Assembly (NCBI GenBank): GCA_949152475.1
Contig: OX424564.1
Span: 35,338,165-35,402,164 of the forward strand
Direction: 5' to 3'
DNA: 64,000 bases
Source of the DNA: Terebella lapidaria
Taxonomy: Eukaryota; Annelida; Polychaeta; Terebellida; Terebellidae
This document shows, piece after piece, positions 1 to 64,000 of this stretch. The notes beneath the pieces were generated by a model that saw only the letters and a program-made list of their open reading frames with translations, searched no databases and was not told the origin of the DNA. The translations under genes and the position numbers were made by a program. The stretch's first letter is position 1; each line of letters opens with the position of its first letter.

Positions 1-1120
1 CTTTTAAATTGTGATTCACCTTTTATCACTACCTCATGTTTCTTGTTGTAAGCACACAATCAACTTTCAAAGATTCTGGGTCTGGACAGCTTCTGAAACA
101 CAACTTTTTCGACGAGATTGGAAATATGCTTACCTGGTGCAGTTGACTGGTTGAGTATTCACCCAGTACTAGTTCGTAACCGCTCTGCCCGTGCCATATT
201 TTGAATAACGCCGCGTCGTGATATTGTCCGGGAGTATGTTATCCGAGGTCAAAATATCTTCAAAATTATTATTTTATCCGATGTCAAACGTCAGTAGCGA
301 CGATTATACACGAGAGAAATCAAACACGACCTGCCGGTGGGGCATCCCTTGGTGTATTGACAATACCTGGTGTCGAGTCCGTAAAAAACACTTCCTAAAG
401 TAAATACTCCACGAGAGATGCAGATGATTCGAAGCACGAGGGAGGCAGCGGCGGAGTTCTAGGGGGACGGGGGTTTGGGATCGATTGTTGCCATGGAAAC
501 CAGTGTATTGTTTGTGGGGTATGAACCAATGACAACAAGGGATCACTCATCAGTATTGATGTACGTGGGGATCTGAACATTGATGATTTCTTCTCTTGTT
601 AATGATCTTCTTATTTGCTGTGTTGTGCTTTTATTTTATTATTTTGATAAAGACGGGCTTATGGGAGAGTGTTGTATGCCAAGGTCCGTGTGCGGTGGGT
701 ATACGGCTAATGCTTACAGGAGTGCGAATATCAATCTCTCATCCACAGAGGAATCATTGTACATGTATTGTTCAAGGTTGACCAAAACTGGCTGTCAATA
801 TATTAAGCGCCTGCATATAGGTGTCTTCTAAAAACAGGTGAGACATTGCAGTGATGGAAAGGAAGCATTCCACTGCTGCAGATGTGAACCCCCATAACAT
901 AATCCAACTCGATCTTCTGCGTAAGCAGATCCCACACGCGTCTGATCCTCATGATAACGTTTATTATGACACTGGTTATCTTTCACTGTCCCGTGCAGAG
1001 CACTGTAATAGTGTATGACATAAATCGGTGATATAACCATAATCAGTAAATGGGTATATATTGTTGCATGTAATATTATTTACATGAGATAGCTGAGCAA
1101 TTCAACTGTCAGAGAAAAAT
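1..1120. other. No gene recognised
   Basis: All open frames here are short, overlap on both strands and end without plausible splice sites. I see no RNA gene or clear repeat boundary. Confidence 0.5.
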
Positions 1121-1379
1121 TTATCATCAAGGATAATATTTTCCAAAGAAATCAAGGATTCTAGAAAAATAATGCATCACACCATTTGATCTGCACCATT
1201 TGCTAAAAGTTGCCAGAAATCTCTCATATTTGGATATTAAAGTGGAAAATATATCAAAGTAAACCACTCGAAATGTTTCCAAAGAATGGCTATGAGGGTT
1301 CCCCAAGGCTCTGATACATTCATTGGTACATACACACTGAATTTTACGAGATGTTGGTCCAACACGAAAATCGCGGGTT

Positions 1380-1540
1380 TTCAGGCCGTTTTTCACTCCT
1401 GAAAAATTTCTGGGTATTCTTATGCAAAATTTCATGTAAAGATTCGCATGTAAATTTATGTGGATGGACGGACAGCGGATGCAATGCCACGACAATAGGT
1501 TATCGGAGCATAGGTCTGGTATGCTCAACGAACTCGGTGT
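1380..1540 (+). repeat. Degenerate end of the TTACCGG-family repeat
   Basis: The stretch keeps the family's order of landmarks: 'AAAATTTC', a 'GTGGATGGACGGACAG' block, then 'GCAATGCCACGACAATAGG' and 'TTATCGGAGCATAGG'. These match the type-2 end of the better copies at 36.2, 49.5 and 51.7 kb, where the order is GTGGACGACG, ACGCAACGCCATGCCAATAGG and TTATCGGACCATAGG. An overlapping 152-codon minus-strand frame (1,127-1,585) runs through this repeat and is probably accidental. Confidence 0.5.
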
Positions 1541-4500
1541 CAAAGAGTTCGTGAAGAAACACGACCGTGTGATACTTATAAACACATAGAGAATATTGCG
1601 CCAGTGTGGCGTCAGATATAAATTTCTGGCGAGGCTTTTCTGTTTGTCTCATTTTTTCTAATAGTATGTTCTTTCATAGCCATCATCAAAATCTTGTACT
1701 GAGGCAGTAGGATGATAATGAAATGTTATACTGTAGACAAAATTAAAGGGATGGGTATGTTCTTTTTTTCTGAAGGAAGCAAACATTCAAGGACGCCACG
1801 TTTCTTGTTACTACCAAAAACATTTCACTTTTCTGTAGTTTTGTTGAACTTGGTTGTGTAATTCCAAGATGGTAAACAACTGAGTATACCCGCGACTGCG
1901 CATAATATACAGTGTAATCGTACTGGTGCCGCTGTGATGTGCTCCATCTGTCGATTGTCCCTGGCCGAGTGTATCTCAAACCTTGATCGACCCAGACGTT
2001 TTGTCGCTCAACTCTTCTATTAAAATTCCTCCTCCCACATTATTCTCCGTGTTGATGCGCTCCGCCGATCACGGAAAAGCTTCATTTGCACTTTAAAAGA
2101 GCCACTCGTGAGTTATGAGGAGGTGCATCCTGTTGTCCTTTTGTCTACGTTCTCTGTGACCTCGTCAGGTTTATGTGGCATACGTGCAACAGTTGGGCCG
2201 TGTTGCTCGATGTGCGTCCCATGTCTCATCGTCAGGAACACGTGAAACACAAAATGGGAGGGGGGGGGGGTCACACCCATTATTGATTCCATCGTACGAC
2301 ACCCGACAATTGATTGACAATGCTATGGAATGGCGACTAAATCATCCTGACAGCACCACATGCAAATTTATCTAGTCATTCTGTATAAGTTACATGTAGT
2401 CTGCGGGATCCTAATATTTCTTGCCCTTTATTGGGGAGATCCAAGATGTGTTGACATATTTAGGACACCGCACTGGCCGATTCAATGGGTATCAATTGAT
2501 TTTCCTCCTGTCTGAATAACGCGTGAATACCTGGAATAGCCAGAACTGGTCTACCTGAGGAAAGTTCAGAAAATTATTACCTCTGATGAGGTGACTACCG
2601 TTGAGGGCAAAACAATTTGGATAATGTTCCTGAATTGTCACTTTAAGTCAGAATTATCAAGTAACCCTCGTCAAGCAATACCACTTGAGTGTGTGTTCAT
2701 CCAACAGCCTGCTGTAGTGTGGTCTCCAATTATCCAACCAGTAATTGGTGCCACGGCTGATTGGCGTACTCAAGACCTCGTTACGATCCTAGAGATGCCG
2801 TCACCTACAGAGTGTGTACCTGTTTTGTCCTTGTAAAGAGGGTTACGAATACAAAACGACTATTGTGTGATGAATGTCCACCGTGCTCCGGTGCATGTAG
2901 GAGACACAAAGGTCACGACACATTCGTCAGACTCCAAAAAACAGCAGATACATAATACAAACAACACCCATGATCCTTATCAGAGGGTCGGTTGTCTATA
3001 TGAGATGTTAACAAAATACTTATGAATAATGAGCTCATTATATAAATTATTACGCGCTGAATCTCTGTATAAATTATGTGAAAAATTCGGCTCACCTATA
3101 TAATACACCACCAAGTTTGCGTTTGCTGTTTTTTTATGCCATCATCAAAATTTTAATATCATCAAAATCTTTACTACGAATTAGTAGGCTGATACACACA
3201 ACTGTTTTACTGTAGATGGGAGGTATAGAGACCGGTATACAACAATTGCACCTACGCGTTACTGGTGCCCAACGACGTCACGTTCCTTGTTACAAAAATG
3301 TACTACGGAAACATATAATTCACTATGTGCTTCGTTTCTAATTCAAAGATTGTAAAGAAATTGAGATATGTACAAATATTCCGCACTGTGCAGTATACAG
3401 TTTAGTGACCACTGGTGCCACCGAATCGTTCATGGCCGAGTGTATTTCTAGCACTCATTGATCCGGACGATCTGTCGATTACCTCTTGTATCAAAATTCC
3501 TTGGCATTAATCTCCACGTTGATGCACTCCATCGATCACAGAAGAGCTTCATCTGCACTTTAAAGAGCCACTCCTGAATTACGAGGAGGTGCATCCTGTC
3601 GCCTTTTTGTATACGTTTTCCGTGACCTTGTCAGATTTCTGTAGCATAGGTGCAACAGTTAGACCGTGTTGCTAAGTGTGTGTCCCCTTCCTGATCACAA
3701 AAAAATAAATAAAAAAATAAAAGAAAACACAAAATGGGGTAATACCTATACTCGATTTCATTATACCACATCGAACCATTGATTCACAATACTATGAAGT
3801 AGCGACTAAATCATTTTGACAGCACCACCTGTAAATTTATCTAATCATTGTGCGTGAGTTAGTCTATGGAAACGTAAAAGTTCTTGTACTTTTCTGGAAA
3901 GTGCATTGATGTGCAACAAGATCTGCTGATGATGGCATTTTGATGATGGCATAAAAAAAAACAGCAAACGCAAACTTGGTGGTGTATTATATAGGTGAGC
4001 CGAATTTTTCACATAAGTTATACAGAGATTCAATATGTTGCCGACATATTGATTTTGTCATTTGATTTTTTCGTGCGTGAAGACATTGTAAATAGCGAGG
4101 TACATTGCATTTGGTCTAGCTACAGAAAGATTGAAGAGATTGTAGCTTTTGGTGAGGTGACCTCCTGAGTTCAAAACAATCTGGATAATGTTTGCCACTT
4201 CAGGTCAGAATGATCAAGTAACCCTTCGCCAAGCAATACCACTTAAGTGTGTGTTAATCCTAGCAGTCTGCCCTAAGTTGGTCTCAGCCAATTACTCGAC
4301 CAGTAACTGATGCCAAAGTCGAGTAGAGTACTGAAGACCTCGTTACGATCCTACAAATTTTGTACCAGCGTTGTCCTTGTAGAGAAGGTTACAAATACAA
4401 ATGACTATTGTGTGATGAATGCCCACCGTGCTCCGGTGAATGTGTGAGGCACAATGGTCACGACACATTCGTGCGACTCCAACAACAACAGATACATGGC

Positions 4501-5785
4501 ACAAACAACATCTTTGAAGCTTATCAGATTATGTTTGAGAAATATCGGTTGCCATGATAAGATGATGACAAAATATTTCTGATTGATGAGCGCTTTATAC
4601 AATTATTACGTGCTGGAGTTCTGTTTCAATTATCAAGTCTCAACCATGGGGAAATCTGGCTAAACTTTAAACCCTTAGCTCTGGATTTTTTTCTTCTTCA
4701 GCAAGATAGACAAATCATAACTTTGAATATATTCTGAATTTTTTGCTCTCTCCAAAATTGTTTGATGAAAATTTTAATATCAAAATAATGGGGTGCTAGG
4801 CTGATACAAACAACGGTACACATTATACTCTGGGTAAAGTGATGGAGACGAGAATACACCAATCGCACCTACAGGTTTTTCATCTCGAACAGAGCAAACA
4901 CCCAAGAACGTCACGTTCCTTGTTTCTTAGTACTACAAAAATAGGTAAGTTCCTCATATCTCTTGTTGCACTGCGCAGTATACAGCTTATTGGCCACTGG
5001 TGTCGCCTAATGCTCCGTCTGTCTACTATTCATGGCGCAATGTATCCCAAGCACTGTCGTTTCATTTCTCCACTCCTTTATTGAAATTCCTAGGCACTGG
5101 TCACTGTGTCGATGCATTCCGCCGATCACGGAAGAGCTTCATTAACACTTTAAAAGAGCCACTCGTGAGTTATGAGGAGGTACGTCCTGTTGTCTTTTTG
5201 TCTTTGGTCTCTGTGACCTCGTCAGGTTTCTGTGGCATAGGTGCAACAGTTGTGCCGTGTTGCTCCGTGTGTGTCCACTGTCACATCGTCAGGAACACGA
5301 AAACACAAAATGGGGGTCACACCCATAATTGTTTCCATCGTTCCACACTGAAAATTGATCGACAATGCTAGAGAGTAGCAACTAAATCATTCTGACAGCA
5401 GCACATGCAAATTTATCTAGTCATTCTGTATGAGTTAGTCTGCGGGATCGTAATATTTCATGCCCTTTATTGGGTAGATCCTAGATGAGTTGACATATTT
5501 ACAACACCACACTGGCCAATTCGATGGGTATCAATTGATTTTTCTAGTGCCTGGAAAACTCTGGAATATCTGGAATAGCCAGAAAACATTCAGAAAATTA
5601 TAACCTCTGATGAGGTGACCTCCGTTGAGTACAACACAATTTGGATAATGGTCCTGAATTGTCGCTTCAGGTCAGAATTATCAAGTAACTTCTCGTCAAG
5701 CAATACCACATGAGTGTGTGTTCATCCATCAGCCTGCTGTAGTGTGGTTTCCAATTATCCAACCAGTAATTGGTGCCACCGCTGA

Positions 5786-6193
5786 TTGGCGTCCTCAAGA
5801 CCTCGTTACAATCCTAGAGATGCTGTCACTTACAGAGTGTGTACCTGCTTTGTCATTGTAGAGGAGGTTACAAATACAAAACGACTATTGTGTGATGAAT
5901 GTCCACCATGCTCGGGCGCATGTAGGAGACACAAGGGTCACGACACATTCGTCAGACTCCAACAACAACAGATACATGATACAAACAACATCCATGATCA
6001 TTATCATAGGGTTGGTTACCATTATGAGATGTTAGCAAAATACTCCTGCGACATACTTCTACTCCTGCGACAGGGATATGTTTTACCAAGACTAATAGCT
6101 GCTTTCAAGAAATTATATGGACGTCATCACAATCTGGTTGATAAGTACACAAAATCTGGTACAAGTATGCAACAAGAACTTTTTGCATGTTAA
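5786..6193 (+). pseudogene. B-box-like zinc-finger fragment in repeat unit 3
   Basis: This is the longest open frame in the five-unit array, 135 codons. Its first half has the spacing Cys-Thr-Cys ... Leu-Cys-Asp-Glu-Cys ... Cys-Arg-Arg-His-Lys-Gly-His, resembling the C-x2-C / C-x2-H / H ligand pattern of TRIM-type B-box fingers (C-x2-C followed by H-K-G-H). The second half (LIAAFKKLYGRHHNLVDKY) is a basic, helix-prone segment unique to this unit. Units 1, 2, 4 and 5 carry shorter versions of the first half. No start codon context, intron or upstream domain supports an active gene, so I read it as a relic of the repeated element. Assignment to the B-box family is an inference from residue spacing. 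Confidence 0.35.
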
Positions 6194-6199
6194 TGTTTT

Positions 6200-6430
6200 G
6201 GAATTCATGACGGGTGCCACATGTGGGGCCGGAAATTCTCACTCTTTCCGGAACACCTGATTTCACCCCTTTATGGCCATATATGGGGGTTCATGAAGTT
6301 CCATTAAAATTTTCTTCATTTTGCCTGACACTGGACTTTGAGATTGGATAATGGACTCGGTTTTGTTTGCTCGGATACTATATTCCTAGGCATTGTTTCC
6401 ATGTTTATTCTGAATAATGAACTCTTTATA
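6200..6430. repeat. Dispersed repeat, second copy at 9,370-9,600, fragment at 16,880-16,960
   Basis: The segment 'ATGACGGGTGCCACATGTGG' is followed by a run through 'CATGAAGTTCC' and ends near 'GATTGGATAATGGACTCGG'. The same order recurs at 9,395-9,560 (ATGACGAATGCCACATGTGA ... GATTCGATAAAGGACT), and a reverse-complement fragment lies at 16,900-16,950. It has no coding frame. Ends and target duplications could not be fixed. Confidence 0.5.
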
Positions 6431-9149
6431 TAATTATTGGGAAAATTCGGCTAACCTATAGACCACCAGCTCTACGTTTGCGTTTGGTGTTCTTTTTTGC
6501 CATCATCAAAATTTTAATATCATAAAAATCTTGTACTAAGATGTAGTAGGCAGCTGATACATACAACTCTTACACTGTAGATAAAGGTATAGAGACTGGT
6601 ATACAACAATCGCACCTACGTGTCAATGGTGCCCAAGGACGGCACGTTCCTTGTTACTATGAAAATAGGCCAGATCTTTATGTTTTGTTTTTAATTCAAA
6701 GATTGTAAACATGTTGAGGCACCTACAAAACTTCCGCACTGCGCAGTATACAGTCTATTGGCCACTGGTGCCGCTGCGGTGTGTTCCATCCGTCAACTGT
6801 TCTTGGACGAGTGTATCCAAGCACTGATCGATCCGGACATTTTGTCAATTAATTCTTTATTAAAATTCCTCCATTTCTCCCGCATTATTATATCTGTTGA
6901 TGCGTTCCGCCGATCACGGAAAAGCGTCATTTGCACTTTAAAAGAGCCACTCGTGAGTTATGAGGAGGTGTACCCTGTTGTGTTTTGTCTACGTTCTCTG
7001 GGACCTCGTCAGGTTTATGTGGCATACATGCAACATTTGGGAAGACGTGAAACACAAAATGGGAGTTATATGTACACTTGATTCCATTGTATAACATCAA
7101 GCAATTGATCCACGATGCTATGTAGTAGCGACGTAATCATACTGGCAGCACCACATGCAATTTTATATAGTCATTGTGTGTGTATAAGATAACAAACGTA
7201 AAATACAACATTTTGCAATAGAAACAAAGCCCGTCAAACAATACCACTTGAGTGTGTGTTCATTCAACAGCCTGCCGTAGTTTGGTCTCCAATTATCCAA
7301 CCAGTAATTAGTGCCACTGCTGATTAGCGTACTTAGGAGCTCGTTATGATCTTAAATATGCCATCACTAACACAGTTTGTTTCTGCATTGTCATTATGGA
7401 AAAGATTACAAATACAAAATGAGTATTGTGTGAAGAATGTCCACCACGGTCTGGTGCATATACGAGACACAAGAGTCACGACACATTCGTCCGACTCCAA
7501 CAACAACAAATCATGACACGAACAACATCTATGATTATGTTTGGTCGGTTGCCATGATAAGATGCTAACAATATAGTTATGGATAATAAACTCCTCATAT
7601 ATATATATTATCCGATGATTTTCTGTTTCAAGCACCAAGTTCCAATTATGGGGAAACATGTATGACCTATAGAACACTAGCTCAGGGTATTTGCTTCAGC
7701 AAGTTTCAAGCAGAAAATGTAACTTTGTTTATATTCCAAACTTGTTTTTATTCCAAAATTGTTTGATGTTAGGTTTTGTTTTATTGTCGTTGTCAAAATC
7801 TAGTACTGAGTGTTAATGCTGTACTCTGGATGAAACACCTTCATGCTTCTTTGTCTCGAACAAAGCAAACACTCAAGGTGACCGTCGTCACTTTTCTTGT
7901 TACAACGAAAACAGGTAACTTCCTTGTAATTTTTTGTCCAACTTGTCTAGTTCGACGATTGTAAAGAACTTGAGTATACGCGCAACTGTGCATCATACAT
8001 TTTATTGGCTACTGGTGCCGCCTTGAAGCTCCATCTGTCAACTGTGCATGGCCGAGTGTATTTCAAGCACTCATCGATCCGAACGTTTTATCGCTCAACT
8101 CTTTTGAAATTCCTGCGCAACAGTCTCCGTGTTGATGTGCTCCGTCGATCACGAAAGAGCTTCATTTGCAAGGTAAAAGAGTCACTCGTGAGTTATGAGG
8201 AGGTGCATTCTGTTGTCCTTTTCTCTATGTCCTCTGTGACCTCGTTAGGTTTCTGCGGCATACGTGCAACAGTTGGACCGTGCTGCGCGGTGTGTGTCCC
8301 CTATCACATCGTTAGGAACACGAAAACACAAAATGGGGGTCACACCTATACTTGATTCCATTATACCACATGGAACAATCAATCGTCAATGCCATGGAGT
8401 AGCGAAAAAATCTTACTAACAACACCACATATACATTTATTTAGTCATTCTTCAGTTAGTCTATGGATAGTCCATAGTTAGTCTATGGAAGCCTAACATT
8501 TCTTGCCCTTTACCGAGTAGACCGTGGATACTCAGCAAGGTCAGTGTTGTTGACATATTTAGACCTTACTGGCCGATTCAATGGGTATCAATTGATTGCT
8601 TCTCATGTCTATCTTATAACCTTTCATGAGGTGATCTCCGTTGAGTGCAAAACAATCTGGATAATGGTTCTGAATTGCGACTTCAGGTGAGAATTATCAA
8701 GCAACCCCTCGTCACGCAATACCACTTGAGTGTGTGTTCATCCAACAGCCTGCACTAGTTTGGTCTCCAATATCCAACCAGTGATTGGTGCCACGGCTGA
8801 TTGACGTACTCAAGACCTCGTTACGATCCTAGAGATGCCGTCACTTTCAGAGTTTGTACCTGTTTTGTCCTTGTAGAGAGGGTTACAAATGCAAAAAAAA
8901 AGACTATTGTGTGATGAATGCCCACCGTGCTATGGTGCATGTACGAGACACAAAGGTCACGACACATTCGTTCGACACGACTCCAACAACAAACACATGA
9001 TACGGACAACATCTATGATGCTTATCAGATTAATATGTCGGCTATCATGTTAACAATGAATAACTAACTCTTTATATACTAATTACGCGCTAAAATTTCG
9101 TTTCAAATTTCAATTATGGGAAAATCTGGTTCGGCAAGTTTCAAGTAGG

Positions 9150-10160
9150 AGCATAACGTACGATAATCATGGAATATGGGTGGGCACGAAATACGCAGCG
9201 ACGTCGATGATTCTGGTTTTTCATGTTATTTGGTTTCACTGGTAGTGGACATTGAACCAGTCACCGATAATTCAATCCACTTAGTATCTATTGGTGTCAG
9301 TTCACCAGACTTCTTTAGGATTTTTAAAGTGGTTTTAATATCTTGTCTGCGTAATTATTGATAAGATTTCATTGCTTGTATTTTTGTGGACTATATGACG
9401 AATGCCACATGTGAGGCAGGAAATGTTCACTTTGTCTGTAACACCAAACTTTAACCTCTTCATGGCTATATTTTGGTTATTAATGATGTTCCAAAACATA
9501 TGGAGTAACCTTGACTTTAAGATTCGATAAAGGACTTATAACGGAGAACGGTTTTGTCCAATCGGAATACCATATACTTGAGTATTGGTTACATCGTATT
9601 GGTGGTAATAGATTGATACTTACATCGTATTTATTCTGATTCCATCCTAATTTAAGCTGATGTACAGTAGAAAGACGTATATTTCCACACTATATGCCCT
9701 GGTGTCAACGCCAGTGTGGCTATGGACATTACAGTTTGGTCTGACTCTCTTGCTATTTCAAAATGCATAGTTGTCTATGCGTATATACATGCCTTCTATC
9801 ATAATTCAAAGTTGATCTATGTTAGCGTTATCTTCTAATGTGATCACAAAAATCTTGTTTCAGTCATGATAAACTTAACTGAATATTTGTATTTGTAAGT
9901 GCGCAAATTAATTCCCATTTGAAACCCGCACTTATGCGAGAGGTGTAGGACATGCCAAGGACAGGAGGACATGTTCAGTAAATAAGTTTCGCTCATCATT
10001 GGAACCTATGCATGCAATACATCCGTATTGTCGACATGAAGTCTTGGTTTGACCATGTAAATAGGTGTATGACGTACTATATGAGATGCTACAGGACTCT
10101 TCCAATCATCTAACTGGAACCATGTTGCCCGACATACGTGAATCTGTATTGTGTAATTGA
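9150..10160. other. No gene; repeat debris
   Basis: This contains the second copy of the 6.2-kb dispersed repeat and, at 9,600-9,630, a fragment of the 'GGTGGTAATAGATTGATAC' family also seen at 12.3, 17.7 and 54.4 kb. The 75-codon plus-strand frame at 10,170-10,397 just downstream has no recognisable motif, and I do not call it a gene. Confidence 0.45.
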
Positions 10161-10572
10161 TCTTCTGTCATGAATTTGGGCTTCTTACTAGTGGAGCTTT
10201 ATGTGAAGCTAAATGCTATTGACAGGTCTGAGGAACTGTTTGTGCCACAAACATGTCATATGTTCTACAGGTTGCTCCGAGAACTTCTGTCTTTCTCTGA
10301 AGCTTTTCGTGAGCATTTCATTGAGCTGATGGCAGGGAGGGAAGATCATCTTTCGTCTGATTCTATTGAATTCCAGAGTGACGACTTCGCAGAATAAACC
10401 TCAAGAAATGAATCGTCCCCATAATATCAAGTTTTGACGACACACACAGGAGATTGACTGGACCGAAGTGTCGATATCGACATGTGTATCACAATTGGCC
10501 AGCTAGTGTGTCAGACCAGTATGCTCTAATCAGTGACAGTATATGTAAATTTATACGAGAAACACGTTATCT

Positions 10573-10934
10573 TTGTGTTATAGTTGTATGCATGTCGGCA
10601 CAAATGATCTGGGCAAACCAGTAGACCTCATTTTGGACAGGAAGCTAATGCAGGACCGGAGGGCCCCTGCAAAGACCAAGGCTGTGAGTTTCTCTCCACA
10701 TGGCGGAGGTTTGTCAATGACAAGACCCCTAAGAAAGAGATGTTTGCACGTGATGGCCTGCACCCAAACTACAACGGGACAACCAAACTGAAGAAAGTTT
10801 TTGATGGCACAACCGCTCGTCTGCGAGGACACACCAGGTCCCTGATTCAAGGCCACACCAGCAGGAAGCGACGAAACGCAACTGTGTGGCTGACCACACC
10901 AGAAAAATCACTATTCGCAAGTAAAGGTATGTAG
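10573..10934 (+). pseudogene. SGNH-hydrolase-like fragment
   Basis: Two short blocks typical of SGNH/GDSL esterase folds lie close together: MHVGTNDLGKP (block III, His-Val-Gly-Thr-Asn-Asp) near 10,590 and FARDGLHPNYNGTTKL (block V, Asp-x-x-His catalytic pair) near 10,743. They sit in different frames with no clear intron between them. The nucleophile block with GDS-type serine is not seen upstream. The second block ends at a good splice donor (AAAG then GTATGT near 10,928). Esterase domains of this type occur in the first ORF of CR1-like LINEs and in other multi-copy invertebrate genes. I cannot decide between a LINE remnant and part of the neighbouring multi-copy gene. Confidence 0.5.
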
Positions 10935-11407
10935 GGTACTAGTATTTCCTAAATATTTTCATGAATAGACCCATGTGATTCAAAATGGCAAAATTGAAAG
11001 GAACATATTCGCGTGAGATATCAGATGATATGGATGATATATTGCATGACACAACCTTCCAGCGCGTTGATTCATGTTTGCACGTGATGGCCTGCACCCA
11101 AACTACAACGGGACAACCGAACTGAAGAAAGTTTTTGATGGCACAACCGCTCGTCTGCGAGGACACACCAGGTCCCTGATTCAAGGCCACACCAGCAGGA
11201 AGCGACGAAACGCAACTGTGTGGCTGACCACACCAGAAAAATCACTATTCGCAAGTAAAGGTATGTAGGGTACTAGTATTTCCTAAATATTTTCATAAAT
11301 AGACCCATGTGATTCAAAATGGCAAAATTGAAAGGAACATATTCGCGTGAGATATCAGATGATATGGATGATATATTGCATGACACAACCTTCCAGCGCG
11401 TTGATTC
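10740..11407 (+). repeat. Exact-boundary tandem duplication, 334-bp unit
   Basis: Bases 10,740-11,073 are repeated at 11,074-11,407 with very few differences. The unit starts inside the SGNH block V coding stretch (TGTTTGCACGTGATGGCC) and ends at GCGCGTTGATTCA. It therefore copies a coding 3' end, its splice donor (AAAG/GTATGT) and the start of the following intron-like sequence. The near identity indicates a recent event. Confidence 0.9.
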
Positions 11408-11579
11408 ATTGACTCGTGGTGTTGGCTATGATTTATCATATCCCTAACAGCCATCGGTTTCTGATGCATTACAGTGCCAGCAGCAAATATAAATATCGAA
11501 GCATTTTACAAGAAACTGAACAAACATTACATATAATTCATGAAAATGAATCAAAGAAGTGTGCAATGGTAGCAGCGTG

Positions 11580-14275
11580 AAGTGCCTCTGCTTTTGGAAG
11601 CAGGTGTGAAACCTGCACAACAAGGTTCATCTAGTACACCTTGCACACGTACGCATGGTCAGAGGCCAGAAATCAAAAAGGAAAATAAAAAATTGAGACG
11701 AGCATTGCGAACAATACAAACTCCCCATGGGAAGGTCGCCATGCTGCGGTATATTAAAAAAAGTGTTGCATGAGCAAACAGCGAAACATAATCAAAGTCT
11801 TATGATAGCAAATTAGTAAAGCTTCGTCAGCAGTTACTGAGGAGCAACATTAGAGTGAAGAAGCTGACGAAGGAGATCCAAAGTTCAAAGCAATTCATCA
11901 ACAACCATGAAGATGAAAGAATACAGTTGCAAACAAAGTTGGGAGATGTGCAGCTGTTATATAAAAATCTGCAAGACCATTCCAAGAACACCTCGAGCAG
12001 CTCTTGCAAGATGCCAGTGACATTAAGCTGTATGACGAAAACACTGGACGCTACAATCCTGACACTGTATCATGCATGTTGTCTATGACAGACCTCGGAG
12101 TTTCTTCAGCAGCTGCTGGGCCTGTCATAAGAGAGGTATTGAAATTCTACAGTAAAATACCAGACAGGATACACAGTCGTGGATAGGCTTGTTCACCTGA
12201 AAATACCCACCACACAAGCATGTGCTACAAGTCAACTTCAAGGCAGTGACAACCTGGCGTTAATGGCAGTGAAAGTAAGTATCAATCTATTACCACCAAT
12301 AGTCAGATTTTGATGATGCCAAAAACAAATGTAAAATAGAACAGTTTGGAATAGAAACAAAGCCCGACCAAAAAGTTTATAAATTAATTTTTTTTAATAT
12401 TTTTTTTTAATAAATTAAATTAATTTTGCATGTGAAACATCTAAATTAGGAAGCAAGTGGAATGCATACTTGGTGTCGGATGAGGACACTTACTACCTTC
12501 TAGGACTGAGGGAAATGTCCAACAAGAGTGCCAATACAGCCCTTGATATCTCCAAGGAAATACTTCAGGATCTGAATGACATTTGCCCTCAGGAACCATC
12601 TGATCAACAAAGTCCAGGAAACATAATCCTGAGCAAAATCAAAAACATCATGTCAGACAGAGCTGCCACCGAAAAATCTTTCAACAGATTACTAGAAGAG
12701 TACAGAGAATCAATTCGACCCTCTGTTATTTCATCCTGGGATCATTTGAGTCACGGTCAGCAACAGGGAATTGGAAGGATGAATAATTTCTTCTGTTCTC
12801 TGCACCTCCTTGTTAGCATTGCAGATGCTTGTATTGGTGTACTCATCAACTTTGAGCAGTCAGAAAATTGCAACAGCAATGTGGGGACTAACCTGTTTCC
12901 GAAACCAGGTGAATCCATCACCGTGCAACTACTGCGGCTTTGTTCCAAGGCGTTCACCAGGCGAGGAGCTGATGAAAAGAATGGCTGCTTCAATCAATGG
13001 AGAACTTTCATCGACCAGACTGATCGCTCCAGCATCATTTTCTTCGTTGCACAAATTCTGCATTACAACTTGACCAATGTCAAATTATTCCTGTCTTCGA
13101 CTCATGGCCACAAACATAATGCTGTGAAGCATTGTAGACATTTTGAAAGTTCCACAAATTTCATCATCTTTTCGAGTCCTTGGTTTGATCTCAAAGATCG
13201 TGATTGCTCCACTGTGGCAGATAATCGAGGACAAGGCCACTCATATTCTTGACTTGAATGAGACTCCTGGATTTTCTCCAGAAGAATGCAGAGGACTGCA
13301 CAAAATCTGCAAGGAAATGGACCCTTTTCTGACTTTATCGTCAAGGATAAGGTGTATGACCTGTTGGTGACGGTATCTGACACAGAAAACATTGCCACAA
13401 CTGAAGCTGTGGTCAAATGGTCTGCAAGGCTATCAGTCTTCTGTTAGAAAGAATGGTTGCAGATCATCTGCCAAGTGAAAATTCTATGATGCCGACAACA
13501 TCAGGGATGAAACTACCTTCATCCCACACATTGTGTCTTCCCACACAACAAGAAAACTGAAAGTGTATTTGCTTTGATGGATCACATGATACGCCAGCGT
13601 CCAAATGCTATAACACTAAGCAATGAGGCTTTCTTGTTGTTTTCCTTCAAGAAGTGCAGTGCCCGGCTGCCTGAGAAAGATGACTCGGAGAGGCAGAAGT
13701 TAAAACTTGATGCTAGAAAACAAGCTCCCGAGATTCAGGTGAAATACAAGGAAAAAACTTCCAAAATCCGCGAGGAATGTCGAGCTGCTCTGAAGAAGAA
13801 AGAAGCTGCTATCCAAGCAAATGACCAAAAGGTGCTGCAAGAAAAGGAAATGGTCAAAAACTGGCGAGGAGATCGTCAGTATCTCAGAAAAACGAGAGGC
13901 ACTCAAAATTCAACTGAAGTACAGGACAAATGTCCTCCTTCAGAAGTACCATGACATGTCAGTGTTCAACCTGTTCAAAACCAACGAGAGTGGTAAGAGT
14001 GTTCAACTCAAAATTGAACAGCTCTTCGTAAATCTAGGAAAACTCGTCAGCGATGCCTTGCCAGGTTTATTAGAAGAAGTAGCTTCAGGAAGAACCCCTC
14101 TGCTTGTGGGGAAAAGGATTCATCACAAATGTGGAGAGGAGTTCTACAGGGAAAAAGTCATATCTGTCGTCCAAGGCTATCCTGCTTTATACAACATTCA
14201 ATATGATCAGGAATCTGCAATCTACACGTTCAAGTTACAAGAAGAATATGCCACTGGGATGTGAAAATAGTTGTA
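11580..14275 (+). pseudogene. Multi-copy coiled-coil / Tudor-like family gene, frame-disrupted
   Basis: A series of plus-strand segments reads in the order of one protein. A charged coiled-coil stretch (about 11,855-12,010) is followed by a helical segment (12,004-12,186) and a 260-codon core (12,470-13,252) with MNNFFCSLHLLVSIADA and YYLLGLREM. A lysine/glutamate-rich coiled coil follows (13,574-13,910), then a C-terminal beta-rich domain (about 14,100-14,264) containing LLVGKRIHHKC and YNIQYDQESAIYTFKL, which looks like a Tudor/chromo barrel. I recall this architecture as an uncharacterised, multi-copy family in cnidarian, mollusc, fish and other animal genomes, suggesting a mobile or element-borne gene. 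No DDE or integrase motif can be placed with confidence. Several frame changes occur. The gap 12,190-12,450 has a good donor (GTAAGT near 12,275) and may be a real intron. Function is unknown. Confidence 0.55.
12275..12375 (-). repeat. Copy of the GGTGGTAATAGATTGATAC repeat family
   Basis: Read on the minus strand this segment carries CGGGCTTTGTTTC, a TTTTGG stretch and ATTGGTGGTAATAGATTG in the same order as 17,650-17,750. It sits in the apparent intron of the coiled-coil/Tudor-like gene. Its edge coincides with the GTAAGT donor, so the repeat may have supplied the splice site. Confidence 0.6.
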
Positions 14276-14284
14276 TGACAGTGA

Positions 14285-14785
14285 TCGTTTCTGTGGAGGT
14301 TATGAACTGTGGTTGCAGGTGAGCATGCGCTTGACTTGGCCACATGAAATGCCCGAAGCAGTAGACTTGAAACCTATGTTCTCCACAAGTTTGTAGTACA
14401 TTCAGAAGTCAGCGAGCATCCCGAGGAAAATATTTGCCCATACTCAACAGTAGGAAGTCTCAGAAAAAATACCGAGAAAATAATTGACAGTGTCCGTTGC
14501 TGTGGAGAGTATGAACTGTGGTTGCAGGTGAGCATGTGCTTGACTTGGCCACATGGAATGCCCGAAGCAGAAGGCTTGAAAACTGTGTTATCCACAAGTT
14601 CGTAGTGCATTCATATGTCGGCGAGCATCCCGAGGAAAACATTTGCCCATCATTTTCAATAGTAGGAAGTCTCAGAAAAAATATCGAGAAAATCAGTGAA
14701 AGTGCCCGTCTCTGTGGAGGTTATGAACTGTGGTTGCAGGTGAGCATGTGCTCGACTTGGACACATGAAATGCCTGAGCATTAGG
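14285..14785 (+). repeat. About 210-bp tandem repeat, nearly three copies, each with a splice donor
   Basis: The block TTATGAACTGTGGTTGCAGG followed by TGAGCATG begins copies with donors at 14,319, 14,528 and 14,740 (spacing 209 and 212). Each copy also carries GCGAGCATCCCGAGGAAAA and a TCAGAAAAAATA segment. The repeated junction TTGCAG/GTGAGC has the form of an exon end plus donor. The array lies just 3' of the C-terminal domain of the coiled-coil/Tudor-like gene, whose last exons it probably duplicates. Confidence 0.8.
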
Positions 14786-14799
14786 CTTAGACACTACTA

Positions 14800-17000
14800 T
14801 GTGTTATTATCCACCAATCTGTGCTAAATGTATGTCGATAAACTACCAACACTAATACAAGAGTCGGGAAGGAGGAAATGAAACTACGTACATTCTCAAG
14901 AATCTCCAGGCACGAGTACATTACAATTCTTTGTTGTGGGGAATGTTCTCAGTGTCATCTTATGTTGTATTATGATATTAGTTTTTGGTTGTTCTTTGTG
15001 ATTTTGTGTGTGTTCTGTTCATTATTCCACAAAGCTATGTTTTGAACATTATCCCACTAAGTCATTGTAAGTCCCCATCTGTTATCCTACTAACAAAAAT
15101 GAATAAAAGTGAACTAACACTAACAAAATAGAACCAAAGACATCACCATTTACAAATTTGTTAATATAATAAAAATTTATCATAATGATGATAATTGTAT
15201 CACACCAAATCATGTGATTCATTAGTTTTTCCGTTACCCACCACCTGACTAACAAGAAACATCTAAAAAATACATCAACAAAAATGTTCTTACAAAATGT
15301 TGAAATCCTGTAACATTAAATATCATTATTTAAAAGTATATTTAAATGTTGAACAACATTATTTTTGTTACATTATTTTTGTTCCGTCTCAACTTATAAT
15401 CTATTCATCTTATTCACAGGTAGAGAAGGACACCCTAGTCACAAGGTGACAACACAGGGATTCAAGGGCCGCAAGGGACAACTTCAAATGGTAAACGCAC
15501 TGAGCCCAATGCTGTATGGTAAATGTGGGTAAAATAACATTTTACTACGACTACTTATGGTATCAACTGACCGGGGGAAATTATCAATAGGACAATTATT
15601 AGACCTCTATTATAACTATGTATTTCTTCGTAGTCTATATGAGAGGTTTCTAGAAGTTGAACCAGGTTTCTGTTTGCTTGCTGTGGGGGTGATTTTGCGG
15701 GGTTGAATGGTCAAATGACCATAAAATTTACGTTGTCCACCAATTACCCCCATAGCATGATAGCAGCATAAAAGGAACAGTACCTTAGTGATGGGTTTAT
15801 TAAATCACACTATCATAATCATGGGGAAAATAGCTATAATTTAACAATATATGAGAAAAACCTTTTAACCATTCAAGTAATGGAACTTGCTTCTGAAAAG
15901 ACTTTCGTCACGAACCTTCTTCTGTCCTAGAATACGGAATCAGGCTGGAAATCGCCGTCGTACTCCTTTTCTATAAATAAAGATGTATTCTATTCCCCCA
16001 TGATAACATCAGCATCCCACATACCTCTTGCAATGTTGTGCCACCCAATGTCATGGTCGATGGGACATATAATTTCTGACAGGATCCTTAATTTTGCATG
16101 TCAGCATCGTTCTTGATGAAAATATATCAGACACGATTTCACAACTTGTCGTTCGAGCGGACTACACACATCTCGTATTCTCCAGATCAAAGGTGCAGAA
16201 CCGATATTATTATCACTTGTAGCTCGTGATAACGGTGTGTTAAAAAAGTTGACAGTTATTTCATACAGTGTAATGAATTTTTGTAATGAATTACTTGTCT
16301 GTCCTGCAAATGAAGCAGCAAACATCTAGTATATATATTTCTGGTGTGCTCTGCATATAAATGACAATGAGAAAAAAGTGCCCTAGACGTATGACGAATA
16401 AGTGAGGTTTTCCTGTTGTGTCACCGGCCAGAAGCTTGGAAAATATGATGAATGATGAATCCAAAAATTGTCGTGAAGATTTCGGCTACTGCGGTCATAA
16501 TTAGGGCTAAGACAGCTTACGCTACAGTGGCAAACTGACAAAGTTCAAATATTCTCCAGCTGAATGACCATTTAGAGCTCTCGTTTTCATTGTATGTTAA
16601 AACTAAGGGCTTCTCATTTGTGTGAGATTCGATCAGTGATATACGCTCTTGAGGATTGCCTCATCATTTCAGAAATATACGACCGTAAACTTGAAGATAA
16701 TATATCCCATTTTGAGTGACTGTCATTGTTTGTTTTTTTTTCAAAGTAAACAAAAGCTAGAGGAAATGAAGAAAAAATTCAAAATTCTAAAGGGATTAGT
16801 TTGGGGACTAATCCACATCATTAACATGCGAAGTTTCAAAAGATTCCACTAAGCTGTCTCGAACAAGAAGAGGTTTGTGGAATCAATACCCAGTATTAAG
16901 TATTCCGAGCAAACAAAACAGGGTCCGTTATCCAATCTCATAGTCCGGGGACAGAAGGTCATATCAGGCATATGAAGTGAGAGAAAAGAAAAATGATGAT
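14800..17000. other. AT-rich DNA with one exon-like block
   Basis: At 15,421-15,532, after a pyrimidine-rich stretch ending in TTCACAG, there is a short open frame reading KGRKGQLQMVNALSPMLYG before a stop. It may be a 3' exon of the upstream multi-copy gene. The rest, including 15,540-17,000, shows only short frames and AT-rich low-complexity sequence, with a TAATATTG-rich tract at 17,005-17,105. Confidence 0.35.
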
Positions 17001-17099
17001 GATATGTAATATTGTAATATTAATATTGCAATGTATTATTGCAAATATTGTAATGTAATATTGTAATGTAATTGTAATTAATATTGTAATGTAATATTG

Positions 17100-17335
17100 C
17101 AAAGTCCAAAATGGGGCATTTGTTTTGCGAAAATGGCCACCATTTTAGGAATACTGAGAAAAAAAAAAAATCACTCTTGAAAATTTTTGTTTAGCATTTT
17201 TGTGCAAAATTTTCTGAACATTTTGACCGTAAACTTCGAAAATAAAAAATGTGGACAATGACTGACGGATGCAACGTCATGCCAGTATGTTTATGGACCA
17301 AAGGTTCGGTAACCTTGAAGTAATGACACTATTCA
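17100..17335 (+). repeat. Diverged fragment of the TTACCGG-family repeat
   Basis: Landmarks are CCAAAATGGGGCATTTG, TTTTGTGCAAAATTT, AAAAATGTGGACAATGACT, GCAACGTCATGCCAGTA and ACCAAAGGTTCGGTAACC. They are in the same order as the type-2 ends near 49.3-49.5 and 51.2-51.7 kb. No coding frame is present. Confidence 0.65.
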
Positions 17336-17619
17336 ATCCATTGCATGAAATACAATGATGGTGCCTTCAAAAGTTAACTTTTTTTTTGAGAACTTAAATT
17401 TTGGTGATTGGCGTCCAAACTTTGGCGTCTAAACAGCTAATGTTTAGAAAATATATTTGATTCCTACTAATCTACGGTCTATTCTGTGTAACGACAAAAG
17501 AAATTGTGTACTGGTTCTTTCAGTGACATTGTAGTTGATCTATCTGAGTTATTCTATTCACAAGGTTAAGCCTACCATGAGATGAGTGAGTTGGACAAAG
17601 CAGGATTTTTAAGGTGAAG

Positions 17620-17755
17620 CTCCATGACGCCAGTGTGTCTTTTGATAAACTGTTTGGTCGGGCTTTGTTTCTATTGCAAAATGTATTTTACCTTTGTTAT
17701 TGGAATCATCAAATTTTGGCTTTATTGGTGGTAATAGATTGATACTTACATCCAA
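17620..17755 (+). repeat. Best copy of the GACGCCAGTGTG / GGTGGTAATAG repeat
   Basis: The element runs from ATGACGCCAGTGTGTCTT through GTTTGGTCGGGCTTTGTTTC, ATTGCAAAATGTATTTTAC and ATCATCAAATTTTGG to GGTGGTAATAGATTGATAC. Partial copies lie at 18,160-18,240 (plus), 7,185-7,240 (minus), 12,275-12,375 (minus), 19,920-19,940, 9,600-9,630 and 54,410-54,465 (plus). It has no ORF or tRNA promoter boxes, so it is most likely a non-autonomous DNA element or SINE-like unit. Confidence 0.65.
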
Positions 17756-18442
17756 TATTTCGTGTTATGTATTTTCAGAAAACAATCTACTGCGGATCGA
17801 GAATTGAAATTTAGACACAGACAACCCTTCCGAAATTTGCATAAATTGTTACCTTTCACAACAAATTCATCATAACCCAACTGAAATTGACGATGTATCA
17901 AATATCGTATGACACTAAATTACCAAGTATTACGAGTGATCAAAACGTGTCTGCAAAAGCGGAAAAAAATTGTGTAATTTCATGAACCACATCAACTCCG
18001 TAGCCTCTTGGCTTGTGATTAGGTACTTATATACATGTCATATATATTCTTTGGGGTTTGTTTCGGAATTATAAAGTATTTTCATACGTTGTTGGGCAGT
18101 TGTATACTAATTCCATCAGGTGTACAGTAGAAACAACTACATTTAACACACTGACTTCCATGATGACGCCAGTGTGTCTTCTGATAAACTGTTTGGTCGG
18201 GCTTTGAATATATTGCAAAATGTATTTTACGTGACATCCGCTAGGAATTTAAAAATACAACCATTTCTCATGTTGGTTATCGAACTTCTTGAAGGCAGCT
18301 ATTATTCGAGGCAATTCGGGATTATCTCCATATATTCAAATTCAAATGCAGTGGATTGGAACTGGCTATCCCCGCGAAAATCAATGCGAGGGCAGTAAGT
18401 TTCATCCACTGAAAACCGCATTCCCATGACTGTGTTTCAACT

Positions 18443-18448
18443 TTTATT
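18443..18448 (-). terminator. Poly(A) signal candidate for the globin gene
   Basis: AATAAA on the minus strand about 370 bases 3' of the globin stop codon. It is plausible by position only. Confidence 0.35.
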
Positions 18449-18816
18449 GACACGGGTATGTATTCACAAGAAACTGGTCACCAACGAAAATGTAAAGTAC
18501 ATGTATGTGTACCGAGCATCAACAAGTTTGAGACATACACATCAATTGAGCACACATTGAGCACGTGACATATGAGAAAGCATATCCATAATATATATAT
18601 AAAAGCACACTTTTATGCAAGCTCATTTTACCCACGCACCTGAACGTTTAACTGTAGGCGAGTGTTATTCAGGTTTCGATTTGCTTCACATAGAAGGTCA
18701 TAAAGAAAGCATAGAATATTCCGACAATATATGCGTGGGTATGATATATATCCACAACAAACAGTATCGATCAGTGTATTGTGGTCACGTGACGACACTC
18801 TCCCAATCGGCATTGA

Positions 18817-21800
18817 CTAGTCTGATTCCCCAGTAACATCCTTGACCTCTAAATCACTATTTGTGTCATTAGGCTCTCTCCGTTTCTTGCCAACTAAGAC
18901 AATCGAGCCCAGGATGAAGTCTATGGTCTTGATGTAAATGGCCTCCACTGCCGGGGTAAACCGTGCTCCTAGGGTATTCCTTATAGCGGTCATAAACGGC
19001 TCCTTGATTTTCTAAGAGAAAAAAAATATGGCAGATGAAAATCGAAAAATTTCTGACGATTTGGTACTACTTGGAACACTGAAAATATCCAATTCAACTA
19101 AGCTCTGATATTTTTGCGTCCAGAACAAGGAACACTTTTTAGAACGCATTGGCAGAACTGACCCTGACGTTTTCGAAGTTGAACTCATTAATCTTGAAAT
19201 CGTGCGTGTCTACGAGAGCCCCGACCATCGCCATGACGTAGTCCATATCGTCCAAGTTGGCGATGATGTCATCGATGGCGCACATAACGGAGAGCGCATG
19301 CGTCTGGAAGGCCTTGCTCTCGCGCATGTCTGCCTCAGTTCGGATGTCTTGGAACATGGAGAAATAACCCTGCACGTCTTTGTTTTCCTGGAACAGACTG
19401 TGGTTGGGACCGGAGGAGGGAGTGAAGGCCAGGATAGAGTGTCAATAAGGGATGAGGTCACATTGCACAACATGTATGATTATTTGCGAAAAAACATAAT
19501 TTCCCACACAATATTTAGATATTCGATATTTAATGTTCGCTGTCGGGCTTGAACTACACAGCCATAAATTATTTATCATAGAAGGGGGGTAATGTACCTT
19601 TGAAAAATTCAATGAATACTGTTATGGTATGAATATTGAACAACTTGATGCGAAAGCGCGCTCTGTCTTGTGGAACTGTCTCTGGACATTCGTTGTCGAA
19701 ACACCACTGTAGAAGCTCTAACACGGGAGCAATAAATGAAGTATTCCGGAGATCTGACACAGATACAGACAATAGTGATGACAGTGATCACCACATAATC
19801 AGAACGCCTCAAATGCTATAGGAAGCTGACACGATAGATGACGACAAAACACGTCATTATCGTTCTGTCACTATCTGTTTGTCACAATACTGCGTGGCAG
19901 TATGTCGAACACATTTCGTCCCAATGACGCCAGTGTGACGTACGAATCCTTTGGCAGGATGCTGTTCTATGTTTATCGATGTTTTCTAATGGCATCATCA
20001 TAATCTTATGATACCGACAAAACGTCATAAAACATTGACCATATTGAATAGAACCCTGTCGAGCCACTGTCATATAAAACACCATGTTCTCTTATTAAAT
20101 AAAGTGCAGACGGGCGGACTTTCCAATTTCAGGAGCCACATTGCAGCAGGTGCGTGAGATGATGAGAAACGATCACATGTAATTAATTTGTTGCAACCTC
20201 AAACGTAGTAATGTGCCATCTTGGAGAGCCCGTGTGTTTATACACACAGCAATAAATTAATTGTCCATGGTGTTACAGTGAGTATCCTTAAGGAATGTTT
20301 TTCATTATTCATGCAGTGTGATCTGGATAGCGGTCCTACCATGATTGTTCAATAAGTCAAACATTTCTCAATGCATGATGTAAGTAGTATTTATGGCCTT
20401 TTCCTAGTTTCTCTACACACCCAATGGAAATCTTGTGATTTTTCCCCCATCATGATTGATTGGCCTCTGCCATGACAAACCCCGCCCTATCTCGACTTCA
20501 GGTTGGGAGAGCCAGTGCTGTATCCTTGTCATGGTACACAGGGTAGTTTGTCACACTGTAAATACCAGGTTTGCCACGAACTGTCCATGCCCCGATATGG
20601 CTTTGTGACACTTCTGCCGTGACTTCGGACGAATGTAGTATAACACACGACACCAGCGAATCATTCTTCAAGCTAATGCACGCACGAGGCGTATGGAGCC
20701 CCTACTATGGCATGGCAAGGGAAACTTCATAAACCATTCTCTCAATCTGTTAAATCGTTGTTCAATTTAGTGAACTGTTCACTCAATATAATGAATTGCC
20801 TGTTCGGTGTATTATATCATTCACAAATTGAACTAACGGTTTAATGAATTGAGTGAACCGTTGATTAGCTCAGTTTAACAAACTGTTCAGTCAATTATAC
20901 TTGAGAAACTGAGAAAACTGTAATGCATTGAGTTAACGATTTATGAAATTGAACTAACGGTTTAATGAATTGAGTGAACCGTTGATTAGCTCAGTTTAAC
21001 AAACTGTTCACTCAATATAATTGACAAACTGAAGGAACTGTGTAGTATATAGAGTGAATGATTTGTCAAGCCAATCCTGTGAACGATATAAATTTTAATA
21101 GATGATTTATCATATCAAGTGAACAATAAATTACATCTGGTGAACGATATAACAAATTTAGTGAGCAGTTTGTAAATCGAACGAACGATTACTTTTATTC
21201 TCATGTCATGTCTTATCAGGGGACATATTGTTGCCAGGTAATTCGAATGAATCTGATCCGTCTTGTTTCCAGTTGACGATGTTGACGCGAGGCATTAATA
21301 AACGAACTACATTCGATATTTTTTCAATACCCTCTCAGAGCAAGATGGTGGCAGGCAAGCAGCTCCGAGATGGTTATTTTATGCGCAAGGAATCGTCTCA
21401 ATGTGCATAATATAAGACCGTGCATGTTTACGTTAGTGCTTCATTCAGTAAAATCAAGCGTTTGAAATATTCGGTAAGAACTATCTACCGTAATGTCAAA
21501 TTTTCATATGCGAGTACTACTATAATGTCTAATATCAGGACGTAAGATCAATTTATTATGTTATGCCCTCGTGTTTAGTGTCATTGAGGAATATAGGCTT
21601 ATATAATGGTTAATTTATTATGTATAATCATGTATATCTTATGATTAGGCCTAACAGCTGGTTCTGAGTCGAGTGGAATGCGATTTAAAGGATGTTGGAA
21701 ATCCCAGGCCAATGATGGTATTACTCTCCGCTGGAGAGTGGTTCATTTGCGAGAATCCTGGAGCACGGTATGGACCACCATCAGCAATCTGAATCCCATT

Positions 21801-23410
21801 ACATATGGTTATTTGGACCAGCAAAGTGGGGAAAACAGGCTCAACACTGTCAGTTATGAGTAAGGAAATAATGACAACTCCGAGATCCTTCTTTGTGCGC
21901 AGGAATCACATGGTTCGGAGCTGTAAGCATCGACCCACTTGCCCAACAGCAAACGTTCTTCTCTAATGTAAGCATTTGTTGTCTATGTTGACAGAATTTC
22001 ATTTCACCCAGTCACTCTTGGTGACACACAATATTCGTGTAAAGTTAGTATCAGAGAAATCTTTTAGGAAAGTCGATGGAATGGTGTGGAACAGGCAATT
22101 AGGAAAATTGACGAGCACCAACGATTGGTAAGATGCTGACCGTGTAGGCCTACTGTCTGGGAGAAACTTATAGAGAAGATGTTCGTGGGATTTTGAAATT
22201 GAAGCTACTATCGCTAGATAGTCATAATCAGAATCATTGTGTAAGCTAGTGATTATGGCCCTGGAATCGACCACACAAACAACGAATACAACGTGATATT
22301 TGGGATGAATTGTCCAATCCCTAGGAGACACGCTCTAAGGGCACCCATTATGAATTAGCAACACAATATATACTACAAGTTCTAACGGAAATGTACATGA
22401 ATAAGTACAAAAAATAATCATGCCTCATAACGGAGAGCACAACATTTCATTCCACTGAAATGGATGGCAGTCTTCTGGAAGAGGCGGAGAGCCCAACTAA
22501 CCAATTCTATTACACAGCCACGAACCTAAAGAAACTGACGAAATGGAATCCAGAGTCCGCTTCGTGAAAGACAAATTTGGAAACTTATGCTTCAAAATTA
22601 AAGTGCGTCATCAAATTCATGTCTCTCCTGACAGTGAATTATGTTCAGTGTTCAGATTCAGAGCGTTCTCGTAAAACAAAGAATGCTGGTGCAACTCCTG
22701 CCTGGAATTCGCTTATTCTCTGAATTGCGGAACACCAAGAGCCCTTCGTCATCTTGCTGTACGTTGTTAAGATTCGAAATTCCGAAGTTCATTATTGCAT
22801 CTGAGTGGCATGTCTCTGTCACCGATAAAGACAGATGAAGGCTATCTATCTAGCACGATCATTTGTCTGTCGCCACCTTCCTACGTGTGAAATGACGACA
22901 ATAGGGTATCAACTATGCATGTGCTGGAAATAATCATCAACCTTCTCGAGATTATTGGGGAGTTCATTGTGAACACCACGACTGACGATTGAAAAACAGA
23001 TTCTGACATTCGTCGGTTTTTCGTCAACATTTTGTGTTACTAAGTGCTTAAGCGGATCTTGTTTTTCACATCAAATTTTAATGACATCAACTAACTCGTG
23101 TTATGCTAATATGTGTATATATACTATTCATCTTGGATTCACAATATAGCATTCTTGGTGACGTAAAACTCAAGTAAGGGTATCTAGATAATGTTTACCG
23201 TATGAACATGTTGACTGCCGTTTCGGCGATCTCGCGGTTGATGACTTTCCAGGACTTGCTGAGTGTGAACCGTTCTTTCTTGGTGAGCGGACACCTGCTG
23301 TCTTCTCTGTATGCGTCCTCGAAGCGGTAATCTTCCGGGACCTCGTCCTTCCGCCCGGTCCCGATTGACCCTGACACCGGATCCGTCGGCTTGGCTGGGG
23401 CGCAACCCAT
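18817..23410 (-). CDS. Globin X-like, acylated membrane globin (3 exons, 213 aa)
   Basis: The exons are 23,410-23,199, 19,397-19,163 and 19,011-18,817. They are joined at GT-AG sites with phases 2/1 and 0/0, and the total is exactly 214 codons including TAG. The start is the ATG giving Met-Gly-Cys, an N-myristoylation plus palmitoylation motif known from globin X proteins, so the product is probably tethered to the plasma membrane. The globin fold begins at LTKKERFTLSKSWKVI (residues 42-57). Distal His104 (FQTHALSVM) and proximal His136 (VDTHDF) are 32 residues apart, as in neuroglobin and globin X. The C-terminal H helix is FTPAVEAIYIKTIDFILGS, followed by a charged tail. Globin X members bind oxygen and NO and are proposed to act in redox chemistry or lipid protection at membranes. 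Fewer introns than many globin X genes is the only oddity. Another acylated invertebrate globin class is possible. Confidence 0.9.
19398..23198 (-). other. Globin intron 1 (3.8 kb)
   Basis: This is the large first intron. It contains a fragment of the GACGCCAGTGTG family (19,920), an AT-rich repeat at 20,740-21,190, and short open frames on both strands (such as 21,678-21,863 and 21,999-22,331) that lack splice sites or motifs. I see no nested gene. Confidence 0.6.
20830..21030. repeat. Duplicated AT-rich inverted-repeat unit, 118-bp spacing
   Basis: The block ATTGAACTAACGGTTTAATG to TTAACAAACTGTTCA occurs at about 20,835-20,897 and again at 20,952-21,015. Inside each unit AACGGTT and AACCGTT face each other and can pair. 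Related GAACGAT/TGAACGAT motifs continue to 21,190. No gene is present. Confidence 0.6.
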
Positions 23411-24700
23411 TTGTCCGTCTGTTGCTAGGCAACCAAGGCGTCAGAGATCACCCGCCTCCCTGGAGTTTGTTCTCACGGCAACAAGGCCTTGTTTCTCCTG
23501 CTTCAGGTCTACATTTTCACACTGGTGTGGACTTATTCGCATCCCGTGTATGGAATACCGGATCACGGGTGCCACACTCTTCGGATAATATTGCAATGTC
23601 CTATATTACAATTATTTATGAACCAATCCATTAGTTCAACAACGGAACGAAACAGCACCAACTCATTTTGAGTTAGTCCCTCAAACTTTCAATCTGAATC
23701 TGAGTGACGTCATTTCTGAAGTTATTACCTCAACTTCTAATCCATGCGGTCACAGATTACATCCAGTTGGAACTTATACTTCCCGTTGTTTTCCTAAACC
23801 CCAGCGAATCTCTGCAGGCGGTGACAGGTATGATCCATCCAACATAGCCATAAGCGGACTCTCGTTGTCACTGCCATCTCCTCCTCCATCCCCTCCCCCT
23901 TCTCCGCCGCAGGGGGTGGATGTTTTAGCAAACACTGAACAATCAATTGTTACTCTCTCTCTTGTGTCCGCGATCACATCCAGCTTTTCCGGAATGGATA
24001 AAACATTAATTCATTTACTCAAGCAGGGTGAATGATGTTTATTATAGATTAACTGATTGCGGGTCATCCTTAAATCTATTGGTTATTACATCTCATTAGA
24101 TCAATTCATACATCTAAAAGATGGATGCTAATGCACGTTGTGACCCCCACTACTTCAATATGCGACTTGTTCATATATAACCGCTGTATTATCACCATCT
24201 CAGTTCTATTTTGATTGGGTACTCATGAACTTGCAATGCACTGGGTTTATTCCAGATTTATGATTGGTGCAATCGGTTGTTGGACGGTTATATGCCATTT
24301 CCACCGAATATACGGTCAGTCAGCCATAGATTGCTATCTGCCCTCATGGTGTTTGTGTGAAATTTGTCCATTTTAGGTTTTCTGTTGACCTCCTCACAAT
24401 CTTCATGATCATTAATTATGCTGTCGGAAATGGACAGCGACTGTGGCAGGTTATTCATGGGGCACATGTGGATGTATTAAATAGATAAATCCACAGACCA
24501 GCATTGATATCTTCAATCTAGTGTTGATATATTCTGCCATGGAATTGCCTTATTTTACAAACGGATTATGAAAAGTGACATGTTGAATTTTGTAAATGTT
24601 TCATGCAGATTGTCATAAAAAAAACAACAACATGAAACCAGAGGCCAGAACAACCAAATATGCGTGAACTTTAACAATGTGATAGACATGGTGTTGCTAA
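23411..24700. other. Upstream region of the globin gene; no gene seen
   Basis: The first 200 bases upstream of the globin ATG are the only GC-rich stretch nearby and may hold the 5' UTR and promoter. A short low-complexity stretch at 23,870-23,920 (CCTCCTCCATCCCCTCCCCC) codes for glycine/aspartate-rich nonsense on the minus strand. Nothing else is recognised. Confidence 0.4.
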
Positions 24701-24724
24701 TTCAGAAAATAATTTGTATACACT

Positions 24725-25692
24725 GTGTATATTGAGTTTGTGGAAAGGCTGTTGGAGAAATTGCTGGTCACCTGCTCAAATCTAATGAATGGTAACTTCG
24801 CTCGCGATGAAGAATGGACACATTTTGATGAGTTAGCTTTGGGGAAAAAAAAATTGTATCAAGTAGTAAATTCAATATCAGAAATACATAATCACCACTC
24901 TTGTCTTTTTTGTAAGTACCATTATATTGAATAGAAGTATTGGGCCCTTTAATAGCGATAAGATTTGATATTTGAAGATGTAAATGCCATGGAATTGGAT
25001 TTTTTTTGCAGTTTTGGTTACACTATGATGTTTCCACATGCATGGAAAGTGCAAGATATGCTAACGCTATGATAATGATGATAATGTTACTAACATCACA
25101 CACTCTGGTTGCAGGCATAACACCACAATTGCAGACGAAGACCACTCGTCGGGCTATTAATCATATTAATCGATTAACTGAAAATAGGTATGTGATTGTA
25201 TGATGATAACTATCAGATAATGACTTGTTATCGCATTAAAAATATATTCGATTGTCCTTTGTAATGCGCGTGAACATATATTTGCAACATGCGTGAGTGA
25301 TAGGAGGAAAGAAAAAAATCAGAATGCAACCAATGTTTCTGTATTATTGTAAATTAGACACTTTTGCAGTGGTTCAAAGTAAATTTAGAAACTTTTGCAT
25401 AGGCGAATTTGCACGAATCAGATATAGGTATTCGTGTTCAGAGATGATTGCCTGTCCACATGAAAAACAATTGAAAAACATGAGGTGAGAAACATTCATT
25501 ATTGAATTAAACAAGGCAAAGTTTTTGTCCGGTATAGAATTGATACCTTATCTAGTGATTATTTTCTAACTTACTACAACAGTTGAAACACATTCGTTAT
25601 CAGCGAATGTGGATACAGAAATCATCTGTAATGTTGAGGATTTGGTTTCATATTCCAGTCGTGTGAAAAACTTCTTTGTAAAATATTTGGTA
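24725..25692 (+). other. Cluster of exon-like open segments, function unknown
   Basis: Four plus-strand stretches are open and end at good donors: 24,725-24,913 (donor GTAAGT; HFDELALGKKKLYQVV), about 25,115-25,189 (TTGCAG acceptor, donor GTATGT; ITPQLQTKTTRRAINHINRL), about 25,297-25,485 (donor GTGAGA; ends PHEKQLKNMR) and about 25,583-25,689 (CAACAG acceptor, donor GTAAGA; SANVDTEIICNVEDLVSYSS). Phases do not all agree, so I do not join them. They could be exons of a real gene with missing partners, or remains of a mobile-element gene. No known domain is recognised. Confidence 0.3.
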
Positions 25693-26252
25693 AGAAATAA
25701 GTTGATAAATTTCAGTTGTTAACATTATTACTGCAAGGAATAATATTTAAGGACTGGATTTTTTTGTTACTGACATTAATGAAAGACACTGGCCCAACAG
25801 TTATGATAATTTGTCTGGATCAACTTTGTTTGGGCAACAGGGATGATGGGCATCAGGGGATACACCCGATCGGTCGTAGGCGACCGAATCGTCTAGTTTA
25901 AAAATATTCATTTCGTGAACCATCGCATTAATATAGTGATATGGTTGCATGAATTTCTTATATTTATCATCATTGAATCAAAGACATTTTTTTCTGTTAG
26001 CTCATTTATGGCGAATGTTTTTGCCCGCAATTGTTATCACATCTAAAGCAAAAGTTGATTTTATCGATATAACTAATCGATATTCGATAGTAAGCTGATT
26101 CCTCGAGGTAATGAGTTGATTTATCGGGATATTAATTACACATCAAGTTTTAAACTGTGGCCCTGTCACGTTTCCGTACACTGGGTTACTACAGCATTCG
26201 CTTTCGTTTTTATAACCCCGGAAGTAGTGGTTACTCACACCGAACAGTCGGC

Positions 26253-26720
26253 AAATTTTGGAGAGGGGGTTCAGCGAAAAAGTGAGGATGGTAAAGTGTG
26301 ACACAGTGGTCCCACTAGCACATCACAGTGGGACCGCCTTCTGCCAGACAGGGAGCATTTATTAATTATCGATGTCCCGCAAAGTGTGCTAGTGGGACCA
26401 GCCTCACAAAGTGAGCCGTGTAAAATGTGTTCTATCTAGTGGGATCAGCCTCACAAAGTGAGCCTTGTCATAGTGGGACCGGCCTCACACAGTGAGTCAT
26501 GTCCTAGTGGGACCGGCCTCACAAACTGGACATTGTTCTAGTGGGACCGGCCTCACAGAGTGAGTCTTGTCCTAGTGGGACCGGCCTCACAAAGTGAGCC
26601 TTGTCCTGGTGGGACCGATCTCACAAAGTGAGTCATGTTCTAGTGGGACCGGCATCACAAAGTGAGCTGTGTACAGTGGGACCGGCCTCACCAAGTGAGC
26701 CTCGTCCTAGTGGGAGTAAT
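26253..26720 (+). repeat. Left 34-bp tandem array (about 12 units) with flanking inverted block
   Basis: Units of GTGGGACCGGCCTCACAAAG + TGAGCCTTGTCCTA repeat from about 26,320 to 26,715, with degenerate first units. Just outside, 26,253-26,298 contains GGTTCAGCGAAAAAGTGAGG, which has an inverted partner at 31,587-31,634. The unit is the reverse complement of the unit in the 30,085-31,232 array. Each unit holds the 13-bp palindrome CTCACAAAGTGAG. Confidence 0.95.
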
Positions 26721-29072
26721 TGGAGTCCTAGTGAGGGTATTGATTCAATATGATACACCTCAATTATTGCAATGAATCAAATAGTACAAAACAAATTGTT
26801 AATGTGTTTATTGCATTCTACTGCCAGGTAGCATTTTTACGCACATAGTCATACACGTAAATGTATGTATGTATGTACGTGAATTGGACAAGGAAAATAT
26901 ATGTACGGAATTTTACACTGACAAGTATTAAGTTATTGAAAACGTACTGGTTACAAAGCAAAGTTCAATATTACCTCAAGCTTATGCATCAGTAACTCCA
27001 GACGAAAACATTTGTGAAGACACAAGTGACATGACTTGCTATGATAATTAATTTGAAATGTTAACATAAAGAGGGATGCTTTAACATTCCATGCATCAGT
27101 ATAATTCGAACATAAGCAACTACTTCTGTCAGTTCAGCAAAAGAACAAGGTCACCGTGGTAAACTAAAGATACCAAGTTGGTTTAACAATAGTAAAATAT
27201 CCCTTCAGTGATGTTCATGTTTGCTGCACAATTATGGATAGGAAGAAATTACAATACGTGCACGTCAAAAGAGAATATCATGGCAGTTTCAGGTAAGCCA
27301 GTTCACAAATATACTCGTACGCTGTATGGATATAATCAAGTGTGAATTTATTGATATTGATGTAATTTCTTGGTGATTTTTGTTTTGTGATTCAATAGCA
27401 TATTATTTTAATATTTCTACCATGGAACGTGCACATATACTGTCATATTTCAGGATGTTTGAGCAAAAATAGTAGACATGATTGATTAAAATCATGATAG
27501 CATGAATCTTGTACAATTATGATGAATTATAAGAGTGTATAAAGTAGGTAACATATCATATCTGGGTTTTTCTATTCTATAAACATCACAAGAATGTAGG
27601 TGACATAAATGGATACAAAGTGAGAAATACTTCATGACACACTGAACATTGTATATATGCAATAGCAATTATATTCTGACAAATATGAATGCGAATATTG
27701 TTTCAATCTCACACACACACTGCCTATCGGTATACGAGTAAGGTAACAGAGATATTTTCATTATAGCTTATTTACCATGAAACAATAAAAGAAAGTTGCT
27801 GCACATTATGCAGCGTGTTTAACTAGACATAAAAGCCTATAGGCTTTGTGGCATCCCCCAATTTTTCTTTTCTTTTCTAATGGTGAAACTTGACTGTTAT
27901 TATAATACATATACCAGGATTATTGAACACAGGTGGGAATGAGAGTTCAAATTATAGCAGTTGTTCACCAGACAAATGCCCATCAGATATTGGCCATCAG
28001 AGTATACTTATTCAGTGTGTTCCTGGCTTCCATAATATTGTTTAGGTACTATTGCCAAATTTAAAACAATATGGATACAAAGTGAGAGCAAACAAAATGA
28101 CAAAAACATAAGGCCTCCCCGATTTTCAATCGGGATGCCTAATAGTAATGAAATATCATCATTAAACTGCAAACATACACTCATTTCTGAACAATAAAAT
28201 ATCAGAGTTTGCACATATCAATTTCCAAAGGCAGTTACTTGTGTAAGTTCACAATATACACTAACTGTCTCATGTTACACATGCCACTGTTACTGTTACA
28301 CAAACAGCTATCTAAAATATTCCCAACTGTGTGTATACATATCACACGTATTCAGACTTAAACCGTGAAATTCATGCTTACTTATTCAGTGATAGTAATC
28401 TGTTTTGCACAAACCATCAGATCTACACTTATACACATTTCAGAATGATTTGTTTTCGAATTACAACGAAATAGAAACATCTCGAACCTCAAACTGGAGG
28501 TTTCATATTGTTGTAATAAGGTTACCCATTAACCTATTGATATTCATGAAATCTTTCCGTAAAACAAAAGGTTTCGTGTATGAGTATCGTCAACATTCGT
28601 CTTCGATATCGCGGCGATGGCTGTAAAATTGCTACCCCTAGAACACTCACAAGCCATATGTGTTTTGGATGGACTGATTTCATCACAAAATGAGTCCCCA
28701 AATGGTCACTTTGGTTGTTATGGCATACAACATCGATAGGTGTCATTATCTTACCATATTATGTGTTTGTGTAAATAATTATCAAAATTGGATTAGAAAT
28801 GTGACCTGTATAGTGCTCACAAGAAAGTGTTTTCAGTGAACGCGGCGGCAGCGCGACGACTGCAAATCAGTAGTATATGCCAAACTTTGTTCGGGGGATA
28901 CAACTACAATTTACATATGAAACAGATTCCCCCATGGACGTTTTTCTGATGGTGTGTATCGTCCATGAAATGGTGCACAACACTGCATCTGGGAAAATAG
29001 GAATGTGTACAATAAGCAAAGGTATGCTTTGCAAAAATATGCAAGTTTAGCAAATATGTAAGCTGACCGGTT
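26721..29072. other. Interior between the inverted arrays; mostly no gene
   Basis: This is AT-rich sequence with a short ATGT microsatellite at 26,862-26,880 and a CA run at 27,710-27,720. Open frames are short and unsupported. The only coding signal between the arrays is the minus-strand protease-like gene end at 29,169-29,853. Confidence 0.5.
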
Positions 29073-29078
29073 TTTATT
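29073..29078 (-). terminator. Poly(A) signal for the Ulp1-like gene end
   Basis: AATAAA on the minus strand about 90 bases 3' of the modelled stop codon at 29,169. The spacing fits a normal animal 3' end. Confidence 0.5.
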
Positions 29079-29168
29079 CAATTATTGTTAAATGATTTCT
29101 CTACAGACTTGAACAATTAAACTTCAGTGAAGATTACAATTCTCGGTAATCATACCAGCATTGATTCT

Positions 29169-29853
29169 TCATCTCCAAGGCCACGCCACATACAAAACTT
29201 GTCTCGGACATCTGGCAAAATGTAGTATGAATAAATCATCTGCCTCAGTTCACAGTGGCATAATTATACAAAATTTTCTTATCGAAAAATGCATAACATA
29301 ATAAGGAAGAAAAATTGATGAAAGTATCGAAGATAATTCACACCAAACTTGGGGTATTATCATATCACTCTTGCAATATTTGTATAATAACTTAGTATAT
29401 ATTTCATGACATGACAATATCTGTCTGTTATCAATAACAAACACAGAGACATGCAGTGAAGCAGGAGACAAAAATTCAAATTCAACATACCGGTTTTTTT
29501 CATACAATGTCCTAGCAATCACACGTCTTGTGTAGTTAGGGGATGGCATTTCCGGGCAATTTGTTGATAATCTGTCATACAGGAACTAAAAAGTAACGAA
29601 ATAACAAGAAAATATAAAACATTTGCTGACACATGCTATTAGTTTGTTTTCTGTATACCATTTAGCATGTATGGTACAATGGGAAAATATTTGCAAGAAA
29701 TATATCATTCTCACTTAGTATACCTTGAGAGCAAACACTCCACAGTTGTGGCAATCTGTCTGTCTCCTGGTGTGTTTCGGGGGGACCACCTGGAAGTCTC
29801 CCGTGTCAATGTTCAGCAACATCGGGGGCAGGCGACATGCCGACATCGCTCGG
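29169..29853 (-). CDS. Ulp1/SENP-type cysteine protease, 3' exons of a gene (5' part not found)
   Basis: Three exon candidates join in phase: 29,853-29,724, 29,585-29,491 and 29,211-29,169, with acceptors TTGCCAG, TTTTTAG and TTGCCAG and donors GTATAC and GTATGT. The first carries RRQTDCHNCGVFALK. The glutamine six residues before a Cys-Gly-Val-Phe is the oxyanion-hole Gln and catalytic Cys pattern of the C48 (Ulp1/SENP) family. These enzymes cleave SUMO or related conjugates; relatives also occur in several DNA transposon families. The second exon gives FLYDRLSTNCPEM and the last a short basic end. The catalytic His and Asp should lie upstream, but I find no such exon before the 34-bp array that begins at 30,085, so the gene is either cut off or has a distant 5' part. 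Host gene versus element gene is undecided. Confidence 0.5.
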
Positions 29854-30084
29854 CTGGCAAGGGCTGATGGAAGTGAAGGTACAGGTAGTGGTCGCGCGGG
29901 TGGGCTGTATGATCACTGGAATTGGGCCACTAATTCGCTCACTCATTCATAGTGACCGCCAATGCTGTTTCCATCAATGCTAGAAGAGAATGTTGGAAAT
30001 GCCATGACTTTTTACTGCTATATATTGGCATGACATATATAGCCTAAACTGTATGTTTTTAATCTTGTTTTGTAGTCATTTCGA

Positions 30085-31232
30085 ATTCCACTAGCTGGCC
30101 CCACTAGCACAAGCTCACTTTGTAAGGCATGTCCGACAAAGCTAAGCTCTTTTTGTGAGGCTAGTCCCACTAGAACAAGGCTCACCTTGTGAGGCTGGTC
30201 CCACTAGAACAAGGCTCACTTTGTGAGGCCGGTCCCACTAGAACAAGGCTCACTTTGTGAGGCTGGTCCCACTAGAACAAGGCTCACTTTGTGAGGCCGG
30301 TCCCACTAGAACAAGGCTCACTTTGTGAGGCTGGTATCCCTAGAACAAGGCTCACTTTGTGAGACCGGTCCCACTAGGACAAGGCTCACTTTGTGAGGCT
30401 GGTCCCACTAGAACAGACTCACTTTGTGAGGCCGGTCCCACTAGGACAAGGCTCACTTTGTGAGGCTGGTCCCACTAGGACAAGCTCATATTGTGAGACT
30501 GGTCCCACTAGAACAAGGCTCACTTTTTGAGGCTAGTCCCACTAGAACAAGGCTCACTTTGTGAGGCTGGTCCCACTAGCACAAGGCTCACTTTGTGAGG
30601 CTGTTCCCACTAGCACAAGGCTCAATTTGTGAGGCTGGTCCCATTAGAACAAGGCTCACTTTGTGAGGCTGGTCCCACTAGATCAAGGCTCACTTTGTGA
30701 GGGTGGTCCCCCTAGGACAAGGCTCATTTTGTGAGGCCGGTCCCACTAGATCAAGGCTCACTTTGTGAGGCTGGTATCCCTAGAACAAGGCTCACTTTGT
30801 GAGACCGGTCCAACTAGGACAAGGCTCACTTTGTGAGGCTGGTCCCACTAGAACAAGGCTCACTTTGTGAGGCCGGTCCCACTAGGACAAGGCTCACTTT
30901 GTGAGGCTGGTCCCACTAGGACAAGCTCATATTGTGAGACTGGTCCCACTAGAACAAGGCTCACTTTTTGAGGCTAGTCCCACTAGAACAAGGCTCACTT
31001 TGTGAGGCTGGTCCCACTAGCACAAGGCTCACTTTGTGAGGCTGTTCCCACTAGCACAAGGCTCAATTTGTGAGGCTGGTCCTATTAGAACAAGGCTCAC
31101 TTGTGAGGCTGGTCTCACTAGATCAAGGCTCACTTTGTGAGGCTGGTCCCCCTAGGACAAGGCTCATTTTGTGAGGCCGTTCCCACTAGGACAAGCTCAT
31201 ATTGTGAGACTGGTCCCACTAGCAAAAGCTCA
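30085..31232 (+). repeat. Right 34-bp tandem array (about 33 units), inverted relative to 26.3 kb
   Basis: Units of GGTCCCACTAGAACAAGGCT + CACTTTGTGAGGCT repeat with a 34-bp period. Variants (ACAAGCTCATATTGTGAG, GGTATCCCTAG, TTCCCACTAGC) recur in the same order about 440 bases apart, showing a 13-unit higher-order duplication (about 30,328-30,767 versus 30,768-31,200). Each unit holds CTCACTTTGTGAG. Open frames across the array are by-products of the period. Confidence 0.95.
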
Positions 31233-31586
31233 TATACTAGAGATTATAGACTTGTATGTCAGGTGCAGAAAAATATTCTGATAGAGTCTATAAGATTCCT
31301 TCAATATCGCCCAATTTGTCCACAAAAATTTACATTTGTTCTCAAATTCATAGCCCTTAGTTGTGGAAAATGTTTTCTATTGCTCATACATGACACCTCA
31401 ATCTTTTTGTATGTAATTACCTTTTGTTTCTGCCAATTTTTGTGTTAGATTCACGGATCACTCTGTCCATTTTCTCCAGTCTGACGCCCGCCGTTTCAAT
31501 AATTCTAATTAGAAAATGAATGATCCCTCAGCTATCGCGCGCGCACAGAAAGCGGTCCGGTTGGCCATGTTATACTGAGACACGCA

Positions 31587-31681
31587 TCCCACTGTACCAT
31601 CCTTACTTCTTCGCTGAACCTCCTTTTGGAATTTTCTCGGAGAAGGAATTCATTGGAAAAGTTTGAGAAATCTAGAATCAG
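31587..31681 (+). other. Inverted partner block and possible 5' UTR exon
   Basis: 31,587-31,634 reads, on the minus strand, AAGTAAGGATGGTACAGTGG and matches 26,253-26,298 in inverted orientation. On the plus strand the segment ends with a strong donor, AATCAG/GTGAGT, at 31,681, some 220 bases before the first coding exon of the 112-residue membrane protein. It could be that gene's untranslated first exon. This is an inference. Confidence 0.35.
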
Positions 31682-31899
31682 GTGAGTGACCTGATACAAA
31701 TGCCAAATGCATGTGAATTGTTTTCCAGTTAGTATATTATAGCATAATCGATTATTAGTTGAGTATGCCTGTCTCGGCCACTTAACCTAAACTTTGTACG
31801 GCTTACGTCGTGGGGTTTTTCCATTAGACTAAGCATGTGATGAAAAGGATTTCACTGTCAAGCAAGGATAAGGAGAACAATATTTAGTAATTCGACGAT

Positions 31900-34800
31900 A
31901 TGGATTTTAGGACTATCATCGAGCACCTGAACACCAGCACGTACATTCTCAGATTTGATGGTATGACATAACTTGAAACGGCTCAAATACTGCACACACT
32001 AGTATGATGACCTAGATATGCGTGTGTATACTAAATTGTTATGTGACGGTGTATACCCGATGTACTGTCATTTAACACCACGTACTTGAGGCGACCAGTT
32101 AAGTAACAAGCCGACACTTGCGTGTTAAGATATTTCAGTATCTACGGGAGTCATCACCAATTCTGAAGATAAGGTCATTCCTACTAACTATTTTATCGTA
32201 TTATACCCTGCATTTTTCTTCAAAATTCATTCAGTTCGGTACAGTTATAATATTTTACAGAGTACTCACAACGATATTTCTCACTGCGTGGTCATGGATC
32301 GATCCATCTTAGCCAGTATGTCATAGGGTATACTATTTTCGTCAATTATAACTGTTATCGGCTCCTGCTCTGATTAGGCAATTATACTTTTTTAATAACC
32401 AACTGCTGACTCTCCAGTCTATGCACGTAATTACTAAACACTACAGCACAGGCATGTGTTTTTTTTTCATTGTGATGACTATCTATGGCATATCATTTAC
32501 AATATACAACTTTTAATATCGTGCTCATGAGATAAGCTTTGTGCGGAACTAATTTACTTGATATGCTTGTGTTTTAATTGTCTGGCAATTATCAACTGCA
32601 TTAGTCTACATATGTACCAATGGCAACAAAATATAATGTGGCCAATGTATAGTAGTACTTGCGGTATGAGGTTAACTTGAAATAATATATTATTGAATAA
32701 GTACACCAGTACTTGTTATATACTGAAGGGGTATGTGTATTACACGTCTAATGTAGTACACGTTGATTGATGTCAGGATGGTCACAGTTGTATTTGTATA
32801 CTGCTCTTGACACGATAATCAGAGGCTGAGTGAATCCTCGTCAATGACATGATACCGCCATCTTGATATTTATCGTAATATACTTGCTAATATCAAGGCC
32901 CTGGATAAATCCCAAGCTAAACTATCAAAATCATGCCTAGGTATTAACAGGTTCTGTAGAAACTCTCCATTGCTTGGCACTTTGAAAATAAATAAAATAT
33001 TTATTGATATCGAAATACAAAAAAATAATTATAACTTGTTTAGGTCAATGTTTATGTCATCATCTAGATGTGGTCAATTTTATAATTTTCTCTTCAAGCA
33101 ACATTTATCTGGAAAATTATGTGGCAATAATATAGTCTCGTGAGTTCATGTCATTGTGTGATAAATACGATATGCCTATTGCATCCGTCTCGTGCGATAA
33201 CATAGATGTGAACGCCTGAAAAGTTTTCCAAGTAGTGGACTCCTTGACACAGTTATTCAGTAACGGCCCAGTAACAGGCAATTTTTCATCTCTTGATAAA
33301 GACATTTTGGTGTGTGTTTTTTTTATGTATACGTGTGTCAATGTCTCCAATTGAAGGTGAAGATCTTAAATAAATAAATATATGGTATCATAAAATCACT
33401 GTAGTCCTATAAACATACGAATTGATCAAGGCGTGTTCGCGGAAAGTTTTAATGATAATGAGCGTAGATTTGATTTTATGGCTTGGGTGGATATATATCT
33501 ATAGTCTCGTGAGTTCATGTCATTGTGTGATAAATACGATATACCTATTGCATCCGTCTCGTGCGATAACATAGATGTGAACGCCTGAAAAGTTTTCCAA
33601 GTAGTGGACTCCTTGACACAGTTATTCAGTAACGGCCCAGTAACAGGCAATTTTTCATCTCTTGATAAAGACATTTTAGTGTGTGTTTTTTTATGTATAC
33701 GTGTGTCAATGTCTCCAATTGAAGGTGAAGATCTTAAATAAATAAATAAATGGTATCATAAAATCACTGTAGTCCTATAAACATACGAATTGATCAAGGC
33801 GTGTTCGCGGAAAGTTTTAATGATAATGAGCGTAGATTTGAGTTTATGGCTTGGGTGGATATATATCTGTCCTGTATTCATCGTGTTCTTTGGTGCAAGT
33901 GATCCGCAAGCAAATGATTGCTGACGGAAGTCACTGTCATTATATTAGAACCAGAAACGTATTAGAACTACTTACTTGATACATACCGGACCACTACCGG
34001 TAAAAGATTATTTTGGTCATATGTACAAAAATAGGTCCATGGAAATATATTATTAAATTTAGTCCACAGTGACAAGTGTCCTCAGCAAGACCGTCGGACG
34101 TAGTTTTTAGTGAAACATACACGTACACATGTACCTGATTCGGATCTAAGAAGTTTGCCCACTAAGACGTATGCCCACTTCGACTTACGTAGGAATTGCG
34201 TAGGAATATACACGTATGTATGGGAGGACTTAGAATACATGTGAAACCTTTTTTGCGTTTACACAAATACTTATAAAAACAATATCTATTCACAGACCCA
34301 GTCAGTGCGGTGATGTCGATTCACGTAGCCTGGTTCCTGATGATTGTGATGTGGCTCAGAAGGTTTTACATCCGATACCGCCCCAACGATCACGGTGCAG
34401 GTAATATGGACATGATTGTCATGTTTATGTTTGAAGATTTGTTATCAGTGCACAGAAGCATGCGCCATAGACAAACTATATAGTATGCTTAGGTACCTAT
34501 AATTGGTACGGCGTTACGTCTATTGTCCTCCCTCGTTCAAGAGAGAAAACTTTTTGGTTCTGTCTTGTTTTCCAAAATGGAGACCTCGACGAAATCGTTG
34601 GAGTTGATAAGCTATACATACCAATATACATACGTGTATACCGTTTCTGCAGCATAACCGTATACAAAGGAAACATCGTTCACGTTTGCGTCTATGAGAT
34701 TCGCAGTGGATATCTGTATTGCAAAGAATCTTCAACTATCTCAGTCTCGTGAAGAAAAAGTAACAGTTTATGCTCTTGGTGCTCATGTTTACTAATAAAC

Positions 34801-35897
34801 TGGGTACCAACAAGTTGTGGCATGTGTGTGTGTTTTGTGTATCAAAATCAGGTACAAAAAAGTTAAATGCAATATGACTGTATACATGGCACATTGAGTG
34901 AAAATAATGTATATACTGAAAGTTATAATATAGCAGTTTGTTCTTGTTGTGCTGTGGCTGTTCTTTGGCTGTTCTGGGATGCGCGAGGAATTTAGCAATC
35001 AAGAATACACAGCCATGCCTGAATACATCGGTTCATCCCAAAATACGTGTCATAGAATAAATTAAATCCGTGGTCACAATGGGGACAAACAAACATGTAT
35101 CTAGTCGTATGATGTGTAAATGAGATCAGCAGATGTATACAAACGAACCATATAGTGAAACACACCCATACTCATGAATTTAGAGCACAGTTCATGCCAG
35201 GTTTGGGCATGGGTAGCCTAGGTTGAAGTCTTGTGCTGTGTGGATATAAGCTTACGCCTTATACTTAGCTAGGTTTCATTGCTGTCGAGTCGATGACCTG
35301 TGCACGCATGGCTTCATAAAAGGATTTGTTTGCATCAGCTACCTAACCTAGAATTCTTCAAGATAAAACCGAGACAGATAGGGGTCAGGTGTTTGTACAT
35401 CCAAATGAGAAATCACACATAAAGTTTTCAAAATATGAAATACTGGACGCCATTTTCTGGAAAATGACATCAAACAATTTGCATAATTCACTTTTGTTCA
35501 ATTCCCATGGGTGTCCATGTGATGTGTACAAGTCATTTTTGCTTCTTTTATCACTATTATTATGGATGTAATATAAACGCACTATTTGCAAATAAAAGAC
35601 ATACATGTATATTGACAATTTGTGTGCACTGCTTTTCTTAGTAGAAAGATAAAGTCGCTCTCAAGGTGAATGTACACATGATACGATACTGACATGTGCT
35701 AAATGCTACTCCAATGGTTTCCAGCCGATGACCCTGCTAACCTGTCTGCCGGACCAAACCAGGACCCAGAGAACGGTGTCGCTCCCCTCGCCGAACCAAA
35801 CTACGTCACCGATGATCCTGAGGACCTCCCGTCCACCACTCTAGACCATGCCAGCAGCGAGTCTTATGACGAGACGGTCGGCCGCTGGACCTTCTGA
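31900..35897 (+). CDS. Small single-pass membrane protein, unrecognised (3 exons, 112 aa)
   Basis: The exons are 31,900-31,960, 34,296-34,400 and 35,725-35,897. All junctions are GT-AG and phase 1 (GATG/GTATGA, TTCACAG/AC, GCAG/GTAATA, TTTCCAG/CC), and the total is exactly 113 codons with TGA. Residues 1-26 are a short N-terminal head with one Asn-Thr-Ser glycosylation sequon (Asn11). Residues 27-41 form a hydrophobic helix (MSIHVAWFLMIVMWL), followed by basic RRFYIRYR, the positive-inside signal for an N-out, C-in topology. Residues 56-112 are acidic and rich in Asp, Pro and Ser. I recognise no family with confidence. The sequence just before the helix (R-x-D-D then S-I) weakly recalls SLC51B (OST beta), which also has one helix; this is only a hypothesis. 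Repeats, including LINE debris, fill the first intron. Confidence 0.65.
32895..33120 (+). pseudogene. LINE ORF2 C-terminal fragment
   Basis: The frame reads KLSKSCLGINRFCRNSPLLG followed by TLKINKIFIDIEIQKNNYNL and FRSMFMSSSRCGQFYNFLF. This matches the style of the region after the reverse transcriptase in CR1/L2/Rex-like LINEs (K-x-LG-x-x-x-x-CR-x-[ST]PLL). A frame change follows at about 33,130, where the frame continues as SREFMSLCDKYDMPIASVS. The 3' end near 33,370 has an AAATAAATAAATA tail, typical of LINE insertions. It lies within intron 1 of the 112-residue gene. Confidence 0.6.
33133..33871 (+). repeat. Tandem duplication of the LINE 3' end, about 370-bp unit
   Basis: 33,133-33,502 is repeated almost exactly at 33,503-33,871, including the AAATAAATAAAT tail and about 90 bases of flanking DNA (GATCAAGGCGTGTTCGCGG). 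Because the flank is copied too, the duplication came after insertion and is recent. Minus-strand frames with SLSRDEKLPVTGPLL occur in both copies only because of the duplication. Confidence 0.85.
34401..35724 (+). other. Intron 2 of the 112-residue gene
   Basis: No repeat family or gene is recognised. Short minus-strand frames at 34,520-35,002 lack motifs. Confidence 0.5.
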
Positions 35898-35977
35898 TGA
35901 CGGCAGGCTTTGGAACCGGACCCTTTGATAGCGGCACGGTTTGGAACTGGACCTTCTGATAATGCACGGTCATTTTC

Positions 35978-36186
35978 AGTATATTTTATGATAAAATACT
36001 CCAGAATGACCTCTGAAAAAATGGAGTAAAATAATCCTTTCGGCCCGAAAACATTCCACTGTAACATTCCTGAACTATGTGGTTCAGAAATGAGATATTT
36101 ATACATTGTATTTTAGTATTTCTCAGGTGGTGTTGTCATTATACAAATATTCCACCATGCCATCATACGAAAAGGGCAGTATTTTA
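35978..36186 (+). repeat. Left half (A) of a duplicated 0.5-kb segment
   Basis: The sequence from AGTATATTTTATGATAAAAT to GGGCAGTATTTT recurs at 39,668-39,875 (A') with about 95% identity. In the second copy it runs straight on into the B block (39,876 onward). Here it is separated from B (39,370-39,660) by the 3.2-kb TTACCGG element. Confidence 0.85.
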
Positions 36187-39100
36187 GGTTACCGGACCTT
36201 TGGTCCGCTAACCTATTGGCATGGCGTTGCGTCCGGCGTCCGGCGTCGGCGTCGTCCACATTTTTATCATTTTTGTTTACGGACCAATCTTTCTGAAATT
36301 TTGCACAAAAATGCACAAAAATAATTCAAGAAGGAGGTATTTTTGATTTTCGCATTTTTTTCAAAATGGCGGCCGTTTTCGTCGAAAATCGGCCAATTTT
36401 GGACTTTGGCGGCCATTTTCTCAAAATGTGTTCAGTAACTTTTTTTCTTTTTGATACATAACACTCCTCATATGTACTCCTATGATGTCTATAAATTTCG
36501 TTTCGATTGAATCACTCGAAGTGGGCCATTTTGGCCCAAACGCGGCCCAAATGGGACTTTCCCATGTTAAATTCTCCTATGCTTTATAATGGGACACATT
36601 AAGCCTTATATCTCATTTAATATTGAGATTAGAGACTAGGAATCAATTGTGGACATATAGGAAATGGTATATGCTGAATATTCTCGTGACCTTGAATTTG
36701 ACCTCTGACCTCGGTTTCAAGGTCAGAGCGGCCGTTTTTTGTCGAAAAATGGCCAATTTTGGACTTTGACGGTCGTTTTCTCAAAATCTGTTCAGTAACT
36801 TTTTTTCTTATTGATGCATAACACTCCTCATATGTACCCCTGTGACATGTATAAATTTCGTTGCGCTTGAATCGCTCGAAGTGGGCCATTTTGGGCCCAA
36901 ACTCGGCCCAAATGGGACTTTCCCATGTTAAATTCTCCTATGCTTTATAATGGGACACATTAAAGCCTAATATCTTACTTAATATTGAGATTAGAGACTA
37001 GGAATCAATTCTGGACATATAGGAAATGATATATGCTGAATATTCTCGTGACCTTGAATTTGACCTCTGACCTCAGTTTCACGGTCAGAGAACAAAATGG
37101 CTAATATCTCGCTTATTATCGACTTAACAGCTTAGGAATCAATTGTGGACGTATAGGAAATGATATATGCAGATTATTGTCATGACCTTGAATTTGACCT
37201 TTGACCTCATTTTCAAGGTCACAGGGCAAAATGGCTAATATCTCACTTATTATCGACTTTACAGCTTAGGAATCAATTATGAACATATAGGAAATGATAT
37301 ATGCAGATTATTGTCATGACCTTGAATTTGACCTTTCACCTCATTTTCAAGGTCACAGGACAAAATGATTAATATCTCACTTATTATCGATTTTACAGCT
37401 TAGGGATCATTTGTGGGCATGTAGGAAATGATATATGCTGAATATTCTTGTCACTTTGAATTTGACCTCTGACCTCATTTTCAAGGTCAAGAACACAAAA
37501 TGGCTAATATCTCACTTATGGTCGACTTTATAGCTTAGGAATCAGTTGTGGGCATATAGGAAATGATAAACGCCTAATATTCTGATGACCTTGAATTTGA
37601 CCTTTGACCTCATTTTTTAAAATCTTTTACTTCTTGCTGAAGATTTGGAAACTATTGAAATATAACCTCAACATATATGTATAACTCAATGAACTAAACT
37701 GTATTAACTGTACATATTTTGCATATTACTGAATATATGTTCTCTTTCCAGTTCTGATTGCGTTATACCTGACATTGCACATTCTTTCACATACAATCCT
37801 TACCATTCGAAGTTAAGCTGAGGCGAAGTGTTTGGGGTTCACTTCTTAATACGTCCCCCGAATGGTTTTGATTGCTATATGTCTATGTGTGTGTAGGTGT
37901 CTTTATGTTTCATTTAAGAAAACTTGTATTTCCCCTATTTAACTTCGTTAATTTCGATATTAATATGAGAGAAAGCCGCGAGCCTGTGTATCTGTGAAAG
38001 ATGCACACACATAATCCCTTTAGCAGGTGGCACGCATCCACGCGACCGCGACAAACCGCAGATTGCTTTATGACCCCATGGCGACAAATTTAACGAATTT
38101 AAATGCCCTCAAAAGCATGCCTCAGGAGCATGAGCAGACAGTTTGGTGATCACTGATCAAGGTTATAAAAGACAGTTAACCGGTGTTTGACGGTTAACCG
38201 GTTAATCGTTTGGAGATTTAACAGCCGGTTATTCGCGGTTATTAAAAAAATGCTAGCCGTCGGCGGTTAACCCATTAATCATGCAGGTCCTAGAAATTGG
38301 CACTTTCAAATGGAAAGTCATATATGGCGACTTGTGTGGTGACCTTGAATTTGACCTTGGATGACCTTGAAAGGTCAAAACAGCCATTTTTTGGTCGAAA
38401 AATGTCCAAATTAGCACCTTGTCTATCTTTTCTCGAAAACTGTCTGATCAGATTTGAGATTTTTGTTTCAAAAGATTCTAGTTATGTACCTCTGTGATGT
38501 GTATAAGTTTGGTTGCCCTTGAATCGCCGGTCTGCGTATGGCTGCCATTTTGAATTTTCGACGGGTCGACGAAAAAAACATTTTTCGGCCCAAATCGCAT
38601 TACTATCCATTTAGGGCCATTTCTAGACAAAAAAATTTTTTCACCCTGTGAAAAAAATTTTGAACTTAAAAAATTTTCGGCACTTTTTTCCTTCATAATG
38701 GGAGCTGTGCGGATTGTACTCATAGAACGCTTGAAGATAGAGCTTAGAAATTGGCACTTTCAAATGGGAAGTCATATATGGCGACTTGTGTGGTGACCTT
38801 GAATTTGACCTTTGTTGACCTTGAAAGGTCGAAACAGCCATTTTGGGGTAGAAAATGCACAGATTTGCCTCTACAGATTAAATGCTTGTAGATAGAGCTT
38901 TAAAAGTTTGCATTATGAGCATATAGGAAGTCATATATGGAACAACTGATGATGACCTTGACCTCAGATGATTTTGAGTGCTAAATGTCTGATGTGAAAT
39001 ATGTAAATTAGCCAAGGCTTAAACACTTGCACATACAGGTTAGGATTGTGTATAAGCTAACAAGAAGTCATGTATTTATAGCACATCTCTTGGAGACCTT

Positions 39101-39369
39101 GAATTTGACCTTATATATGACCTTGAAATCCAAATCCCACAACCTTGCCTGACCTGACATGTGTAAATTGGCCTCTACAGACAAAATACTTGTTGATAGA
39201 GCTTATATGTTTGTATTACGAACATATATGAAGTCATATGCAGCATACCTAATGGTGATATTGCAGTTCACAAAGATGACCTTGATTAGTAAATCTCAAA
39301 GTCATGTCACTTGCAATGCTTAAAGCCAAAATTGTCCGGTAACCTATCTTAGCCCTTGGGCTAATTTTT
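36187..39369 (+). mobile_element. TTACCGG-family element, 3.2 kb copy, non-coding
   Basis: The left end is AGGTTACCGGACCTTTGGTC and the right end TTGTCCGGTAACCTATCTTA plus GCCCTTGGGCTAA. The ends share the inverted motif GGTTACCGGAC. The left 0.5 kb holds GCATGGCGTTGCGTCCGGCG and a GCGGCCCAAATGGGACTTTC block present twice (36,540 and 36,900). A run of about 120-130-bp subrepeats (36,660-37,620) follows, each with CCTTGAATTTGACCT and GGAAATGATATATGC. Diverged relatives continue to 39,300. There is no ORF beyond chance. The insertion boundary is supported by the empty site at 39,866-39,885. A non-autonomous DNA element is likely; the superfamily is unknown. Confidence 0.75.
36699..37610 (+). 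promoter_or_regulatory. Cluster of DR1 nuclear-receptor-type sites in subrepeats
   Basis: Five perfect direct repeats of TGACCT spaced by one base (the HNF4/RXR-type DR1 read in reverse) lie at 36,699-36,711, 37,061-37,073, 37,195-37,207, 37,463-37,475 and 37,598-37,610. Most are preceded by TGACCTTGAATT, an SF-1/ERR-type extended half site. They are a property of the repeat. Function in the host is not shown. Confidence 0.5.
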
Positions 39370-40160
39370 TTTTTATTATCTTTCTGTAAATCATGTAACG
39401 CCGCGCCCCCTGTTAAACGTAATAGCCATGTGGTATTGCAAACGAAATGTCTATTACTAGTATCAGGTGAGGTGTAGTAACACTTCTTAGCTATTTATGG
39501 TCGAACCAGGATAAAGTTTATTTCATGTTGGCATTGACCGCATGCTTATGCCTATGTACATGTGGTGCCTATTCGAAACAGGGCATAACCATGTCTTTCT
39601 AGAACTACAGGAAATAGTATGTACCATGTATATTCCGTACTTCTGACGTGTTTTTGTACGACAATTTCCAGTATATTTTATGACAAAATACTCCAGAATG
39701 ACCTCTGAAAAAATGGAGTAAAATAATCCTTTCGACCCGAAAACATTCCGCTGTAACATTCCTGAACTACGTGATTCAGAAATGAGATATTTATACATTG
39801 TATTTTAGTATTTCTCAGTTGTTGTTGTCATTACACAAATACTCCCCCATGCCATCATACGAACAGGGCAGTATTTTTTTTTAATTATCTTTCTGTAAAT
39901 CATGTAACGCCGCGCCCCCTGTTAAACATAATAGCCATGTGGTATTGCAAACGAAATGTCTATTACTAGTATCAGGTGAGGTGTAGTAACACTTCTTAGC
40001 TTTGTATGGTCAAACCAGGATATTCGTGTTGGCATTGACGGGATGCATATGCCTATGTATATGAGGCTTCCATTCGAAACAGGGCATAACCATGTCTTTC
40101 TATATCCACAGGGAATAGTATGTACCATGTATATTCCGTTTCTCTAACGTGTTTTTGTAC
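39370..40160 (+). repeat. B, A' and B' blocks: tandem 0.5-kb duplication with empty insertion site
   Basis: B (39,370-39,660) and B' (39,880-40,160) share TCTTTCTGTAAATCATGTAA, CGCCGCGCCCCCTGTTAAAC and TGTCTATTACTAGTATCAGG. A' (39,668-39,875) lies between. The A'-B' junction GGGCAGTATTTTTTTTTAAT is uninterrupted, whereas the first A-B junction contains the TTACCGG element. Confidence 0.85.
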
Positions 40161-41059
40161 GACAACTAACTGTTGAACAGTTACTCTGTTCGTGTTTTTT
40201 ATTTGGATATTTTATGTGGACGCTTCTGGTAAGATCCTGAATATCTGTACAGTCAGTACAATCAGTTAATCAGTGGTAAACTGATATTGAACGTAGTTGT
40301 ATTGTCATATTGACAAAGCTGTACAAACTAATTTTTGGTAGTGATAAGCTATTGTCTTTGACTACATTTTATCTTCCTTTATATGGTATATTGTATAACA
40401 TGTAATAACACGATAAACCGAATCTGAATTTGTTTAGAGATAAAACAATGACAACAAGAAATGAATGACAACGTGTTTTATATCACGATATTTTGTAGAG
40501 CAACATTTGGAATTAAATAAATTGCTATACTGCTTTCATAGTTGCTTTCATATGTTTGAATTTTGATCGGATCTGGAATTCTAGAAGTTGTTACTACATA
40601 CGGCTCACATATGAAGAAGAAAATGTACTGAAAAGATTTTCATGTGATTAAAACAAATACAATACATGTTTTTCCTGATAATATCGAGGAGATGAAAACA
40701 AAGAATGTTTTCTAAAGTATAGTACGCTAAAATGCTAGGATTATAATGCACCACCTCATCAGATATAGGATTTGTTCACCCACTCACTGAAGTACAGATA
40801 CATAGCTATAATATACATCCAATTAGATATAGATATACAACCAATTATGTGAGGCTGCGCGAAAATAATGAAGCTGTGTATAACAGCAAACATCGCTGGC
40901 CATAGAAAATCTATGTATTCCACACAGAGATGTGGTAACAATCACACCATCCTCAAACACTTTCACATGTGAGACTTATTTTATACATCGCCACTACGTG
41001 AGAGGGCGTACGTAATATCAGTTCTGTTTCTTCCCGTATGGGGAACAGATGTGAGGTGG
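40161..41059. other. 3' flank of the transporter; no gene seen
   Basis: This is AT-rich. The part near 41,000 is the probable 3' UTR of the minus-strand transporter. No clear AATAAA lies within 300 bases of its stop. Confidence 0.4.
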
Positions 41060-44000
41060 TCAGTCGTCCTTCTTGACCACCTCCGGGAGGTCTTTGAGGT
41101 CGTCTTCCTCCTCGTCCGCCGGAGGCACTATCTCCATCAGCAACTGGAAAAACTTAGTCACTTGCTCTGTGGAGGGGGAAATGTGGCGATACTATCAAAA
41201 CTCCGAAATAGGATTTAAATACAATCCTCGCTAAATTGAATATTCTATATTTTTACAAAGTAAATATATCCAGAAGTTGTAATATTTGCATATTTGACAA
41301 AAACATGAATATTCAGAATGTTCTTTCTGTGCTTTGCGGTGATTGTATCGAAAGTTTCAGAGCATTCGGAAGAAACCAGGAACCATGTTTCTAAATACGA
41401 CTTTTCATCAAATCAGCCAACATTGACATCACAAAGGAACTGAGTTCGCTGGTGTACTCACTCATGCAGGGTGCCCTGACTTTACACAGGACGAAGGGGA
41501 AGTAGAAGATGAATCCCGCTAACATGATGACCGTGGCGTAGAGGAATTCAATCTGTGGCGCCAGCACCAGAGGCACCACTACCAGCACCACCGCGAACAC
41601 CAGCACCATGTACGCGAAAATTATCGGCGCCTGCCAACAGAGCACATAAAACGTGTGGGGATCTAATGATATCAGCATGTCAGGCAATTGTTGTCTCTAA
41701 TGTGAAGTTACTTGATGGGTATTGGGTAGTCATGGGTTTACTGAGAATTGCATTTTAATTTTATTTACTTTGAGAGTGGAATTTCGTATCAGTCGCCGTT
41801 TAAGAATATACAATAGAGTCAAGAAGCAACTATATGCCAGTATATAATGAATGTGTACTGTAATGGTTGGGTCATAACATCCGGGGATGACATCAGCGCG
41901 ATCAGAATAAAATAATATATAAATTTGGGGGTTTGCCATCAATTTGACATTGTTGTACTGCATTCAGGCTACTAATTTTGAATTTGTTAACTATAAACTG
42001 AATGCTTCAGACAGGTTATGATTATCCGCGCAAACGCTCCAGCAGCTGGTCGTATATCATAGTGCTCTGGTTATTCTTATTCAAAAGTGTCTCCAAATCC
42101 GGCATTCTAGGTTTATCGATGTCATTTTGTAGCTTTTTATATCAGGAAAAAATATGGACTTTTGAAACAAAATACCCAAACTTTGGAACAAAGTTATGAC
42201 CGTTGCCCATTATGACCGCCATTTTCGGTAAACCCAAAAAGATGTGATTCTGTGCTGATGTCAACACTACCAACTAAGCAGCAATGTCGAGTAAAACAAC
42301 AATAACAGCAAAATCCCATATGGTTGTTTTCATGGCTCCGAAAGTTGACATTGTTTCACGATGACCACACCCTGGACCCTTACGACGTACCGTGTATGGG
42401 CGGTGCGTGCTCTTGTAGGGTTATTTGTATCTCATGACTATAATGGTCACCATGGCGACGGCTAGGACGTACAGTATATGGGCGGTGCATACTCTTGTAG
42501 GGTTCCTTGTATCTCATGACTATCATGGTCACCATGGTTACGTCTAGGACGTACCGTGTATGGGCGGTGCATGCTCTTGTAGGGTTCCTTGTATCTCATG
42601 ACTATCATGGTCACCATGGTTACGACTAGGAAGTACCGTGTATGGGCGGTGCATGCTATTGTAGGGTTCCTTGTATCTCATGACTATCATGGTCACCATG
42701 GTTACGACTAGGAAGTACCGTGTATGGGCGGTGCATGCTCTTGTAGGGTTCCTTGTATCTCATGACTATCATGGTTACCATGGTTACGACTAGGACGTAC
42801 CGTGTATGGGCGGTGCATGCTCTTGTAGGGTTCCTTGTATCTCATGACTATCATGGTCACCATGGTGAGGGCGTAAAACATCCAGATAGCGAAGCTGAGA
42901 AAGTCGATCAGCTGACTGACTGAACCCAACAGTGTATAGATGATCGTGAAAAACGACTGCAAGACAAATCAGGAAGATCATGGATTTCATGGACACTGTC
43001 AGAGGCATGCACTGACTATCGGTTCAGTCTAAAATGTAATTAAACCATTTTATTAAGAACAACAATGCATCAATACTACCAACTTCACGTTAGGTATATG
43101 CTCTACTTAATATGTTCATGATATGCAAATATGATGCTGGTGTAGCCACCGTGTAGGTTTCAACATACCGCCAGTACCAAAGCCGGCATCGGTGTGACAT
43201 TCTTTATGTGGATGTAGGAGAGGAATTTCATCATATGCCCTCCCCTCGCGGCGGTGTAAAACAACCTTAAGAAGACGAGTTTTACAATTGACAATTTTAT
43301 CGTATTGCGGCAATTAACCAAGCTGCAGAATAAAGCATGTAATGGCTGGTTTACAAGATCAAACTACTTCAAACTTTCTACTTCAAAATCCTAAAAGTGA
43401 GTTTGATGTAGTTTGATGGTGGGTGTTTTACACGATCAAACTCGTCACGTCAAACTACTTCAAACTAACTGTTACTATTTCTGTTACTGTTACTTTCAAA
43501 CTATTTCAAACTCCAGTTTACACGGTCAAACTTCTCACTTCGAATTCTTTCAAACTCCTTCAAACTTCATCAATATTTTCATTAGGCAATTTCGAATGCC
43601 CGTTTGTTGAAAGTTGCATTAGAATTGATTCAAAGGGTTGTGTTAGATAGCTCAATTGGTTCCAAAGGGAAAATCATGTTTTTCCATCATTGGATATGGA
43701 CACTAGCTTGAATAGTTTGACTGAGTTTGATCAAACTTTGTGAAGTAGTTTGAAGTCTCGGTTTACACGATCAAACTTGGCGTTAAAACTCCAAAGTTTG
43801 AAGTTGTTTGGAGTAGAAGTATGAAGTAGTTTGATCGTGTAAACCGTACCTAATACTGGTTTACCGTCCAATCGTGAACGTCGTTCCATTGGACGCACCA
43901 AACGTTGACATGGCAACAAACAATGGTATGAGGCCCGGAATACCCGGGATGACTCTCTGGGCCCAGGTCTGGAAGCAAACAGTGAATATTATGAAAGGTA

Positions 44001-47000
44001 AATCGAAGTTAGACTATCGGCAAGTCGATAATTGAACCAGGAAAACAATGATGTACATGACAATGAGAAAATGAAAACGTTGGTTTGTGTGAGGGTGAGA
44101 CTATAAAGTTACCATGGCAACTGCGGGTGACTCGAGTAATTCATCTAGTGTCATGACGGTGAAGTAGGAGACGTTGGCCATCATGTAGAGGACGATAATC
44201 ATCGGGATACCGATGTACATCGACATCGGCAGGGTCCTACAAGTGTCAGATTCACACCGGACTGGTATGCGTGTACTTTGAACGTGATAGTATATATCAC
44301 TGGTTAATAATTAACAATCCATATGACCTACCATCCAGGATTGATCACTTCTTCTGTGACCGCATTCAAGTTCGTCCTGTTGTAAATAAAAAATTATCGA
44401 CAAATCTTTCAACTAAGTTGTTGTGTTGACAAACAAACACTGATTGAATACGACTGATTGAATGAAGGGAACCAACTTACCAGCCATTGTATGCGAACAT
44501 AGCACTGTAAAAGGCCATGATAATTTCTCCAACGTTGTCATTAGAACCTTCGAACCCAGTTTGCAGATTTTCCGTGAATCCTTATGATAACAGAAGACAT
44601 TTCCTGCAATCAGTTACTCGTTCATATGTTTGTGACGTGATATCCTTCACATTTCACCCCAGTATTTACAGAGGTGATCTCGGTTACATGAATTTACCAC
44701 TTTATACACCAGGTTCATGTAAGTATTTATTTACAAACGTTTTCTTCTCGTATTATTTTCACATTTCATACATATCATATATTTTGTTAAAATATCTATT
44801 AATGTTTTATGAAAACGATTTGCTCGGACATGCAGTGATTTGTACCCTGGGCGAGTTTGACAATGCCGCCTATGACGATGATGACAAGTGCGAGGGTTTT
44901 GGCTATGGTGAAGATGATCTGAATGCCGTTAGCAAGGCGCACACTGAAGATGTTGATGGCGCAGATCAGCACTGTGGGAAGAATAGCGGGTCAGTGTTGA
45001 AAGCTTGTGATACCAATGTGCTTTGTCAAGCTCAATGTTTCGTCAGGATTAGCTTTTTTTGTAAGTGCTTATTTGTCGCCTTTCTCGTCACTGGTCAAGT
45101 TTTCAAGGTCGTCCATGTTTTCGAAGTACAAGGACACAAGTCAGGACTTTTCTACTATATTTGTACACACTGTACACTGTACATATGATGTTGCTTCGGT
45201 GGTGACCAAACTCTGACATCACTTCCCCAGATTCTGACCCTTTTATAAGCTGCTGACGAATGTTGCGCACAGAATGAAATGTTGCCGCACAGAATGGAAT
45301 GTTAGGGCAACATGGGAGCTTAGCATGCTTGAAGATGGGACTCTGGTGTTGTGAATATGAGGCGTAAAGCAAATGGTCTGAATCAGGATACTTCTTGAAT
45401 AAGAAAATATTGTGGGAACTTTCAAATTAGGATATCACTGGATCCTCTAATTAGGGGGAAAACTCCATATTTATTGGGGTCAAGTTTGGCCTGTTGCTAA
45501 CTTAATCTGGGAAGAATCATGCACGTCATGTAAACCCTACCAATTCTCACTGATTAGTCCAAATAGCTAATTAGGTAACTAACTTCACAAATTTCAATTA
45601 AATCAATCTTTGGGGCTTTAATTCCTTCAGTTAGAAGGATATTACTAATGTACCCTCGGATGGTCCAATACTCATGTTAAAGGATATTACTAATGTACCC
45701 TCGGATGGTCCAATACTGTTAAAGGATATTACTAAAGTACCCTCGGATGGTCCCATACTCATGTTACTCAACACTAGTTAACATATTTACCGAATTAATC
45801 TCACCAAAATCCATAACACAATAACACATGAGTCCAAACATTATTGGTGTATTTGATAACATCACATTGGAAATTGTGAGCCAATATTGCCATTTTGATG
45901 ATAACTCCAGCTCACATAAATATGAATACAGCTCAATCTAATCCAGTCCAGAATTAGGTTATACAAGTTCACTATTAGGTAAAAACCAGTAGCAGGTCTA
46001 TACCAGTATAATATCTATTGACAGTACGAACATTGTGTTCATATAGCATCTAACTGCAATATTGTATTGATGTTGAGGAAAATTTTTATCACTTATTCCC
46101 AGCGCATTTTTATCACTTATTCCCAACACACTTATTCCCAGCGAGTGGATATTGTTTACATTATGATGAAGAACATGATGATTTACACGGACATCATGAT
46201 GACCTCAGAACAGGAGTGTTCGCAAGTCACACAATTCTTTGACCATGACAAAGAAATAGGTGGGTGAAGAAATGCTCGTTCTCTCCCGAAAATTTTGAAC
46301 TTCCACATGAAAGTTTTCGAGAATAATATTAGGACTAAGCTGAATTGTTTGGCACAACCGATGCACTCACAAGAGAGGACCCCGGCCAGTAGTTTCTTGA
46401 AGAATAGAGGTGGTTCTCCGCAGCCATCTTGGAAGATTGGGGTCAGAATGTACTCGGAGCACGTCAGGATCATTACCGCATTCGCTGTAGCATAGATGTA
46501 GACATTCAATCAGAGAATGGGCAATTTCATTATAACTATGGGTTGTAACTCTAGTTTTCAACTCGATGTTACACCAGTATGTTGATTTCCGTCATTGTTT
46601 ACATTGCTGTCCGCCTAATGATGCAAATATGGAACAATGAACAGAACGTGAAAATTTAGGTCGTGGCTTGCCATGACTTACAAGATGGGCGGAGCAACAG
46701 GCACTGGGTCCACGCCCAGATATAAGCCAGCCAATCAGCGAGCGCCAGACGGATGTACGTGTACTCCCCACCCGAGGTCTGGATCAGTGTACCCAGCTCC
46801 GCCATACACAGGGCACCTGGGTGACACGGTGTGGTTGTTTATGATATAATACTATATCAATTACGTTAATGATGAAGGGTCCTGTTCCCCAGGGAAAGCA
46901 CGAACTGAGACGAGATGAACGTACATACATCCATTGCCCAGTAATAATGCATGTCTCCATAATGGAGCCATACCAAACATCCATTGCCCAGTAATTTACA

Positions 47001-50000
47001 AGTGTCCATAACGCATTCATACCAAACATTGTGAAGATCCCTCCAATACCCCAGAGAAGGAGGCTGAGTCCCACGCTCCCTGCGTTCTCGGCCACGCCCT
47101 TCGGAGAGATAAATATACCAGATCCTGAAAAGAAAATACAGAACAAGGGGATGACATTCACAGTACAGAATGGACATGCGAGAGTCTTATTAAGGTAGTC
47201 CGCTCCAAACAGCGAGGTAAGGAGGGGTCAAAGAATTTTTCTCAAAATGAATAACTGTATCACATAATCTAGAGCTTCAAAACGACATATTTTATCAAGT
47301 AACTGATCAACATCCTAAAACTGAGAAGAAAATAGGGGGTGACCGTTCGCATGGAACACATGATGCAAATATGGGAATTTTCCCATATATGGACAAAAAT
47401 GTGCAAAAATGCCGAAATTTTAGGTATATGTATGTGATTTTGATCAAATATGTCGAAGAAACCAGTACCGTGACCCCCTATTTTCAGTATTAGGATGCTG
47501 ATCAGTTATCTATAAAATATGTCATTTTGATATTCAAGAAATAACTTTTGAATTTTGATCCTTCGTTACCGCACTATTTGGAGCGGACTACTTTACTGTT
47601 TTTAATGTTTTTCTTCATTTTTAGTTGGGTTACACCCATTATAATTCCATCCACACATATTGCCATCTAAGGCCATGACTTTCATAACATGTTATTGTGT
47701 AAGCCCTTTTGCAAACACAGATAGTTACGTACTATGTCAAATTAAATTCCATTATATTCTCCATTATGTTATGTCAGTGTTATAGACATCAACAATCATG
47801 GGTGTGACGTGGATGTCGCCTCGAACAAAACTACACCAACGTACCGATGATCGTGCCCACCACCAGCCCAATTGCACCCAGGAGTCCGACTTTCTTCTCC
47901 AACACCATGCCCCCGTCATCCTTCTTGGTCGTGGCGGTGGTGCGGACACTTCGCATAGACACCCCATCCAATAGTGATATGCCGTCTGTTGTATCAGTAA
48001 CAAACAAACAGTAATTTATGCACGCTTATTATCACCATCTGTAAGAGTAATAATATTTTGCATAGCGTCGGGATACAGCAACATACATGAACTGCCTGAC
48101 TGAATAATTTTAATTTTAACATAGGGAAGGCAAATCATTGGCAAATCGTGTGAATATATTTCAGTAGACTAGTCTAACATCTAACGTTTACCACATTTTT
48201 TTGCTTTCGTGTGAAATGGCCAGAAAAGTATTGCCGATAGAAATTTGAAAATGAATCGCTGTACAAAAATTAGGCCAAGGGCCGAAGATAGGTTACCGGA
48301 CAATGTTTAATATTTTAGATGTTAGCCAGGTCACTGGTTGAATTCAAGGTCAAGAGAATATTCAGCATATATAACATTAAGCATATATCATGTCCACAGT
48401 TGATTGCTAAGCTGTAAAAATTCAATAATCAGCGAGATATTAGCAATTTTGTGCTGTGGCCTTGAAAATGAAGGGGCAAAGGTCAAATTCAAGGTCATCA
48501 AAATATTCAGTGTATATCATTTTCTATATCATGTCCACAATTGATATGAGCCAGTTTGTCATTGGACCTTGAAAATGAGGTCAAAGGTCAAATTCAAGGT
48601 CCAAGAATATTCAGCATATATCATTTCCTACATGTCCACAATTGATTCCTAAGCTGTAAGATCGATAATAAGTGAGATATTAGACATTTTGTCCTGTGAC
48701 CTTGAAAATGAGGTCAAAGGTCAAATTCAAGGTCATGACAATAATCTGCATATATCATTTCCTATATGTTCATAACTGATTCCTAAGCTGTAAAGTCGAT
48801 AACAAGCGAGATATTAGCCATTTTGTCCTATGACCTTGAAAATGGGGTCAAAGGTCAAATTCAAGGTCATCAGAATATTCAGTATATATCATTTCCTATA
48901 TGTCCACAATTGATTGCTAAGCTGTAGAGTCGATAATAAGCGAGATATCAGCCATTTTAAGCTCTGACCTTGAATTGAGGTCAGAGGTCAAATTCAAGGT
49001 CACAAGGATATTCAGCATATATCATTTCCTATATGTCCACAATTGATTCCTAGCCTCTAATCTCAATATTGAGTGAGATATTAGGCATAATGTGTCCCAT
49101 TATAAAGCATAGGAGAATTTAACATGGGAAAGTCCCATTTGGGCCGAGTTTGGGCCAAAATGGCCCACTTCGAGCGATTCAAGCGCAACGAAATTGATAG
49201 ACATCATAGGGGTACATATGAGGAGTGTTATGTATCAAAAAGAAAAAAAGTTACTGAACAGATTTTGAGAAAATGGCCACCAAGGTCCAAAATCAGGCAT
49301 TTTTCGTCGGAAACGGCCGCCATTTTGAAAAAAAATGCGAAAATCAAAAAACTAAAAAATACCTCCTTCCTGAATTATTTTTAAGTATTTTTGTGCAAAA
49401 TTTCAGAAGAATTCGCCCGTAAACAAAAAAGATAAAAATGTGGACGACGACGACGACGACGGACGACGGACGACAGACGACGGACGCAACGCCATGCCAA
49501 TAGGTTATCGGACCATAGGTCCGGTAACCCAAAAATTAGCCGAAAGGCTAAAATAGGTTACCGGACAATACATAATAGCTATTTTGTCCCATGGCCTTGA
49601 AAATATGATCACTAGTCAAAACTGAAGTCAAGAGAGTATTCAGCATATATTAGGTGAACTTGAAAATGAAACCAAAAGTCAAATTAAAGGTATACAGAAC
49701 ATTCGGCATACGTCCACAATTGAATCCCAAGCTGTAAAGTTGGTAATATACAAGATATTAGCCATTTTGTCCTGTGAAAAAATTAGCCATTTTGTCCTTG
49801 AAAATGCGATCAAAGGTCAAATTCAAGGTCACGACAATATGCAGTTTATATCATGTCCCATATGTCCACGATTGATTCCTAATCTGTAAAGTCGATTATA
49901 AGTGAGATATTGGCCAATGCTCTGACCTTGAAAATGAGGTCAGAGGTCAAATTCAAGGTCTTGACAATAATCAGCCAAATTTTTTTAAAAAATCAAAATC

Positions 50001-53000
50001 ATCAGAATATTCGGACTATATCATTTCTTATATATGCACAAATGATTCATAAGCTGTAAAGTCGATAATAAGCGAGATATTAGTCAATTTGTGCTCTGAC
50101 CCTGAAAATGAGTTCGAAGGTCAAAAAAGGTCCCGAGAACATACAGCATATATCATTTCCTATATGCCCACAATTGATTCGTAATTGTAAAGTCGATAAT
50201 AAGCGAGATATTAGCCATATTGTAGTATGACCTAGAAAATAAGGTCGAATTCAAGGTCATCAGAACATTCGGCGTATATCATTTCCTATATGTCCACAAT
50301 TGATTCCTAAGCTGTTAAGTCGAAAAAATGAGCGATATATTAGCCATTTTGTTATCTGACCTTTATATTATGTCAGAGGTCAAATTCAAGGTCACGAGAA
50401 TATTCAGCATCTATCATTTCCTATATGTCCACAATTGATTCCTAAACTCTAATCTCAATATTAAAGGAGGACTTCCTATCAATGTGTATTGGCTTCGACC
50501 AATGATTTTACGGTTAAAACTTCCATATAGCAAATATATCTCAATGCATTTGAATGGAGAAGACTCTAGCTTCGTCCACATATGAAATATGTATATATTT
50601 GTTCAGTACAAACAAATCGTACGGAGGATATAACATCAAAAACACCGAAAATCTGCAAGTTTTTTTCACTCGGCAGGGCATGGCTGACAGAAACGTCATA
50701 CATGACGGAAATTTCTGTGACGTCATTGTTTTGATAGATGTCTCGACAGGCGGCTCATTTGACTGGAATCAAAGATGCTGGAAGTGCTCCGTTGCCCGAG
50801 GCATCTTCAAAACAATGACGTCATTGTTTGTTACTCATTAATTCTCCCCAGTTGGAGGGCGTGGCCGCTAGTTTAGTTTCTTTCGATTTTACATTCGATA
50901 GTAGTTTTAAAAATATGACCTCTTCGATTTTGAAGTCACCTGAATGAATACTCCATGTGCGTGAAACTCTTTTGTTTTGATTTTGATAGGAAGTCCTCCT
51001 TTAAGTGCGAAATTAGGCAAAATGTGTCCCATTATAAAGCGTAGGAGAATCTAACATGGGAAAGTCCCATTTGGGCCGAGCTTGGGCCCAAAATGGCCCA
51101 CTTCGAGCTTTGCAAGGGTATCGAAACATTTTCGCATGGGTGTATATGATAAGTGTTATGCATCAATCAGAATAAACAGAATTTGAGAGAACGACTGTTA
51201 AAGTCCTCAATCCGCCTTTTTTTCGCCAAAAATGGCCGGAATTTTGAAAAAAAATCCGAAAATTAAAAAAATACTTCTTTCTTGAATTATTTTTAAGCAT
51301 TTTTTGTGCAAAATTTCCGAAAAATTCGCCCGTGAACAAAAAAGATAAAAAATGTGGACGACGACGCCACATTTTTATCATTTCCTATATGTCCACAATT
51401 GATTCCTAAATTCTAATCTCAATATTAAGTGCGAAATTAGGCAAAATGTGTCCCATTTTAAAGCGTAGGAGAATTCAACATGGGAAAGTCCCATTTGGGC
51501 CGAGTTTGGGCCCAAAATGGCCCATTTCGAGCGTTTCAAGGGTAACGAAACTTTCGCAGGGTTGTATATGATAAGTGTTATGCATCAATAAGAATAAAAC
51601 AATATTTGAACAGAATTTGAACAAAAAAGATAAAAATGTGGACGACGACGCCGACGACGGCGGACGACGACGCGACGCCATGCCAATAGGTTATTGACAA
51701 AAAAGACACAAAATACACTTCATCGTCATTTCTCGAACTGCAACTCTGGCCCACATATCAGCGAAACAATAATAATTCTCATACAATATATTTTCTTTTT
51801 GTTTCAACGTCTTGATCTGTTTATTTACTATTTATCAATATATCATTCCTGTTATCACATTCAGTAATCAGTAAGTACACTGTAGTGTTGTCGCTGGTCC
51901 GATTAGAACAATCACTGAAATTCCCCCGTCTCTCCAAACGTACTGCGCGGTACGGGTTCATTATCTGTAGATATGTACATGTATGCATATTGACATTGGG
52001 ACCTTGGTGAAAGTAAAAATTGAAGTTAACATTTTATTAATCACTTCTTTATAGAGTGTAATTCTAAGGAAAGGCGTTGTACACTTTACAGCAGTCTAGA
52101 ATGACTACACAGCTGCCACAACCCTGCGCTACACTATAGCATCCTATTGAATGACTGGTACCCATTATATCCCGGGTGGACATAAACAATTGGTGGTGCA
52201 CATAACACTAGTAGTATAATGAAGTAACACAATGGTCCAAACTGAGTCTCGAACTCATGACTTTTGCGTTACAATACCACTGTCTTTTTCGATTAACCAT
52301 GCAAAACATTGTCACAGCATTCTGTTTGGAGTGCCATGAATAAATAGAGAACAAAAATAGTAATATCGGAAGATACAAGAAGAACTCATGCAGCTAAATG
52401 AAAAAATACGATTCCCAAATATTAGTCCATCGGGTGAGATTAAAACAAGAACCAAAAGATCAAGATGATGTCCATGTTTTTTTATTGTTGTCATAGTGTC
52501 CTCTGTAATTTCCAGTGACTGATTTTCATCCTTCGTAAGCTATTTTGCACAAAATACGTATGAATATTGGAATATACAAGTGAGTATAAATGAACATTTT
52601 CATAATTTTTTGTTGTTGGTGAAATAACCAATTGATACAGGTGCATCTCATTTTTTTTGTATTTTAAAACTGATGTTTGATGTATTTATAATAAATTCTT
52701 AGTAATTTTGAACATCAATTTGTTGGTACACATTACGAAGCGATCAACCAGATGTCGATCATGCAAAAAAAAAAATTGCGTACAACAAAAATGTGTCCCT
52801 CAGTTGTATGCAGCACCCATGGCAAGTGTATAATTATATCCCATTGAATTCCAACCTACATATATTCAAATATATTTTGGGGGGTATATTCTTCATGAAA
52901 CGTGACATTATGTGCTCAATTTCACTTTTTATTCCGTTTTTTTTTTATTACTTTTTATTCCGTAGAGTGAAACATACATTTAGGAAATTCCCCCTTTGGA

Positions 53001-53045
53001 AGACATGCTCCACTCACCTATGACGGCTCCGGCCGTTTCTCCCAT
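41060..53045 (-). CDS. SLC7-family (b(0,+)/LAT-type) amino acid transporter light chain (14 exons, 515 aa)
   Basis: The exons are 53,045-53,018; 47,985-47,845; 47,124-47,023; 46,816-46,682; 46,484-46,371; 44,971-44,846; 44,580-44,481; 44,376-44,332; 44,236-44,113; 43,968-43,865; 43,265-43,169; 42,956-42,801; 41,630-41,462; 41,166-41,060. Every junction is GT-AG, all phases match, and the total is 516 codons with TGA. The product has 12 predicted helices of the LeuT fold. TM1 has the substrate motif GSGIFISP (57-64) and the TM2-3 region has [10 protein letters not shown] (91-100). Cys157 in the TM3-4 loop is the disulfide site to an SLC3 heavy chain. TM6 has FAYNGW (244-249) followed by [12 protein letters not shown]. 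The C-terminus [11 protein letters not shown] and the RPSS motif (133-136) resemble b(0,+)AT (SLC7A9) more than LAT1. It is expected to exchange amino acids across the plasma membrane. Exon 1 codes only nine residues and lies 5 kb upstream. Confidence 0.93.
42385..42800 (-). repeat. 82-bp minisatellite made from the transporter exon-12 end and its donor
   Basis: Five copies downstream of the true exon end (donor at 42,795-42,800) repeat every 82 bases, with donor positions 42,713, 42,631, 42,549, 42,467 and 42,385. Each copy carries the coding stretch [18 protein letters not shown] and the following splice donor, GTACGT in three and GTACTT in two of the extra copies. Because 82 is not a multiple of three, use of a downstream donor would shift the frame. 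Confidence 0.95.
43346..43850. mobile_element. MITE with TTTACACGATCAAACT inverted ends, in transporter intron 11
   Basis: The left end GGTTTACAAGATCAAACTAC pairs with a right end reading GGTTTACACGATCAAACTAC on the minus strand. The interior is full of TTCAAACT motifs. It has no ORF. The right end lies only about 10 bases from the donor of exon 10 (43,859-43,864). The target duplication is unclear. Confidence 0.75.
45643..45780. repeat. Three-copy tandem repeat, about 45 bp
   Basis: AAGGATATTACTAATGTACC followed by CTCGGATGGTCCAATACT occurs three times (45,645, 45,680 and 45,722) with small spacing differences. It lies in intron 5 of the transporter. The rest of 44,972-46,370 holds no other feature I can name. 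Confidence 0.85.
47195..47591. mobile_element. Long-hairpin MITE, about 397 bp, in transporter intron 2
   Basis: The left arm GTAGTCCGCTCCAAACAGCG and right arm (minus strand GTAGTCCGCTCCAAATAGTG) pair, and pairing continues inward through GGTCAAA, ATGACATATTTTATA and TAACTGATCA to GGGGGT blocks near 47,340 and 47,470. This gives stems over 100 bases long. No ORF is present. A target duplication could not be defined. Confidence 0.85.
48269..49530 (-). mobile_element. TTACCGG-family element, copy in transporter intron 1
   Basis: It begins with TTAGGCCAAGGGCCGAAGAT + AGGTTACCGGAC and ends GGTTATCGGACCATAGGTCC + GGTAACCC, opposite in orientation to the 36.2-kb copy. It has six to seven 120-bp subrepeats with AAATTCAAGGTCA, then the CATGGGAAAGTCCCATTTGG block and a GACGACGACGG tract. 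A 23-residue-scale frame (49,124-49,384) is a by-product. Confidence 0.8.
48578..49949 (+). promoter_or_regulatory. DR1 nuclear-receptor-type sites in intron-1 repeats
   Basis: Perfect AGGTCA-N-AGGTCA motifs lie at 48,578-48,590, 48,711-48,723, 48,978-48,990 and 49,937-49,949. A GGGTCA variant is at 48,845-48,857. Each is followed five bases later by CAAGGTC half sites. They sit in the first intron of the transporter, a common place for enhancers, but they come with the repeat, and regulatory activity is only a possibility. Confidence 0.45.
49535..51692 (-). mobile_element. Second adjoining TTACCGG-family element, interrupted by a TTAA element
   Basis: It starts at TTAGCCGAAAGGCTAAAATA + GGTTACCGGACAAT. 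It runs through diverged subrepeats to 50,464 and resumes at 51,001. The end is near CGACGCCATGCCAATAGGTT at 51,670. The terminal part (GTGTCCCATT to GACGACGACG) is present twice, at 51,015-51,370 and 51,440-51,690. No ORF is present. Confidence 0.75.
50465..51000. mobile_element. TTAA-flanked MITE (Kolobok- or piggyBac-type), 536 bp
   Basis: TTAA at 50,461-50,464 and 51,001-51,004 flank inverted ends AGGAGGACTTCCTATCAA and TTGATAGGAAGTCCTCCT. The surrounding repeat reads continuously when one TTAA and the insert are set aside, so the ends are secure. TTAA duplication is used by piggyBac and Kolobok elements. A purine-purine start (AG) favours Kolobok. The 95-codon internal frame (50,554-50,841) resembles no transposase. 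Confidence 0.9.
51693..53017. other. Transporter intron 1, proximal part; no gene seen
   Basis: AT-rich DNA without recognisable repeats. A stretch at 52,085-52,260 has scattered short direct repeats only. Confidence 0.45.
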
Positions 53046-53630
53046 CGTTTTCCTGTCTGTAGCAGTTATTTTGTATCAAGAAGTCGGCTCAGCACGCTCT
53101 CTACATGTAGATAGTCGCGTGCGTTTGTGAGGAATTGTTCCTTTTACAACATTCCAATAGATTATCCTCGGACACAAACGCAAATACACTAAACTTTCGT
53201 CACTTTTGTAATCTGTTTTTCAGTTAAACGGCATAGATCAGGTTTTTTTTTATATTACTGCAAAGTTGACATCGTATGTTGTGCTTGTTTCGGCTTAATC
53301 TAACACTTGTTAAGATGAGAGCAAAAAACCAAAGTGAACCATGAACTTTGACATGGGTACAAACTATACGAAGATGGTATGACATGCATTTGATAATATC
53401 TCCATTAATATGGGATCTACTGTAATGTCGATCACCGAACGAGCTCACAGCGATCATAACTTAGATATCAATTAGCACGAGTGCAATCAAGAACACTTCG
53501 GCTAAGGGGTTTGCCCTCAACAGAACAGACAAATTCGTGCATGAGGGTGCTATACAAAGGCTGCATAGTGTGAAGGTGTTTATCACTGATATACCAGTGA
53601 CTAGAGTGATGTGCTACTAAATGATCACTG
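53046..53630. other. Region upstream of transporter exon 1
   Basis: This should contain the 5' UTR and promoter of the transporter (53,046-53,110 continues without a splice acceptor). No TATA box or other site can be fixed. Confidence 0.35.
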
Positions 53631-53636
53631 GAAAAA

Positions 53637-53684
53637 TGTATAGTTTTGTCATACATTTGACAATATGTATGGCAAAACTATACA
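53637..53684. repeat. 48-bp near-perfect hairpin
   Basis: TGTATAGTTTTGTCATACAT and ATGTATGGCAAAACTATACA form a 20-bp stem with one G-T position and an 8-base loop. It is too short for a typical miRNA precursor and is more likely a minimal MITE. Confidence 0.8.
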
Positions 53685-53929
53685 CAAATTATATGAATAT
53701 ATATATGGTTTGAACAGGTTTACTTGACGCAGACCAGTATGCAATGTAACAGACGCATGCAAGCAACTGAGGTCAACATTACTGCAACATGCATCAGTGA
53801 ATCAATTTGCATAATTGTTTGATTGATGTATATTTTTATGTATATTTTGTAGCATTCTTAAAAGATCTTGCGCAAAGATTCAACAACGATTTTAAACTCA
53901 GGACTACTTCTGAATAAATCCCTGTTTCC

Positions 53930-54130
53930 TAAATCCATCCGATTTGCAGTGAAAAAGCGTACATGTATGGACTTGAACATAGTACTCTGCTGATGTTGTA
54001 TGCTGTCATCATCTACTGATAGATGAAGAAACGGCAGATGTGTCATCATTTTATCCCTATCCGTACGGTTCATCGACTTGGCAAGTGTTAATAACGACAG
54101 CGCACCCTGATGCCTGTCCATGATAACACC
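53930..54130. repeat. Low-copy repeat, second copy at 55,995-56,125
   Basis: ACTCTGCTGATGTTGTATG, GTCATCAT, ACGGTTCATC and AACTACGACAG/AATAACGACAG blocks occur in the same order in both places. The 87-codon minus-strand frame at 53,858-54,121 overlaps this repeat and has no known motif. Confidence 0.5.
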
Positions 54131-54627
54131 AGTATGGTTTGGGATATAGGGTTTCCGTCATTCAAAATTTCGCCTATCACATCTGTATTTCTTTTGTTTA
54201 TAATCACAAATATTGTTCACTCGGTGGTATTCTCATTGTAAGAACACTAATGATCAGATGATTTTTACCACGTGACAATCCTATTTACTCAATGTTGGAC
54301 GGCGAAAGTCTCCCCATTATGTAATGTCCCATTATTTTGGGATTGGACGATGCAGTGCTTATCAGCCAATCAGAGTGCGTGTTACATGTGAGTTTTGTAT
54401 TTTTAGTTTGTTATTGGCATCATTAAAATCTCAGTGTATTGGTGGTAATAGATTGATACTTACATTTATCCACTCTGGTTTTCTCCCAACAAAAAGTACG
54501 TAGCTTTAGTTTGTTTTGACCCCGTAAATAATATAGCAAATGTTGGATGTTGAGAGTCGTCCAATATACAGTTTACGGGAATCAGAAATGTCATATTGAT
54601 CTCGGCTGACGCCTGACATCCAATATT

Positions 54628-54850
54628 ATCGTCCACCAAAGGTTGATTGGTTTGCTCAGTTCGTATGTGGGCTGACTTCTATACGCAGTCAGTTTCGGCG
54701 CGGGTTCGATCCCCGGCATCCGCCTGTGAGATGGCATGTGGTAGCCAAACTGGGCGAGTGGGTTTTCATCAGGATCTCTGGTTTCCTCCCACGATAATGA
54801 CAACCCAAAGGCATCCACCCATACGCCAGGCCAGGTCCGGGCCAACAAAA
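54628..54850 (+). repeat. tRNA-derived SINE
   Basis: TTGGTTTGCTCAGTTCGTAT gives an A-box-like start, and GGTTCGATCCCCGGCATC is a B-box and T-loop-like segment about 60 bases later. The middle part, TCTGGTTTCCTCCCACGATA + ATGAC, resembles the conserved central domain of widespread invertebrate SINEs. The 3' end near GGGCCAACAAAATG has no clear tail. The family name is not assigned. Confidence 0.75.
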
Positions 54851-55087
54851 TGTTGATTTAAGCACTTGTTCATCGATTGTTGTAATGTTTAAAAAACAAT
54901 CTTCAATTTGCTGTACAATAACAGCACGGATGGATCATTACGCTTGTAAACGTGTTACCATCCAACTATCTACTCATCTATCTTTGTTGGATATGAGTGA
55001 GCGTCAGAAAATGTAGTAAAAATGTGGCGCCTCTCAGCAGTGCGTAGCTGGGACATCTGAGGTCTTAATCTGATGCGAACATAAATA

Positions 55088-55256
55088 GGGCCTGTAAGTC
55101 ACGTGCCGCTACGGTATGATTCTGGTGGCAAACAAACATACATCTTTTGTGTTACATGAGTAATTTGAGTTTTGAATGGAGTTCTACTCATCTTAAACAA
55201 AAGGTGTATATTTGTTTGCCACCGGAAATCATATGATGACATCACGTGACAGGCCC
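55088..55256. mobile_element. Palindromic MITE, 169 bp, TA target site
   Basis: The ends GGGCCTGTAAGTCACGTG and CACGTGACAGGCCC face each other. Pairing extends about 65 bases inward through GGTGGCAAACAAA and ACATCTTTTGT / ACAAAAGGTGTA. TA lies directly outside both ends, as in Tc1/mariner-type MITEs. Confidence 0.85.
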
Positions 55257-55806
55257 TATAGTCAAAGGTCCTTCCAAAGGTTATTTATATGGAATATTTC
55301 ATACACTGCGTTTATCCCATTCATGAACGGCATCTCGACTTTGTTTTTATGTACACCGTGTTTGTTATGTAGCATGTTGATTGGCCACTACTGTATTTCT
55401 ATCGTCAATAAGTCACGTAACATGATTACTATCGGAATAATCCAACGACACCAATAACAAATTTAGCATTTATCGATATTAACAAAGAATCCATGATGTA
55501 AGTGATGAGAATAATCCACACCCTCCCCCTCCTCCCACCCTCCCCCTCCCGCCATCCCCATACTATAATTAGACTACATCCTTAGACATAAGAACTACGT
55601 GCGAAATTAAGACTAAGGTTGTTGTTGTGGGGTGGTTCAATTGATATCAGCATTGCCCCCGTTTGATGTATAGTGAACTTTTATTTACCTCCACGCCACT
55701 GATACGTTCCTCGAATCCAAACAACGTCATGTATTTGATATCATTCAGGTGTCATGTGATAATTATATTACATGTGAAGACCGAGTTACCAGTGTTATCA
55801 CCCGAC

Positions 55807-56809
55807 ATGGAGCAGTCGCTAACTGGGCCGTGGTTCCATCATCACCACTCGGAAGATAGACTAACAATCGGCATAGAACGACGTTTTTGTTACTGGCGAA
55901 ACATGACTGGGGATACCAGTGAAAGGTGAGTTAATGTTTTACGATAGCAAGCTAGAAATGATCATGTACTTTTACTGGTAATGTACCCAATACAGAATAT
56001 ACATGCTATTTATATTTACATACGTGTACAGAAAATACTCTGCTGATGTTGTATGTTGTCATCATTCTATCGATATGCGCACGGTTCATCAAATTTTCAA
56101 GTGGTAACTACGACAGAATGTATAATAATTCATATAGCTCTTCAAAATGCCATACGCGATGTATATCTATGTTTGTTCGGAATTATTCGATTCCGTGTGT
56201 ATCGTACGTATCTCGACTAATTCGCCGAAACGCTCGGCATACCTATTGACTACAATATAGTTATATGCCATAGAATGTTCCCGTTTACGTAGAGTTTTTG
56301 TCGCACTGTTTTATACTCAATTGACATATTGTCATCGCAGTTGACAATTGCATGTATTCATCTCACTAAGCGAGCGTTTGCACACAATCCCTTCGCAAAT
56401 TGTCTCTCACCGATGTCATGGATAATTAAGCGCGGAATATATAAATAATATTCATATCTTTGGTTAGAGCAATATGTGATATATATTGTGTATTCGGGAC
56501 ATATATACTCCCCCTGAGAAAGAAGGAAGCACAAACATGTAAAGTGCATGATACTGTTCTTGAAGTTCGGTAAGAAAGTTACGCAAGAATAACAATGTCT
56601 TACAAAGACCTGACATCTAAGCTCCCAGCAGGCAGGATACAATGTTACGCTATGCGAACACGCCTTCAAGACGTCCTGACAGAGTTTGAGAGCGGGGTAA
56701 GCTTGCAGGATGTGGCCGAGTTGAGAACTAAACTGTCCTCCAGGATAAAATCTTTTTGGGAGAAGGAAGCAAGCCCTGTTCATGTCCCAAGACCACTCTT
56801 CATAGCCAG
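55807..56809 (+). other. Two candidate exons of an unrecognised gene
   Basis: 55,807-55,925 opens with ATG (MEQSLTGPWFHHHHSEDRL) and ends at a strong donor, AAAG/GTGAGT. 56,588-56,809 is open (MSYKDLTSKLPAGRIQCYAM ... LRTKLSSRIKSFWEKEASP) and ends at CCAG/GTAAAC. They join in phase (2/1) if the weak acceptor ACGCAAG at 56,587 is used. The second has the helix-rich look of a real protein. No domain is recognised and no partner exon is certain. A minus-strand 167-codon frame (56,358-56,861) covers it and looks like its shadow. Confidence 0.35.
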
Positions 56810-57388
56810 GTAAACGTTGCGTTGGGCTCGAATCGGCCCGCTTCTGATAACAGAAAACCACAAATGAGTCGATGGAAAACGCTATGATGATTCAGACTGA
56901 GCGTGTGGCTGTAAATTACAAGCTTCACATAATACACTCGAGTGGTGGTTGCCCACGTTGTGAAAATAAATTTGAAATAATCATATTGTTCTTAGAAAGT
57001 TAAGTTCACAAAACATCTCGTAATAGTTGAATGATGGCTTGTGGTCGAGGTACCGTTTACTCCTTTTGACTCTGAAATTGTTTTTGTCATGCACTCCTTT
57101 TGACTCTGAAGTTTGCAAAAACATCTTAAAAATGAAAAACAAATCTCACAAATAAACCGAAATTGTTCCCTTATCATGAATAGCTCATATAAATACACTG
57201 TGTGTTCTCATCGATATGATATTGACCAATTTTTTTTTAGAACATCCGCTCACCTCAAACATATTTTGAATACCCATGAATAAGATTGACTCGGTTGATT
57301 GAAATAGACAGATTAGACCATCGTATCATCAGCAGAAAAAAAAACCGTGCATCGATCCTGTTCCAAAGTTTTTGTCGTTTAATTACAG

Positions 57389-57477
57389 AAAATGACATCA
57401 CCATCTTGGTCGGCTTACTGTCTCTGAGCTATGTTATGGGAATGGTTATATTCCTATGTCGTTTATGGCCCAGATGA
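57389..57477 (+). other. Candidate terminal exon with one membrane helix
   Basis: After a pyrimidine-rich acceptor (TCGTTTAATTACAG) the frame reads NDITILVGLLSLSYVMGMV then IFLCRLWPR and stop. This looks like a C-terminal membrane anchor. It needs a phase-1 donor, which the 56,809 donor (phase 2) does not provide, so I do not link them. Confidence 0.3.
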
Positions 57478-60400
57478 CGATATCTATTGAGTTTTTCAAT
57501 TTATTATGTAGTCAGGTGTATGTATAATTCCTATCGATGTATAATGTGGTAGGATGTGTAATTCAATTCCCCCTGGTAACACCCGTGCGATGCTCCGTTT
57601 GAGTGCTGACGGACTATCCAATGTCCCACTTGGCTGTGTTAACCAGCTGTCGTCAGATGACAAAAGTTATAGCTGTAAATGTAATAAAGTCATTGTTACA
57701 GTATCCCGTCGTGGGGTTATTGGAGTTGTGGCACTATATTATGTCAATCAAGGAATTTAGGACTTTATCAGCACGGTGAGTTTTTCCCACTTGTTTCAGT
57801 GTAGATATTATGTCCACATCTTCAACAAAAACGTCCCATATAGTTTGAACGTAGTTATCAAAGTTATTAACATTCATCACGCAAGCAGTTTTAGAGTGGA
57901 CATTCTGATCTTTGACAAAAGAATGATTGGCGCTTCGAAGTTGTTGCGCTTGACCAATTAAAATGGGATTCTTGTCTGTGGATTACGAGATTATAATTAT
58001 TTGTAGCTGAATACATGTCCTACACGTAATTGATATACTTTTTTAGTAAAACAAACCATGTTACATAAGCACTGTCTGCCCTGGTGTCGCAGTTGGTCGG
58101 CTTTGTTTCTTGCTGGGAACTGTTACGAATACGTTTTCTATTGTTATTACCAAAATCCCGTGTTGATAGGCAAGTGAACGTAACAGATATTTGTCCTAAT
58201 TGATAAAATGCCTTGGCATTTGTGCTTGATAAAAAAACACCTTTCGGTCGTTGGTGACAGTAAAGTTCTAGCTCAGTGAATGAAGTCACCAGACTAAGTG
58301 CAGTTTTCGGAACCATGTTTAAGTGGTGTATCTGTTTGATCACACTCGTCGATGACTATGCTTTTCTCCACTAGCTAAAATAGGAGTCCATGAAATCAGA
58401 GGCAAAGCGATAGATGAGGTGACATCAGATACAACATATCATCATTAGTGCCAGCATTATAGGCTTTATTCCATGCTGTATTTATTCTCCCGCTTATAGT
58501 GTTGTAACTGCGTTGTCAAAGCTTGAACAATCATGCTCTATGTTTACATGCATATATGGGATTATTGTCATAGTGCATGGCTGGAAATTCACTAGTTTGT
58601 CATTATCAATATAGTGCAGTTCTGTGGTATCGTGATAGAAATATATAATTTGGACGGAAACGCCATACTATTAATGCATAGTACTTTATGTCCATGCGAA
58701 CGGATTCACCATAGGCCTATACTTTCAGGGACGCTTCGCTTTTAGTATTACCCTGGCACCATATGTTTTTTACAATGCATTTCAAGATATAATAGAATTT
58801 AGCAACTGAGCACACCGATTGCTAGTATATATATCACTCATTTTACAACTCATTCACATAAACAGGATATGAATTGTGTGTTCTCGCATGGATTGAAATG
58901 ACGGGAGGAGAATTCAACGTACATAAAGTGTACGGCAGGTAATAATGATGTAAACAGGATTATATATTTGACTAATATATTTATCTACCTAGAATCGATA
59001 GAAAGCACGAGGTGTTCAAAACCTATTACCGAAATAAACAGACGAGTTGTTGAATTCTTTTCGTCAAACTAGAATTTATCAATGAAAAGTTAGTCGTATG
59101 CCTATTATTACTAAAAATGTCACCTTTACCCCAGTCATAACGTCATATATACCCCGATAATGACGATGAGTATAAGGATTAAAATGATGATAACGTACCC
59201 TATATCTATAATTGACGTAAGTGTATGGACAAAAATCATAACTTTGAATGGAAACGACAGCCTGCCATGATATTCAAATCCGAAACCGCACTGGCCTCCT
59301 CATCACAATTCACAGCACATACATGCACAATGCTGGTGATGTCAATTGTGGGAGTTTGATTGTATGTGTGGGCCGGGCATATCACCTCAACTAACCTCCT
59401 TTGATATTCAATGCTTGAGCCTACTCATATATTATAAATTCCGCCCTTTACATGAAACTACTGCCTATCTATATCGATTGTTTGACGGACCAGTCACTCA
59501 CTCGCAGAATGAACCCAGTATTCCCAGACAACAAATAATAACAGCTGTGTGTCGACATACACGTGATTTAGGCCTGGACGAAAACATCGCCTGATGATGA
59601 GTCATACTTCCATTAATTTTACCGATAAAACCCGATTGTGATTCGTGTCCGTGGCATGACAACGAATAATTTGTGATCTGCACCGTTTCCTTCGAATCAT
59701 GGACACTCCCGCCTTACGACCAACTGTTTTTCTTATGTAAGGAAATAGATACATATCTACTGAGCATATATTTTGTATTAGCATATACATGTATGTCATT
59801 CTTTTCCACTCATAACACTATACATATTCTCGCACATGTGATGTTTCACTGGCACCCGTCTGCCATAGTTGTTCACACAGAAACATGGATCATGAAAACA
59901 AATAGTCTTGACAAATATCACCCGATTTGTTTTGGCCCATCTGCACCAAGATTATTCCAACGTAATTGACTTCAATTTGAACCATTTCTGACAAGTAGGG
60001 ATAAAAACGAGAAAAAAAAAGTTCAATCAATATTAAACCGTATGTCGAATCGACCCTGTTCTGGGACCCCACTATTCGATTATCTCCTAGGTCAAAAGGC
60101 GACATCATTTTTCCACATCAAACAATCTCTACCCCCCCCCCCATACATTCTCCAACAGCCAAACTTCCTCATCCACTGCATGTGAAATTAGCCAATATTT
60201 GAACTGGATTTATTGACTAGACACGAAATCATAAACTATACGATGGGCTGTGTGGCCCTTGTACTGCTTTATTGGGGTTTCGTCCGTGGATAATTTCCAT
60301 CATTTCGCTAATTCGTGGCACCCATGGGTCACGCTTATATACAGACTGTCGACTTCGATCTATGCGGTATCCAATGAGACACCTGTTGCCATTCAATACA

Positions 60401-61230
60401 CACATCTAAAAAATATCAGCCCAATATAATATAAACAAAATCACTCGGACTTCTATAATGGTCCTGATGAAAATACTTGGTTTTCCAGTAGACAGGTCGT
60501 ACTTGGTCAGTGGTAGTTAAAACTGCAGATAATTCGTCGAATATAGCCATAAGGAACATCAATTATCGTCACTTAATAGGAACACAATTGTGGCAATTGT
60601 TAACTGATTTCCTAGGAGACTTGTATATACTCATTAGGCAGCGAACTGATCATGGTTATGCCTCATTAATACGAATGCCATCATTAACAGCGAGAATTAC
60701 CTGCTTCATTGAAAAAAAATCATCATCAACAATCATTTAGTTATGCACTCAGCACGGGGCAGATCTAACGACAATTTTTGTTGAAGCTTGTATAATCGAT
60801 CCTCGATCAACGTGGTATTGGCAAAAGTAGGGCGAAGATAGGGTTGTCGGGGTGGGTGATTCTGATTTGGACAACAGCTGCCACAGCTACAGCTACAGCT
60901 ACCGCACTGCCACAGCTACAAGGGTTTATACGTGTTAATCATATGCTGAGACAAAACCATCTCTCATTTTTCATCACAAGAACAGTGCCGTTAGCGACAA
61001 GGAAACAGTATACAGATTTGGACCCATTAAACCGCTCTTTCAGTTGGCGGTGTGTAATACACATAAACAAAAATTGACAAATTAATTTTATGCGTCATAT
61101 GTTTCGCGTCAATTTTAAATTTATTTTGTTCATGACGAGAAAGACGAAGATTAACTGCACCGGACAAGGATTACATATCATAACATCTTGGAATATTGAA
61201 ATCTGTATCACTCGGAAATAAAACCCTCGC
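57478..61230. other. Non-coding stretch
   Basis: Only short unsupported frames occur (such as 58,020-58,343 minus, 59,346-59,594 plus). 58,075-58,170 has a weak match to the GACGCCAGTGTG repeat family. Low-complexity bits are the C tract at 60,131 and the ACAGCT repeats at 60,880-60,920. Confidence 0.45.
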
Positions 61231-61240
61231 CTCCACAATA

Positions 61241-61293
61241 TTACGTCATAGGCGGGAAGTCGTCTGGTGTGTTGCGTAACTGACGGACGTCAG
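61241..61293 (+). promoter_or_regulatory. Two CRE/ATF-like sites upstream of the GTPase
   Basis: TTACGTCA (61,241-61,248) and GACGTCAG (61,286-61,293) lie 120-170 bases before the GTPase ATG in a GC-richer stretch. They are promoter-proximal by position. Binding is not shown. Confidence 0.3.
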
Positions 61294-61408
61294 TGAAATC
61301 ACCGCCTGCGAATGTCTTGTTATAATACAGGACGCTCGTAGATTAGCTCTCCCAGCCGTATAAGGGCTCGGAGCGGAGGCTACTTCTGCTTGGAGACCCG
61401 TGCGGGAT

Positions 61409-63564
61409 ATGCCAATATGTACGTGTCCATGTCCTTTGCACTCTCAGGACGGGCCTTGCAACTTCGACGTTGATGCTTTCTGGTAAGATTTCAATGAAAG
61501 AAAGACAACGGTAACTCAGGATGTATGAATTTCAGTTCGTTTTTGTGAGAATATAGTTTTATTGCGATGAGAAGAAACAGGGACTCATGCCACTGGCAAA
61601 ACTCGAACCACGAATTGCCTCAAACCAGTAGCCGGGAGCTATCAATACATGTATATATCCAAACAACTGCAGTTTGTGTATACATTGTCTGTCACAAACA
61701 TGTTTTCACAAATGGAAGATCTACATTTAACACAAATATTTGAATTGATATTTATGCTACCTCGTAATTATGCATCATTAAGTTGAATTCCAGGGGGATA
61801 AATGTCGAAGTTGTCGAAGAAAGTTCCAAACATGATCATGGAATTGTGATAATGAATATACTTTGATTTTTCATCCCGTCTGAAAACAGCAGAAGTACAT
61901 GGTACTATTATATCGTAGTGTAAATGGATGTGAAATGGTTAATTTTAATTGAATTTCCGGCTTCTATTTCAAAATTATTCAGCAATCTACTCCAAATTAT
62001 GTGAAATTGATCACAGTATTGTGGGGGAAAATTCCGGGTTCATTGGGAGGGAAATTTTGTTTCAATTTTGAATCAAAAGGCACATTCGGATGTATTGTAT
62101 CCGCGTTATATTATATGCTGATCTCAAGAAATCGCATTCAATTCCAGCAAATGCACGTAATTTCAGTTCGGACTCACAAGTTCCAAGAAAGGGATAAATT
62201 TAATTGGGAGTTAGATGGTCGACTTCTTTACTTTTTAGATAAAGATCAGATAGTGATGCGGTGATTGGTCGACACAAACACTTGCATATACTCTTTTTCT
62301 GTTTATTTACACTTAAGGTAAAACGTGTTAAGTTACATCATGATACCTTCTGACGTCACTGAACTGTGAAGGAAACCGTGTGTAATACATACAGATTAGA
62401 GAAACCCGAGTACAACAGATTTTAGGAAAGTAAACAAAATTCATTCCCATTATCAGACGAAAAAATAAAATGTATTTCCATAATCACAACATATAATTGA
62501 CACTGATAAAATTATGCGTCAACGCTGCGAGCTATATTGGCCTGAGATTACAGATTAATCTGAATATCGAGCTCAGATTAAGGATTCGGTTTCGTTTCTC
62601 CTGGAGTGATTCCAATGACTCTGGAGATGAGCCAATTTTTACTATGATAATGAATTTGAACTGATAATAAAATGTTATTATGTAGATTAATGACGTTCAT
62701 TTTGTTGCCTGCAGGTCCAGCGTTACGGGCGGGTCGCCCCGGCTGGACAACTCTCCCGCACGTCTCGTGTTTATGGGGGACGGCCGGGTGGGCACGACGT
62801 CCCTGATCAAACGCTTCACGCGCGGGCTCTTCGAGACGGACTACCGGCCGGAGGTTGCCAAGGTGATGCGGCACACCAAAACCGTGTACACGTCCCGACT
62901 GGACACCAACGTCACCGTCCAGTTCTGGGACATCGAGGGTTCGGACGTACGGACCTCACTGCTCTGTGCACAGAAAGCCCACGCCGTCGCCGTCGTGTAT
63001 GAGATCACGAACAGGTCGAGTTTCGAGCTAGCGCAGCGGCTATTAGAGGGCGTCAACCCTCGCGCGAGTGTACTTCTAATCGCGCACAAGATCGACCTTA
63101 AGGTCCATCGCAAAGTCTCGTACCACGAAGGACGTCTTCTCGCCAAGATCCACAGAGTTCACTACTTAGAGGCCTCGGCCAAACTGAACGAGAAAGTGGA
63201 CGAGGCTTTCAACATCATGGTCAACTCGGTCCCGGACGAGTACTTGAAATCCGGATCGCGGGACTCCAAGGCGATGAAGGCGGTGCGTCGGTGGAAAGTT
63301 TCCACGGCCCTTTGTGTGGCCTGTCACTCGCGTTTGCCCGGGGGTGGAACCCGTGGCCTGTCCGGGGCTGGAGGCGGCGAGCGGGAGCGAGAGGGGTCGG
63401 AGGAACGGGGAGCGGCCGCCCCGGTGGACGATAGGCACAGACTGGTCCGCTCCAAGCACCGCTCGGCCTCCGAGGACCGGCCGCCCCGAGAACTCTCCCG
63501 GCGCCGAGTGATCTCCGACCCGGAGTTCGAGCGCAGCATGAAGGAGAAAGCCATTTCGATCTGA
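61409..63564 (+). CDS. Divergent Ras/Rab-like small GTPase (2 exons, 307 aa)
   Basis: Exon 1 is 61,409-61,482, ending TTTCTG/GTAAGA. Exon 2 is 62,715-63,564 after TGCCTGCAG. The split codon gives Trp25, and the total is 308 codons with TGA. The G domain spans about residues 42-196. G1 is GDGRVGTTS (46-54), where the near-invariant Lys is Thr52. Switch I lacks the usual Thr-Ile. G3 is WDIEGSD (Asp97, Gly100), without the catalytic Gln. G4 is AHKID (His149 in place of Asn). G5 is EASAK (177-181). The closest resemblance is to Rab/Ras proteins (VVYEITNRSSFE). A cysteine-rich N-terminal extension (MPICTCPCP) could be palmitoylated. The 110-residue C-terminal tail is basic, Gly/Arg/Glu-rich, with no CAAX box. 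Exon 2 is much richer in GC than its surroundings. It probably binds GTP weakly or differs in cycle; which subfamily it belongs to is uncertain. Confidence 0.85.
61483..62714 (+). other. GTPase intron 1
   Basis: AT-rich, with an 87-codon frame (62,001-62,264) that lacks splice sites and motifs. No gene is seen. Confidence 0.6.
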
Positions 63565-64000
63565 AGATTAGTGTATCTGTTGTTATCGAATGACATTTTT
63601 TCGTGTTCGAGTATTGACTGCGCTGTTGCTGGCGATGGTGGAAGGAAATGCAGACATTTGCGGTGCATTATGAATGCATTTCGACTGTTGAAACTGTGTC
63701 ATATCATAACGCGCTATGATATCGCTGTAGTAAATTGATATACTGCATAGATATTTTGTGATCACCAATAGAATTGTGAAAATGGATTTTTTACTGAAGG
63801 TGACTGGTGTGTTCGTATCCTGCATGTATGTTGGTATTTTGGGGAGGAGGGCTGAGCCCTCAGATTTTTTGATTACTGATTATAATATCTGCAATCTAAG
63901 ACCTGTGATTTTGGCGACATATGTTATTTATTTATTGATTTTGTACGGGTTTGGAATGCGGTATGTGAGTAACGAGTGAAAAAAGAAAAAACTTGTTCAT
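63565..64000 (+). other. Probable GTPase 3' UTR and flank
   Basis: No canonical AATAAA is found before the window end. A 73-codon frame at 63,758-63,979 is hydrophobic but has no support. Confidence 0.4.

Follow-up and report, generated by a model that had tools for sequence, protein, structure and literature searches.

Organization of the element in the window

The window, by which we mean the whole 64,000-bp stretch of Terebella lapidaria DNA analysed here, contains two tandem arrays of a 34-bp unit, located by TRF at 26,436-26,715 and 30,094-31,222. Screening of the 64 kb with a 26-base core of the unit, at up to 3 mismatches, gave 33 matches: nine on the plus strand, all within 26,390-26,699, and 24 on the minus strand, all within 30,181-31,188. 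None was detected elsewhere in the window, and none of 100 shuffles gave a match. The claim of a sequence-only reading of this DNA, that the same unit builds both arrays on opposite strands, was thus borne out. The outer blocks, described in that reading as inverted copies of each other, start at 26,261 (GAGAGGGGGTTCAGCG...) and, on the opposite strand, at 31,628 (CAAAAGGAGGTTCAGCG...), and they proved to be the terminal inverted repeats of one element. The outer limits proposed there, 26,253 and 31,634, were a few bases too wide, because 26,253-26,260 and 31,629-31,636 represent a decayed target-site duplication. When the exact ends were calibrated on another genomic copy (L009) against its empty site, and the ends were aligned with those of other copies, the whole element was found to occupy 26,261-31,628 (5,368 bp) on the plus strand, with its left (L) end first.

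The L end (26,261-26,389, plus strand) consists of the terminal inverted repeat GAGAGGGGGTTCAGCGAAAAAGTGAGGATGGT followed by an imperfect subterminal palindrome, and leads into the left array (26,390-26,715, plus strand) with nine recognised units. The interior (26,716-30,093), in which no coding capacity was recognised, is followed by the right array (30,094-31,222, minus strand), which holds 32 units when up to 6 mismatches are allowed in the 26-base core and includes an internal duplication of about 441 bp. The right (R) end (31,223-31,628, minus strand) comprises about 400 bp free of arrays plus the terminal inverted repeat CAAAAGGAGGTTCAGCGAAGAAGTAAGGATGGT. On the outer sides stand the decayed copies of the target-site duplication, AAATTTTG on the left (26,253-26,260) and GAATTTTC on the right (31,629-31,636), identical at 6 of 8 positions. 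The distance between the arrays, earlier estimated at about 3.4 kb, was measured as about 3.38 kb. Within it, a 320-bp sequence (27,820-28,139) is missing from three compared copies (L011, L012, and L016) and, judged from this comparison, is probably a later insertion into the window copy. The same three copies carry 125-133 bp and 75 bp that the window copy lacks. The search of the window against Rfam gave no match.

Dispersal of the family and precision of its insertion

Query of the genome (761.6 Mb in 438 contigs, the window copy included) with two units gave 792 matches. From the best-matching places, 16 other array loci were fetched, a sample in which well-preserved arrays are over-represented and whose proportions are not those of the genome. 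For 12 of these 16 loci, a plus-strand array was followed at 2.6-4.9 kb by a minus-strand array, with a window-like interior between them; the search for further paired inverted arrays, which the sequence-only reading had suggested as a check, was thus positive. The array lay on one strand only in the other four fetched stretches (L019, L022, L023, and L024), among which L023 sits between two family ends 22 kb apart.

The L end of the family reads GAGAGGGGGGTTCAGCGAAGAAGTGAGGATGGTA and the R end CAAAAGGAGGTTCAGCGAAGAAGTGAGGATGGTA. With a 25-base terminal core at up to 3 mismatches, 45 matches were detected in the genome, and none with the reversed control. As many as 36 of the 45 cores form 18 inward-facing pairs, the window copy being one of them, while nine are unpaired; no outward-facing pair was found within 25 kb. 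The outer blocks, for which membership of an unrelated dispersed repeat had been considered, therefore belong to the same element as the arrays. Flanks were at hand for 18 copies, 14 of which carry both ends in the expected form. The family is present at about twenty to thirty sites of the genome. In viral contigs, the exact terminal core gave no match. A 701-base interior query matched 15 places in the genome over most of its length, and between about 120 and 648 it shows a similarity of 71-82% to a wider repeat family. The interior at C1:90592005-90601024 was a 79% match. Contig C438 of this genome holds a COX1 gene whose frame contains TGA, which fits an animal mitochondrion; by eye, the gene succession there is ND3, ND2, COX1, and COX2, as in many molluscs.

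Target-site duplications were examined for the 14 copies with both ends exact. The flanking 8-bp sequences were identical at 8 of 8 positions in nine copies and at 7 of 8 in three, in which the duplication may instead be of 7 bp, with one more terminal C; the remaining two, the window copy (6/8) and L026 (2/8), lack a clear duplication. When flanks were permuted (10,000 trials), a mean of only 0.14 copies, and two at maximum, reached 7/8 or more. This count leaves out L021, L027, C1_90, and C2_58, each with one damaged end; by eye, a shift of the end gives 7/8 for the latter three, and for L021 no duplication is seen. The target sites favour T at positions 6 and 7, counted from the L end (each in 11 of 12 sites, against a background of 0.30); A stands at position 2 in 8 of 12.

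Nine empty sites were then used as queries, and only that of L009 was intact at a single place. L009 lies on a small contig (C169), and its joined flanks are present without interruption on the large contig C1, at a place designated L061. The two sides of L009 match L061 at 99.7% over 627 bp and at 99.5% over 582 bp, and the two matches overlap by exactly the 8-bp GAATTGTG, that is, the duplication. Therefore, the empty site is precise to the base, and a locus without the segment, another check suggested beforehand, is at hand for L009. C169 is probably an alternative allele of C1 that differs in the presence of the L009 insertion, although the difference between L009 and L061 might also stem from a recent segmental duplication. 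The queries for L014 and L020 matched many copies of dispersed repeats straight across the junction. From the other six, which gave no match among the best 40 of 2,799 candidates, nothing was concluded.

Nine copies share 97.4-99.7% of their aligned interior bases, indicating that the family moved recently. The interior of L021 is 94.4-95.3% identical to the others, and that of the window copy is more diverged, with 91.5-93.3% identity to the other copies over the aligned bases; against nine of them the range is 92.9-93.3%.

The alternative named for the foldback-like element was a duplicated and inverted satellite, which would have no mobility of its own. Some arrays would suit such a satellite: those of L019, L022, and L024 have no inverted partner in the fetched stretches, that of L024 being a single 4.4-kb array, and arrays on the same strand were observed at L039 and L040. 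The conserved ends with target duplications, the inward pairing, and the precise empty site all speak against it, and for L009 the empty site refutes it. We therefore rejected this alternative, which we regard as highly improbable; the arrays without a partner may be remnants of the element that decayed or expanded. The foldback-like reading gained support from the same ends, inward pairs, duplications, and the empty site at L061. The traits of the foldback class, namely inverted ends of tandem repeats, precise insertion with target duplication, and dispersed shared ends, are all present. The ends are fixed, insertion is precise and duplicates 8 bp, the copies are dispersed, sister copies have spread recently, and the arms are inverted arrays of the 34-bp unit; on this basis, the segment 26,261-31,628 of the window is very probably a diverged copy of a mobile, non-autonomous DNA transposon of foldback type.

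Variation of the arms and the possible role of the arrays

Among 11 copies, the left arms contain 9-60 and the right arms 13-90 recognised units. The array starts 130-136 bp from its end on the left and 407-433 bp from its end on the right. In all 11 complete copies, units on the wrong strand were absent and the orientation of the interior relative to the ends was constant, and there is therefore no sign of recombination between the arms that flips the interior. The arrays change faster than the rest of the element, as near-identical copies differ about two-fold in array length: L016 and L018 have interiors of 99.7% identity, and carry 47 and 34 versus 21 and 13 units. Slippage or unequal exchange would lengthen and shorten the arrays at a higher rate than mutation alters the remainder of the element.

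Unit similarity was compared for nine copies with 421 left and 519 right units, which were picked by core similarity so that the values are biased upward. It was 93.2% within left arms, 90.0% within right arms, and 90.7% when the two arms of a copy were set against each other; for corresponding arms in different copies it was 93.2% (left) and 89.7% (right). Since similarity within and between copies is alike, no sign of copy-specific homogenisation was detected. The left-arm unit in the nine copies reads approximately AGTGGGACCRGCCTCACAAAGTGAGCCnTGTn plus two variable bases, and is strongly conserved outside a few positions, as seen in units that were picked by similarity. Within the unit lies a short palindrome, CTCAC-AAA-GTGAG. 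The sequence with which the unit begins, AGTGGGA, recurs about 35 bp inside both ends of the element, where it forms the palindrome AGTGGGA..TCCCA(C/T)T. When the genome was searched with a pattern for the intact form of this terminal palindrome, each of the 28 matches was at a family end, and the control gave none; the ends of the window copy are not matched because they are too diverged.

Movement of the family may thus be pictured as cut-and-paste transposition by a transposase encoded elsewhere, which would recognise the ends through AGTGGGA. The arms would then serve as long rows of extra binding sites, with one AGTGGGA for each 34-bp unit. That the arrays are multiplied transposase-binding sites is the best explanation we can offer, a tentative proposal for which we would not claim even odds; it is suggested by AGTGGGA, which forms the palindrome of the ends and stands also in each unit, by analogy to Galileo, whose tandem repeats hold THAP-binding sites according to extracts of the report (PMC3688188).

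Two copies bear on this proposal. L028 consists of two ends standing back to back, 66 bp in total, with a perfect 8/8 duplication and no arrays, indicating that the ends alone define the mobile unit. L026 carries both family ends, and its arms are opposite-strand arrays of a 20-bp unit without AGTGGGA. From these two copies, arrays of the 34-bp unit may not be needed. A modular organization might be considered, in which the arms of an undescribed, still-mobile family are a multiplied terminal recognition motif, the ends stay constant, and the arrays are cargo that can be replaced by those of another family, as illustrated by the 20-bp unit of L026; we hold this combination to be rather doubtful.

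With an insertion/empty-site pair, a minimal ends-only copy, and an array-swapped copy, this recent and well-preserved foldback family allows two questions to be tested: what function long repetitive ends serve in a transposon, and in what way satellite arrays are seeded by transposons. Being long inverted repeats, the copies could also promote rearrangements.

Search for a transposase and relationship to known foldback elements

The longest stop-to-stop frame per copy was 110-173 codons in the 11 complete copies, and three frames of L011 and L012 (one of them as the first 160 of 173 residues) gave no Pfam match at E up to 1. The coding search took in the copies that were read, leaving out C1:90592005-90601024 and most of the 22-kb C2:58032516-58054419. 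Within the latter, L023 holds a retroelement with aspartyl protease, reverse transcriptase, and RNase H domains. An autonomous partner was not found at the unpaired ends, covered by 5 kb each (L032-L035 and L036-L040), and none of ten frames from L033, L034, L035, L036, L038, and L039 had a Pfam match at E up to 0.01. No transposase was found in the copies read; from the 8-bp duplication alone, hAT or P would be the most likely superfamily.

Transposase domains of both types occur in the genome: the abundant P-type RNase H domain (PF21787) gave at least 150 matches, and the hAT dimerisation domain (PF05699) at least 149. The positions of the 45 ends were checked against the 96 P-type and 106 hAT matches listed on contigs bearing family ends. 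A single P-type match was located 4.3 kb away from an unpaired end on C7, on the outer side of that end; since the rough chance of such a neighbour is about 0.05, it is noted and not built on. No other P-type or hAT match was located within 50 kb of the 45 ends, among the matches listed. Fourteen matches to the KDZ domain (Zisupton group) were found in the genome, none near a family end by reading.

A foldback of the P superfamily like Galileo, with a THAP transposase that binds the repeats, is possible, though we stop short of calling it probable. The number of PF21787 matches, the neighbour of the C7 end, the Galileo duplications described as 7 bp and sometimes 8 bp (extracts of PMC4168063), and the THAP-binding sites in the Galileo repeats are in agreement with it. 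The C7 match, however, stands outside its end, none of the remaining listed matches with a similar frame is close to an end, and the four 9-base terminal motifs of the family are absent from 12 fetched P-type loci, as far as 1.5 kb on each side, a distance at which their own ends may be unseen.

The target-site consensus of hAT elements is nTnnnnAn. Assignment to hAT, for which the 8-bp duplications and the number of dimerisation-domain matches argue, is somewhat unlikely in our estimate: the sites observed here mostly carry A at position 2 (8 of 12) and T at position 7 (11 of 12) and do not resemble that consensus, and among the matches listed none of hAT type is within 50 kb of an end. A Mutator-type (MULE) foldback like Drosophila FB, Tm1, or Tetris is unlikely. 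Most described foldbacks are assigned to Mutator in extracts of the Tetris report (PMC4079207), the assignment of Tetris itself being its authors' proposal, but duplications are given as 9 bp for Tm1 (extracts of PMC3169594) and 8-10 bp for Tetris. In the present family, the duplication is 8/8 in nine of 14 copies, a 9-bp duplication was not observed, and the empty site gives exactly 8 bp.

The kind of element is already known. As the sequence-only reading had supposed, no described family with this unit was found in the literature surveyed, which comprised titles and the beginnings of abstracts, with subscription journals and Repbase outside its scope. Galileo has a THAP/P-type transposase, and no link of such an enzyme to the present family was found. 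Drosophila FB has composite inverted ends whose length varies, and the TU elements of sea urchin are foldbacks that carry tandem repeats in their outer domain and make 8-bp duplications; by description, each resembles the present family in these features. The sea urchin is named among the hosts of foldbacks (PMC4079207, in extracts). Tm1 of root-knot nematodes is similar in its composite, variable-length inverted ends like those of FB, and differs in its 9-bp duplications and in the Mutator-type transposase of some elements (PMC3169594). Galileo of Drosophila, a member of the P superfamily, shares long, internally repetitive ends and ends more conserved than the rest, and possibly its duplications of 7 or 8 bp (PMC4168063). 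For Tetris of Drosophila virilis, a non-autonomous foldback, extracts of the report state that the partner transposase was not found (PMC4079207). Like the present family, it combines a non-coding middle and variable tandem arrays with long inverted ends that include an outer flanking domain; the likeness is one of description. Its unit is about 220 bp, compared with 34 bp here, its duplications are 8-10 bp, and its host is an insect (PMC4079207). The arrays of Tetris also occur in satellite-like form, as observed here (PMC4079207).

Duplication and unpaired occurrence of the 34-bp arrays

The right array of the foldback-type element carries an internal duplication of approximately 441 bp, corresponding to 13 units, at 30,351-31,053, as indicated by the recurrence of the same mismatches at that spacing. 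In the stretches examined at loci L022 and L024, arrays of this unit were observed on one strand only. At L022, a piece of array followed by 410 bp of sequence from the right arm of the element is present two times, 1 kb apart. At L024 (5,448-9,854), a long, satellite-like single-strand array was found, with 98 recognised units counted within the fetched stretch, beyond which the array may extend.

Paired arrays of 20-bp and 134-bp units

Another type of paired inverted arrays, built from a 20-bp unit (about TTTTCACCGGGGTGAGAAGG), was detected at L059, L060 and L026 (740-2,831), the last being a locus with ends of the 34-bp family. At least 413 matches to this unit were found in the genome (best 40 of 326 candidates scored), and many of the matches listed are minus- and plus-strand arrays side by side. 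End-like sequence around ACGGTGGCTTMGATTCGCCATCACGTTTAAT is common to L059 and L060, and the paired arrays at these two loci probably represent an additional foldback family.

Tandem repeat finding (TRF) also identified arrays of a 134-bp unit containing GACCTTGAATTTGACCTTTGACCT on opposite strands of the window, at 36,967-37,616 and 48,543-50,452, possibly forming a different paired-array element. A 134-bp array is likewise present in L035, a 5-kb stretch at an unpaired end of the 34-bp family.

Other features of the window and a second COX1-like gene

Further tandem arrays identified by TRF have units of 334 bp (10,740-11,409; two times at 99%), 209 bp (14,276-14,788) and 82 bp (42,384-42,866). 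Among six window frames scanned against Pfam, a match was obtained for one, the plus-strand frame at 62,686-63,564, which matches PF00071, the domain of Ras-type GTPases, with an E-value of 9.1e-27. Elsewhere in the assembly, the small contig C417 (L030/L031) carries another COX1-like gene with TGA codons within its 703-codon frame; this contig may represent the mitochondrial genome of a eukaryote associated with the animal that was sampled.
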